Assembly (NCBI GenBank): GCA_031310005.1
Contig: CM062384.1
Coordinates: 3,438,362-3,502,361, forward strand
Origin: Dactylellina haptotyla
Taxonomy: Eukaryota; Ascomycota; Orbiliomycetes; Orbiliales; Orbiliaceae
Reading direction: 5' to 3'
Length of the DNA stretch: 64,000 bases
Shown here: piece by piece, positions 1 through 64,000 of the stretch
How the letters are laid out: each line of letters begins with the position of its first letter
How positions within the stretch are numbered: the first letter of the stretch is position 1
Notes under the pieces: generated by a model
The model's input: only the letters and a program-made list of their open reading frames with translations
What the model was told of the DNA's origin: nothing
Database searches by the model: none
Position numbers and translations under genes: made by a program

Positions 1-362
1 TTTTTAAGGGCTGATGAGCATCTGATCTGAGGTTGAACATGGCACAAGTCTGCAGCCGGGTTCATGGGACGAAAGGGGTGGAGCACTGCACGGTTCTGCT
101 ACCGAGCGGCCGAGCGGATAAATGGTAGTTGCGGGGTATATAGTGTAAATACCGGTATTCTACGCCTTTTGCCGACGCACAATTGCGAGGCCCCGGTTAG
201 GTGTGTTGTGTCCAACCGCGAACGACGCACTGCATCTGTGCCCTAAGGACAGCGCCTGAGGCAGACTGACATACTTTTGAGAAACAATATACATTTTGGT
301 GACTAACGTATGTACATATTGCAAGGGCCGGTAATATTTGCACCGAATCCTCTAACAGAGTA
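1..362. other. Left-edge intergenic stretch
   Basis: This is moderate-GC sequence downstream of the 3' end of the GH76 gene. The only open frame (64-246, +) is 60 codons with no recognisable family and no splice context. I see no gene, repeat or RNA here. Confidence 0.5.
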
Positions 363-2338
363 TTATTCAACAACCACGTACTTCACTCCAAATCCGAGGA
401 TGCAGACAAGACCGATGGTCAGAATAGCGGCTCCTGCACGATCCCCCGTTCTGATATTGTAGTTCGGCAGCCAGTATTGTACGTACTGCGGTCCTCGATT
501 GCGGATACCGCCTCGGTTCCCTGAACCCATCCCTCCCGGGTTGGAGATCGACTGGCCTCCGTTTTGGCTATCAAAAACCTTGCCGACCGGGGCGACGTAG
601 GGCGCGATATTCTGTATGGCTTCTAACGCATTGATCTGCTCGCCCAACCCATACTGTCCATCCCACTGGGCACCAACGTTCCATTTCTGTCCGCAAGCGG
701 TTCCTCCGGGTTGGCCAGTACAAGTGGCCACCGCCAGCTGGGCATTCTTCCTAAGACGTGGCATTATATCGTTGTACGTGTAGGCAGCTACTTGAGCGGT
801 GTAGCCCATCCATCTGTAATCCCAATTAGATCAGGCTCTCACGTCCAAATCAGATGCATCGAATGAATTACCTTATTAAGTACGCCTTGAAGCTTCGTTG
901 GTCAGAGTCACAGGTGTTCGTATCCTGGCACTGAATCTCTTTAATAGCCCCAGTCTCCTGGTCGAAAAATGTTGCATAGGTAGCTTCTAGTATCTTGTCT
1001 GTTTATCGATGATCATATGAGCATCTAGCAATCTAGGAGCCCCGGGCAGCAGTTTGAGAGAGTATATACCAATTTGTTCTTTCCAGTAGGCCCCCCCATC
1101 AGTAAAATTGTACATTGCAGCGCATCCTGCAAGTACAACTCCGTAATTATACGTCCATCTCTCCGTAGAGAATGTGGTACAGTAAGGCGCAGAAGCACCG
1201 TCGTTAATATAAAAATCATCTCTGATAATCTTTGTTGCCCGCAGCCACTTGTATGTCTTCTCTGCCCAATCCGCGTACGTTGCATTCTTCGTGTACCTCG
1301 CTAGCCTTGCGCCTGAATATATCTAAGTAAGACCGATCGTACAACCTTGGAGGGTTTACCTTACTCTGTTGGAAAAAGAGACCTTTTCAAATGTTAGAGA
1401 ATGTTTAATTTGGATGAAATAGGTTGTACCTACCATTCGATATTGTGTTCTTGTACTCGTAACCATTCTTGACGTTGATGAGCTGCCAACGGAGCCCGCC
1501 TCCACAGACATCATCCCACCTCTCAACCTGGAGATTGTGGACTGTTCTGCATTAAACATTAGCTAGATCTGGGCAATCATCCCTTCGATTAGGAGCATAC
1601 TGAGTTATCTCGAGGAAGCCCGCTCGCTTTTCCTTTTGGGTAACTGTTTCTGGGAACACCCGCTCGACAGCATCCATGCTCATAATTGACCAGAACCCCT
1701 GATCATCATTCCCTGAAGGCTCCATACGTTAGACATGATCCTGCGGCAGGGGCGGGTATATTTGTACCTATATCAAAGATATGTTCCGCTGGTAGGAGAT
1801 CCAAAGTTGGAGATACTCCTCGCAGCCAGCCTTCGCTCGTTAGCTCCACTCGTAGATGTTCACATTTACACCAAACACAGTTGTTTTTACGTACCGATTG
1901 TTACATTTTCATTGTAGGCAGTATCGCCGGTCATCGCCCAGTAGTCAACTGATCCCAAAAAGCAAAGTCAGTTGAACAGATCTAATTCCTCTAGGGTGCT
2001 TACTCACGTACCAAAAGCGCCCAGTATGGCGCCGTGTTGCCACCAAAACTATGTTCTTGGATTAGCTTTAGTAGCTCACTAACTCGTAGAGAATGATGCT
2101 ATACGTATGTAGGACGAGGAACGCCATACAGCGAAGTGGGGTCCCAAAACCCATCCGCTAGATCCTTGGCTACCTGTCTGGCAGCCGTTTTAATTGAATC
2201 TATTTGGACTTCAGATCAACAAAAGTCCAAGTTATCGAATTGGCTGTCCCACGTACCATATGAGTCAACATTGACTTCAATCGCCTGGACAATTGGTGAT
2301 AGATAAATACTAGACAAGAGATAGCAAAAAATCTTCAT
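363..2338 (-). CDS. GH76 endo-1,6-alpha-mannanase (Dcw1/Dfg5-like), multi-exon
   Basis: Likely a secreted glycoside hydrolase family 76 enzyme acting on alpha-1,6-mannan or cross-linking GPI wall proteins. The chosen start (ATG at 2338) gives a signal-peptide-like leader, MKIFCYLLSSIYLSPIVQA. Family blocks appear in order across exons: DSIKTAARQVAKDL, YWALL, DYWAMTGDTAYN, GNDDQGFW (about 1690-1713, containing the expected catalytic Asp pair), WDDVCGGGLRWQ (about 1482-1512), NGYEYKNTISNG, NATYADWAEKTY, WTYNYGVVLAG, DQRSFKAYL and MGYTAQVAAYTYNDIMP. The last exon ends in a hydrophobic segment (ILTIGLVCILGFGVKYVVV), so the protein is probably membrane- or GPI-anchored. Exon 1 is 2257-2338 and joins in phase to an exon starting at 2199. 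Several short introns with GTACGT or GTAAGG-like donors follow. I did not resolve every border between about 1300 and 2100, so the exact protein (about 450 aa) is uncertain. All blocks are intact and no frameshift is needed. Confidence 0.85.
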
Positions 2339-2406
2339 ATTGTACTAATTGGCGACTCTTGGCTTCATCCAGAGCGAAAGCTAGAGAAATAGAACGCAAT
2401 ATTAAA

Positions 2407-2426
2407 GTAACACCTATATATGTTAC
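2407..2426. promoter_or_regulatory. TATA-like box inside a small dyad upstream of the GH76 gene
   Basis: GTAACA and TGTTAC flank a TATATA core, giving a 6-bp inverted repeat. The core is about 75-80 bases upstream of the ATG at 2338 on the minus strand, a plausible core-promoter position. No function is proven. Confidence 0.3.
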
Positions 2427-5400
2427 GGGCGCCAGAACTTCAAGATGAAAAAGAATGTAAATTTTGAAGGATATCAAGTTGGATGTCTAGTCATCTTGCG
2501 CCCTTCGAACTTCATCTTCACGGATATATATTCGATCCTCTGAAATTTTATGAAACGCCTGACGCAATAATCATCAACAATACGATGTGTTGCGTTTGTT
2601 AAGTAAAAATAGGAAGGACAATCGTTGACAGGCGAGGCTGTGGCCGTAGATTTACACCAAACAGGCCTCAATGCAACCCTTTCCAAGCTTTAAAAGCAAA
2701 AAATAGCAGGCGCCCTGGTTCTAGAGCGAAAGGTCCGTATACACAGCCGCATGTTCCTCATGGCTAACTTGGGAGATGAAGTGCCTGACTAAAAAATTCC
2801 CCGTTGACGCTCCCAGCAGGATTCACAGTATACTCCAGCTACTTAGTAGGAAGGGAAATGATATTAGTAATGACGCAGCCTTTCCACGTTCAGGTGGTTT
2901 AAAGCCTCGGATTGTTGTTCCGATCTTTAGATATTCGCGCCCAGGATCCGCGATATCAAACAGCCGCATGCTATGGTATGGTCCATGTAGCGAAAGCTAG
3001 ATGATCGGAATTGAAAAGAGCGACTGGTTGCCCGACTGAAAGGAAGGGTTACTTTAAACCTCACTAAATAAACAATCACAACTGTCTGGTGGTGGTGCTC
3101 TCAAAAAATGTGTTGTTAACACGTGGAAAGCTTCTAGAATGTCGCTCCTCAAAAAGTGGAAAATTCACAGTCTCTTCCCCAGACGCAAAAACTTACATTT
3201 GCTTCTCTATATAAAAGTTTATATCAATCATGAAAATATATTGTTATTTTATATATTATTGAAAATAGGAAAGAAAAAAAAAATTTGAAGGCTGCTGCGC
3301 GAATGCTAAACGGAGACCACTTACCACTGCCGGAGTCGTTCAGTCAGGTTTAGTGCTGCGCAGCAGCCTTCTAGTAATTATTGTTAAGATTGCTGTGTTC
3401 TCACACTGTTTAAAAACCGCTTTTGTGTTGGTCTGGGAAAAAGACCAAAGAAAACCCCATTTTATCGGTGTTGTTTGGTTTGGTTTGAGACTGCATTTTA
3501 TAGGGAGTAGGCAAATTGCTAGTCTTGTAACTAAACTGGCGAAGTATAGTTTTGCATTCTTGTGTAGCTGCAACGCAAACGCGAAACAGATACCCGTAAG
3601 ATTAATTTTGTTGAGCCCGTTCTTTTAAATTCACGTCATAGCTCAAGGATAGGACTTCTTAAATCGATGTCTTATATTGTGATAATATATGGAAGGTTTT
3701 CTCTCCACGGACTTGCTAAATCGTGACTCAATAACCGTCAATAGTCCGAGAAATGTGTCTGTCTATATGCAGCGGATTAAATCAAGTCGAAAGCTTTGAG
3801 TAATGTTTACAAGAGTATTCCTAGACTAATTGCTAGTAACGGGAGTCTCTTATTTTCAGAAGAAGCCCAAATACCACCGATTTCTAGATAAGTTTAATCA
3901 CGTAGTAGGACAAATTGGGATTTCAGCTAATTTTCTTTACTGTAAGGCTTCCTGTGAAGTTCCGCTTCCTTTTAAACGGCTTTAGAAACAACTCTATGTT
4001 TTGTATATGTATACTATCGATTATTTCTTTTCTTAGTTGTCATTCAATCAAGTATATCCCGCCCGGTATTAGCTTAACCACCTAACAGTGACCCATGTCG
4101 AATTTTGATCGATTTACCAAACCTTTTTACCATTAAGAAGAGTATATACAGGCATTCTAATTGCTAAAGGCCGACAATGCAATGCAGCGGTTAGAGAAAC
4201 CCTAAGAACTAGAACGCAACAACTCCATTTTACGATTTCGATCTTGCATAAATTTGAACTCTTGCATTCAAACTTGGAGATAAAATCAGTGTTATTCTTA
4301 GGATGATGAGAGTTATAGCCATTAGAGCTCGTGTTTATATTAGTCGTCAAAGAGTACGGTAGACAAATAGTCGAACCTCTTGATCTAGTCAGCTCACATA
4401 TTTTGCTTAGATGTATGGAGTAGACACCCCGTTGCGCACCTAGAAAAACCAACGAGCTAAGCCCGCCTTTCGCTGATATCTTGGATTTTGAGGGACCAGA
4501 GGACCCTCGTAAATAAGCATACTTGGAGCATTGTACTATAAGTCACTACGAACCGCGCTGGTTTCAAACAGCTCCAAGCAAACGGAACATATCTATCTCA
4601 AGAATATGTGAGGTCTCAAGTAATAGATAACCGAATTAATCCGTCAGATCGCTTCGCTAGGTTGGTTGTAAGTATGCTTGAGGTGAAGATTCTGATACAA
4701 CATATCAATATCTTGGCTGGAGGTTTGACAATGCAATAGATTTGCGTTCATGTGTCTAATCGCGGGGCTGTTTGAAATAAGAATACAAAACCACTTGCTT
4801 ATGTAAGTACTTATATTTTGTCTCGCAATTGATATAGGGATAGGGGTTGGGATGGTCAAAGGTAGGCAAATTGAGATCCCATTTTTAATAAATACTCCTC
4901 GTTTGCGGGCACAGTTAACAGAAACTTGAGTAATCGTCTCGAGAGCATTGGCGCTGCTATACATAATTATCTGTTATCTTTTCAGTTCAGGTTGATGATC
5001 AATGGTTTTCCCACCTCTTAGTAGAACTAGTTTCTTGTTTTTGATATGAAGCTCGCTTCCAGTGGTTGGCCCAATCTCGACTAAAAAGCTTATTCCTACC
5101 CAGCCGCAACTTAAGTTGCTCTCCACAGACTAACTGTATCTAGCCTAGCTTGCGATCTATCAACACGCTGCTGATCTCTCCCGCTTTTCAACTATTCAGG
5201 CCTGCAGAATGCAGTCCAATGGATAGGATTTCGCAAAGTAAGTATTTGGAGATAAGTAAAAATTCATGAAGGGTAAGCCTGCCACCATTACCCTTGCCTG
5301 ATCGCTTCACGTGAACTGATAGACTCTATGTGCAGTTTTGGTGGGGTTGTCCTTCAAATTAATCCAGCTGTACGGTTCCCCTTACCATTCTCCCGTTTCC

Positions 5401-5666
5401 ATTTTCGGACCAATCATTGATCGATAGCGGTGAAGGACGGAGCGTTTGATCACTCTTGGCATGGTTAAGATTGGCTGCTGCAACAGCCCTCGCTTGGCGA
5501 AGTAGCACCCTTCAGCTGAAATAACTCACAGCTGAAAAAGCGGCCCTATAAGAAAAGATGTTGTGACCCTGGAGTAGAGGAGTTAATATTTTGGTCCCTG
5601 CCTTTATCCTTCCAAAGATATCCAGAATCCTAGTGAATAAAAGTATACTAGCACGATTAGGACGAT
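2427..5666. other. Long intergenic region, no convincing gene
   Basis: This is about 3.2 kb between the divergently transcribed GH76 and lectin genes. Open frames at 2474-2686, 2776-3000, 3340-3628, 4114-4452 and 4644-4964 are short, overlap on opposite strands, and show no domain, signal peptide or intron-exon logic. The only structured element is the inverted repeat at 3287-3371. The last ~150 bases should hold the lectin promoter; CCCTATAAGAAAAG near 5545 is TATA-like. Confidence 0.5.
3287..3371. repeat. 14-bp perfect inverted repeat around a ~57-base spacer
   Basis: GAAGGCTGCTGCGC at 3287-3300 is the exact reverse complement of 3358-3371. After a short mismatch the arms continue with CTAAAC / GTTTAG, extending the pairing to about 20 bp per arm. 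The spacer is GC-richer than its surroundings and non-coding. It could be a hairpin, a solo terminal-repeat pair of a miniature DNA element, or a bidirectional regulatory site. No target duplication is obvious at the arms. Confidence 0.45.
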
Positions 5667-6512
5667 ATGGCGACAATCGACACCTCTAAAACATATGTTT
5701 TGACGAACTCTTTCACAGGTCCGTTGAAGGCCCTCGCCATTTCCTCCGGCTCAACATCACTTTCGATGGCAAACGTTGTTACAGGAGGTACCGACACTCA
5801 GGAATGGCTTGCAACATCCGCAGGTATTTCGGGCTATTACCGCCTCCACATCGCTTCTCTCGGTACATCTCAGTCCCTTGATGTAATAAATGATAATGGC
5901 GTTGATAGTATCAACGTCTACATGACTGCAACCGGTCAATATACTGGGCAGTTTTGGCGGTTCGATACCTGGAGCTCGGGTGGTGGTTACAGACTGAGTA
6001 ATAACTTTACTGGCCTGGACCTGCACCTCGATGTGTACTCGGATACTCTACAAGCCTTTCTCGCAACCGGGGATCATACTGGACAACATTGGACACTAGG
6101 GACACCAGCGGCCACCCTCGCTCCCTCAAGTACTTCTGTTGCCCCTTCAGCTTCGACCTCGGGCGCCGCGTCGGCCTCCACGACTCCGATATCGTCAGCA
6201 ACGGTGGAATCTTCGTCCTCTGGTTCTAATAAATCTTTGTCACCGGGCGCTATCGCAGGAATTGCTGTAGGAGGAATCGCTATTATTGCTATATTTGTCG
6301 GTGCTGCAATATTCTTCGGGTTGAGGAAAAGAAAAGGCGAACGAAGAGGTGGTAATCATATGGAACACGTCCAACATGACCCCAAACAGAATATGGCCGC
6401 TGTTGCTGGACAAAAGAAATGGACTTATGATAATACTGCCACATATACGGCGCATGTTAGCGAGTTGGAGGCTGTTAAATCGCAGCCACTATTAGCGGAA
6501 TTACCTTCGTGA
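5667..6512 (+). CDS. Ricin-B-like lectin domain with Ser/Thr stalk and single membrane helix
   Basis: An intronless 281-residue protein. Residues ~8-145 form a beta-trefoil-like lectin module with three QxW motifs (QEW, QFW, QHW), the hallmark of ricin-B folds that bind sugars. Residues ~148-190 are a Ser/Thr/Ala-rich, probably O-glycosylated stalk. A helix (SPGAIAGIAVGGIAIIAIFVG...) at ~193-218 is followed by basic KRKGERR, the layout of fungal single-pass wall sensors, leaving a ~65-residue cytosolic tail. There is no N-terminal signal peptide: the protein starts MATIDTSKTYV directly in the lectin fold. It would therefore have to be inserted by its only helix, or else faces the cytosol. ATG 5667 is the first in-frame start and the upstream sequence gives no leader exon I can see. 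The ligand is unknown. Confidence 0.75.
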   Translation: MATIDTSKTYVLTNSFTGPLKALAISSGSTSLSMANVVTGGTDTQEWLATSAGISGYYRLHIASLGTSQSLDVINDNGVDSINVYMTATGQYTGQFWRFDTWSSGGGYRLSNNFTGLDLHLDVYSDTLQAFLATGDHTGQHWTLGTPAATLAPSSTSVAPSASTSGAASASTTPISSATVESSSSGSNKSLSPGAIAGIAVGGIAIIAIFVGAAIFFGLRKRKGERRGGNHMEHVQHDPKQNMAAVAGQKKWTYDNTATYTAHVSELEAVKSQPLLAELPS

Positions 6513-8365
6513 GGCTACCAACTGAAAGAATATGAAGCGAGTATATATATTCTATTCTTAAATTGTATTTATATTATCCAGATAGTCGATTAATGAATTT
6601 AATATCTTCATAAGTTATCCCTTATATCGATCTTTCGATAGCTTTCCTGAACATCTACTCTTCTCATTCTCATGATTCTTACTTCCAGTAGGAATAAATA
6701 CTAATATTCCATACTTCGGAACGCACACTGCGAGCCACTTTCTGCGATAGATTTCTAATTTACCTTTGGCGTTGTGATGCCGGATGCATCATGCGTCATG
6801 CGGGATCATGCCGACAATTGATCTAGGTGCTGCTCTACGGCAAGATTATCAAACACCCTTGGTTAGGGGGGATTTCTTTTAAATGATATCGTGGATCCAG
6901 ACTCTAGTAGATCTCCGGTAAGTTTGAGTGGTTTTGGCGAACGAGACGGGTTCGAGCTGAACATATCCCTGCGGTTTGTGCTTCGGAAATGTGCTCTAAC
7001 CGAACCTGAATTGGATATCTTTAAGACTTTAATTAGTTTCGAACCGTATAGGCTTGCGTAAAAGAATATTATCGCTGCATATGACGGTGCCCAACTATAA
7101 TCTAATGATTGTTAAGATATAGCAGCCTATACTACGTACAGCCCATTACCTGGGCAAGTCACGTTGGCCAATTCGCTAGAAACCTAAGGTGATGTAATAT
7201 ACCAAAAGAATAAATATATCTTCAAAGCGAGAAAACTAAGCTCTCGAACTTAAAGTGTATACCAAGAAGATAGATACAAATTATATATATATGTAGTCCA
7301 TAGCCATCGGTATTGTAATACGAGAAGGTTGAAATTAATTTCGCTTCAAATTTATCCTAATTTGCCTGTATTTCAGTGTAAATGATGGAAGAAGTAATAC
7401 TCTAGGGATTTATGGTTTTATAGACCATCTCAATCACAAACTTTAATTCAATAGAAAGATCACTGGTTAGCGCGACGAAGGCTCGAACAGTTCAGGGCTC
7501 CAGCCTTTATTGCGGATATCTTCTAGTTGAATCCCTGGATCCTCGTCGTAAATACGCGATTTCTAATGAGAGCTTGATCGCCCCGAATCTGCAGAATTGC
7601 TTCGCTTACCTTGCATGGTTCTCCGTTGGCTTCTGGGTCCCGCTTGGTAACGAATGCAAGTTTGTCGTACTGAGACCGAGTTGTTCTCACCACTAGGAAG
7701 GCTGGTAGATTTCGATTGAGGGGTTGCGGATGACAACCCTTAAGCCTCGATTTCAAACCGCCTATATGCCTCTAACTTTAGCTGATAAAGCACCTGGTGT
7801 ATCGCGAGAGTATATACAGTCGATAACTTTCTGAAAACGCACCCTAGCAACTCGAACGACTGCTAAATCCTTAACGCCTACTAGGAAAAGCTTGTTGAGA
7901 CCGACGACCTCAAAGTTATGCTGACAAAACCAGCGCATACTAGGAGACCTCAGCTTGCTAGCAATATTATTGTCACAATTCTCGGAGTTCAAACACAATA
8001 TTTGCCTATACCTAACTTAAGTTTCGCAAATATTAATTCTAAATATGGTTGATTGCACTCTCTGATAGGGCTTAGTCGCGGATACCAACGAAAAACTCAA
8101 GCCTTATTCTTACCGCCACATTCTGCGCTCCGGAACTATGACAAGGGTCGGAATCGTTCTTATCACCCTTATCTAAAGCCAGCCCTACCCCGCTCTGAGT
8201 TCAAAAATCTAAAGACCTTATATAAACAAGAGATTCTGCTCGACCTAACTGGGCGTATTCTAAACTAAAACTAAACCCATTTGGTTGAAACTGGGATCAA
8301 GGATCTGCCAAAACCAATAGTTGATTACCGATATTTGTTGTGCACGAATTTTAAGTTTCATTTGG
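6513..8365. other. Intergenic region without a supported gene
   Basis: The first ~900 bases are AT-rich with the lectin 3' end and no long frames. Minus-strand frames at 7523-7756 and 7762-7998 lie next to each other in different phases and may be the worn remains of a gene, but I recognise no family in either. The small plus frame 8053-8268 is also unassigned. Confidence 0.4.
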
Positions 8366-11300
8366 ATGATGGAACCAACAGCTAGTACGAACAAATCGGA
8401 AAGTGGTATAGCTACTCCTGGGGTCCGGGACCCAATCGAGAAGCTAAATAATGGGGAGCGGAAACCCACATTCACGCTGCGTGCCACTGATGATGAAGGT
8501 AGGTTTGATCAATTGAACATGGGACTTGCGAATTACTGTATCATCGTACCTACAGCTCTACCGGCTCGCTTTATATTGCTGCTAATCTTTAACCGTCAGA
8601 AATGACTACATATCTAGACACCACAATGTATACCGAAATCTTTAATCGCCAGAACTTTATAAACCGCCTTGAAAACGAATCGTCGCAATTACGCCCTTAC
8701 GGTCTCCTAACGCAATCCTACAATGACGACCAAGATATACGGGTTGATATTGAGGTAGCTTTAGTTGAGAAGCCTGAATCCGAAGGTTTGGGTTTTCGAC
8801 TCGAATTGGAAACCATTAAAAACGAACTTGCGTTATCAAGACTCTATGAACTACTCAACGCACCGGGTACACCTAAAACCATTTTCTTGCTGATCGAAGA
8901 TGTATCGCATGCGACGACGACGGTCTTATGCGAATATCTTAAAATCGAACCATCGATCATACACAATCATTTAATCGGCATGAATGGGTTCTACGAAGAT
9001 GGAACACGCGCAAGACCACCTCGAGGTACTAGCCGTGCAGGACTAAGAAGAGCACTAACAAACTTACAAATCAATACCGTTCAAGACAACCAAAACCAGT
9101 GGGAAACAGAATGCTATAGCTTTGATATATTCAGACGAAGAGACTTCTTAGCTTCCGATGGTTCAGCATTCCGATTGGATTGGGGAGTTGTTTGTATTGG
9201 TAACCCCTCCCTTCTGACGGAAAGCCAGGAGGCTATGACATCATCAGATCGCAAAATTAAACGCGAAGATCCTTCGAAAATTAAAAGATCCGGAATATCA
9301 TTTTTTCAGCAGCCTAAAGAGTCCCCTGAGCGAATTGTTGGTATCCACAATCGAATTCACCGGCCTTATTACACTATCGCGATGGAGGAAAAGGATCGTT
9401 GTGTAGTATCTGCGGATCAAAGAATTACAAAAGTGGAGAAAAAGATCAACGGACATGATATATGTAAGCTAATCCCCACCGTTATCTATCAATAAGGCTC
9501 ACAAAAGCTCTATGGTAGTGATATATCTCTTCGATCCTCACAGGATGTTGTCGACTTCGGATGGATCCTCGTGTCTTCTTTTTGAAGGAGTGAACAAGAG
9601 GCCATGTCCAGCTGTTGCTTCGCGAGTAGACGAGGAAGCCAAACAGACCAAGAAAGCATATACAACTCGAGAGATGTTTATTGATCACCTCAGCCATTCG
9701 ATATTTTTAAATAAACCGGGTTGCCTCATAACAGGGGAGATTGACTTTTTTTGCGGTATCCTTCGGGAGTACTGTGATACGCTGACGATAATCGACAATA
9801 CATTAGATGGAATCGATCGCCTGATAGCGGATACAGAAGCCTTAAAGCAGAATGTGAAGTCTTGGGAGAAGCTCTTATCATCCTACCGTGTTATATTGTC
9901 TAGCATGGTGCATACAATCAAAGCCCAGCGGCAATATGTCCGTCATCTAGGTAGCGTTTTGGAAGCTGCCAAGTCGGAAGAGAAACCAGAAATCGAGAAG
10001 CACAACAAGGAGCTTCTATACGTTATCGATGAATTCATAGAGTTTAGGGCTCATATAATTGAAAGAACAGATAGAATATTCCAAACACTCATGTCGTCCA
10101 TGTCCATTCTCGAATCTCAGGAAGCAATAAACGAAGCTTCTTCCGTTGGGAAGCTGACCGAGCTCGCTTTTATATTTATTCCAATATCTTTCGCGGCAAC
10201 TTTTTACAGCATGCAAATAGAGGTAAGTGGAAAAGCAGAGAGCACGGAGAACATCACTGACAGCTATTGAAATAAGAATTTGTCCCCGACGATCGGAAAA
10301 TTTTTCCTTCTGGCGACAGTCTTACTATGTTGTTCCTTTGGAGCTCGGATATTCCTCCGTAGCAGACTAAAAGGCTACATCCAACAACGTATACAAACTC
10401 CACTTATCAAAACAAAAGTTGCTACGAAAGGCCAACGGATACCAACAGCGACATATGTATCTTTCTATCTAAAATATATCATAGATCGTCGTTTTTTGTT
10501 GCTCGGTCCGATCGCGTTTATGGCCATCGGGTTCCCCCTGATCCTGAGTCTTGGTACAACCATCGGCTTCAAAGTTCTCGGTTGCATTTCAGTATTTTTG
10601 GTGGGTTGGTTGATCGGTCTGTTCGAAAACCATGAAGAGCGAAAAAATCCATTCGACATTAGAGAGAGTTCTCTGTTATTTGGGGCTACCATAATTTACA
10701 ATTTCATCCTTGTCATCGGGATTGTCGCCTTCGAGCTAAATCTGGAAAGCCCTGTCGCAATTGCTATCTGTTGCGGTATTCTCGGTTGTTTTGTCGCCCT
10801 CTTCTGCGCGTTGAAACCAAAAGACGCACCGACAAACACTTTCACCATGCTTTTCCAACTTATAGCATGGGGCTGCTTCTCTACGGTATTTGCAGTTATG
10901 ATCTGGCTACCGTGGCGAAAGGCAGTTGAAGCAGAAGATTGGAAAAAAGCCTTGGCGACAATTGCTTCAATCCTTGGTGGTCTAGTTTTAGTTTTTCTGA
11001 TGTGCGAGATTCAGAATATTCGTGAGGCGGTAGTTGGGAATGGGTTTCCAAGTATTCTAAAGTACCTTTATCTAACAATTGTAGGAGTGCTTATTATTAT
11101 TGGTACCCCTCTAACTTTCTTATGGTTTTACCCCTCAATCCAGGCGGCGGCAGTACCGAGATGGATTCAGATAGCAGTCACCTCTGCGATTTTTTTGGGA
11201 GGAACTCTAGTAGCATTCTTATGCATACGGTACCTTGACGATAGAGCTAAAAGAGAAAGGAAACATATCTATAAGCTGATTTCGCTAATTTGGGTGTTGG

Positions 11301-11518
11301 TGTGCTCGTCAAGTTTCCCCCTGGCCCTCTTTCTAGGTGGGATCCAGAGGTTTAAAGACCTTTCTGCGGCTGTCAAGGCTGCGGTTACCATATCCTGGAT
11401 TTTCGCCGCGTTCCTGGGAAGGCGAGTAACTTATCTAGTTTTAATGAAAATTTCGCGCTTCGTGATTCAAAAGATGAATCAAGGTGGATTAGCACAGCGC
11501 GAAGGCCAAAATGTATAA
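8366..11518 (+). CDS. CorA-like metal-ion transporter family protein with extended polytopic C-terminus
   Basis: I join four exons: 8366-8498, 8600-9463, 9519-10222 and 10277-11518. Every junction is in phase with GT..AG borders, giving 980 residues. Residues 1 to ~540 are soluble. The ~180 residues before the first membrane helix are long and helical (NTLDGIDRLIADTEALK..., VRHLGSVLEAAKSEE...), like the cytoplasmic stalk of CorA channels. The CorA signature helix follows (ELAFIFIPISFAATFYSMQI, ~545-566), with YSMQ in place of bacterial YGMN, as in many fungal CorA-like proteins, and then a second helix at ~572-593. The protein does not stop there: about ten further hydrophobic segments follow to residue ~965. 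Ordinary CorA has only two helices. The role in Mg2+ or other divalent transport is inferred from family only. ATG 8369 is an alternative start one codon downstream. Confidence 0.75.
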
Positions 11519-11957
11519 CTACAACAGAAGAGCTACAATAGGGTAGTCTTATTTCGGCTTCGGACCATCAGCTGACTCCCAGGTATTGAGAAACTTAGTA
11601 AACCAATAATTCAATGCTTTATATTCGTCAATGACTTATGGTATTCGGTAGAATTGGCTTATGAATATAAAGCCCAAGTAATTCTCTACTTTCAGTGGCG
11701 AAAAACTTTTGTGTTAAACATCTTATATTGTTACCGTTAGTGCCTCTATTGTGATTTCGCCTTTGTGCCTTTTGACTAGTTTGAGTCATTGGCGCTCGTC
11801 AATGCTTCAATTAAGTTTGTTACCTCGGCTATATTTCGAAAAACTTGCTATTTATTTGACGGGTGTTGCGTCAGAACTCACTGCAGAGGTAACCATCCTG
11901 TAGATGGGGTGCTTAACACTCATTTGTTCAAACACAGTAAAGAGAAAGAAAAGCACC
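11519..11957. other. Intergenic region
   Basis: This is the spacer between the CorA-like stop and the GNAT start and presumably holds the terminator of the first and promoter of the second. A frame runs upstream of the chosen GNAT start to 11904, but its extra residues do not look conserved. Nothing else was seen. Confidence 0.5.
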
Positions 11958-12819
11958 ATGGGCGACAAACAGCGACAAGAACAGCAGCGTAGTGCGGGCA
12001 GAAATATGTTGCCTTTTGCCATTCCAGGGCCATTATCACCGTTCTTCGACATCATGCCCAGCTCCCCGCAAGACGCAGTTGCTTTTGCTGAAGTCTGGCT
12101 GGATTCATTCGTGACAGACTCACGCAACACATTTTGGTGGTCCACGGACCATAATATCATGGTGGATTGGATAGGACGTCGTATGGTTCGTAAGATGCGG
12201 GACAGCGAGGTTCGCCACTTCAAAGTGATAGAAACTACAACAGGCGGGGTTGTGGCTTTCGCTCGCTGGACCCTCCCAAAGGATGGTCATGGGGTTTACG
12301 GAGAGTGGATCGCGCCGCACGAGCCTGAGGATGAATTGGCCGAAGATCCTGATGCACCCGCACCAGGAATTGCACCTACTGTTAAGACAGCTGCTGGACC
12401 GTTGGTTTGTCCTACCGGCGCAGACCCTACCGCTTGTCGTATCTTCTTTGATGCCCTTAGCCGCGCTTCAAACAAATGGGTGACGCCCACTACTCTTGGT
12501 GAGTGTTCGAATATCAATATAGAATCATTTTCCAGGTAGCTAATAGATACAAGTGCTTGCTGTGCTTTGTACTTCTCCCAAATACTTTGGTAGAGGAGCT
12601 GCGAGATCACTATTACAGCCAATGCTGGATATTGCTGATACACAAGATCAGCAAGTATACCTCGAAGCTACACCGGCGGGGAAGCCTCTTTACGAGAAGC
12701 TAGGCTTTCGCCAAGTTGATACACTCGAGTTCGATCTGAACAAATTAACCCCACATATGACAGGTGTTTATATACTCTCGGTTATGATTAGACCTTGTCG
12801 GTCAAATCAATGTATATAA
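11958..12819 (+). CDS. GNAT-family N-acetyltransferase
   Basis: Two exons (11958-12498 and 12554-12819) join in phase across a 55-base intron, giving 268 residues. The N-terminal half has the fungal GNAT pattern: a helical start (AVAFAEVWLDSFV), then RHFKVIETTTGGVVAFARW, which supplies the central strands. The second exon begins VLAVLCTSPKYFGRGAARSLLQ, with the acetyl-CoA pyrophosphate loop seen as the Q/RxxGxG/A variant YFGRGAA. It continues into YLEATPAGKPLYEKLGFRQVD, the usual C-terminal core. The donor is GTGAGT and the acceptor ACAAG. I chose ATG 11958 (context CACCATGG) over ATG 11904 because it has the better start context; the upstream residues (MGCLTLICSNTVKR...) could be genuine. 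The substrate is unknown. The acidic Pro/Ala-rich segment (PEDELAEDPDAPAPG) is a loop insertion common in fungal members. Confidence 0.8.
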
Positions 12820-13246
12820 ATAAAATCAAGTTTATTGTTTTAAATCGAAAATATATATTGCAAAACGCGGTACTGTTCGCAAACAGATTTTAGATAACAA
12901 CGGTAACATTATTCAGTAAGAAATAATGTACATTTTCCGCCAAAATCAAGGGACCTTGGAGTTTAAATTTATTGATGTTCGGGGCACCGGTTTTTAAACC
13001 GATACCTAGTGTAATGAAACAATCATGCTAAGGGCCAAAGAGATAATCTTGCTCTCGCTGAGCCGGGCTTGCTAAATTCCATAGGATGCCGCAATGAGGA
13101 CCAGTCTAGAGTTTGCACCACTCTTGAAAAAAAAAGTGACCAGAAAAGATGTATTTTATATTCTTAGTGGTAACCACATTTTAATGTAAATAATATGCGT
13201 ACAGAGGCGTATAAATCCTTATCGTGATGCTTCTGGGTCGGTCGTG
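12820..13246. other. Convergent 3' intergenic spacer
   Basis: This AT-rich spacer lies between the 3' ends of the plus-strand GNAT gene and the minus-strand cutC gene. AATAAA occurs just after the GNAT stop (about 12819-12826). No gene is seen. Confidence 0.5.
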
Positions 13247-13909
13247 CTAAGCAAGGTATTTGCTTAGGACTTCGAGTTCAGTTTCGTTCGCGACTTCACC
13301 CTGACTGACGGTCGCGGCCGAATGGAACCATTCTATTGCTGGTGCTTTCTCTTTAAGTAATCTCGCACCCCCCGAGCGAATGCTGCCAGCTATGATAAAG
13401 CTTATTTGGCCGTGGAAAGTTTCTTGAAGTGTCTGAACGACTTCTGCGCCCTCTAGGGCGGTAGGCAGGCCTCCTGAAGTCAAAATGGCATTGAAGCCGC
13501 ACCTTATGATAGCAGCCGTGGCTTCAGTAAGCCGTTCGCACTCATCAAAGGCACGATGGAATGTACAGTGTTTCCCATTAGCAAGCCTTACAAGAAGTGA
13601 GCAGCGTTTCTCATCTACTGAACCATTATTTGTCAATATCCCAAACACAAACCCGTCCGCCTGATCCCGAAACGTCTCTATAGCGCGCTGCATCAAAATA
13701 AACTCCTCATCCGTGTAGATAAAGCTACCGCCGCGGGGACGTATCATGATGTTAATGGGGACCATCGTACTTTCCTTGAGCCTATCGAAATCAGCTTGCT
13801 CGGGCGTTGTTCCTCCAACTGTAGCTCCGGAACATAATTCGATCCGAGAAACTCCGTATTTCGCGGCCAGCAACGAGGATTCTAGATTGAAACATGCGAT
13901 TTCGAGCAT
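13247..13909 (-). CDS. cutC: CutC-family copper homeostasis protein
   Basis: A single-exon, 220-residue TIM-barrel protein of the CutC family, linked to copper homeostasis in bacteria and animals though its reaction is unsettled. Family blocks are visible in order: MLEIACFNLESSLLAAKYGVSRIELC at the start, GGTTPEQADF, PINIMIRPRGGSFIYTDEEF, DGFVFGILTNNGSVD, CTFHRAFDE, ILTSGGLPTALEG, IIAGSIRSGGA and EWFHSAA near the end. The length is slightly below the ~245 residues of bacterial CutC but nothing central is missing. The gene is cytosolic by lack of a leader, stands alone, and runs opposite to the GNAT gene. The ATG at 13909 is the only start that keeps the first beta strand. Confidence 0.9.
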   Translation of the reverse strand: MLEIACFNLESSLLAAKYGVSRIELCSGATVGGTTPEQADFDRLKESTMVPINIMIRPRGGSFIYTDEEFILMQRAIETFRDQADGFVFGILTNNGSVDEKRCSLLVRLANGKHCTFHRAFDECERLTEATAAIIRCGFNAILTSGGLPTALEGAEVVQTLQETFHGQISFIIAGSIRSGGARLLKEKAPAIEWFHSAATVSQGEVANETELEVLSKYLA

Positions 13910-14626
13910 CTTAGGTGTTAGAAGTGTAGATTCATATTAGAAGTCGAGACTTTTCAGAGTTTCATTGCGAAAAGTTTGAGCATGCTTACGCCACTGAAAC
14001 TAGTGGATATCTGGCTAAATCACGTCATAAAAAGTGTGGCGGGTGAATGTGTTGCGGGTATGATGGTGTTACAAATTATTCTGTCTGTATTGTTTGGTTT
14101 GTGTCTGTATTGTTTGGTTTGATTTGGGTGTATTATTTATTGAGTGGCTATCGACTTTGTCAAACGCTAACCAGTTGGATTTTTTGTTACTGACCAATTG
14201 TTAATTGGAACCAAGCTTGTTCTGAATAAACTTATCGGGTAGGACTCTAACCAATAGAGGTCTAATATTAATTTTCAATTTAATACTGAGGCATTTGAAT
14301 ATAATACATTTTCAAAAGCAAAAGAGTCACCCTGGTTTTAACCAATCACAAAATCGATATTAAAGGTCGTCGACAATAAAACTACCGGTTAGGCTGGAAT
14401 ATAAAACATTTATATAAATATTATAAATTGCTCTCTATAGTGCTGTTTATCAGGTTTTCTTTCGACTGAGATTCCAGCGTCAACATTGCTAGTACATAAT
14501 TCCATATATAATAATTTGAAACCCAGGACCGTCAACGATAAAGCTACCGGTTAGAGTGGTCCATAAAAACCACCGTAGGATACCTCTGCAAATTCCTCAA
14601 CCATTTCTCGTCCATAGTCCACAACG
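13910..14626. other. Intergenic region with short direct repeats
   Basis: This stretch holds the cutC promoter (minus strand) and the 3' flank of the NLR gene. It contains a 20-bp tandem duplication at 14082-14121 (unit containing GTCTGTATTGTTTGGTTT). It also has a 24-base motif ending CTACCGGTTAG at 14369-14392, repeated at 14531-14554 with three G/A differences. No gene is seen. Confidence 0.5.
14082..14121. repeat. 20-bp tandem duplication
   Basis: Two adjacent copies of a 20-base unit built around GTCTGTATTGTTTGGTTT are essentially identical, suggesting a recent slippage duplication upstream of cutC. Confidence 0.7.
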
Positions 14627-17600
14627 TCAATTATCTGTCTCGTCTTTCCACCTAATTGATAATGCGATGGAATAGGTAGTGCTAGGATGATCGGGACCTA
14701 AAACTTGAGTCCGTAGTCGCGTACATTCAATCATCAGTTTGAGAGCTTCAGCATTTCGACCTTGCTGTCTATGCGTCCATGCCAGGTTGGCCATACTGCT
14801 TAGCGTTCTTGGGTGCTCTGCCCCAAGTATTTTCGAACTTATCTTTACCACTTGCATGTACTGATCTTCGGCCTTCTCCCATTGACTTTGACTCCAAAAC
14901 GTCCATGCTAGGTTATTCATGCAGGTCAAAGTGTCTGGGTGCTCTACCCCAAGGACCTTCTTCCTTGTCTCTATTACTTGCACTTGTAGATCTTCAGCCT
15001 CCTTCAATCGGTGTAGTTTTGCGTACGTTGATGCTAGGTTGGACATGCTGATTAGAGTGTCTTGATGCTCCGCCCCAAGCACTCTCTTTCCCATCTCCAT
15101 CACTTGCACCTCCAGCTCTACGGCCTCCTTGAATCGGCCTTGCTTTCCGTACGTCGATGCTAGGTTGGCCATACTGGTCAGGGTCTCTGGATGGTCTCTC
15201 CCAAGCACCCTAGAACTCGTCTCCATCACTTGTATTTCCAACTCTTCCGCTTTTGTCCATTGACCCCTTAGGTGGAACGCTAGGGCCACCATGCCCATGC
15301 TGCGCAGCGTGTCCTGGTGCTCTTGACCAAGTGTTTTCTTCCTTGCTTTCATTGACTTTATCGACATCTTCTCCGTGTCAGCCGCGTTTCCTCTCGTCCA
15401 TGCGTACCATGCTGCTTTATATAGTAGTAAAGCCCACTCTCTCAATAAGACTTCTCCATCCGGCTGCTGCGCCACCGCGGACTTCGCGTGTGGAAAAAGT
15501 ATTTGACACTTTTCCCAGTTTTCGAAATTTCCTTCTGGAAATTCCTTGCAGAGATTTTTGATATATTGTTGTTTCCACCTTTCAAGCTTGCCGTGAGCTT
15601 CCAGCCACTTCCGCATAGCTAATTGTACAAGCCTATGCATCTCAAATGTTGCTTTATCCACATTTATAAAGATAAAGGAGTAGTTTCTTAGGGTTAGCAC
15701 GTTCTCTTCGAACTCATCGCTGTCATCTGATTCCGATCCACTAGAGCTATTATAATCATCATCGTTGTCGCTGTCGCTGTCGCCATTCTCGCCGTCGTTA
15801 TTATCATTAGATCCCTCTCGGCGTCCACAGCTGCTTTTCGTTTCGGTTTGGTTTCGAAGAACAAACTCGGGAATACCTTGTCTGTCAAAAAAGCACATGA
15901 GCGAGAGAAGATTAGCGGCCGACGGCCTTATTTGTAGAATGTGATCGAACGATATTTGCCAAGTCGTGAGAATGGAATTTTGGGCTTCCCAGTCCCTACG
16001 AAGGTGTCCGCCGATATGATTTAAAAGGGTCACCTTTCCTTTTTCGCCTTTTTGGAACCTTTCAATGTATTGCCGTACTGAAAACCGTGGCGCTCTCTGG
16101 GAGATATATGCTGCCGCTTGAACGGTGGCAAGTGGCATAAATTCAAGTAATCTGGCGAGCTCGGTAAGATCTTTGTCGTCACTCCACTCTCCTAGCTTCT
16201 TCTTGAAAAGCGCTAGCGCATGTACTTCGCCCATCGGATCAACCGCGATTATATCTCTCTCTTCAACTAGTTTCAATGCCTCACCTCTATTTCTCGTCGT
16301 TATGAGAACTGGGCCTTGGGGAAGATACGTTCGGAGCGGCTGTGAATTCGCACAACTCTTTTCTCCTTCCCAGCCAGTGCTTTGAGCCTCGAGAAGGAAA
16401 CGAGCATCATCAACATTATCTAAGATAAATAAGCATTTCCCCTGCCTTTCATCGTTGGCCCAGTCGTATACAAGCTTGAATATATTGGCTTTAGGATTGT
16501 TTCGACCTGGAATCTTGACATGATCTGCAATTTCTCGGTAACTCTGCTCGAATCGTGCAGCGTTGCTCGCGTGGACCCAGAAAGCCCTTGTGCCTTTAAT
16601 TCGGTAGGAGCACTCGATGGCCAGTTGCGATTTTCTGTCTCAGGGTTAGTAGTAGGAAGCTACATTATGCCATTTTTTACTTACCCCACACCGCCTAACC
16701 CAACGAGGGCTATCCTAGGTACTAGTGCTACACATTTCTCCTCAATCTGATCAAGCAGCGTTCCACAATCCACAAAATCCGGATCTCGTGCAAAAGGGAC
16801 GAACGGCGGAGGCGTTTCTATAGAAGCCGCTTAGTATATTTCAAGAAAATATCCAAAACAGGGAGAAAGTAATTATTTACCAGAAAGGGGCCTGTCCACA
16901 GCTCTCCATTCATCCAAGACAGCCTTTGTGCAAGCCGCTGCGGTTAGAGCCGCGTGTTCTTGCCACTCCTTACTTTTATGACTATCGGCATAGTCGCAAA
17001 CGCTCTTGATAACAATAGTAGGAATATATTCCCATGTGCCGGCACCTTCCATCTCAAAAGCAATAACTCCCTCGTCAGCTATGATACTATCGCGGTGCTT
17101 GCCACTCTTCAACACTTGACTACTGCACGCGATACGGCCAAAGTGAATAGAGGTCGTTCGAGGACGGGAGCGTTTCACCAAGAGCGTATCGTCGCAACCC
17201 AGCTCCCTACAAGAAGCCTTTAGTGCAAGTTCGCACGCCTCATCGCCCTTACCGCCTTCGCTCTGAGATAGGCTACAAGTGGCGCACAAATCTTGTTTCT
17301 GGTGCTTATGCCGATAGTTGGACGGGTAAAGTTTATCTTTCTCTAGCCCAGGGTAAGCCGAATCTCGGAACCCATCCTTCGCGCATATTTGAGAGAAAAA
17401 AATGCTGGTATTTTCTATAAGTTTCTGGCGAACAAGGTTGCCTGATATCTTCCCTATAAACGCTCGGATTTCCGGATTCGCTCTGCTGAGGGTATCTTCC
17501 ATCCCATTTTTCCTGATGAATTTATCTGGATACTGTCGGCCAAAATCGATTTGAACAACCGACGTACTGATAATAACATCGCCTAGGAAAACATCTATTC

Positions 17601-17949
17601 CATCAGCAGTCTTCGGTGCGCCTCCGCAGACACCCACAACAAGGCCAACTCTAATTCTTTCGAAACTACAGCGAATACTGGAAGCTACTGCTGCCGCGCT
17701 GATCATGCCCATACCAGACATGTAAGCCAGCACTACGTGCTGATTACCTAGCCTCCCCGTTGTATAGGCGTTCGAATCCCCTGCTGCCTTTCCGTACGAA
17801 AAGCCATCAGCCTCGTATTCCTCATCTAAAAAGGCTTCAACGGCATTACGCTCGATAGGTAATGCGCAGATTATGGCGATCTCAAAGTCATCGCGGCTCT
17901 TCGGGCGAAGGAGGGCCATCGGTACTAAGATATTAAACAAATCAAACAA
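14627..17949 (-). CDS. NLR-like receptor: PNP/UDP phosphorylase - NB-ARC - TPR
   Basis: A fungal NOD-like receptor. Three exons (17949-16881, 16817-16685, 16634-14627) join in phase and give 1069 residues. Residues ~20-350 are a nucleoside-phosphorylase-like domain (FEIAIICALPIERNAVEAF, YMSGMGMISAA, GLVVGVCGGAP, FEMEGAGTW) with the Cys-rich insert usual in fungal members. Exon 2 carries the P-loop GLGGVGKSQLAIE, split by intron 2 after GVG. Walker B follows (CLFILDNVDD), then VLITTRNRG and the MPLATVQAAAYI motif. A 40-residue Asp/Ser tract (~671-711) separates the winged-helix part from the C-terminus. About six kinesin-light-chain-type TPRs of 42 residues fill ~807-1069 and are very alike (VLGAEH, TLTSMANLASTY). 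In this family ligand sensing by the repeats drives NB-ARC oligomerisation and the N-terminal domain acts as effector, in heterokaryon incompatibility or defence. All catalytic-looking blocks are intact. MALLRPKSR, 11 codons downstream, is a possible alternative start. Confidence 0.9.
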
Positions 17950-18999
17950 AGAACGAAAATAAGAAGATCTGTGGCTCTATATCGATAGACGCTCTATTCC
18001 GTAGAGTTAGAGAGGGGCTGCTGAAACCATAATAAGCGGACAAACAACAACATGCAGCCCTCGGGCAGAGAAGACTTTATTTTCAAATTGCGTTGGATAG
18101 AAAGGGTGCCGCACTCTAACCACCTATTGTGCCAAGACAGAGGCCATCAGGCTGAGGATCCTGTAACGTAGAGGAAAACGCAACGGAGTTCAGCCATGAA
18201 GGCTTCAACAATATATTAATATTAATACAGGCTGAATGTTGGATTTCCCTCATATCTCCAGTTCGGATGGTTATCTTCGCAAGGGGAAGAAATTGATAGT
18301 AGCGGCTCATCCACCAGTTGGATGGATATATATCCTTAAATTTTTTTAATGTGTCGAAACCAATTTCTAAGTCTTCATTGGTTTTAAAATATTTTAAACT
18401 GAGTGTCTTGTCCTGTAATATTCGACGAAGCCGATGTTTTTAAGACACCAATTCCATCAACCCATTTTTTACAGCATCTTTCGTACGAAAGATCCAAAAA
18501 TTGAATATTTCAAAAAGTCCCTGCGCGATTTAGGATTTATAGCGGAGTCGGCTGATGATAACAACTCGAAATATTTGATGTGTCTGTCGCTTATATATAT
18601 ATATCTGAACCTCAGTCCTAATGGCGATTACCCAGCTTTTCAGCCACACGATTCATATCTTGGCTTCTATGTTCTAGATCCTTTCACGGCGCCATAGGAA
18701 TCGTTTTGTTCTTTGCTCCTATATTCACTAATAATTTTGCAGTCTTAGTAAAATACGCCAGAAATCGAGACGTGGATTATCTAAGGGAGCTCCCTGACCT
18801 TAGAATCGTACGCGGGGCCACAAGACTCTGGCTTTTCAGGTCGTAAATAAATAGTATCGATCCTGTTACCAGCTTCTCATTTAAAATGGAATAAGTATCT
18901 AATTCTGTGAAAACGAATCAATGGAACATTATATTAATGTCTCTGCGATAAAGCTGACATACAAATACGTGTTGAGGCTCAACTACAGGCAAGGCTGAC
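17950..18999. other. Intergenic region 5' of the NLR gene
   Basis: The first few hundred bases are the presumed NLR promoter. An open frame at 18434-18697 (87 codons, +) has no recognisable domain or leader and ends in AT-repeat-coded residues, so I do not call it a gene. Confidence 0.45.
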
Positions 19000-19932
19000 A
19001 TGAGCACTATACAGCGAGATACGTATCAATCAAACTCTCGGACGCGGTAAGAATGGTACTCTGGCACGAATACGATACGTGGCAGGCTTTTAGGTCCGAC
19101 CTTGACACTTCCAGATGCACGGGCAACCCTTGTTCTCGTTTTGCTCACCGTGCTAGTTACACTTGCTGCGGGCCGTAGTTGGCATATTATGGCGATCTCT
19201 AGGACATGCTTTGTTGGGGTATCGAAGCGACGCAGCGCATGCACATAAGCAAACTAGGGAACAGCAAGTGATCCTCCGGAATTCCGAAATGGTAGCCGGA
19301 GCTTTGCTTAACCTGGTCGAATGTTGGTTCCAAAATGGGTTCAAGAACATATTTCGGAACCGTTCAACCGACGATTATCGGCTTTCATTCTTCGCACTCG
19401 GTCACTTCTTGGTAATTATCGCTGCTAGTGTGCTCGTATCACAAGTAGTCGTGTGCAAGTTTGTGCTATCAGAAGTGCTTGACACCTGTGATCAGTAGGT
19501 GCCAAACGAGTCAAATTCTAGCATGGCGGGGTTCAATTCGTCAACACATATCAGGAGCTTCGGCTGAACAAGACTCTGGATGCGGAGAATTATGTCCGCA
19601 GCTGCTATACCGAGGGTAGCTCACAGGGTGTTGTAGATTGCAGCAAATTCATTTCACGATCGCTTCCACACTATTCCACAAGCAATGCTAGCTGCCCGTT
19701 TACCCCTGGGGCTTGCTGGAGAGGGGAAACATCAGCGTACGTGATGGACTCTGGGAATGTCACACTGAGCCAGTTGGGTATCAACACCAGATATGGCAAC
19801 CAGGTATCCATCAGGCGGCAGAGCCAATGCGCTATGCTGGACGCAAGACTATTCCAAGAGGCTCAACAGGATCTTTCATACAATTCAACCAACCTGGATT
19901 ACGATGATGAACGCGTGATTATTGTTCCTTAA
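19000..19932 (+). pseudogene. Truncated remnant of a fungal polytopic membrane protein family
   Basis: Pieces of a common Pezizomycotina membrane-protein family occur in the right order but not in one frame. After a possible start (MSTIQRDTYQ, ATG 19000), TAA interrupts at 19048. Then GRLLGPTLTLPDARATLVLVLLTVLVTLAAGRSWHI is read in frame 1. A one-base frame change near 19190 leads to HKQTREQQVILRNSE and a further hydrophobic stretch (LGHFLVIIAASVLVSQVVV). From about 19522, frame 1 gives YVRSCYTEG, CPFTPGACW, VMDSGNVTLSQLGINTRYGNQ and R-Q-S-Q-C-A. This matches the ectodomain motif of such proteins (C-P-F...C, DSG...LGIN, R...C). The family normally continues for several hundred residues with more helices, but here the frame ends at 19932 and nothing follows. 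I infer a decayed, 3'-truncated gene. Unusual introns could rescue part of it. Confidence 0.55.
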
Positions 19933-21456
19933 CCCCCTTAAATATCATAAGTATAAGCCCCCATATAAGTTTATACAAGGTAATATTTATACCCATGTGT
20001 TTATGTACCATATGCACATGTGAGGGAGCCGAGACCGAAACGCTTTAACATTCATCCAATTTAGGGCGTGGAGGAATATATTCGAATAAAACCCAAAGAC
20101 TGTCGGCAACCACTCGAGCTCGGTCGGCGAAAATCAATCTCGATCGAGAGCCGGTTAACAGAAGAGGCGATGTGGGAGGCGCGGAACAATCATAGATCTC
20201 GAAACCGCTCTATAAGGTCAAATCTAATCTTCAGACAAGCCTAGGCAAACCAAACATGTGTACATATTAGTGTTTTATTGTATTTTATTGACATTGGCTC
20301 TTCGACCTACAGATTTCTGTCTGGGACAGTGTTACCTTAATGTGTTGTGGGTTGGCTGCCTTTTGACCTCAACGAGGGTCATATCCCGTTGTTAAACGAG
20401 GTAATCAAGTCGGATTCCGGACCCTATCTTGCGAAGCTATTGGGTTAGCAAGCCACGAATGCGTGAAATTAATCTCATCAGATTCACTTCGGCCGTGGTA
20501 AGTTTCGCAGATATCCTCGGTGTTTCGCGCAGATCATAAGTTTTAACATTTATCGCCGAACATGGACCGATTGTCATTCTTCAAGAAACACTAGAATGGG
20601 GGCGATGGTCACTAGAGGCATACAACTTTCCAAAGATGTAGGGTTAGTAGTTAAAGTCGGTTTCGATGTCTGTCGAGTAGAGAGTGAAAGGTCTCGAAGT
20701 AGGTGTGACAGAAGCAAGTCATGGAGCGTCTTTCATTTTTTCCCCATTTATTTCATAATCGAAAATTGCGAAAATTATAGATAGTAGGATCGGATATACC
20801 AGATCAGATCGATCTAGAGCCGTCAGTTCCTTAATGGAAACACTTGCTATGGCGAGAGGTGAAATGACACTCCACAAAAATAGGGAACGAGATATCGATG
20901 TTGTAAAGCGACTAATTTGCGGCTGAAGCGACAAGCATTGCAGCTCGGCTACCGTTTTTGGGAAGGCTGGACAGCTGAACTCCCATTCGTCGCCAAACCG
21001 GTTGAGAAGAATTCGATTGTTTTTTGGGGAGTCAGCATGAGATCCCGATTATCCAAGCGAGGTTGTAAATTGCCATTTTTCTGCGCTATTCCGGATATGG
21101 TCTATTCTGCGAACTGCAGGGCTGAGTTGGACACCAACGCGCCACCGTCGTTGTATCCGCATCAATATTCAGGGACGCTTTATCCGCATTAGGCCCTAGA
21201 TTCATCCTGCATCTGGATTCTTATGCATGAGCTCTAAATTTGTTCTTCTGGGATCAATTTCTACGCGAGGTCAGCCGGTGCACAGTGGAGCGATGGTGAT
21301 ATCGATTTACCAAAGACTTATCACATTTGCATCCTCGAATATTAATGCTCAAGTGGTATATAAATCTAATTACCCAACACTGATCGGACCAAGAATTTTC
21401 TATCCGCATTCATTAAAATTCCCAATTCAGAGCATTCTTATTCACTCCATTCTTAA
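19933..21456. other. Intergenic region, no supported gene
   Basis: Short frames at 20596-20784 and 20917-21192 have no recognisable family. The last ~150 bases contain the TATA box for the downstream wall-protein gene. No RNA gene was seen. Confidence 0.45.
21357..21364 (+). promoter_or_regulatory. TATA box of the wall-protein gene
   Basis: TATATAAA lies 93 bases upstream of the ATG at 21458. Its distance and exact match to the consensus support a core promoter and also support 21458 rather than the in-frame ATG at 21227 as the start. Confidence 0.55.
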
Positions 21457-21457
21457 T

Positions 21458-22845
21458 ATGCGTTATCTACCATTTGTTACCCTCCTAGCTTCATTGGTAT
21501 TGGCCTTGCCAGCGCCTGCCGAAGTCGGCGATGACGTCCGATTAGTAGATGCCCTGCCAGCGCCTGGTAAACTCGATGCCCGATCATTAAATGTGTGTTC
21601 AAAGATACCTGTTGTTCTCATCGTCCCGATCCTCAAAGCTTTGAAAGCAACTCCGTTCTGCTCGGACTTCTTGCATATCACACCAGTTACGAAAACTGTT
21701 ACTTCCGTAAAGGGAACCGTGACCTCCTACACATCCACCAGCACTCAAATCAACATCGAGAACGTTCTCACGACACAGCTTTTCTACGAGACTTCAGACA
21801 TCACAACCACGACCGGAACAACATATGTCCCAGTCACGGATATCCAGTCGACAACGATCACAGCAGTGTTGAGTACATCCACCGTAACGCAGACCACAGT
21901 AGACAATTTTGTAACTGTACCTGCTCCTACTAAAACTCGTACGGTCACTTCCACCGTATTTGCGCACTATGTGACCAAGCGAGATGTCGAAAAGCGACAT
22001 ATTCCTGTTCCTTCCATGCTGGTAAAATCGGCATCCGCAGATATCTCTACAGCTTGCTCTTGTCTTGGATTGCCCACTCCAACGATCACCACAACGGTCA
22101 CCACGACGAGTACTGTTTACACTGTGGCTTCCACTCAGTCCGTCTCAACTGTAATTCAAACTTCAGATGTCACGACTACCATTACTAATTATATCAACGT
22201 AAGTCTTCCTGTTCGGTCGGACCGCCAAAAGACCGAAAAACCCTAATACTAACATATCTCGTCCATGACATCCAAGGTTATCGATGTTGAAACTACTACG
22301 ATTATCGTAGACCAAACTTCAACAGTCCCATCAATTGCAGTTACAACCATAGTAGTACACGCAACATCCACAATCACTCCTGTCGCCTCTACCGTCACAT
22401 CAGTCGTGTCGACGACCGTGACCACGGATCGTAAGCATTCACCCACCCAATCATCTTCCGTGAACCACACTAACCACAGCCAAATACAGCTTGCGATCCT
22501 ACCAACGGAATCAAATACGCCGACGAAGTTTACAACTTCAGAGGAATTTTTCACACGGGATACGACCAAGATAAATCAGTTGTTTCATTTGGTCAGATAC
22601 CCCTGGTAGAATGCTGCCGACGGTGCTTTGCAACGCCAGGATGCGTTGTTGGCTCGTCGCTTATAGGGGGATATGGCTGCTATGTTCTCGTCAATGCTAT
22701 TACCCCGGTTGTTGGCCAGAGTGCAACTTGCCCGTCCGGCTTGGATTACATTGACGTCTTCACAGGTCCCAGTAAAGGTTTCCCTGCCGCTGCGACTCAA
22801 GACGGGGTATTTGTACTTGGTCCATGCTACGGAACTACTTCTTAG
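21458..22845 (+). CDS. Secreted Thr/Ser-rich cell-wall protein with Cys-rich C-terminal module
   Basis: I join three exons (21458-22198, 22277-22430, 22490-22845) in phase, giving 416 residues. ATG 21458 begins a clear signal peptide (MRYLPFVTLLASLVLALPAPA). Residues ~75-300 are Thr/Ser/Val repeats (TTTVTTTSTVYTVAST, STVIQTSDVTTTITNYIN) expected to be heavily O-mannosylated. Two dibasic sites (TKRDVEKRH, ~residues 170-176) could be Kex2 cleavage points. Exon 3 encodes a compact Cys-rich module: YNFRGIFHTGYDQ, then VECCRRCFATPGCVVGS, GCYVLVN, CPSGLDY and LGPCY. The CC..C....GC pattern recalls the Apple/PAN-like modules on many secreted fungal proteins. I infer a surface or secreted wall-associated protein; ligand and role are unknown. 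The first intron lies inside the repeat region. Confidence 0.75.
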
Positions 22846-23440
22846 GGGATCATGGGGCGGAGTATAGTTCGTCTTCGGTGTTGAGGTTTCTAGAGTACGG
22901 GTCCCCCAAGCCGTAGTGGCTTACAGCTTATTATATTGCGCTGGGATGTATGTTAGTTTTTAGCAGTATGTTTCACAATCGATAGATTACAATTATAATG
23001 TATTTTAGCTTTATATTTGTCTAAGAAGCATGGGTCAGTAGAACCAAGCACTAATTCTATTATACTCTATCATCGCTTTGGATGCGTTGACCATGGTACC
23101 AGGACCTATCAGGAAGCCTTAATAGGCCCCGACCAATTATAAAACCAAAACTGGTGCTTGTTCTGAAAGAAATTATCAATTTGGTTATTCAAGCAGAACG
23201 AACTGCTGATTCATACCCGTTCGATAGCCCCACCAGGCCTACTAAGCATAAAAGAGAATCCAAGTTTATAAATTTAAAAGCACAAGATAAACGAACTAAG
23301 AAGTCTAAACGAAGTACATATTTATATATAATCAGAGAGTAGAACATCCTGCAATGAATCGAAATGATTGTGTAATCTGTTTCGAAAGCAGGGAGATCGG
23401 GTCCAGTTTGTTTGCTGTTTTAACTCCACATCCAAGTTTC
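22846..23440. other. Convergent 3' intergenic spacer
   Basis: This spacer lies between the wall-protein stop (+) and the carboxylesterase stop (-). The short frame 23154-23342 shows no family features. Nothing else was seen. Confidence 0.5.
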
Positions 23441-25246
23441 TTATCTTCCTGCATCCGTGATATGCGCATTAATGAATGCAATTTGCTCCTTTCGAAAGTC
23501 ATCTGTTTCGATATGGACTCCACCTGTCTTTTCAATGTCGAATACTATTTGTTGTTTCTTGCTGTCATATTGAGGCCATTTTAGCTCATTCTTAACCGCA
23601 CCAATATTGGGATCTGAATGAACGAAAAAATTTATCCATTTCCTGCTCATATCATCGGCGAGCTTCGAATATTGCGCTTTGTATGGACCAATCATCGTAT
23701 TTTTCGGAGTATATCCGTTTTGGAGAATGCCAACACCTTCTTTGTTATTAAAGACGAAGGAGACATCAAGGAAATGTTGAGCACCTAGATATGATGCTTG
23801 ACCATTACCCACAGCTTTGAAGCGGAAGCTCCAGACGGGAACCTTTTGAGCAGCATAAGTCTCGGTAGTATATCTTCTGTTAGCTATGAATCTGAAATCC
23901 GAGAACATGGCGTTGAATCGACCGTAAAGCTTGCCATAAAAGGCTGGAGGGCCGTTCTCGCCCGTCATGACCGCGGCATCGGGTAGAGAAATCGAATCTT
24001 TATTATATAGTTCTACTAGACGGTCTGTATTCTCCTTTTGCATGACTGACTCGTTCTCTATAAATCCGCCAATTGGTTAGTGGTTGGTTATAACTCTGGT
24101 TAAGGAAATGTGTAGCCTACGAATCCAAGATTTCATATCGTCGACTGTGTTTACTCCTTGGAAACCGGCGATCATGGACATTTCCTCACTGCACGCCCCG
24201 ACTATTGCTGGCACTTTTACATACCTGCCAGTTGTCAGCGCTTTGCTGCCAACCTCTTGGAGGAAGTCGCCATCAATAACTGGGTTCCAGTGTTTGAAAT
24301 GATCTGGCCTGCCCTTCTTTGGGTCAATATCTACAGTATCGACAGCGTTAAGAAGGACACTAATATCGACTTCTCTAAGACACTGGAGGCTATCAGATGC
24401 CTTCTCGCACTTCGTTTCCTTAACAAGAGCTTCATAAGATTCTTGATGCGTCGTAGGTAGAGGGTTGGCAACATAAAAAACAGGGGCGCCGCTTTGCATG
24501 ATGACATTTCTGAAAAGTTTATCATTCCGTCCTCCAAAAGCAATCTGGTGAATACCAACTGACATAGCGCCAGCGGATTCTCCAAAAAGACTGATCTTAT
24601 TTGGATCGCCACCGAATGCCTGGATGTTATCTTTAACCCAATGAAGCGCTAATCTTTGATCCTTTAAGCCCGTATTAAGATCCTTAGAGTCAGCGACTTG
24701 CTTGCTACTAAGGAATCCCCATGCCGATAATCGATAGTTAATAGATACGCCAACTATAGGGGTGCCCATTTTGACGGACTGGTCAACTATAAAACTGAGA
24801 TTGAATGCAGGGTCCATACCACTGCCGGTATGGAAGCCACCACCATGAATCCAAATAGCTACTGGGAGCTTCGATGAGTCAGATGTACCACTTGGGCGGA
24901 CGACATTTAGTTTTAAGCAGTCCTCAGAGTACACAATGTCCGTTTTATTAGTATTATCGAACCCGTAGCAGTACGGCCCGAGGCCTTTAGCATCAATATC
25001 TCCAAGAGTGGTGTTGATGAACTGTGGAGGACGGAATCTCAAGTTACCGACTGGAGGTTGGGCAAATGGAATGCCCAAGAAATAGTCTTGCTTGAAGTTG
25101 GCATCGGTGATGCCATGGACCGTTCCGTTAGATATAGTTATAGTCGGCTCACTGGCGCTTCGAGAACTGATTGCAACAGCTTGGGCTAAACTGGAGATAT
25201 AAGGGAGCACCAGAGGCACGAGAACGAGAGAGGAAACAATCTTCAT
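23441..25246 (-). CDS. Secreted type-B carboxylesterase/lipase (copy 1)
   Basis: An alpha/beta-hydrolase of the type-B carboxylesterase (Candida rugosa lipase-like) family. Exons 25246-24121 and 24057-23441 join in phase over a 63-base intron, giving 580 residues. Residues 1-23 form a signal peptide (MKIVSSLVLVPLVLPYISSL...). The family entrance motif GIPFAQPPVGNLRFRPP is at ~58-74, EDCLKLNVVRP at ~108, and the oxyanion-hole HGGGF at 134-138. The nucleophile elbow is FGESAG with Ser224, the acid is in GACSEEM (Glu354/355), and the base is His470 in GAQHFLDVSF. All parts of the catalytic triad are present and several N-glycosylation sequons (NLS, NKT, NTT) fit secretion. It is closely similar to the gene at 27280-29196, which is transcribed in the opposite direction; the pair looks like a local duplication followed by inversion. 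The substrate cannot be told from sequence. Confidence 0.92.
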
Positions 25247-27279
25247 CGTCTATGAAAAGAGGCAGAAAGTCTTGCTTATATTTATAGCTTAGCAATTGGG
25301 TGAGCGTCTAAGATCAATGATTGATAGAGTTATAAAGATCTTCTGGGTTACACCCAAAAGAAGATGATAGAGAGCGATGAGGATGAGAGGGGCGTTTTTT
25401 TTCTTTCTATTATATTTTTTGACTTTATTTGATGATCGATTGACTAATAGATATTTTTGATTCTGATTGACGGGTTGATGTGGCGATTTGCAGGTTTCTT
25501 ATATATAAATGATTTCATTAGTTTATTTCGATGCGTCGATAGTTAAATTTCTTTTTAGATTCGCATTGGGTATAGCTTGTGACAACCAACATAATTACAA
25601 TACAATTACCAATGAAGTGTCAGAATATGCGAAGACACAGGGAGAGACTTAGTCCCGTAAGCTAGAGCTCTCCTCAGAATGCTTTGTGTTGCGTCTAGCT
25701 TGCGAGACTGGTTGTGAAATGTGGTTTTGCCAAGTCGACACATGCGGCAATATTCACAAGAGGAACTCGATCGGAAGTGGAAACTTGAACTCCTTAAGGA
25801 AAGTGTCTCGGTTTATGGCTAAGAAACTCCTCCCTTTGAAACCGGAAGGAGATCCCGCCAGATAAGATACAGGGTATGGCTACAGGAACTTTGAAGTTCT
25901 TTCCGCCACTCCGCTAGGCCCAACTATCAAGAGAAATCTAACAATGGTTAAGAAGACAGAGCATTTTAATTGATGACGCCTTCCGGACCAGTCTTCTATT
26001 TTCTATAGTTTAATCTTCAAATCGGAAAATGCCACTTCAATCAAAATTATTACCCGTGATATTGTCACAGACTAAGTTATACATCTAAGGTTTACTTGTA
26101 TAATGAATTAGTAGAGAAAACTAAAAGTCCCTCTATGGAGAAATATTTCCTATTATCTCAATATTCAAATTGTTAGAAGTCGCTAGCATCTTTATTGAAT
26201 CTTACTAGAGAGTTCGAAACTAAATGTAAATAAACAGCAAATATAAGAATAGCGATTCCGGAAGCTATTATTTTGTGCTTTAGATTACTAGCCAGGTTAG
26301 ACATAATCTTTTCGGCTGAGATGGACCTGCCAGAAAATCTGATTTTGTGAAACCTGCCAGATAAAATTCCGGGATTCAGTCTGAACTAAACCAGAAATAT
26401 CATCAACCGATTGAAATTCCATTGAGCCCCTCAGAAATCTGCATTATTCATAACACTAGCTCCCAACAAAATCGGAAATTATTTTATAACAGGGGATGTA
26501 AGAACCCAAGTTCCGTCTCTCTCGTTTGAAAATCCCTCGAAACCTATGTTCAATCTATGCGGTCGCTATAAAGGTTGTGAGTATATATTCTAGAGCCTAA
26601 AACGGCTAATCTATTCTCAGGCTTACCGGTATCTTTGAGGCGCTCTCTTATGAAGTTATATAATGTATAACTGATAAAAAGCCTTAAGAACCAATCATAG
26701 TGTCGTACAATTAGTGGGGAATTGACAGGTCCGACGCTGTGAATTCAGAAATGATGTAAGAAGCGGTTTCTTTCTCATGGACCTCTTCTACGAGGTCCAT
26801 GCGATTGCCGCTTTGAAAGAAGCATGCCGACATGTCTCCGACTGTGATTAATTTATTGAATGTGTTTCAGAGGTTAAAGTCAAACTATGGAGTGCTCCTA
26901 TCCCCTTTATAGCATGATGGATCAAAGTTTTAAGCGATAGCTGGAGCTAACTGCTGGCTGGTTCTCTAATTGAGGTCTTGGATAATACAACTGAGGAATG
27001 AGCGCTTGTTGAATTTTAATCTGCGTTCTATTGATGGTACAACTCCAGCTTCTGTAATTTTGAATACGTCAATCTTCTGAATACAAGTCAACTCCCCACT
27101 TTAGAAGAAGTGGCTTTTAAAACCCCTTTTCCTAATCAAGGCAATATTTTGAGCTTGATTCTGTTTAAAGTCACTACAGACATTGTTATAAGATCTACTA
27201 CAGTTGTTATAAAATAACACTCATATGCCGCTTACTATCAAATAGCAACCATTTTGTTAGCTACGAAACACACCGAAAA
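25247..27279. promoter_or_regulatory. Shared upstream region of the two diverging carboxylesterase genes
   Basis: This 2-kb non-coding block lies between the two ATGs and must contain both promoters. It includes the hairpin at 26776-26801. CTTATATTTATAG about 30 bases upstream of the minus gene and TTATAAAATAAC about 70 bases upstream of the plus gene are TATA-like. No open frame above 60 codons is present. Confidence 0.5.
26776..26801. repeat. Perfect 10-bp hairpin (CATGGACCTC / GAGGTCCATG)
   Basis: The arms 26776-26785 and 26792-26801 are exact reverse complements around a 6-base loop. Outside them AAGCGG (26761-26766) pairs with CCGCTT (26808-26813), so the dyad is nested over ~53 bases. 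It lies ~480 bases upstream of the plus-strand esterase start. It may be a dimeric transcription-factor site or an RNA hairpin. Confidence 0.5.
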
Positions 27280-29196
27280 ATGAAATTCGCGGCCTCTACC
27301 TTAGTACTCAGCGGCTTTTTAGCTGTAACTTTTATCCAAGGGTCCCCTATAGATGACCTACGATCACCGAAAGCAATAATCAAGAATGGAACAGTGGCCG
27401 GCCTTCACGATACAACTTGGAATCAGGATTACTTTCTCGGTATTCCTTATGCTAGACCACCTATAGGACCCCTCAGATTTCGCCCTCCTCAGTATATAAA
27501 TAACAAGTTCGGTGCCATCGAAGCAAAAAAATATGGCGCATTTTGTAATAGGTATAACTCTAGCGAATAGGATGTTGCCGCTCAATCCCTTTTGTCATCC
27601 AATCCCTCCAAATTGATCTATTTTGAACTATTATGAGTAAGCTATGGGCTAATATTAATCAAATAAATTTCAGAGATTCGCCGAATGGCGTAATGCGCGA
27701 AGATGGTTATACTCGTTCCGAGGATTGCCTTACCTTGAATATCGTCCGCCCCGCTAGCGTTCCTCAAAACAATAATCGGAAGCTTCCGGTCGCTGTATGG
27801 ATTCACGGCGGCGGCTTTATTCTAGGTGGCAGTGGAGAGAGCATCTATAATTTAACCTTCATAGTAGATAAATCAGTAAAAATGGGTACTCCAATCCTTG
27901 GAGTAAGTATGAATTACCGGCTAGGTGGTTTTGGATTTCTTGCTGGCCGTGAACTAGCGGATACTCAGAATCTTAACAACGGCCTGAAAGATCAACGCCT
28001 AGCTCTACATTGGATTAAGGAAAATATCGGTGCATTTGGGGGTGACCCTAATAAAATTACTATATATGGTGAGTCTGCAGGTGGTGGATCTGTTGGTATC
28101 CATCAGCTGGCGTTCAATGGTAGGGATGATCATCTATTTAGTGGCGTGATTGCTCAGAGCGGAGGTCACATATACTACCAGAATATCAGAAAGCCGCTTG
28201 AACATCAGGATGACTTCAATAGGGTGCTAGACCGAACTAATTGTCAGAATGCTAAGGATGGTCTTGAATGTTTGAGATCAGTCGATGAGAATACCTTGTT
28301 AAAAGCAGTTCGAGGCCTTTTTTACCACCCCGTCATTGATGGTGAATTTATCGCTGATTACGGTAGTAAATTGGTGAAGGCTGGTAAGTATGTCAAGGTT
28401 CCGTTGATCATTGGGACAACACGAGACGAAGGTACACGATTTGCTAGTGGCTTTGGGGGTTTCAACAAATCTGAGGATATTGTGAGATATCTGAGTTAGT
28501 ATTCACCATTCTTAAAAAAAACTTTGAGATAAGAAATAAAAGTTTTGGTATACTTACAACTGAGAAATGGTGCTAGAAAAAAAATCTGCAATGAGCGATG
28601 TTAGTTTCCAAAGACTCCTCGAGCTCTATCCTCCACAGATATCTATACCTCCAATTGAAGCCCTCAATGGCGAAATCGCAAATGCTGCGGACGGAGTGCA
28701 ATTCCACCGAGCGGCGGCCATTATAGGTGACTTTATGATGATCGCTGGCAAGCGATACGTTGCTGAGAGCTTTTCGGAACATAATTCGCCCGTTTGGTCT
28801 TATAATTTCAAAACTAAAGGCTATGATTACCCTATTTCATGGGGTGCTAGCCACTTAGCTGAGATACCATTTATGTTTCACAACACAGATGTTGCTGCTG
28901 AACTCCCACCTTTTTTTTTCAAGGAGCAGCCTATGGGAGGACCACTTAGAGCCGATTTCATCCAACTCGCGAACTTGATGACCGAAACTTGGATAAGATT
29001 TATCGTAAACGGTGATCCTAACAAAGGTGCACCCAATAACGAACTGAATTGGCCTCCTTATCAAGATACGAAAGGGTCCAGAAATGAATTCGTTTTCGAT
29101 ATCCGAGCCAATGGAGGCTGCAAGATTGAGCAAGACAATTATCGAGAAGAGGGAATCCGATTTATAATTCAGCAATTCATTGAAGATAGCAGGTAG
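27280..29196 (+). CDS. Secreted type-B carboxylesterase/lipase (copy 2)
   Basis: Paralogue of the minus-strand gene at 23441-25246. Exons 27280-27551, 27674-28494 and 28565-29196 join in phase (introns of 122 and 70 bases), giving 574 residues. Signal peptide MKFAASTLVLSGFLAVTFIQG is followed by NGTVAGLHDTTWNQDYFLG and GIPYARPPIGPLRFRPP. HGGGF at 135-139 is the oxyanion hole and GESAG at 223-227 the nucleophile elbow (Ser225). The acid is the Glu of TTRDEG, the canonical motif that copy 1 has changed to ACSEEM. The base is the His of GASHLAEIPFMF. Copy 2 has one intron that copy 1 lacks (after GAFCNR), while the downstream intron occupies the equivalent position in both copies. The second donor, GTTAGT, is the only nearby one whose phase fits the third exon. 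It is active-looking, with all catalytic positions kept. Confidence 0.88.
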
Positions 29197-31188
29197 TTAG
29201 GAAATGTCAAATCCTTTTTTTATTGTTGTTTCATAGATGTATATGGTATCATGTAAATGTGTACCTTTCGAAAAAAGAGTTACCTAAAATCAAACGTAAG
29301 CTCAGGCGCACTTTGGATACTCTAAAATCAACTTATATTAACTACATCATCATTTTCGTCGCCTTTAAGAAGAAATTTTGTTGATACTTATCATTAGATT
29401 TCATATTACAATCGCTAACTCTGCTTCGTAGAATCCTTTCAGATTAGATATCTAATCAAGTTTCTTGAAAGCCCGGTGTTTGGTGGAGGCTGGGAACGAG
29501 ACCTTTCAAGCCTTAGAACTAATCTCCTCAACCTATCTAAGCTAGTAGTGTTCTCCAAGTCATAGGGGCGCACTTGCCAAAATTTTAGCAGGACTGTAAA
29601 ACACGCTACACGTCGTGAACACGGTTTAAATTTCCTGAGCCACCACGATCCAGTTTCTTAAGCTTACGAAAGAATATTGAACTAATATTTCTTTCGCAAG
29701 AAGTTTCGATAATATTACGTATAAAAAGATACATCTACAGTACCTATATGTCATTGAAATCTCTTCTTGAAGTTAAATTTAAGCATTATGGAACCAGCAG
29801 CTAACTTGCCAAGTCTTCTGTCAAATCAATTCCTGTATTCGCCATATATGAACCCACTCATTAGAAAAGTGGTATCAGAAATCTCTGATCAAATTTATGA
29901 CACAAGATTATAGTTTAGCCTCAGCCCCCTGCTTCAAAGCAAGCCGAAGAAACCTCTCACTTTAGACATCCTTGGCAGAAGGCCAATAAAAATCTTGCGT
30001 TGTCCTGTCCAGGCTTCAGGAGTCATACAGCTCACTGACAGCTGAATGTCACATATCCAATTCCCAAGTTTTGTTGTTTAAATGCTTTTAATTGTAATAT
30101 GGTAACCGCAGGCTCGGACATAATAGAGTTTGACAGGCTGTTCATTATATATAAAGGTTCCCCATAAACTCTCCTACCCACCCAAGCAGGTTCTTCGATC
30201 TTAATGCGATATTGTTTGCTACAATATTGTTTGCTACAAGTTCTATAGATTTAATCGTATGTGGTACCGTGCGCAGAACGATTTTTATAATTTTGAGCAA
30301 TATTGTGTTATATGGTAGTTGTCGTAGAAAGGTTTCCGCTATAGTGTAAAAATAGGCCACCTTGGAGAAGAATATAAAAAAGGAGCCGAAACTCTAGAAA
30401 TTGAGCAAATCTCTTAGTCATGATGCGTTATTTTGCAATTGTATTGCTTTATGACGGCTCGGGCTGGGTGTGTTATATCAAAGACAAAGACAAAGCATAT
30501 TTGGGGTGACCCACCCAAAGTTTCCGCTTGTGTTTTCTGGCCGACCAAGGGTGACAACATTTTCGAATGAACGCACAAGTGATAGACATCGCATTGCACA
30601 ACGGTCTCCGACCAGCAGAAGATAAAAAATATATAATATTATACAATGCGAAGAACGACCACTAAGTAAACCTTTTCTCATATCTATCGAGTGCTCAATT
30701 GGCTGAATCCTATCCCTCTTTTATGCGCATATGCTATATCTGTGTGTGTGGTTCAAATTACCTTTGTTAGGAATTCTTCAGATCTCCGGCACAACACATA
30801 TCACAACATGATTGTTGGAAGATTGTATCTTATTGGGGACGGGGTCGGCTTCGGGGCAAGATGGCTGTGTGGAGAATGGGTAAGGGTAAAATTACGTTTT
30901 AGCATATCAAAAAAAGCGGGCGGAGTGCAAGCCAAGTCGTGATGAGATAAGCGAAGTTCCGTTCCCCAACCAACCATCGTAACCCGAGAATATATATGAT
31001 ATGTTTCTCTTGAAAGTCTCACTTTTGCTAATAAATATGATACTTAACTTTTTTGATTTACAAGAATGGTAGACATATATATTGTTTCAATAGACTATTG
31101 ATTTTTTAGTATTTTAAATTTTGCTGTCTAAGTTTTATTGTATATTCTCCTAAATAAACTAGATGATCACTCTATATATATTAAACCT
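29197..31188. other. Convergent 3' intergenic region, no supported gene
   Basis: This is about 2 kb between the esterase stop and the stop of the minus-strand unknown secreted protein. It contains a 15-16 base tandem duplication around ATATTGTTTGCTACA near 30209-30238. Frames at 30145-30360, 30414-30681 and 30691-31022 overlap on both strands without domains. Nothing else was seen. Confidence 0.45.
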
Positions 31189-33243
31189 CTAGCAACTTGG
31201 CTTGATAACCCACCCGTTGTCCGGATCTATCTTGGGATCCAAGCAAACCATAAACACCTCTTCTTTCTGAGTTTTAGCATTGAAAGTGGTAAACTTCCTT
31301 CTCTGCCCGGACATGGCCTTGATAAATTCCTTCTGCCCACCCCTGCGTCGGCCGATAAACTCGCCATCCCCGTGTCTGAGCACATAAGTGTCGACGTACT
31401 TGAACTGTCCCGTCTTCTTATTTGTCATACCGTGTTTCTCGTAACTAAGACTGAGGACTTCATTACCCGGATAGGTCTTTCTAAAGGCGGCCTTGGGCAA
31501 ATTGCGCTTCTTGGTATCATCGTAGAGAATCTTGTCTGCGGATAGTTTCTGCCGGCAGAACTCACCGAGGGTCCACATTTTCGTGCCCCATTCCGGGGTG
31601 TACGTCTTCTCCGTGAGGTACTCCTTAATGATACCCTGGCCTTCCACGCCGACGAACTTGAGCTCGAAGCCAGCTTTGGCGCCACCCGATACGCCCGCTG
31701 TCAAACCCTTGGCTGTAACCGTGGTACCCTCTTGATCAGTCTTACCACTGATACCAGAGATAGCATCACGCCTGGTGAGCTTCTCGCGTTCGTTCTTGCA
31801 ATAGGCGCCTTGGTCTGCAGGTTTGGCTCCCGCCTCCGCGTGATATTCCAGTTTTGGAAGCCAGAGTTCCACACCACTCTGAACACCGGATCCCAATAGC
31901 TCGATGCTGACGCCAAAGGTGGTGATTGCTGCCGCTGTGCCCTTGACTTCGACTTTTGCTTCGCGAAGACCTGCGTCCCAATTGATCTCTGGCTTTTTGA
32001 GATCAAACTTACTCTTCGTCTTTGGATGCATCAAGTCCAGCGTAATGTCGCTATCCGGCAGCGAGGCGTCTAGTCTAGCACCCACGGTGACGGATCCGGC
32101 AGCCTCGATGTTATTGTAAGCTTCAACACTGATCTTAGGGCCAAAGTTGACGACACCCCAAATGGAAATGGGTCCAATGGGAAAACTTGCGAGCTCCTTT
32201 CTGAACTCATGTTGCTTCCCTAGTTGAACGGAAGCCTCCATGTCAACGACGGCCTTCATGTCGTATGTCTTGATGGATACAGATGCCGCGTGGATCTCTC
32301 CAAAGCTTGCCTTGAAAGTTGCAGAGAGCTCGACAGAGCCAGTCGTGTAGCAATTAACGCACTCGGCGCTCAGAGCACCACTGGCGAGTGACTTTTCCGA
32401 GCCCAATTTCTTATTAAAGAGAGAGATTGGAGTGTTCGCTGTGCCATAGGCCACGCTTACGGGCCACTTAGCATCTAGTGCTAACCTCGATTTCGAAGTT
32501 TTACTATTCGTCCCGACTTCGGCTGAAAGTCCAACTGATCCAAGAGTAATGTCGACTTTACCTACTTGCTTCCACTCTATTTCTTCCGCGGTGAGAGTGG
32601 CTGTCACGCTGTCTACCCTCACCGCTGAAATCTTGTACGGGAGCTTCCTCTGAGCGCCTGGGTTCTCGGGATCTTCGGATCTGACGACAAGAATAAAGTA
32701 ATCAGCCGTGTCTGGCGTACCAACCCACTTCCATGCTTCCATCGCGGCCTTTACCAAAACCGGACTATGAAATTCCAGCTTGATGGATCCAGGCTCGGTG
32801 AAGAGGGAGTGTGATTTAATCATTTCCTTAAAGTAGTCAAGTCCGAGGATCGGATGTTTCTCGTCCGGTTCGGCTGCTAGTTTCGCTTCTAGATGGATCG
32901 GTTTGCCTAGGGGGTCGAGTCAAGTCAGTATAACTTCATTTTCTACCATCGATAATATCGCACCTATATGTTCAACCCCTTTGTATTTTCCGGCCCAAGT
33001 CTTTTTAGGTTTGAGTCTCAAAGGATCGTCAGCACGTTTCCGAAGGTGCCCTGGACGTCCGATGTCGTCGCCCTCCTCGGACCCGGGTATCAGAACTCTA
33101 TATCCATTGGGTACATTCCATTTGACGCGCCCTGCATTGATGGGGCCACCGAGAGGTTTTTGGTCAGACACTATTGGAGATGCCAGAACCTGTACGCCTA
33201 AGAGACTGTAGGAAAGGAGAAATGGTATGAGTGAGTTAACCAT
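31189..33243 (-). pseudogene. Secreted protein of unknown function, one in-frame TGA (possible readthrough)
   Basis: One reading frame of 684 codons is continuous from ATG 33243 to the stop at 31189, except for a single TGA at codon 108 (32922-32920). A signal peptide (MVNSLIPFLLSYSLLGVQVLA) and a dibasic site (HLRKRADD, ~70) open the protein. After the TGA the frame goes straight on (LDPLGKPIHLEAKLAAEPDE) into a long beta-rich domain. Its marker is CVNCYTTGSVELSATF (CxxCY.xG), which I associate with a family of secreted fungal proteins known only as domains of unknown function. The C-terminus is basic (FIGRRRGGQKEFIKAMSGQRRKF) and ends CLDPKIDPDNGWVIKPSC. No intron of normal size removes the TGA: the only GT...AG around it is 28 bases and breaks the frame. 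So this is a fresh nonsense allele, a sequencing error or stop readthrough. If translation restarts, ATG 32823 gives 544 residues without a leader. Confidence 0.7.
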
Positions 33244-34921
33244 ATTGCTAACTTTAGTATATTATTATTATGTATGCTTGTCGCGATTAGGAAGATTTAT
33301 CCCGATGTTAAAAAGATTTTTGAGACCGATTAAAGATTATTTGTGAATGGCCAAAAAAAAGGCTTGGATATATGAATTAAGCGAAAGTAAATCTAGACCT
33401 GCTAGATAGGAATGGGAGTTTGGTATGGGAGCGGATGAAGATTCCTAGAAGTCTAAACGAGGGAGTAATCCCTAGATTTATAGAAAATGCTCCCCACTAG
33501 AGTAGAGATTCTAGCTTAATCCATCTGCTGTTTGCTTATCCCAAGGGCATGACTCGTTTGAAAAGGTAAGAATACTTAATTCTTAGTATCAATATGCTTT
33601 GAAATAATCTAGCTTTAAGAGGTAATTGGGTTAACCTTCTTTTAGCTTTCGAAACGATTGTATAGATTTCGACTATATAGCCCGGAGTCAGCCGGAGTAT
33701 TGTGTTTGAGAAGGTAAGCTAACAGTTCATCGATGGCTAGCCCCCGTTTGAGCCAAACGATCTGGACTAATGACGAAATTTCGGAAACACTACGCATACG
33801 TTCGAGTTTCGTCCTCCTGTCTCATGGAGTCACCTTTGCGTACTCGTTTCCAGCTAAGACCTATGTGTCGAGGTACACAGCGTTGTTTTTGAAACGGGTA
33901 AGTGGCACAATTTAAGTGTTGGTTTTTCTTTCAGCTGTTGTTCAGTAACTAGCAGATTTCCCCACGCCCGAGTTCGCCACCATCATTGACAACCACTGAA
34001 ACGTGCAGATATAGTTCATTACTTATAAGTAGTCTTGAAACTCTATCAAACTTTATTGTTGCTTTTCGATGAGTTAGAGTTAGTACCCGGGACCCCACCG
34101 CAGCTCTAAATCTTTCTTCTTATTGGGTGCACATGGTCTTCATAAGAGTTAAGCATTCGAAAGTATACCTACAACACAGCTCGCTTGTGGTAACGAATGA
34201 ATATGTAGAAACGGTGACAGTACGCTCTGGGGAATGGCGACGTTTTAAAGCGGGGTAACAAGGCTGAAAATGTGCATCAAAATGATTTCAACTCAAGGTC
34301 CTTGCCCGACCAAAATCTCGGGAAGGAATCAAGTTCTTCTTAACTTTAATTTTACCAAAGTTATCGAATTTCGCGGATATTTTACTTTCTATATGCGACC
34401 CGAGGAACTAAACTGTGTATTGGATCTGCGCTCTGCGCTTTAAGTGTAGAATTCGTTACTGCACGAGAGTTTCTTGACGAAAATCATGATGAAGGGCCAA
34501 CAGAAGTATTTCCAAAGGATAACAACGTTTATACTATGGGCAGAATCAAAAAACATAACAGTATTATTATAGTATTACCTAATATAGAGTATAATACATT
34601 CTCCATAATAATAGTCGTTAAAAAATATGCTACATAGTTTCTCCAATATTATAATTAAATTTATGGTTGGGATTGGTGGTGGTTTACTTGATATAAATTA
34701 TATTATTTACTTAAATAATATTAGAATTGGTACTTTTAAAATGGAAAGAGCAGTGTATTATAATATGGCTTTAGTAAAGTGATACAAGATTAGAATCCCC
34801 TGCCCTACCTACTAGTGTATGTGATCCACTCTAATAATACCAAGTAAGAATTCTTGATAGGATCTGTAGTACTAGTTAGCTCGCATTATATATCAATAAG
34901 ATCCTACTTATTATGGTTTAC
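33244..34921. other. Intergenic region, no supported gene
   Basis: The frame at 33733-33915 (60 codons) shows no family. From about 34550 onward the base composition drops to AT-rich stretches with short ATAATATT-type repeats, the first sign of the AT-rich subtelomere. Nothing else was seen. Confidence 0.45.
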
Positions 34922-36925
34922 CTACCCCCCATACGCACTCATTATTCTCCTTGTCAGTGACATATCGTATTCGCCTCTGTATATATCTTTAACCAATGCC
35001 ATATAGGCTGGCTCCCAAAGGATACGGGCAAGTCGTGCGATAAGTAGAGTGTCTGATTCAACTGAACCCCTTCCTTTTATCGATTCCTCCAGCAACTGAG
35101 CATCGCGTAAAGGTTTATTTGACACGCCACTAAGGACGTAGAGCATTGCTCTACCCTGTACCCAAATTATCAGTAAATTTTCAAACTCTTAATATATCTT
35201 ATATAAGCCTTCTTCCTTATATCTTATTTTACTTACCGCCCATCCAGGAATCTTCTCTGCGATAGTTTCTGCAAGATCCTGACCGTATAACTTCTTGTAT
35301 AAGGTTAACATTTCCTTTAAATACCCAGTGCTCTTAGTTATTATTCGCTCTCCTATTGCTAAAATATCCCTTTTTTCTTTCAAAAGAGCATCAAATAGAT
35401 ATTTAGTATCATCTTGAACCATATCGAGGTAAACTAGATCCCATTCCTCCATACCACGAGCTTCGAGTTGAAGAAGAATTAAATCCTTAAATGATTCGTC
35501 GTTTGCTATCTTATTCGCCGCCAGCTCTGCTATAATCGCCTTCCGAAGATTGTTATCATTTTTAGAGTTACGATACGATTTGATTATCTCAATAATATCG
35601 TTATTTCCACGGCCCATGAGAGCTTCTATGAGTAGCGTGTAGCGAAGGTCCTAAACGATAGTTAGCTACTCACCTCGGATTGTTCTAATCTAACACCTTA
35701 GGGTCTTACAATTGGATGATTAGATGGGATTGACCAATATGCTTCCGATTCATAAGGACCACAGGCTACGACATATGCGCCGAGCTGGACTTTGCCGCTC
35801 AGCTGAGCCCTGAGATGCTTAGCAAGGTTAACGTTACCCTGTACATAAAATTAGACCTTTTCGTGTAGGTTGGAAAGAATAAAGTTAGAATCAGAAACTT
35901 ACTAACGGATGGATTCTTTTATACTCTGACCGAAGCAATAATATTTGATATCCTGAAAGTAATGGAAGGATGTTGACAATTTTGACGACGTCCGCTACCC
36001 TACCCTTTAAGGATTTATACAAAATTCGTGCGTGGTCGCTAGGATCATAACCTGGCTGGTATAGATTTCCTCGACTGTAGCTGGAAAAACTGGCATAGGA
36101 AGATTGAGCGTTGTGCACAGCACTCGAAGGGCTGCCGCCGTTCGCATCTAGGTCTGCGCCCTTCTCTACCAGTAGCTTCACTACCGACTCGTGTCCGTTC
36201 TCTACTGCTAATAATAGCGGCGTTCGTCTGTAGCTACTATCCTGAACCTCCATATTTGCGCCATTTCTCAATAATAGCTTCACCACCTCCTGGTGTCCAT
36301 TTTCTGCGGCGAAAGATAAGGGTGTCTGGCCGTGCTCGCCGCCCTTAGCATTGAGGTCTGCGCCTTTCTCTGCGAGTAGCTTTACTACTGTCTCGTATCC
36401 TTTCTCCGCTGCCCATAATAGCGGTGTTCGTCTGTATCTGTAGTCTTTAGCCTCTAGAAATGCACCGCTGTCTACTAGGAGCTTCACCGTCGCCTGATGA
36501 CCGCTTATCGTAGCCCATAAGAGTGGCGTACGACTATACTGGCTATCCTCAGCCTCCAAATCGGCACCACTGTCTATCAGCAGTTTCGCTACCGAATCAT
36601 ATCCGTACTCTGCAGCCCACGACAGAGGCGTTCTGTTAAACTCGCTATCCTCTACCTCCAAGTCAGATCCATTATCTATCAGTAGCTTCACTACCCTATT
36701 ATATCCATTTTGAGCGGCCAACAGTAGTGGTGTATGACCGTACTGAGTCTCCTTAGACTCTAGGTCTGCACCACTCTCTAGCAGCAGTCGTACTGTAGCC
36801 TCGTGTCCGTTCTCTGCAGCTAATGACAGTGGTGTCCGACTCGAGCTATCTTTAGCCTCCAACTCCGCACCTTTATATACGAGCAGCCTTACAACTGGCT
36901 CATTGTAACAAAGCTCAAACAACAT
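34922..36925 (-). CDS. Ankyrin-repeat / annexin fusion protein
   Basis: Four exons (36925-35903, 35838-35710, 35650-35237, 35155-34922), all joined in phase 0 with GTAAG donors, give 599 residues. Residues 1 to ~270 are about eight ankyrin repeats with the TPLxxAAxxGH...VVKLLLxxGADLE consensus. The first is partial. A Ser/Tyr-rich linker (~275-300) follows. From DPSDHARILYKSLKG to the end are four annexin repeats: repeat 1 has YKRIHPL and LAKHLRAQLSGK, repeat 2 DLRYTLLIEALMGRGNNDIIEII, repeat 3 ARGMEEWD...LYGQDLAETIAEKIPG, and repeat 4 DAQLLEESIKGRG...LLIARLARILWEPAYM..IYRGEYDMSL. Annexins bind acidic membranes through Ca2+ held by GxGT loops. Here the loops read KGRVAD, GRGNND and GRGSVE, so Ca2+ binding is probably weak or changed. 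Cytosolic (no leader). The start sits ~90 bases from AT-rich sequence, so an upstream exon may be lost. A membrane-docking scaffold is an inference. Confidence 0.85.
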
Positions 36926-39305
36926 GACGAACTATACTAAGAAATAACATAAGCAGGGGGAGCTATGAGGATGGTAGTAGGAAACATTAACGCCCTTCTT
37001 TAAATCAATAAAAAAATATAAGAATAATATAAAAATGGGAATATTTAAAACAAAGAATTATTTCCGAATTAAAAAGAATAATTATTTTAATTGTTTAAAA
37101 TTATTTATTATTTCTTTTGTTTAGAATTATTTATTATTTTTTTGTTTAAAATTATTATTATCTCCTTTATCCAGAATTATTTATTATTTTCTTTATTTAA
37201 AATTATTTATTATTTTTTTATCCAAAATCACTTATTATTTGTTTTTATTTATAAGTATTTATACCTATACTTTTAGCATCATATAACTTAAGAAATCAAA
37301 CAATAATTTAAGTATTAATTTAAATATATATATACGTAGAATCTAATAAACCAAATAATATCTTATCTATCACCTTATTACCTTATACTTATTATATTAA
37401 TTTTTACACTTTATTATTTTGTAATCTTAATAACCTAATATTACAAGATATCCACTAAAATAAAAGATATATTAGGAAAATCTTTTAAAACAATTAAATT
37501 AGTTGCTATTTTAAAGTTTACTTTTAAATAAATAAAGGTATTATTTATTATTTTTAATTAAATAAAAATATTTAATATATTTTTAATAATATTTATTAAT
37601 AAAATTAAATTCTTGGATCTAGATATTTTTAACAAAATTAAATTTTATTAACTTATAAATTTTTTTAATATTTTTAATAATAAATTTAAAAAAAAATTAA
37701 GTTTAATATTTATTAAAAATAAATATTATATATGGTTAGCCTTTTATAAAATAATTTACAAAAATTTGTATTTAACAAATATAATAAAAATAATAACTAT
37801 TATAGTTAGGATATATACAAAGATTTTAGAACTTAGCTTGAAAAAGCTTTTAAAAATTTAAATTTAACCAAAATAATTAAAAAAAAATTATAAATACTAA
37901 AATAAATAAATTAACCTTTTTCCTTATATTATATTAAATTTAAAAATTTATAAAAAATTTAATTATAATAATACGATATAAATAGCATATTTACACAATA
38001 AACTTTATATAGAAATAAAAGAATTTTTAATTATTTATAATAATTTATTAAATAATATTAATGACTTTGTAATCTTTTATTAAAAATTAAACAATAATTA
38101 AAAATACTAGAAGTTAAAAAGAAAACTAGAAACTTTCAAATATATTAATTAAAAAATGAATTAAAGATAAAATAATAAAAGAATATTAAAATCCTAATAA
38201 ATATAATTTAAATAATATTATTTAAAAGAATTAATACTATAACCTAGAACTAATAAATTAGTTTATAAAAAAATCTAAAAATAATTTAATAAAAAAAAAA
38301 AAAATCAAAGAAAATTTCTAAATTTTTATATGTATTATAGGGATAAAGATTATAAAAAAGAAAAATATTACACTAAATAATGTTTTAAAAAAATTTATCT
38401 AATAAAATTACTATTTTATAATCTCCTTTAAGTAATACAAAACTAAAAAAATTATTTATAAACTTAATTTTAGATTTATTAGATATTAAAATCTATAAAA
38501 AGTCTTTTATAAAAATGTTTAATAATATAGATAATAAGTAGAATAAATATTTAATGAATAAATTAAAATAGTTATTATTAATAATAATAAAAGATTAAAA
38601 AAAAAAAAAGATTAATTATAAAGAATAATATATAAAAAGTTGAAAAAAACCTATCACTTCACAAATTTTAAATATTCTAAAGAAATTAACAAATTTTTTT
38701 TATATTTTAAAATATATATTTTTATTTAGATTTTAAAAAAATTAAAATTTTATTTGAACTATATATAAAAATTTTAATTATTTTATACTTTTACTTTTAA
38801 AATTTTATCCTTATTATTATTTACTTAAACAACAAAAACACCAAAATATATATAAATTAGCAATTTATAATTGAAAATGATTTTCTATTATATATTAAAA
38901 TAATTCTTAAAATTATAGAATATTTTAATAATAAAAAAAAAATAATAAAAAAAATAATATAATTTATAATAAAAATCGAAAATTATAAAAAAACAATTAA
39001 AGCCAATATTATTAATATTATAAAAATTTTTAATTTAGGAAAATTATAATATAAAAAATATAATATTATTATTAATTAGAAAAAGTTAAAAATTAAACTT
39101 AATTATATATTAAAAATAATTATAATTAGTATAAAATTTTTTAAAAAAACTATAAAACAAAAACCTATTTATGTAATTTATAAAATTAATAAAAACTAGA
39201 AATAGATAGATCTAAATAAAAAAATTATTAAAAAAATTATATAAATACTATTAAAATTTAAAAATTTAAAAAAAATATTCTTAAAATAAAAAAATAATAT
39301 CTTTC
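36926..39305. other. AT-rich, RIP-like degraded sequence
   Basis: Within ~100 bases of the ankyrin-annexin start the sequence drops to roughly 10-15% GC and stays so. There are no open frames above ~60 codons, and stop codons of the TAA/TAG type fill every frame. A ~26-bp imperfect minisatellite is at 37093-37250. The rest is probably decayed transposon, but I could not identify its family. Confidence 0.5.
37093..37250. repeat. ~26-bp imperfect minisatellite (about six units)
   Basis: The units read (T/C)(T/C)(A)AAATTATTTATTATTT plus a short T-rich spacer. Six successive copies differ mainly by C/T and G/A changes, as expected if RIP acted on a tandem repeat. Confidence 0.6.
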
Positions 39306-39780
39306 TGTTACACTTCGTACGCTACCCAATATAACGGTATAAATATGTAATACAAAGATATATAAAACTTTCTTTCTATTTAAAATACCTAGATTTTTTA
39401 GTAAGAAGTATATATAAAATTATAAAATATCAAAAATAATTTGCTTAGAGTATATAATAATAATAGAATAAAAATAATTAAATATATTAAATTATATTTA
39501 AATTAATTAATAAAGATAAAAATACTTTATTAATTTTAATAATAATTTTATATATATAAATGTTATAAAATATTTTTTAAAAATTTTTTTTTTTTATATA
39601 CTTATATAAATAAAATATATAAATAAACAAATTTTTAAAAATTCTCATATTATTTATTTAAATTAAAAAATAAATAAATGAATATTTATATTATACTATA
39701 ATATAATATTCTAAATAAATATATAAATTTTATAAATAAATATATTAAAAATAATATATATTTATAAATATAAAATATAA
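39306..39780 (-). repeat. Truncated, inverted LTR related to element B
   Basis: Starting TGTTACACTTCGTACG, this stretch aligns along its whole length with the reverse complement of element B's LTR. About 475 of 549 bases are present. The missing ~75 bases are the LTR 5' end, cut off exactly where higher-GC sequence begins at 39781. The sequence left of 39306 does not match the internal start of B, so this is a truncated solo LTR on the minus strand. The terminal ~75 bases at the 39306 side are much less mutated than the rest. Confidence 0.75.
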
Positions 39781-40409
39781 CCGCTAGCCATGTCTGCCGA
39801 GTAACCTCTAACCAAATGTTGCAAAGTCGCACTCAGCGCCAAATATCAAACAATCGCGCCTAAGGCCACCACTATTTTAACTAAAAAAACCAAGATGGCC
39901 GTTATACTCATCATCTGGTTTCATACTTAGATAATTAAAGAGCTTTTGGTCGATAATTTCTATTAAAAGAATAAAATAGAGATCTTTTTTTGTCTGGATT
40001 TTAATATTACTAGGTTTAGATATTGTTAATGGGATATATCTACTAAAAGAGGTAAGTGATCCGGACCCTAAGCGAATGATTGAAGATATGTTTTAATTAT
40101 GAACTGCTATTTAATTACAATCTTAACCTAATTTAATGTGAATATAATTTGTTGACCTTAACATTTTTTTTCAATTGTATAACTTAGTTAGTTTAAGTGG
40201 CTAGAATTAGAGTTCTTACTCCCTGTACCACCTATATTTTAAATAAAGGTCTATTTAATTTATACAAAAGCCTTTTCAAAGAAAGCAAAATTGTTTACAC
40301 TAATTATTTATATAACTATAAATAGTATTCAAATACCACTATACATATCCTTACCTATCTCAAATTAAATATTTCCCGTTTAGATAACAAAGTTAAGTAC
40401 AGTATTTGA
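39781..40409. other. RIP-spared island of unknown origin
   Basis: About 600 bases have clearly more G and C than either flank (CCGCTAGCCATGTCTGCCG, GATCCGGACCCTAAGCG). It begins abruptly at the cut end of the inverted LTR. No gene is recognisable. It may be the LTR or 5' leader of a different, later element, or a fragment of host DNA. Confidence 0.4.
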
Positions 40410-40990
40410 ATGGTACCCAAGCCGAAGACTAAAACTATAACCACTATTATTACTACCACCGAGTCTACTATTATTACTATTAATAGCAATAATAATAATA
40501 ATGACTTCAAGTCTACCGAATCCAAATCCGCTACTGTTACCAATAATAGTAATAGTAGTAGCAGTAGTCCCAGTAGCAACTCCGAGTCCAAGTCCAAATT
40601 TAAATCTAATTTGGAAAACTTTATCAACAAATCAATCAACAACAATGATAACACTAATGAAGAAGAAGAGCCAATTAAAGCGGAAAAACTTAATAACTTT
40701 TAATTATTAATTATTTTAAATAATAATATTAATATTATAAATACTAATGTTAATACTAATATCGAAAAAAAAAAGAAAAGAAAAGAAAAGAAAGAAGAGG
40801 AGAAGGAAAAAAAAAAACTATTTATTTTATATAATTATAAATAGGAAATTTTTAAACAACTAAAATAATATTTTAATTAAAATTAAAGTAAGGAGTTAAA
40901 AGATAACTACTTTAATTATTATAAAAGTGAGGAGGATTTGGAGCTAAGTAATAAAAAGTAATTTTTTTTATATTTTTTTTTAAGAATTTT
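40410..40990 (+). pseudogene. Low-complexity Asn/Ser/Lys-rich reading frame, possibly a Gag remnant
   Basis: ATG 40410 opens 97 codons rich in Thr, Asn and Ser (TITINSNNNNNDFKSTESKS, NNSNSSSSSPSSNSESKSK) and then Glu (NEEEEPIKAEK). The frame hits TAA at 40701, but the same frame continues beyond it for nearly 300 bases, through a purine-only tract coding KKKKRKEKKEEEKEKKK, with further stops only as TAA or TAG. Those stops are what RIP makes from CAA and CAG. The first part is spared from RIP and the rest is not. The charged, low-complexity character suits the start of a retrotransposon Gag, but there is no diagnostic motif. It could also be an unrelated low-complexity gene. Confidence 0.35.
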
Positions 40991-42574
40991 AAAAATTTTA
41001 ATTTTTAATATTTGATTTAAAAAATTTTTTAAAATATTTTTTTAATAATTAAATTAAAATTTTTTAAGATTTAAATATATTAGGTTTATAATATTTTTTT
41101 AATTTAAAATAAAAAAAAAAAATAAAATTAACATTTGTATTTTTAGAAAATAATAATAAATTTAAGTTAAGGGTAATATTAAAAATAAATATAAAAATTT
41201 TAATTTTTCTAATTTTTAATTTTTAATTTTTAATTTTTAATTTTTTTTAATAAATATTAGTTTCCAAATATAAACAAAATAACAATAATAAATAATATAA
41301 ATAATTTAAAGTTTATTAAAAAAAAACTTTAATTATAAATATAAAAATTTTAATCAAATAATAAACACAATAGGATGTAAACCAAAAAACCTATAGGAAA
41401 AAAAAAAAAAAAAAGAAAAGTAAAGCGAAAATATAATAACACAATTAAAATTAATATAAGAAAAAAATAATAAATATAAATTAAAAAAATAAAAATAAAG
41501 GGATATAATAATATAAATATGGGATTATAATAAAAATTGTAACAGAAATTAGTGATAAAAAAAAAAAACAATAAATAATTATATTATAAAATAAAAAAAT
41601 AGTAAAAATAATAAAAAGATAAAAAATAGATTAAGAATTTAATATAATAAACTTTTTTAAAATAATTAAATTTTTAAATAGATATATAGTAAAAATATAT
41701 TAAACAAATATTAATGACAAAAATAACATCAACACAAATGAAATAATGGATTACATTAAAAATAAAATAATAATATTTAGATGGAAAATAAAAATTATTA
41801 AATGAAAATAAAAAATAAAAGATAAAAAATCTTACAATAAATTTAATTCTAATTTAATAATATTAATTAAGAATAAAAGAAATTAATAATTAAAAATTAG
41901 TTTAAAAAAATTAATATGGTATAATAATAGGGAGGATTATATATACAATAAAAAAATAAATGAATAAAATATAATAATAACAAAGATAATATAATAATAA
42001 TAAGTAAAATACGATAATATAACAATGATAAATAGAATATGGCGATGGAATAGGTTAAATTATTACCAACAATATAATACAGTAAAACAAATTAAATAGC
42101 TATTGATGATATGGTACGGCTATTAAAAGGAAATTAATGGAAGGATAATAGTTAAACAATTAAAAGATTAATGGATATAATACAACAATTTTATATTAAA
42201 ACAGAAATTATTTTAAAAAATATCTTAATAAAAAAACAATTATCAAATAATTATAAGATGATAAATGTAATATGATGATGATAATGATTGATAATCAAAC
42301 CACCACCAACAATATGACACAAAAGCAAAAGTTATTTTAGAAGATATATTAACTTTGAAAGATAATTATAAATATTAGGAATAATAATAATATGATAGAG
42401 AAAAAAATAGATTAAAAGAAAATAGTAAAAATATTTAATTTGATTAAAAAAATTAAATAATTATTGATGATATAGTACAATCTTAGGAAAAATTTTAATT
42501 AAAAAATAAATTTTAATGGAAGTTATAAAATATAATATAAAATAAAATAATAATTAAATAAAATATATTGGTAT
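40991..42574. other. AT-rich degraded sequence left of element A
   Basis: RIP-like composition, stop-filled frames, long A and T runs. TGATGATATGG-like short repeats occur near 42100-42300 and again near 42250-42480. No element boundary was found. Confidence 0.4.
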
Positions 42575-42579
42575 TATTT

Positions 42580-43152
42580 TGTTACGGACTGCTAATCGTA
42601 CATCCGATTATCCCGTACCAGACTTTTGTATGCGCTATCTGAAATAAGTATACAAAGCACAAACACATGATATACCTATATAATTCATATGTAAGAAAAA
42701 CAACTGTTAGAAACAAAAGTATTAGATTTTTGTTTCTCAAAGTATTTACCCCTTAAAAAAAATTAATTATATAATTTTCAGGAAACTCAACAAAAATTTC
42801 TTTATTAAAAATGTTTAATGCTTATTTACTGAGTATTAAGTATAATAATATAATCTATTGCTTAATATTTATTTATTAAATATTAAACACTATAGAAAAT
42901 ATATAAAAATTTTATATATTTAAAAGATTATTTTTAAAACCAATAATAATAGTTTTTTATTGGTTAATACTATTAAATAATATAATTTTTAATTATCTAT
43001 TATTTATCTTATTATTATATACTCTATATATAATTTTAGTTATTTTGTAAATACATACTTCCTTAAATTAAAACTTAATAATTAAAGTTAAAAATTTAAT
43101 CTCAATAAAAATAATTTATTTTAATATTTTTATATTAAAAAAAAATATAATA
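42580..43152 (+). repeat. 5' LTR of element A (573 bp)
   Basis: Begins TGTTACGGACTGC and, by alignment to the other copy, ends at ATATAATA, the mutated form of GTGTAACA. The first ~170 bases keep normal GC while the rest is heavily AT-shifted, so RIP damage is uneven within one LTR. Confidence 0.88.
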
Positions 43153-43819
43153 TTTTAATCAATCCTATTTAATTCAATTGGAAGAATTATATATATATCA
43201 AATATGCTAATCTTTATTAAATAATTATATATTTAAAAAAATATTATTCCAAAAGCCACAAAAAAAAATAACACTTTAAATTATAAATCCTAATTAGATT
43301 ATAATAGAAATTACATATACTTTTAAAGTTATAATTTTGATATTAGCAATCTGATAATAGAGTATTAGGACAATCAATTACATAAAATAATTTAAATTCT
43401 CTTTTATAAAAGAAATTATTGGTAAAATAAAAAAATATCATTTTATTATAGTAAAATATATCTAAAAAAATTTATCAAATATTTTAATATTAATTAAGAA
43501 AGGTTGGATTACTACAATAAATAAATATAGATATTAAACAAAAAAGTTATTAAAAAATATAATTTAAAAAATAAAAAAAAAATATTAATATACAACCTAA
43601 TTTATATAAAATGATATAGTAAAAATTTTAACCTTACTATTAAAGTATTAGAACAAATTGAACAAGCAATTATAAAAAGCTGCTGCCATCATTCACTATA
43701 TTTTAAAAACATATCTATAAAAGATAGTATTAATATTATTATTAAATTAAATAATATATTTTCTACAAATTAACAAATTAAAAAAGAAAAAAAATTAAAA
43801 ATTTTAATAAAAAATCTGG

Positions 43820-44700
43820 TTATTAAAATAAATATGATAAATATAACCATACAAACACCTTATATAAGTGAACCCATCAAATTCAAAGGACAACCTGAGA
43901 AATTTAATCAGTTTCTTAATTAAGTCAAAATCTATTTCTTCTTTTATCAAAATTAATTTTTTATTAAAAAATATAAAATCCATTTTATTAAAATATATTT
44001 TAAAGGCTTTATGCTACATACCTTTTTAAACTTCCTAAAATTATAAGAAAATTAGAAATGTAAAAAAAAAATTATTGATAAATTTAAAACAAAATATTTA
44101 AAAATTATAAAAATATTTAAAGATTTTAATAACTTTAAAATATTCTTTAAAAATAAATATAACCTTAAAAATAAAAAACAAAAAGTTAGGAAAAAAATAT
44201 AAACTATAAAGTAAATAAAATCTGTAAAAATTTATTTTTAAAAATTCAATTATTATACCCTTTTTATTAAATATATTGATAAATAACTTTTTAAATTTAC
44301 TATCAATGGATTAAAAATTTAAATCCATCAAAATATCATCAAAAAAAAATTCAAAAATTTTAATTTAAATTATATCGAAATGTAATGTTTTATTATTTAA
44401 TTAGATAACTCCATCTATAAAGTAAGAAAGAATTTTTTTAAATATTAATCCAAAAAACCCAATTCTTATAAGTAAGGAAAAGGAAATTATTTTAGAAATA
44501 AAGTTTATAATCATTATGGCTCAACTTTTATGGATTTAAACCATATGTAATCTTATAATAAAAATTAATTTAAAAAATTTAACAAATAATTATATTAAAA
44601 TTGTGACCAATTAGATCATATTTTAGCCAATTATCTAAAGTCTAGAAAAAACGGATTCCCAAAATAAAATCAATAATATTGATAAAAAATCCAACACACA
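43820..44700 (+). pseudogene. Gag remnant of element A
   Basis: The plus frame keeps the retrotransposon Gag pattern: PIKFKGQPEKFNQFLN followed by a hydrophobic/aromatic run. A zinc-knuckle-like NCDQLDHILANY lies near 44600-44635, where the Cys and His survive but another Cys has become Tyr. Frame breaks are TAA or TAG at expected Gln positions. In this stretch C is largely kept and G lost. Confidence 0.7.
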
Positions 44701-45299
44701 CAATTTAAAAAAAATTTCAAAGAAAAACAAATCCAATTTAACATAATTTAAAAAATTAAATTTAATAAAATATTAAAAAAAATTAAAAATCAAATTTAAA
44801 TAATATAATTTGAAAAAGAAGAAACAATTTTCAAAGTTGAAATATAAATTTTTAAAGATATTATTATGATTACTCTTGATCTATTAGAATATAAGGAATT
44901 TGTTTTATTAATAATTTATAAATCTACTCCTATTTAAGAAGAATTTAATTAACTATGGGCCAATGCAGTCAGAATTTATTAATATTATTGATATAGTTTT
45001 AATAGGCAACTCTGGTAAATGTATTAGAAAAATAACAGAAAAATTATCACTCAAATTATTAAAAAGAAAATTAAAAACCCTAAGATTTACTTTAATAATC
45101 CTCATAATTTTTACATAATACAATAAGTCCCTTTGCCAAATCAAGCGGATTTTTAAAAAAATATTCATAAAATTATTAATATGTTTGATCAAATCCAGGT
45201 CAACAACCCTTGTAATGGTAATTATTATATCAAAAAAGGATACCACATTAACCTTCAGAATAGGAAGAATAAAATACCTTCTCACATAATATTTCTTAA

Positions 45300-48200
45300 T
45301 TGTTGTATTTGATTATACAGTATTAATAAATATTGATAATGCAAAATAAATCAATCTTTTAGCAATAACACTCAATATTATATTAAATATCAATATAAGA
45401 ACCAACTGGAAGTTCTTAAACAACAATATGTGAAAAATAGGATTTGTACTACTACTATTAAACATATCCTTACTATTTTTTATATTATAATTGAAATAAA
45501 TAAATTTAAATTTGCAAAAGATTAAAATAACTATTGGATATAATGAAAGACCCTTCCCATTCTTTTATTTACCTATAAATTAGAATAAAATTTTCATATT
45601 TTTGGATATATATATTTTGAAAAAATAAATTACAATCTTTATAAAACCAAATAAATTATATATTTTAACTACAAAGGATCCCTGAAAATCTATAAAAAAT
45701 ATATTAATAAATAAATGAAAGTTATGGGCAATATAAAATAGATTGAATATAAATATAAAACATAATTTATTAAATGGTAATGTTTCAAGTATTTTAATCA
45801 TTTTATATTTTTAACATATTGGTAAGCTTATAAAGAAGAATATTAAAAAAATAAAATTATTATTACTTTATATTAAATTTACAAATAAAAAAAAACTAAA
45901 TTTATTAAAAATAAATAGTTTTGTAAGATTTATCATATTTTTTTTTTAATATTTAAGAATTTACAATAGTATTGAAGATATTATAAAAAATGTTAAGAAA
46001 ATTTATACCTTTTCAAATATAAAATATAATATTATTTTCAATGCTTATAAGAATTTAAAACCTCCACACATTACAAAAATTATAAACTATAATATCCAAA
46101 TTAAGTTATTTATTATAATAAATTTTCTTATTGTTTTTATTACTAATAAAAATTTTTAATATGTTAGTATCTTAGAGTCTATAAATTTGAATATAAAAAA
46201 AAGTAAGAGTAGGAAGAATAGAAATTAAGATACCCTATTAAAAATCACTTTTATAATTATTTAATTTATAATTAATGATTTAGAATTGTTTTAAAACTTA
46301 GAAAGTATATAGATTATTGTTATTAATAAGAACTATAAAAAAAATTCCAATATACTTAGTACTTAAAAGAATTTATCAAAAGGGAATAGTTGGAATAACA
46401 TTAAAGATAATATTTTAAATATAATGTTCTTTAATTTTATTCACCTTTTAATTATTATTAAAAAAAAAACCTTTTCTTGGATTATAATTTAAATTAGGAT
46501 GGCCTTAGGAAGAAAAGTAATTTAAAAAATTTAGGTTAGATTTTATATATTTAAAATCTATTTAACAAATTAATATTATTATTATTGGCTTATATTTTTA
46601 TATATTAGCTTATTTAAATGAATAATTTTTAAAATTACTATTTAATTATAAAGCATATTAAATTTTTATCTTTATAAAAATTACTAAAAAAATAAATTTT
46701 TAATTTTACAATAAAAATAACTTTTATGGAGTTATTATCTTTGAAGGAAGTTTTTTAGGATAAATTATTTAAGAAGCAACCTTTACTCTCCTTATTTAAA
46801 AACATTAAAAAAAAATTATAATAAATATATTAGATTTTTTTATTATTTTCCTTTTGGTATTTGGAATTAATTGGCTTAAAATTTATAACTCTAAAATCAA
46901 TTAAGTATAAAAAACCATTCATTTTATTTAATATAAATATTATAAAATTATATTTAAAAAAATCACCACTACTTCTTAATATTTATAAAAAGTTTATTTA
47001 AATTTTATTTAACATTTCTTTAATAAAAAAATTAAAAATTATTTTAAAAATAAGTTTAATATTATTAAGTAAATATAGATTAAAATTAAAGAAATTATTA
47101 TTAAAAAAATTAAAAAAATTCCTAAAAAATTTAAAAAATATAAGGCTTTCCAATTTTATAAGAAAGAATATATTTTACCTTTTTATACCAAATTTGATTT
47201 TCTTATTAAATTAAAAGAAAGTAAGTAATTAAAATTATTACCCACATTTTATAATACCTAATTTAAAAACAAAATTATAAAAAAATACATTGATGAAAAT
47301 TTTTGTTTAGGTTTTATATACCCTTCATATTTTCCTGTAGGATACCTTATTTTATTCGTGTTAAAAAAGAATGGATAATTATAAATATATATTGATTTTA
47401 GGATGTTTAATGTTATAATTATTAAGAATTGAGGATTCTTATTTTTGATTAATAAATCCTTCAATTAATTTATTAAAATTATTTGTTTTATTAAATTCAA
47501 TCTTATTAATAGATATTATAATATTTAAATAATTAAAGGTAATAAATAAAAGATTGTCTTTAAATACCACTATAGACTTTTTGAATATTTGGTAATGTTT
47601 ATAAAATTTATGAATATATTTACTATATTTTAAAGATTTATGAATTATATTTTATAAAATTATATTGATAAAATCTGTATAGTCTACCTTAATAACATTT
47701 TAATCTATAGTTAAATGACAAAAGAATATAATTATCATATTTATTTTATTTTTTAAGCCCTTAATAAATATAATATTAAAATTAACATTGTAAAATCTGA
47801 ATTCTCAATTATTAAAATTGAATTTTTAAAAGCCATTATTACCCCAAAAAATATAAAAATAGATTTTAAAAAAGTATAGGCAATCTAAGATTAGTTTAAA
47901 TTCAACAACAAAACTTTAATATAAAAAGTTTAAAAATTTTTAAAATTTTATAATTATTATTAAAAATTTATTAAAAAATATAATAAATTTTTTACTACCC
48001 TTATAGAGTTTATTAAAAAAAATATTAAATTTAAAATAATTTAAGAAAAATAGGAAACTTTTGAAATTCTTAAAAACATTTTTATTTTTATACTTATTCT
48101 TAAAATTTACAATCCTATATTATTTATTAAAATTGAAATAAATACTTTTAACACTATTTTAAAAACATACTTATTACAATTATATCTAGATAATGAATGG

Positions 48201-49880
48201 TATTTAGTTGTATATCTATCTTATAAATTTAATACTATTAAATAATAATACCCCATCTATGATTAAAAACTTATAGCTATTATTAAAGTATGTAAATAAT
48301 AAAAACATTATTTATAAATAATTGACTTATTTATTATCTATTTTGATTATAAAAATTTTATATATTTTTTAATTATTAAAGAACTTAATCAATAATAAGT
48401 CTATTGATGGGAAATACTTTACAAATACAATATAAAAATTATATATTTTAAAAAAAAAAAAAATATTTTTGTAGATGTTATTAATAAAAGATTTGATTTA
48501 AAGAATATTAAATTAAATTAAGGGGCCATTTTAAAACAAGAATAAGATGTGATTATAATTAATAAAATTTTTAACTTTACTTATTATATTATTGAAGACA
48601 GTTTTTTAAAAAAATTTAAGTAAAGTTATTAAAATTATACTATTGTTAAACAAATTTTGGATAATTTTGAAGAAGTACTTGATTACTATAAGATAGTTGA
48701 TAAAATTATTTTCTTTTAAAATTTGTTTTATATTTTTATTAAGAAATTATAATAAAAATTTATTTTATGATATTATAATAATTTTGTTTATAAATATTTA
48801 AAAATTAAACAAATTTAAGAATTTTTGATTAAAAATTATTTTTGGTTTAAGATGTAATAAAATATTAAATAATATATTTGTATTTATAATATATACTACT
48901 ATAATAAGCCAAATAAATATAAGCCTTATAAAAAATTATGTTTATATAATGTACCTAATACATTTTTCCAAATTATAATTTATAATTTTATATAAGGAAT
49001 GCTATATATAAAAAATTTTTTAATTAATTAGATTTATAATAAAATTTTGGTTATTACAAATAAACTTAATAAAATAACTATTTTTAAATTATAAAATTTA
49101 AAATAAAAAACTATAAAATTAAACATAATCTATACTTGAAGAATATTTAATTAATATGGTACTTAATATAAATATATTTATGATAGAGATGTGCTCTTTA
49201 TAAATAAATTTTGGAATTTAAGAATGAGTTAAACTAGAACCAAACTAAATATTACTATTAAAAAACATGTATTAATTGATGGTACATTTGAAAGAATAAT
49301 TTAGATTTTGGAAATATATTTCCAAAATTTCTTAAATTATAAATAAAATAACTAAATTAAATACTTACTTTTAACAAAATTCATTTATAATATTTCTAAA
49401 TATTTAGTGATAGATTTCACCTTATATAAAACTTTTAAAAAATAGATATCTAAATTATCATTATTATTTCTTATATTTAAAAAAATAGTATTTAAGGTAG
49501 ATGAATATATATAAAATATAAAATCTTTTTATGAAAATTTTTAAAAAAATTTTAAATTTACTAATGAGTAAATGGTTTATTATTATAATTTAAAGTATAA
49601 ATAAGCTTCTGTTTTTAAAAAAGGAGATAAAACATATTTGTTTAACCAAAATATTAAGATGATGAGACTTAACAAAAAACTTAATTATCAAAAACTTAAT
49701 ATTTATAAAATTATAAAAAAATTTAACAATATTATCTACAAATTGGAAATACTAGGAAAATTAAGAATACACCATATTTTCCATATCTTTCTATTAAAAT
49801 TTACTCTACTAAGACTAAGAAAAGACCCCAAAAAAATTAAAATCAAAGATGACAATTATAATGAATACAATATTAAATAA
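45300..49880 (+). pseudogene. Pol remnant of element A (RT, RNase H, integrase)
   Basis: In plus frames I see the Ty3/gypsy RT start (YIDENFCLGFIYPSYFPVG, then ILFVLKKNG and IYIDFRMFN, 47282-47430) and FKYHYRLFEYLVM near 47560. The RNase H start IKIEINTFNTIL...VVYLSYKF is at 48118-48240. The integrase block NKPNKYKPYKKL is near 48903, followed by ILVITNKLNKITIF. The integrase C-terminus NYQKLNIYKIIKKFNNIIYKLEILG...LRIHHIFHIFLLK is still open over 49638-49880. The catalytic RT loop itself is mutated. All long open frames on the opposite strand here are shadows. Confidence 0.85.
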
Positions 49881-51090
49881 ATTTTAAATAGATTTAATAA
49901 GAAAGGAGAATACCTTATTAAATAGGATGAATCTTATGGATTAAAAAACAACTTATAGTAATCCAAAGTTAATATTGCCCCTAAACTCATTCAAACTTAT
50001 TTAAAAAAAGAATAAGAAGAACCATCAATACTAATACTATTAGTAAAATAAGGATGTAAATAATTAAAGAAAATATAATACCTAATAAAATTTAGGTATG
50101 GTAAGGTAAAAAATATTTATATATTTCTTCCCTATCATACTTAAGAAATTTAATTTATGGTTATAATATTTTTTAATTAAGAAATTTTTAATTGTTTAAT
50201 AAAAATTAATTAAAGTTAAAATCTTCCACTGGTCTAAAATGATTCACTTATTTTTTTATAACATTTTTTAAATCTAACTTAATTAAAAAATAGTTATGTT
50301 TAATATCCTCTTGATTTAAAATTTCCATTTTATAAGCTAAACTAGCTTTATGCTTTAAAATTATTATATTTATTTTTTTTTTATAATACAATATCTTTAT
50401 TAATATTTGAGCTGCTTCTATCTAAAGATATATAAACTTTAATAGAAGTTTTAAGAATTTCTATTTTATTTTTTTTAATTTTACTTTTTTTTTCTTATAA
50501 ATGGCTGAGATTTGTATTATTATCCAATTATTAATATAAAATTTCAAGGAATCTCAAAAAACAAAATAAACATTTACAAAAGACCACCTTACATTATAAT
50601 AGTTTTTGCTTTGTATAAATAAAGCATTTGCCAGTCTTTATAATTATATATTTTAAATTTTTAAAAATATATCTATTATAAAGGATAGTTGCAATTAACT
50701 TAAATTCCTTGATTTCAGCTAAAAGACTATAACAATAATTACTAGAAGATTGCTTACCAACAGAATTTGATTTATATTAAATTTATTTATTAACTTTGTT
50801 TAAATTTATTTAAAAATGTGTTAATTGTTTAAAATATAAATATTTTTAAAATTAAGTTTGATTTTTTAATTTTAACAAAAATTATATATTTTTATAAAAT
50901 TATTATTTAGATAATCTTTTAAATGGAAGAATAATTAAAAAACAGTTTTATAAAATTCTTATATACAAAAATTTTTTATAGGATTTATTCTTTTTTAAAA
51001 AATCTTATACAATTTGATTAATCATTACCTAATACTAACCTTATATTTTAAATTTTTTTATAAAAAAATTCCCTATAAAAATTTTCTATA

Positions 51091-51104
51091 AAAAAGAGGG
51101 ATAA
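51091..51104 (+). other. Polypurine tract before the 3' LTR of element A
   Basis: AAAAAGAGGGATAA sits immediately 5' of the 3' LTR (start 51105), the position required for plus-strand priming. The equivalent site before element B's 3' LTR has all G changed to A (59617-59630). Confidence 0.7.
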
Positions 51105-51473
51105 TATTATAAATTACTAATTATACATCCAATTATCCTATATTAAATTTTTATATATATTATCCAAAATAAGTGTATAAAATATAAATATATGATATAC
51201 CTATATAATTCATATATAAAAAAAATAACTGTTAGAAATAAAAATATTAGATTTTTGTTTTTTGAAGTGTTTACTTTTTAAAAAAAATTAATTATATAAT
51301 TTTTAAAAAATTTAATAAAAGTTTCCTTATTAAAAATGCTTAACACTTACTTATTAAGTATTGAGTATAATAATACAATCTATTACTTAGTGCTTATTTA
51401 CTAAGCATTAAACATTATAGAAAGTATATAGAAACTTTATATATTTAAAAGACTATCCTTAGGATTGATGATA
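51105..51473 (+). repeat. 3' LTR of element A, left part (369 bp)
   Basis: Aligns to 42580-42948 of the 5' LTR and stops at TGATA, the target duplicated by element B. The remaining 204 bp are at 60185-60388. Confidence 0.88.
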
Positions 51474-52022
51474 TGTCACAGACCACGAGTCTTGACAGTA
51501 TAAATACCTGTACCTTGCTTTGTGTTATATTATTCTGATTTCTATTACTGCATTTTATATTCACAAATATATATTATTTATAATATGTTTATTTATAAAG
51601 TTTACCTACCTATTCTGTACACCATACTACAATATAATATAATTGTTTACTCACTTATCTTTTAACTTAAATAAGTAATACAAAAACTTTAAGAAACTTA
51701 TTTACTTACATGTTTCGTTTATATAAACATATAAAAAAAATAAATTTTTTTAAAGGATATTTTATAACACTCATATATATAAAACTATCGTTAAAACTAA
51801 TAAAGTGTTTTTATCTTTATTAATTAATTTAAATATAATTTAATATTTAATTATTTTTATTTTATTATTATTATACACTTTAGGCAAGTTATTTTTGATA
51901 TTTTATAATTTTATATATACTTTTTACTAAGAAACTTAAATATCCTAAATAAAAAGAAAATTTTATATATTTTAGTATTGTATATTTGTACTGTTACCTT
52001 AGATAACATATAAAGTATAATA
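51474..52022 (+). repeat. 5' LTR of element B (549 bp)
   Basis: Defined by alignment with 59631-60179. The first ~200 bases are spared from RIP (TGTCACAGACCACGAGTC) while the 3' two-thirds are AT-shifted. Confidence 0.88.
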
Positions 52023-52899
52023 TTTTGATTAATTATTTTTTAATTAAAAAAAAATATATATATAATGGTATCTTTTAATTTAAAAAATTTTATAATTTTT
52101 GAAAATAAAACTATAAACAAAAAAAGCAACTGCCTTTATTTATATAATATTTAAATAAATAAATCAAAAACCAAATTTTACAAAATTAATTAAATATTCT
52201 TATACTTTTAAAAATAAAAAAGAGAAGTATCACTTTTATTTTTATTAATTTTTGAAGCTAATCTGCTTAAAAATAAAAATAAAATTTTAATTATTAATGA
52301 TAAAATTTATTTTAACGCTACTATATAAATATAGGAAAAAAAATTATATATATTTAGTAAAACTACTAATAGCCCAACTAAAATTATTATTTTAAATAAC
52401 AATAGATATTTATAAAATTTAAAAATAATTATAAAAATTTTAAAAAAATTTAAAAAAATGGTTATTATAATTTAAATAGTTATTAAAGTCTACAAAGATG
52501 TATAAAACATACCTAATATAATTAAAAGAAAAGTTATACTAATTATTTTAAAATCTAACCAAAAACCAAGTAAAATTTATTTTTGTTTTACATTAAATAA
52601 AAATAAATTTTGTTGTAAATCAGTTTCCAACCTCAAAAACTTAAAAAATTTTAATAAAAATCCCAGTAATAATAATAAAAAATACCCTAATAATTTTAAT
52701 AATTTTTCAATAGATTTTACTAATTTATTTCGATTTTCTACCTACTATAAAAAAGTAAAAGTATTAGATTTTGATAAATTTAACAATTTATTATGTAAAT
52801 TTGATTAATTTATTTAATAAATTGTTATGATTTTTTATTTTTAATATTAATAATTTAGAAATGATAAAAATAAAATTTGTTTTTTTTTTATATTTTTTA

Positions 52900-53500
52900 T
52901 AAAAATTATTTTTTATATTTATAATTTTTACCTTATATAATATAAAGAAAATAAAAAAAATGAAAAATGGAAGGTTAATAACAATTATGTTGTTTAAATC
53001 CTTACTAATTATTTATATTTTATTAAAGAATTTAAATAATTTTATAAATATTAAGATAAGATTAAAGAAGTTTTTCGTATTATTTAAAATTTATAATAAA
53101 TTAAATTTATTAGAGAATATTTTTAGATTATTAATATTTATGTCTTTATAGTTGGATATATAGTAGAATAATTGATTTATTATATTAAAGAAGAATTGAA
53201 ATTTATATAGAAACAGAAAATCATCAAAATAATTATATATAATTTAAAGATTTAATACTACACAATTAAAAATTTAATTATAAAATTTGATAATAATTAT
53301 TTTCAAAAATATAAAGTAAATATTTTATAAGTTTGTAATAATTATAATCAATTTTTTAATTTTTAAGAGAATTGTCTAAATTAATGAAATAATTAATTTG
53401 GATTTTGTAATAATAGTTAAGGAAATCGGTTATTTTATAATTTTAAAAATTATTTTATAATAAATTAAAATTGACTACCCCAAAACCAAAGTAATTTTTC
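52900..53500 (+). pseudogene. Gag remnant of element B
   Basis: A frame over 52960-53151 (MKNGRLITIMLFKSLLIIYI..., LRLLIFMSL-like end) continues past TAG stops into NNQFIILKKN-type sequence. Its place just after the 5' LTR and its length suggest Gag. No intact zinc knuckle is seen. The stretch 53000-53240 keeps G and has lost C. Confidence 0.5.
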
Positions 53501-55899
53501 ACACACCCTTCAAAATAATTATCAAAAATTAAATAATTAATGATAATAAAATAGAAATAATTGGATTTTAAAAAATATTTTTGGACTATCTCCTATAAAA
53601 TTAGGAAAGATTTAAAATTAAAATTAGCAACTAGGAAATTGCCTTTTAAAATCTAATAAATTAATATATTATTAGTATAATAAGAAAAAATATATTAAGT
53701 AAGATTATCCCACCAATCAATATTTAAAAAATATTTAAATAACCAATTAAAAAATATTATAAAAGTAATATATTTATAAAAAATATTAAGAAAATTATAA
53801 CGAATATATTAAAGAATATAAAAGCAATTATCAGTAATTTAAAAAAAAATCTTAGAAAGAACAACAACTCAACATTATATTCTACCAAATTAATAAAAAA
53901 AATATTTTTAATATTAATTTAATTGTTTCTTAAATTTTAACTATGTTAAAAAAAACTCAAACTTTTACTCCACCTATCACCTTACCCAAAATATATATTT
54001 TTTAAAAATTAAAAGCTAAAAATATTTAATAAAAAAATAATATTAAATTTATTATAAAAAAATATTATTTTAAATAAAAAAACTTTCTCCCAAAAAAAAC
54101 TACACATTTATAATTTATTTAAAATTTTTTGAATAACCTATAAAAAAAATATAAAATTTAAAAAAAAATTTATTTACAATAAATTTTAAAAATTACATAT
54201 CAATATAAATTTAAAATTTATTTATAAAAAAATTATAAAACTACTCAATACTCTCTCATTAATTTATTATATAAAAAATTAATTTAAAAAAGATTTATTA
54301 ATTTTTTAATAATTAATAATATTATTCAATCACCAAAAACCAAACCATTTACTAAATAAATTTTTAAAAATTAAATATTAAAATTAATAGAAATTATAAA
54401 AAATGCTACACCTAAATATTAAGAAAATTAATACCTTAAATAATTTACCTTACCTAACATTAGACCTACAGAACATAATTATCTAATATTTTATATAGAT
54501 AATAATAAAAGTTAGCCCCAATTTATAAATCAATATACAAAACTTTATAAAATATATTAATATTAATTATATAAACATTTTAATATAAATTCTATTAAAT
54601 TTATATGTTAAAATTATGCAAACTAAATAATTACTTTTAATTATGAATACACAGAAAAATAATGAAAAAATTTTTATAAATTTTATTAATAAATTATTTA
54701 CCTTGTAATATTATATTATTATAGAATTAAATTAGTTTGTAATTATAAAATATATTGGTTATATATAAAAAATTATAGTATTACCAATATTACATTAAAT
54801 ATTAATATCATAAAAATTAAAAAAAAAAAAAAAAAATGTTAATTTTACAAGTTAAGATTTTTTAATTATTATTCCTATAACAAAAATTTTTACACTTATA
54901 TTAATTACACACAAAAATAGACTAATATTACCCTTATAATGTATTAAAAGAAACTTTTAAAATTATATATTCACAAAAATTATTTAAATTATAAATAATA
55001 ATTTTATTATAAAAAAAATTTAAAATTTTATATTTAAAATTGTTAATAAAATATTTTAGTTATAATAAATATATTGTTTAACTTTTAAAAATAAAAAGAA
55101 ACTAAAAATATTATTGATAATATTGAATTTGACAACATTAAATAATATAATATTTTAAATTAAAAAAGTTTTAAACAATGATGTACACCAAATTGTCCAA
55201 CTCTAACTTTATTAAAAAAGAATTTAATAAAATTTTTAATTAAATTAAAAAACAATATTTTTAAATATTTTATATTATTAATGAAAATTTTATGTAAGTT
55301 TTTATAAATAATAGAGTAAAAATTACATATATTTTAGAAAAATATATTAAAAAATATAATTTTTTTATATAATTTAAGAATATTATATATAATGTTATTA
55401 TTTTTAAAAAAAATTTTTTAAAAATAGTTAAATATAAAATTAATATTATTTTCATTATTAATAAATATTTTGAAAAATAAATTATTAATATTTTTAATTT
55501 TATTAATAATAATTTTATTTTAAAATATAATTAATTAAAAAATTATAATTTAATTATAAACTTTAAAAATAAAATAATTGAATTTATTTGTTATAAATAC
55601 TAATAAAACCTGTGTCAAATCCAATAAGTAATTTATAAATAATTTAAAAAAGTTTATTTATGATTTATGGAATACTTTTTTAATAAAGAAATTTATTATT
55701 ATTTTTATAATAAATTTAATATTTTTAAATAAATATGGTTTAAAGTTAAGGATATTATTAAAACTATTAAAAAAATTATTAAAAATATTTTATTTTTTAA
55801 AATTTTAAAATAAATTTTTAAGTGGATTTAAATTTTTAAAAAAATTAAAAATAAAAATATATTATTATTATTTAATAAATTTATTTATAAAATATTATT

Positions 55900-58600
55900 A
55901 TAAAAAAATATTATTTTTAAATTTTTACTTATTTATATTTATATAAAAAAAAAATTTAAAATATTTAAAAAATATATTAAAAAAAATTTATAAAAAGAAT
56001 ACATCCGCTTTTTAAAATTTTTAACAAAATATTTAATTTTTTTTATTTTTAAAAAAAATGGAAAATTATGAATTTATATCAATTATTGGAGTCTTAATGC
56101 TATTATAATCAAAGATTGTAATAGTCTACTCCAAATTGATAAATTTTTAGATTAGTTAATTGGAGTTATTTGTTTTATTAAACTTAATATCATTATTATT
56201 TACTATAATTTATAAATCGCTTCAAAAAATATTTAAAAAATAATATTTAAATATTACTATAGTTTATTTAAATATTTAATTATGCCTATAGAATTAACCA
56301 ATACTCTAGTATTTTTTTAAACTTTTATAAATTATATACTAAAAAATTACATTAATAAAATATACATTATTTATCTAGACGATATACTAATTTACAGTAA
56401 AAATTTTAAAAAATATTAACAGCATATTATAATTATTTTTGAAATATTAAATAAATATAATTTTAAAATTAAATTAAAAAAAATGGAATTTAAAATTATA
56501 AAATATAAATTCTTTAAAATTATAGTTATAATTTAAAAAATTAAGATGGATTTTAAAAAGTTGATGTTATTTAAAAATAACCTGATTTTAAAATATTAAA
56601 GATATTTAAGCCTTTTTAAAATTATATAATTATTATTAATGATTTATTAAACAATATAATTATATATTTATTATTTTTATAAACTAATAAAAATTAGTAT
56701 ATATTTTGATATGATTCTTAATTAAATATGTGTTTTTAATATTTTTAAAAATCTTTTTTAGTTTTTATTTTAAATTATATAATTTTGATTTATTTATTAA
56801 AATTGAAATAAATGTTTTTAATGTTACATTAAAAGTTTATTTATATTAATTATAATTAATTTAAAAATAGTATTTTATTATTTATCTTTTTATAAATTTG
56901 ATGTAATTAAATTATAAATGTAATTAAATTATAATATTTTATTCATGATAAAGAAATAATGGTTATTATTTAAATTTATAAAATATAAAATATATTTTTA
57001 AATAAAAAATTTTTATAGTATATTTAAATTATAAGAATCTTATTTATTTTTATTTTTAAAAATTTTAATTGATGATAAATTTACTAATAAAAATTTATTA
57101 ATTAATATAATATAAAAATTGTGTATTATAAAAGAAAAAAATTTTAAAGTTAATATTATCAATTAATGATCTAATTTAATAATTGAAATTTAGTTAAATA
57201 AAAAGTTATTTTTAAAAAAATAATATATAATTATTTTAATTAATAAAGTTTTTAATTTTATTTTTATATTTTAGAAAATTAGTTTATAAAAATTTCAAAT
57301 AAAACTATAATAAATATTTAATAGTAAAAATATTATTAAAAGATTTTAATATTTCAAATTATTTTATAGTAAAAAAATTTATTTTTTTAAAATTTTTTAT
57401 ATTTTTATTAAAAATTTTAATAATAATTTATTAAATAATATTATAATATGTTAGTTTATAAATATTTAAAAATTGAATATATTTAGGAATTTTTAATTAA
57501 ATTTTATTTTTAGTTTTAAATACAATAATATATTAAATAATATATTAAAATTTATAATATATATTATTGAAATAAATTTAGTCGATATTTACTTTATGAA
57601 AAATTATAATTTTATGATATATTTTTAGGATTATTCTAAATTATTTTATACAATTTTATATAAAAATACTTTTTAAAAAATCCTTTTATAAATATTATTT
57701 ACAACGAAATTCTAATTATTATTTACAAATTTAATAAAATAATAATTTTAAAACCATAAAATTCCAAATAGTTTATAATAAAATTTAAACAAATTTATAA
57801 TAAATGAATTTTTAATTAATATAGATTATAATATAAATATATTTATAATAAAAATATGTTATTTGTTAGTAAATTTTAAAATTTAGTTAAGAATTAAATT
57901 AATACTAAAATTAATACAAAAAATATGCTTAAATAAATAAAATTATAAAATAAATTATTTAAATCATTGAAATATAATTAAGAAATTTCTTTAATATAGT
58001 ATAAAATAATTAGATTAAATTGTTATTATATTTTAAATTTATTTATAATATATTTAAATATTTATTTATTAAGTATATTTTTATAAAATACTAAAAGATG
58101 GAATTTTATTACAATACTATTTTTATAATATTTAAGAAAATAATCCTAAAAGTAAAAAATATATTAAAAATATGAAAAATTTTTATAATAATTTATAAAA
58201 AATTTTTAGTTTATAATAAAACATATATTATATTATTATAATTAACAATATATGGAAGTATCTTTTAAAAAAGATAAAACATATTTATTTACTAAATATA
58301 TTAAATAGAAAAGATGATAAAATAAAAAACTAGATTATCAAAAATATAAACCTTTTATTATCATTAAAAAATTTAATAATAATATTTTTAAATTTGAAAT
58401 TTTAGAACCTACTTAAATCCATTGATTTTTTTATATTTTATTTTTAGAATTAATTTTTCTAAATCTAAAAAAAGATCTAGAAAATAAAGAACTAGAATAT
58501 AAAGATTATATAAAATATAAATTTAAAAAAATCTTTAACAAATTTAATAAAAATAATAAATATTTAATTAGATAATTACCACCATATAGATTATAAGACG
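55900..58600 (+). pseudogene. Pol remnant of element B (RT, RNase H, integrase)
   Basis: The RT active-site block YLDDILIYSKNF is still readable on the plus strand at about 56366-56405, with FLKKMENYEFISII upstream at 56045. The RNase H start FIKIEINVFNVTLKVY is at about 56790-56840. The integrase C-terminal block KLDYQKYKPFIIIKKFNNNIFKFEIL is at 58325-58405, followed by FFYILFLELIFLNLKKDLENKE. In-frame TAA and TAG codons are frequent. The order RT-RNase H-integrase confirms Ty3/gypsy. Confidence 0.8.
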
Positions 58601-59630
58601 ATGAATAGATCCCCAAACATAATCTACCTTTTATTATTATTTAAACCTACCTCCAGCAAAAGAATACAGCACAATTTATAAAAAAAAGACATAAACAATC
58701 AAAGAAAGTTCAATTTTAAAATTAAAAGTTACCCAAAGCTTCTTAATAAATTCTTATTATTTCCTTTTTAATAAAAATTATATTTAAATCACCTTAAACT
58801 TTAATTTATTTAATAACTTTTTTAATTTCCTCTTATTCCACCAATTATTTTAATAAATTACTTTTATAAATAATTGTTTTTATATATTTTATTTTTAATA
58901 ACTTTAATTTTTTACATTTTTTTATAATTTTTATTTAAATTTTAAACGTTTTCTATTATATTAAAACTTATTTCTTTTCCAATTTTTTTAATTTTTTTTC
59001 CTTATCTTCTACTTAATGATCTAGCTAATCTACTATAAGATAAATTAATAAAAAAAATCAGATATAGAATATTTAGAAAATACTTACGCAAGTTTATTAG
59101 ATAATTATGCTATTTATTTTGGGTGTAAATAAAATAACTTATGTTCCCAAATATAACAAAATAAAAATGATTATTCTAAATATAAAATTTATAGGAAAGA
59201 AAAGCAAGAATACTGAAATTTTTGATCTAATTAATTTAAATAATGCAATGTTAATAAAAAATTTATTTTAATTTTTTTTAATACTTATCTATTAATATTA
59301 TTATTTTTAAAAATATATTGATTACTCATACTTATAAAAATGTTTTATGGTTTAAGTTTTATTTAACTATTTTAATTTAATTACTATATTTTTATACACA
59401 TATGATTATATAAGTATTTATTCTAAAATAAATTTTATATTACAATATAAATTATTATTTTATATAAATTTAATTTTAACATAAAAACTAATAATATATA
59501 AAATTAAATTCTTATATAGGAATGATGATGATATATTATCATTTTATACCAATTATTATTATCTATATAGAATTTTAAACTTTACAAAAAAGTTGCTTAT
59601 ATGGAAGTTTATTTTAAAAAAAAAAAATAA

Positions 59631-60179
59631 TATTACAAACCATAAATTTTGATAATATAAATATTTATACCTTATTTTACACTATACTATTTTAATTTTT
59701 ATTACCACACTTTATATTTACAAATATATATTACTTATAATATATTTATTTATAAAATTCGCCTATTTATTCCATATACTATACTATAATATAATATAAT
59801 TATTTGTTTACTTATCTTTTAACTTAAACAAATAATATAAAAACTTTAAGAAACTCATTTATTTACATATTTTATTTATGTAAGTATACAAAAAGAACAA
59901 ACTCCCTTAAAAAATATTCCACAATATTTATATATATAAAATTATTGTTAAAACTAATAAAATATTTCTATTTTTATTAATTAATTTAAATATAATTTAA
60001 TATCTAATTATTTTTATTTTATTATTATTATACACTCTAGGCAAACTATTTTCGATACCTTATAATCCTATATATATTTTTTATTAAGAAACCTAAGTAT
60101 CCTAGGTAGAAAGAGAATTTTGCATATCTCAATATTACATATTTGTACCATTACCTTGGGTAACGTACGAAGTGTAACA
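59631..60179 (+). repeat. 3' LTR of element B (549 bp)
   Basis: Same length as the 5' copy. Its last ~150 bases are much less mutated (CTAGGTAGAAAGAG, CCTTGGGTAACGTACGAAGTG) than its first part. The 5' LTR shows the opposite pattern. Confidence 0.88.
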
Positions 60180-60184
60180 TGATA

Positions 60185-60388
60185 ACAATTCTTTATTGGT
60201 TAATGTTATTAAATAATATAATTTTTAATTATCTATTACTTATCTTATTATTATATATTTTATATATAATTTTAATTATCTTGCAAATATATACTTCCCT
60301 AAATTAAGATCTAGTAATTAAAATTGAAAGTCCAGTCTTAATAAAGATAGTTCACCTTGGTACTTCCGTACTAGGGAGAAGTGTAACA
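60185..60388 (+). repeat. 3' LTR of element A, right part (204 bp)
   Basis: Continues the LTR broken at 51473: TTTATTGGTTAATGTTATT... matches 42949 onward in the 5' LTR. The last ~60 bases (CACCTTGGTACTTCCGTACTAGGG) keep normal GC. Confidence 0.88.
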
Positions 60389-62589
60389 TATTTATAATTT
60401 AAATAAAATGGAAATAGTATAAAAACTATAAGATATTAAAAAACATAAAGGTAAATCCACAATTATTATAATAAGATTAATTTTATAAACAATTACTTTT
60501 TATAATTAAAACAAATATTAATATAGGAATAAAGTGAATCAAATTATATTTATAACATTTTAAATAATAAATTAATATAAATAAAAATTTTAATAAAATA
60601 TATAATATTAATAAATTATAAAAAACAATATTATAAAAAATATCAATTATTATTATAAAATATTTACAATATTATTATAAAATTAATATTATTATTAGTT
60701 ATTTTTTTTAATTGAAAATAAAAAAGAAAGAAATAAAAAAAAAGGGGATAGGATATATATGGGTTATAAATTTTTAATTTAAAAATAAAAAATAAAATTT
60801 AATATATTTATTCATAATATATGATTTGATGTTAAACAAATTGATAAATGATATTATTATAAATGTTATAGATTGAATATGAAATTATTAATAATAATAT
60901 TATAATATATCATTTTTCGGAATATTTACCATTCTTTTTAATTATTTTATTTTTTTTTAAATTTAAAAATTAAATTGATATCACTATTTAAATTGATTAC
61001 AATGGATTACCTATTTGTGTTTAATAATAAACTGTGCCAGATTATGTATATAATTTATAGTTATGCTGTTATATTAAGTAATTTGGCTGATTACCTTAAA
61101 CTAATGAAAACTTATAGTAAGATATCAACCAATATTAAACTATTATAATTAAGAGAGTGGAGGGAGAAGGAGACTGATAAACTTGAGAAAATGGTAAAAT
61201 AATTTAATGATCAATTTAAGATATTGATATTAAAGATTGTAAAATACTTCTTATACAGAATTTGTACCACTAGGTTCTTAAGTAATTATATAGTAAAAAA
61301 GTATAACGTTGTGAAATATAAAATAAAATAAAAATTTGGGCGATTTAATAAGATGATTAAGATTATAGTGTTGATTAAAAAAATCTAGATGTAATCAATA
61401 TTTAGCACAAATAGCCCTAATCATTACTATTTTTGGTTAGTAGGGTATCAAATTCAAAAGTAAGAGAGAAGAAAAATTAATTAATTTTAAGTAGATTGAT
61501 TAAGAAAGTGATTTTATATAATAATGTAATTTTTCTGTTTATAAAAGTGGTTTAGTGAAAGGATAGGGATTAAGTTAATTTAATAATAAAAAATGTTAGA
61601 AAGGAGAGGATATTGTGGATGAATTTAATAAAATAATTAGATTATTTTAAAAGCTTACAGTTGGAATAGTTGGTAAAAATTGGTATCCTATTAGGATATT
61701 AATTAACTAAGGGGGATTTATTATTAGTCTATATAGTTATATATATTATATTAAAAAGGATAGTTGATTACCTAAAAATTTTTAATAGGGACCTAAGATA
61801 GTAATAAAAAAGCCCTAAATTAGAGGAGTATGTGCCTAGATTGCTAAAAAGAATAAGATCCGTTTTAGGTTTTACTTGATATATTAGCTATTAATAAAAA
61901 TTAATTATGTATTATTTACAGTTGTATTGATTAATAGTCGCCGAATGTTTTAGTAAATATAGGATTGCACTTGATAGAAAAACAAAATGTTTGCTAGGCG
62001 ATATTGATAGATCAATTGTAAGTGGGCTTCCAAAAAAGGGGGGTATTAAACCCAATGGAAGAATTGAAAAATTTATTGATTAAATATTCAAACTTAATAT
62101 TTATATTTTAAAATAAAAATTCATTAATAATAATTAATATAATTTTATAATCTACTTTATTATAATTTTAGATATTAATAAAAGTAGTTTATAATTTAAA
62201 AAATTTAAAGATTATATAAGTATTTTAATAGATTTAATTTATTACTTAAAAATGTTATTTTTGTAAAACATTATAAATTAATTAAAAGAGAATTGGAAAT
62301 TAAAGTTAAAATAGAGTATTAAGAAGGATAATAATTAAGTTACTTTAATAATAAAATATTATTAAAGATACTAGTAGATTTAACTAATTAATAACAATTA
62401 TACGCCTATAAGTCTAATACTAAACAACCTATTTTATAATATAAAAAAAATGATATTAATACTTGGTTAAATGTGTATGCTATAAATAAACCCGAAGGAG
62501 AAAATAAAGTTAAAGTATAAAGGATGGTTAATAATAGCTGATGGTTTAAAATAAATAGTATGCACGCTTATAGATAAAGCAAATGAAAT
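60389..62589. other. AT-rich sequence between element A and the subtelomeric remnant
   Basis: The first ~600 bases are A/T runs with no readable content. From about 61000 the plus strand becomes G-rich but C-poor (GAGAGTGGAGGGAGAAGGAG), the mark of RIP on one strand only. It is probably the 5' part of the downstream remnant, but I could not align it to a family. Confidence 0.4.
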
Positions 62590-63640
62590 CCTATAGTAGA
62601 ATCTGTTGTTTATTGAGTTGATAAACTAAAAACCTGCTGCGGAGTTGGACTAAGCTAACAATAATATAATCTTTGAAGTTAGGAATACTAGTGGTACCTT
62701 CCTCAATTTTCACAATTTGGTTGAGTTAATAAAGGGTGTGTAATTTATATAAAAAAGATTATTTACAAATGAAAAAGCTAAATTGTTAATACTTACTAGG
62801 TTTAAAAAATCTACCTTTAAAAATATAAATCTTAAATAATATAATAAATTAGTTAAAAATTTTTTAAATAAATTATTTGTATTAATTTATATTATGGGAG
62901 GTATATTAGCTAGAAGGATCAAAATAAATTATACCCAATATTAAAATAAACTCTTAATAAATTAAAATGTCTTTACCATTAGTAATAAAATTATACTCAT
63001 TTTATAATATTATAAAAGTTTGATTATAATTAATTATATAAAGGTAATATTTAGAATACTACCAAAAAAAATAAAAAAATTAATAACAATTTATTTGTGA
63101 TATATTAGATTATTTACCAACATTTTAAACAAGATTAATTACCAAGATAAACTAGAGTTGGATTACATTTAAAAAAATGGTAAAAATGATTACTAAAGTA
63201 ATTATTAAATGATTAAAGTATTAGAGAAAGTGACAAAAAAGTATCTGGGCGTAAAGTTGGATATACAATTATACTATTACATCATGGTAGTTTTTAATAA
63301 AAATATAATCCATCAAAAAAGGTTAGTAAACAAATAGTTTAAGAACTTTAGCAATAAAGACCTCATACTAGATGAGGATAAAGAGATTAATAATAGTAAG
63401 ATGGAATAATTAATTATGGCGCTATAAACTAACTATGGTTTTTGGAGTAAATACAATTATTATAGCTTAGTAGTAAATTTGGTACTCAAACTAACATCCA
63501 ATTTGTTAAAATTATTTGGCAAAATAAACAAGGAGTAATATTAATTCTTAAAATTAGCAGAGGGGGATGGATAATTAAAAAAGAAGATGGTAGTGGTGGA
63601 AAAAGGTAACAAAAAATATAAATAATAAAGATTATTAATT
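62590..63640 (+). pseudogene. Remnant of a subtelomeric RecQ/TLH-associated fungal protein
   Basis: One plus frame (phase 2) stays readable for ~1 kb if TAA and TAG stops are ignored. It carries conserved-looking blocks in order: VLIYIMGGILARRIKI (62879-62926), then NVFTISNKIILI, YYKSLII and IFRILPKKIKKLITIYLQYIRLF (to ~63118). LGVKLDIQLYYIMVVF starts at 63245, an acidic tract LILDEDKEI follows, and then LIMAL and TNYGF. The order GG.xAR.xE - YHKS - RxLP...LL..YL - LGV.L....YRH matches, from memory, the region upstream of the helicase in fungal telomere-linked RecQ-type helicases. It also resembles a tyrosine-recombinase-like core. No helicase motif is seen before the telomere. The gene is RIP-damaged and probably cut short by the chromosome end. 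Confidence 0.45.
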
Positions 63641-63900
63641 AATATTAATAAAATTATAATTAAAAGTAAAACAATTTTGAATCTAAGATAATTATATATT
63701 TTTAATTATTAAGAGGGAGGTGCTATTTAGAAAAAAACATTAATAAAAAAATGATTAAAAGTAGGAACACTCTAGGTTAATATTGCAAAAAGATAGTAAT
63801 TAATAATAAATTTTAAAACAATGGTTAATGTTTATAATATGCTAACCACCATAGAGTACAAAATGAGCGCTAATTTATATAATAAAAATAGGTTTTTTTT

Positions 63901-64000
63901 TTAGGTTTTTTTTTTAGGTTAGGGTTAGGGTTTAGGTTAGGGTTAGGGTTAGGGTTAGGGTTAGGTTAGGTTAGGTTAGGGTTAGGTTAGGTTAGGGTTA
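63901..64000 (+). repeat. Telomere repeat (TTAGGG with TTAGG and T-run variants)
   Basis: About 100 bases of TTAGGG and shorter TTAGG units, the G-rich strand running off the right edge, mark the chromosome end. The first units are irregular (TTAGG followed by ten T). Confidence 0.97.

Follow-up and report, generated by a model that had tools for sequence, protein, structure and literature searches.

Can an ankyrin array and an annexin core be read as one fungal protein, and what could such an annexin core still do at a membrane once its calcium sites are altered? Both questions are raised by a gene of Dactylellina haptotyla located on the minus strand of the window, by which we mean the whole 64,000-nucleotide stretch of DNA that was analyzed. 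The ankyrin–annexin fusion is real. The two families that it joins are ordinary, but their order is unusual, and there is what appears from the alignments to be a credible loss of calcium sites. The coordinates of all features are collected in Table 1.

One reading frame across the junction

The first-pass annotation had described four open exons, the last of them running 35155–34922, that are joined through three phase-0 introns into a frame of 599 residues. This description is confirmed on the minus strand, where all four exons are open and each of the three introns has GT..AG ends and lies in phase 0. A tblastn search of the protein against the 64-kb window (E up to 1) returned its own exons only. 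By eye, an upstream ORF of 16 codons (MFPTTILIAPPAYVIS, 36926–37000, minus strand) is also visible, which stops just before the main start codon.

Table 1. Features of the ankyrin–annexin gene, with positions given in the window.
Feature	Position	Strand	Basis or content
Exon 1, residues 1–341	35903–36925	-	ATG at 36925, open to the GTAAGT donor at 35902; ankyrin array, linker and first 51 annexin-core residues
Ankyrin array, residues 1–264	36134–36925	-	Short first repeat and seven 34-residue units; Pfam, exon 1 model, Foldseek
Linker, residues 265–290	36056–36133	-	Ser/Tyr-rich, without acidic residue (charge count on residues 266–292)
Annexin core, residues 291–615, four repeats, exons 1–5	34812–36055	-	phmmer against PDB; PF00191
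Intron 1, 64 nt, phase 0, within annexin repeat 1	35839–35902	-	GTAAGT..TACAG
Exon 2, residues 342–384	35710–35838	-	Open frame
Intron 2, 59 nt, phase 0, within annexin repeat 2	35651–35709	-	GTAAGA..TTTAG
Exon 3, residues 385–522, bulk of annexin repeats 2 and 3	35237–35650	-	Open frame
Intron 3, 81 nt, phase 0	35156–35236	-	GTAAGT..TACAG
Exon 4 (corrected end), final part of repeat 3 and bulk of repeat 4	34926–35155	-	Splice-site reading
Intron 4 (predicted), 62 nt, phase 2, absent from the first-pass model	34864–34925	-	GTAGGT..CTACAG
Exon 5 (predicted), 52 nt including stop, last helix of annexin repeat 4, tail SYQEFLLGIIRVDHIH	34812–34863	-	Pfam repeat-4 score, annexin VI alignment

Both families are found in one protein, as the reading of ankyrin repeats followed by a four-repeat annexin core had it: in the 599-residue protein, Ank_2 (E=2.5e-64) and PF00191, the Pfam annexin family (E=6.7e-10), each exceed their curated cut-offs, and an ankyrin array stands where annexins usually have their tail. 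The core begins at residue 291 and its Pfam annexin match at residue 298, both within exon 1. An adjacent ankyrin gene and annexin gene could have been merged into one by an artefact of the gene model, whose splicing is predicted from sequence, but we find this hardly credible, as exon 1 is a single frame of 341 codons in which neither a stop nor an intron separates the ankyrin array from the first 51 residues of the core.

The position of the introns also bears on how the fusion arose. All four introns fall within the annexin-coding part and none at the point where ankyrin and annexin meet, which speaks against exon shuffling, a route that we rejected for the junction on these grounds. The exon-wise assembly proposed earlier is thus not borne out, since the junction sits inside exon 1, which continues without a break from the ankyrin array into annexin repeat 1. 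From PGYDPSDHARILYKSLKG onward, the protein can be aligned with annexin VI starting at its PGFDP, and because of this starting point the joint probably lies inside an old annexin tail or immediately ahead of it.

The annexin core and its calcium sites

The first-pass protein ends at SAYGG, short of the last helix of annexin repeat 4. At this point the DNA reads GGGGG/GTAGGT (exon/intron), followed 62 nt on by a candidate acceptor, CTACAG, with a branch-like CTAAC motif recognized by eye about 12 nt before it. Splicing out 34925–34864 would add a fifth exon (34863–34812) that encodes the tail SYQEFLLGIIRVDHIH and brings the protein to 615 residues, and all five exons are then open across 615 codons with usable splice sites. 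The tail aligns with annexin VI 'GEYKKTLLKL' and extends the match from core residue 304 to core residue 318, improving the annexin VI E-value from 1.5e-19 to 4e-23 for the whole sequence and from 5.8e-11 to 7.3e-13 for the best single alignment. The shorter match is itself far beyond chance. With SYQEFLLGIIRVDHIH, the Pfam score of repeat 4 gains 8.8 bits, rising from 14.1 to 22.9 (below the family cut-off of 25), and the whole-core score increases from 44.4 to 52.7 bits. Twelve candidate acceptors were considered for intron 4, and eight of the resulting tails were scored; as a control, the seven alternative tails obtained 13.4–15.7 bits for repeat 4. The remaining four acceptors yield either the unextended protein (introns of 46 and 117 nt) or one or two extra residues, left unscored (introns of 114 and 126 nt). 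An acceptor 8 nt earlier (intron 34925–34872) was rejected, as it yields a tail of 13.4 bits and is located very near the branch-like motif.

The gene end is probably located beyond 34922, with a predicted intron 4 and exon 5 completing repeat 4. Of the earlier 599-residue protein, the four exons stand, and the end at 34922 probably gives way to the 615-residue form; likewise, the claim that all exon ends fall in phase 0 holds for introns 1–3 and fails for the predicted intron 4, which is in phase 2. The 599-residue form may be an alternative transcript form that arises by retention of the fourth intron. We infer that the four introns are spliced and the gene is expressed. The predicted exon 5 matters for any test of core function, because the shorter protein lacks the last core helix.

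In a phmmer search against the PDB, the completed core aligned with annexin VI (1m9i) over core residues 1–318 of 325, so that the four repeats of about 70 residues that characterize annexins cover the whole core. Scored on the whole core with SYQEFLLGIIRVDHIH, PF00191 exceeds its cut-off, and four stretches are found at the loose limit of E up to 10, a count that is not comparable with the one taken at E up to 1 on the 599-residue protein. The repeats are less evident when scored singly: repeat 2 has no Pfam annexin match and repeat 3 reaches 15.1 bits (E=0.025), and the middle of the core is therefore far diverged. It is the end-to-end alignment with annexin VI that gives the four-repeat reading, which is an assignment by sequence similarity. 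In the structure models, made from contiguous exons, the exon-4 fragment alone has a pLDDT of 51, and helices are predicted for the annexin residues of exon 1 with almost all pLDDT values under 50.

The core resembles annexin VI (1m9i) and annexin A2 (7dto) in sequence, sharing 78 identical residues with each over 298 and 289 aligned positions, respectively. It differs from both in having changed calcium-site residues, insertions in repeats 1, 2, and 4, and an ankyrin tail. With a pI of 8.48, the core is basic compared to the annexin VI lobe (5.15) and to its own ankyrin part (4.85), but annexin A2 is equally basic (8.97), and the charge of the core therefore proves nothing.

The type-II calcium site of annexins follows the consensus GXGT....D/E (PMC4656261), which combines a loop with an acidic cap residue. 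Aligned to annexin VI, no repeat of the core has a complete site of loop and cap (0/4). Repeat 1 reads GRVA in the loop and its cap changes from E to Q; repeat 2 has lost the loop (PIDL) and kept an acidic cap (D to E); repeat 3 reads KEKR with the cap changed from E to K; repeat 4 has a near-normal loop (GRGS) without the cap (D to A). These readings are made at what we take to be the exact calcium-ligand positions within the annexin VI alignment. The earlier statement that GxGT is altered in all repeats is accurate as a count of complete sites and goes too far for the remnants, as repeat 4 keeps GRGS and repeat 2 its acidic cap. A fungal precedent is Aspergillus fumigatus ANXC3, described in the available text of PMC4656261 as a protein with few if any type-II sites and possibly no conventional interaction with calcium or membranes. 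As ANXC3 also does without type-II sites, their loss does not exclude annexin membership by homology.

The ankyrin array, its relatives, and the surrounding DNA

Ankyrin repeats are tandem helix pairs of about 33 residues with the motif TPL..A..G, and such repeats are found here by Pfam, by unit spacing, in the structure model, and by Foldseek. The array consists of seven TPL-bearing units at a 34-residue spacing, preceded by a short first unit. In a single-sequence AlphaFold2 model of exon 1, eight helix pairs extend through residue 254, with ten-residue mean pLDDT values of 80–98 from residue 21 to residue 260, and a Foldseek search with this model matched ankyrin and DARPin structures. In the linker, a helix is drawn at residues 266–282 with pLDDT under 50. 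The first helix pair is short (residues 4–17), and the mean pLDDT over the first ten residues is 61. Because the array opens with this short repeat near the edge of an AT-rich island, we considered a missing upstream exon; judging from the model, it is possible that an N-terminal part of the array has been lost or is encoded upstream.

The units had been described as very alike and the array as recently expanded. Across the 21 unit pairs, identity is just 51–73% in DNA, 41–65% in protein, and 26–56% at third positions; at this level of DNA identity a recent expansion is therefore not supported. Older local duplication is visible among the units, since units 5 and 7 share 81% identity across 90 nt. 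Where residues are identical, codon agreement is only slightly above the null: 0.44 over 369 comparisons, against a resampled mean of 0.375, with 2 of 200 resamples as high.

Several known protein groups share part of this architecture. A four-repeat annexin core is likewise present in filamentous fungi, in ANXC1–ANXC3 of A. fumigatus and ANXC7 of Thermomyces lanuginosus, and in the latter the N-terminal part is long too, with repeat 1 starting from residue 157 of 466 (PMC6142879, in the text available). The protein described here differs from these fungal annexins in that its N-terminal part is an ankyrin array; the word 'ankyrin' is absent from the main text of PMC4656261 and PMC6142879. The bacterial multidomain annexins of the F family likewise join an annexin region to unrelated domains, among them metalloprotease, lipase, and toxin domains (PMC3894181, PMC3482391). 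Ankyrin goes unmentioned in the main text of PMC3894181, and no joining of annexin to ankyrin appears in the available portion of PMC3482391. No published report of an ankyrin–annexin fusion was recognized among the literature matches listed, and the architecture may well be on record in a database.

Fungal NLR proteins also include members in which an ankyrin array is the probable recognition part. The protein differs from them on two counts: no NACHT or NB-ARC domain was matched by Pfam at E up to 1 in the 599-residue protein, and its repeats are not near-identical.

The search for relatives was extended to three sequence collections. Viral contigs, searched with the annexin core, exon 1, and an annexin VI/A2 alignment, and prokaryotic genome contigs, searched with two alignments, returned pattern matches and no confirmed relative; tblastn against plasmids returned six records, all chance matches (E about 6). 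The contig scans start from short peptides, and the prokaryotic scan missed bacterial annexins that are on record (PMC3894181). Because the collections are viral, prokaryotic, and plasmid, and known bacterial annexins were missed, these results say little about other fungi.

An AT-rich island extends from about 37,000 to the end of the window at 64000, with a GC content of 7–24% per kb. Its left edge is sharp and lies upstream of the ankyrin–annexin gene, about 75 bp from the start codon. On the other side of the gene, several further coding regions were recorded. An NLR-type gene (14627–17976, minus strand) comprises a PNP_UDP_1 exon, an NB-ARC-like P-loop, a long acidic Ser/Asp run, and then a TPR array; by eye, the P-loop segment 'RIALVGLGGVG' is parted from 'KSQLAIECSYR' by a probable intron. 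The presence of such a gene and the short introns both fit a filamentous fungus. Two carboxylesterase genes in opposite orientation (23441–25249, minus; 27169–29196, plus) lie about 2 kb apart and are probably paralogues, based on similarity seen by eye. A DUF7029 and DUF7223 protein is encoded at 31189–32919 (minus) in an open frame of 576 codons. At 5661–6512 (plus), a Ricin-B-lectin-like domain detected by Pfam is followed, by eye, by a Ser/Thr-rich stretch and one hydrophobic segment resembling a membrane span. At 9473–11518 (plus), a match to CorA-like Mg2+ transporters precedes a separate long hydrophobic ORF that has no Pfam match; the two possibly form one spliced membrane protein.

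What the fused protein may do

With all four type-II calcium sites incomplete, the core is probably not a classical calcium-switched membrane clamp. Judged by the site residues, calcium-independent membrane binding is a reasonable expectation, and the explanation we favor, to which we give about an even chance, is that of a 615-residue, probably intracellular adaptor. The eight-repeat ankyrin solenoid would bind a protein partner, and the core would use basic residues to dock on acidic phospholipids, independently of calcium, or else serve as a folded scaffold. The annexin core would thereby place at a membrane the partner that the solenoid has selected.

The main rival to the adaptor is a degenerate annexin, in which membrane binding may be lost altogether and the core is kept as a structural or protein-binding module, or in which the gene is turning into a pseudogene beside the AT-rich island. 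We consider this possible, if rather unlikely. The lack of any complete calcium site fits it, as does the divergence of repeat 2, which has no Pfam annexin match alone, and the gene starts about 75 bp from the point where the GC content falls. Exon 1 also has the highest RIP product index among 19 ORFs (1.32, with a substrate index of 0.96). This RIP signal is weak, however: of 2000 codon-resampled draws, 1% attain the product index and 14% the substrate index, exon 3 is normal (0.87/1.17), and another ORF (27169–27570) is raised as well (1.17/0.93). That five exons have remained open with usable splice sites also argues against decay.

A core that still responds to calcium, through weakened or unconventional sites by which repeats 4 and 2 would bind the ion at high concentration, appears improbable; the loop glycines of repeat 4 and the acidic cap residue of repeat 2 speak for it, but no repeat has both loop and cap. 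A more far-reaching idea, which we hold to be quite improbable, is that in a fungal lineage a calcium-blind annexin has become the part by which an ankyrin receptor docks on the membrane. Membrane attachment would then be driven or released by the binding of a foreign or altered protein to the ankyrin array and not by a calcium pulse, perhaps in nonself recognition. Among the literature matches listed, three fungal NLR papers (PMC12258605, PMC4986451, PMC9815663) show no occurrence of the word 'annexin'.

Returning to the adaptor that we favor, the fusion bears on how the functions of annexins can be divided. The tail of an annexin is considered to determine its partners. With a full ankyrin array as the tail, the choice of partner would become a separate and replaceable part of the protein, and with all calcium sites incomplete, annexin membrane docking would be separated from calcium. 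The ankyrin–annexin fusion would thus offer a natural test of what an annexin core does without calcium.
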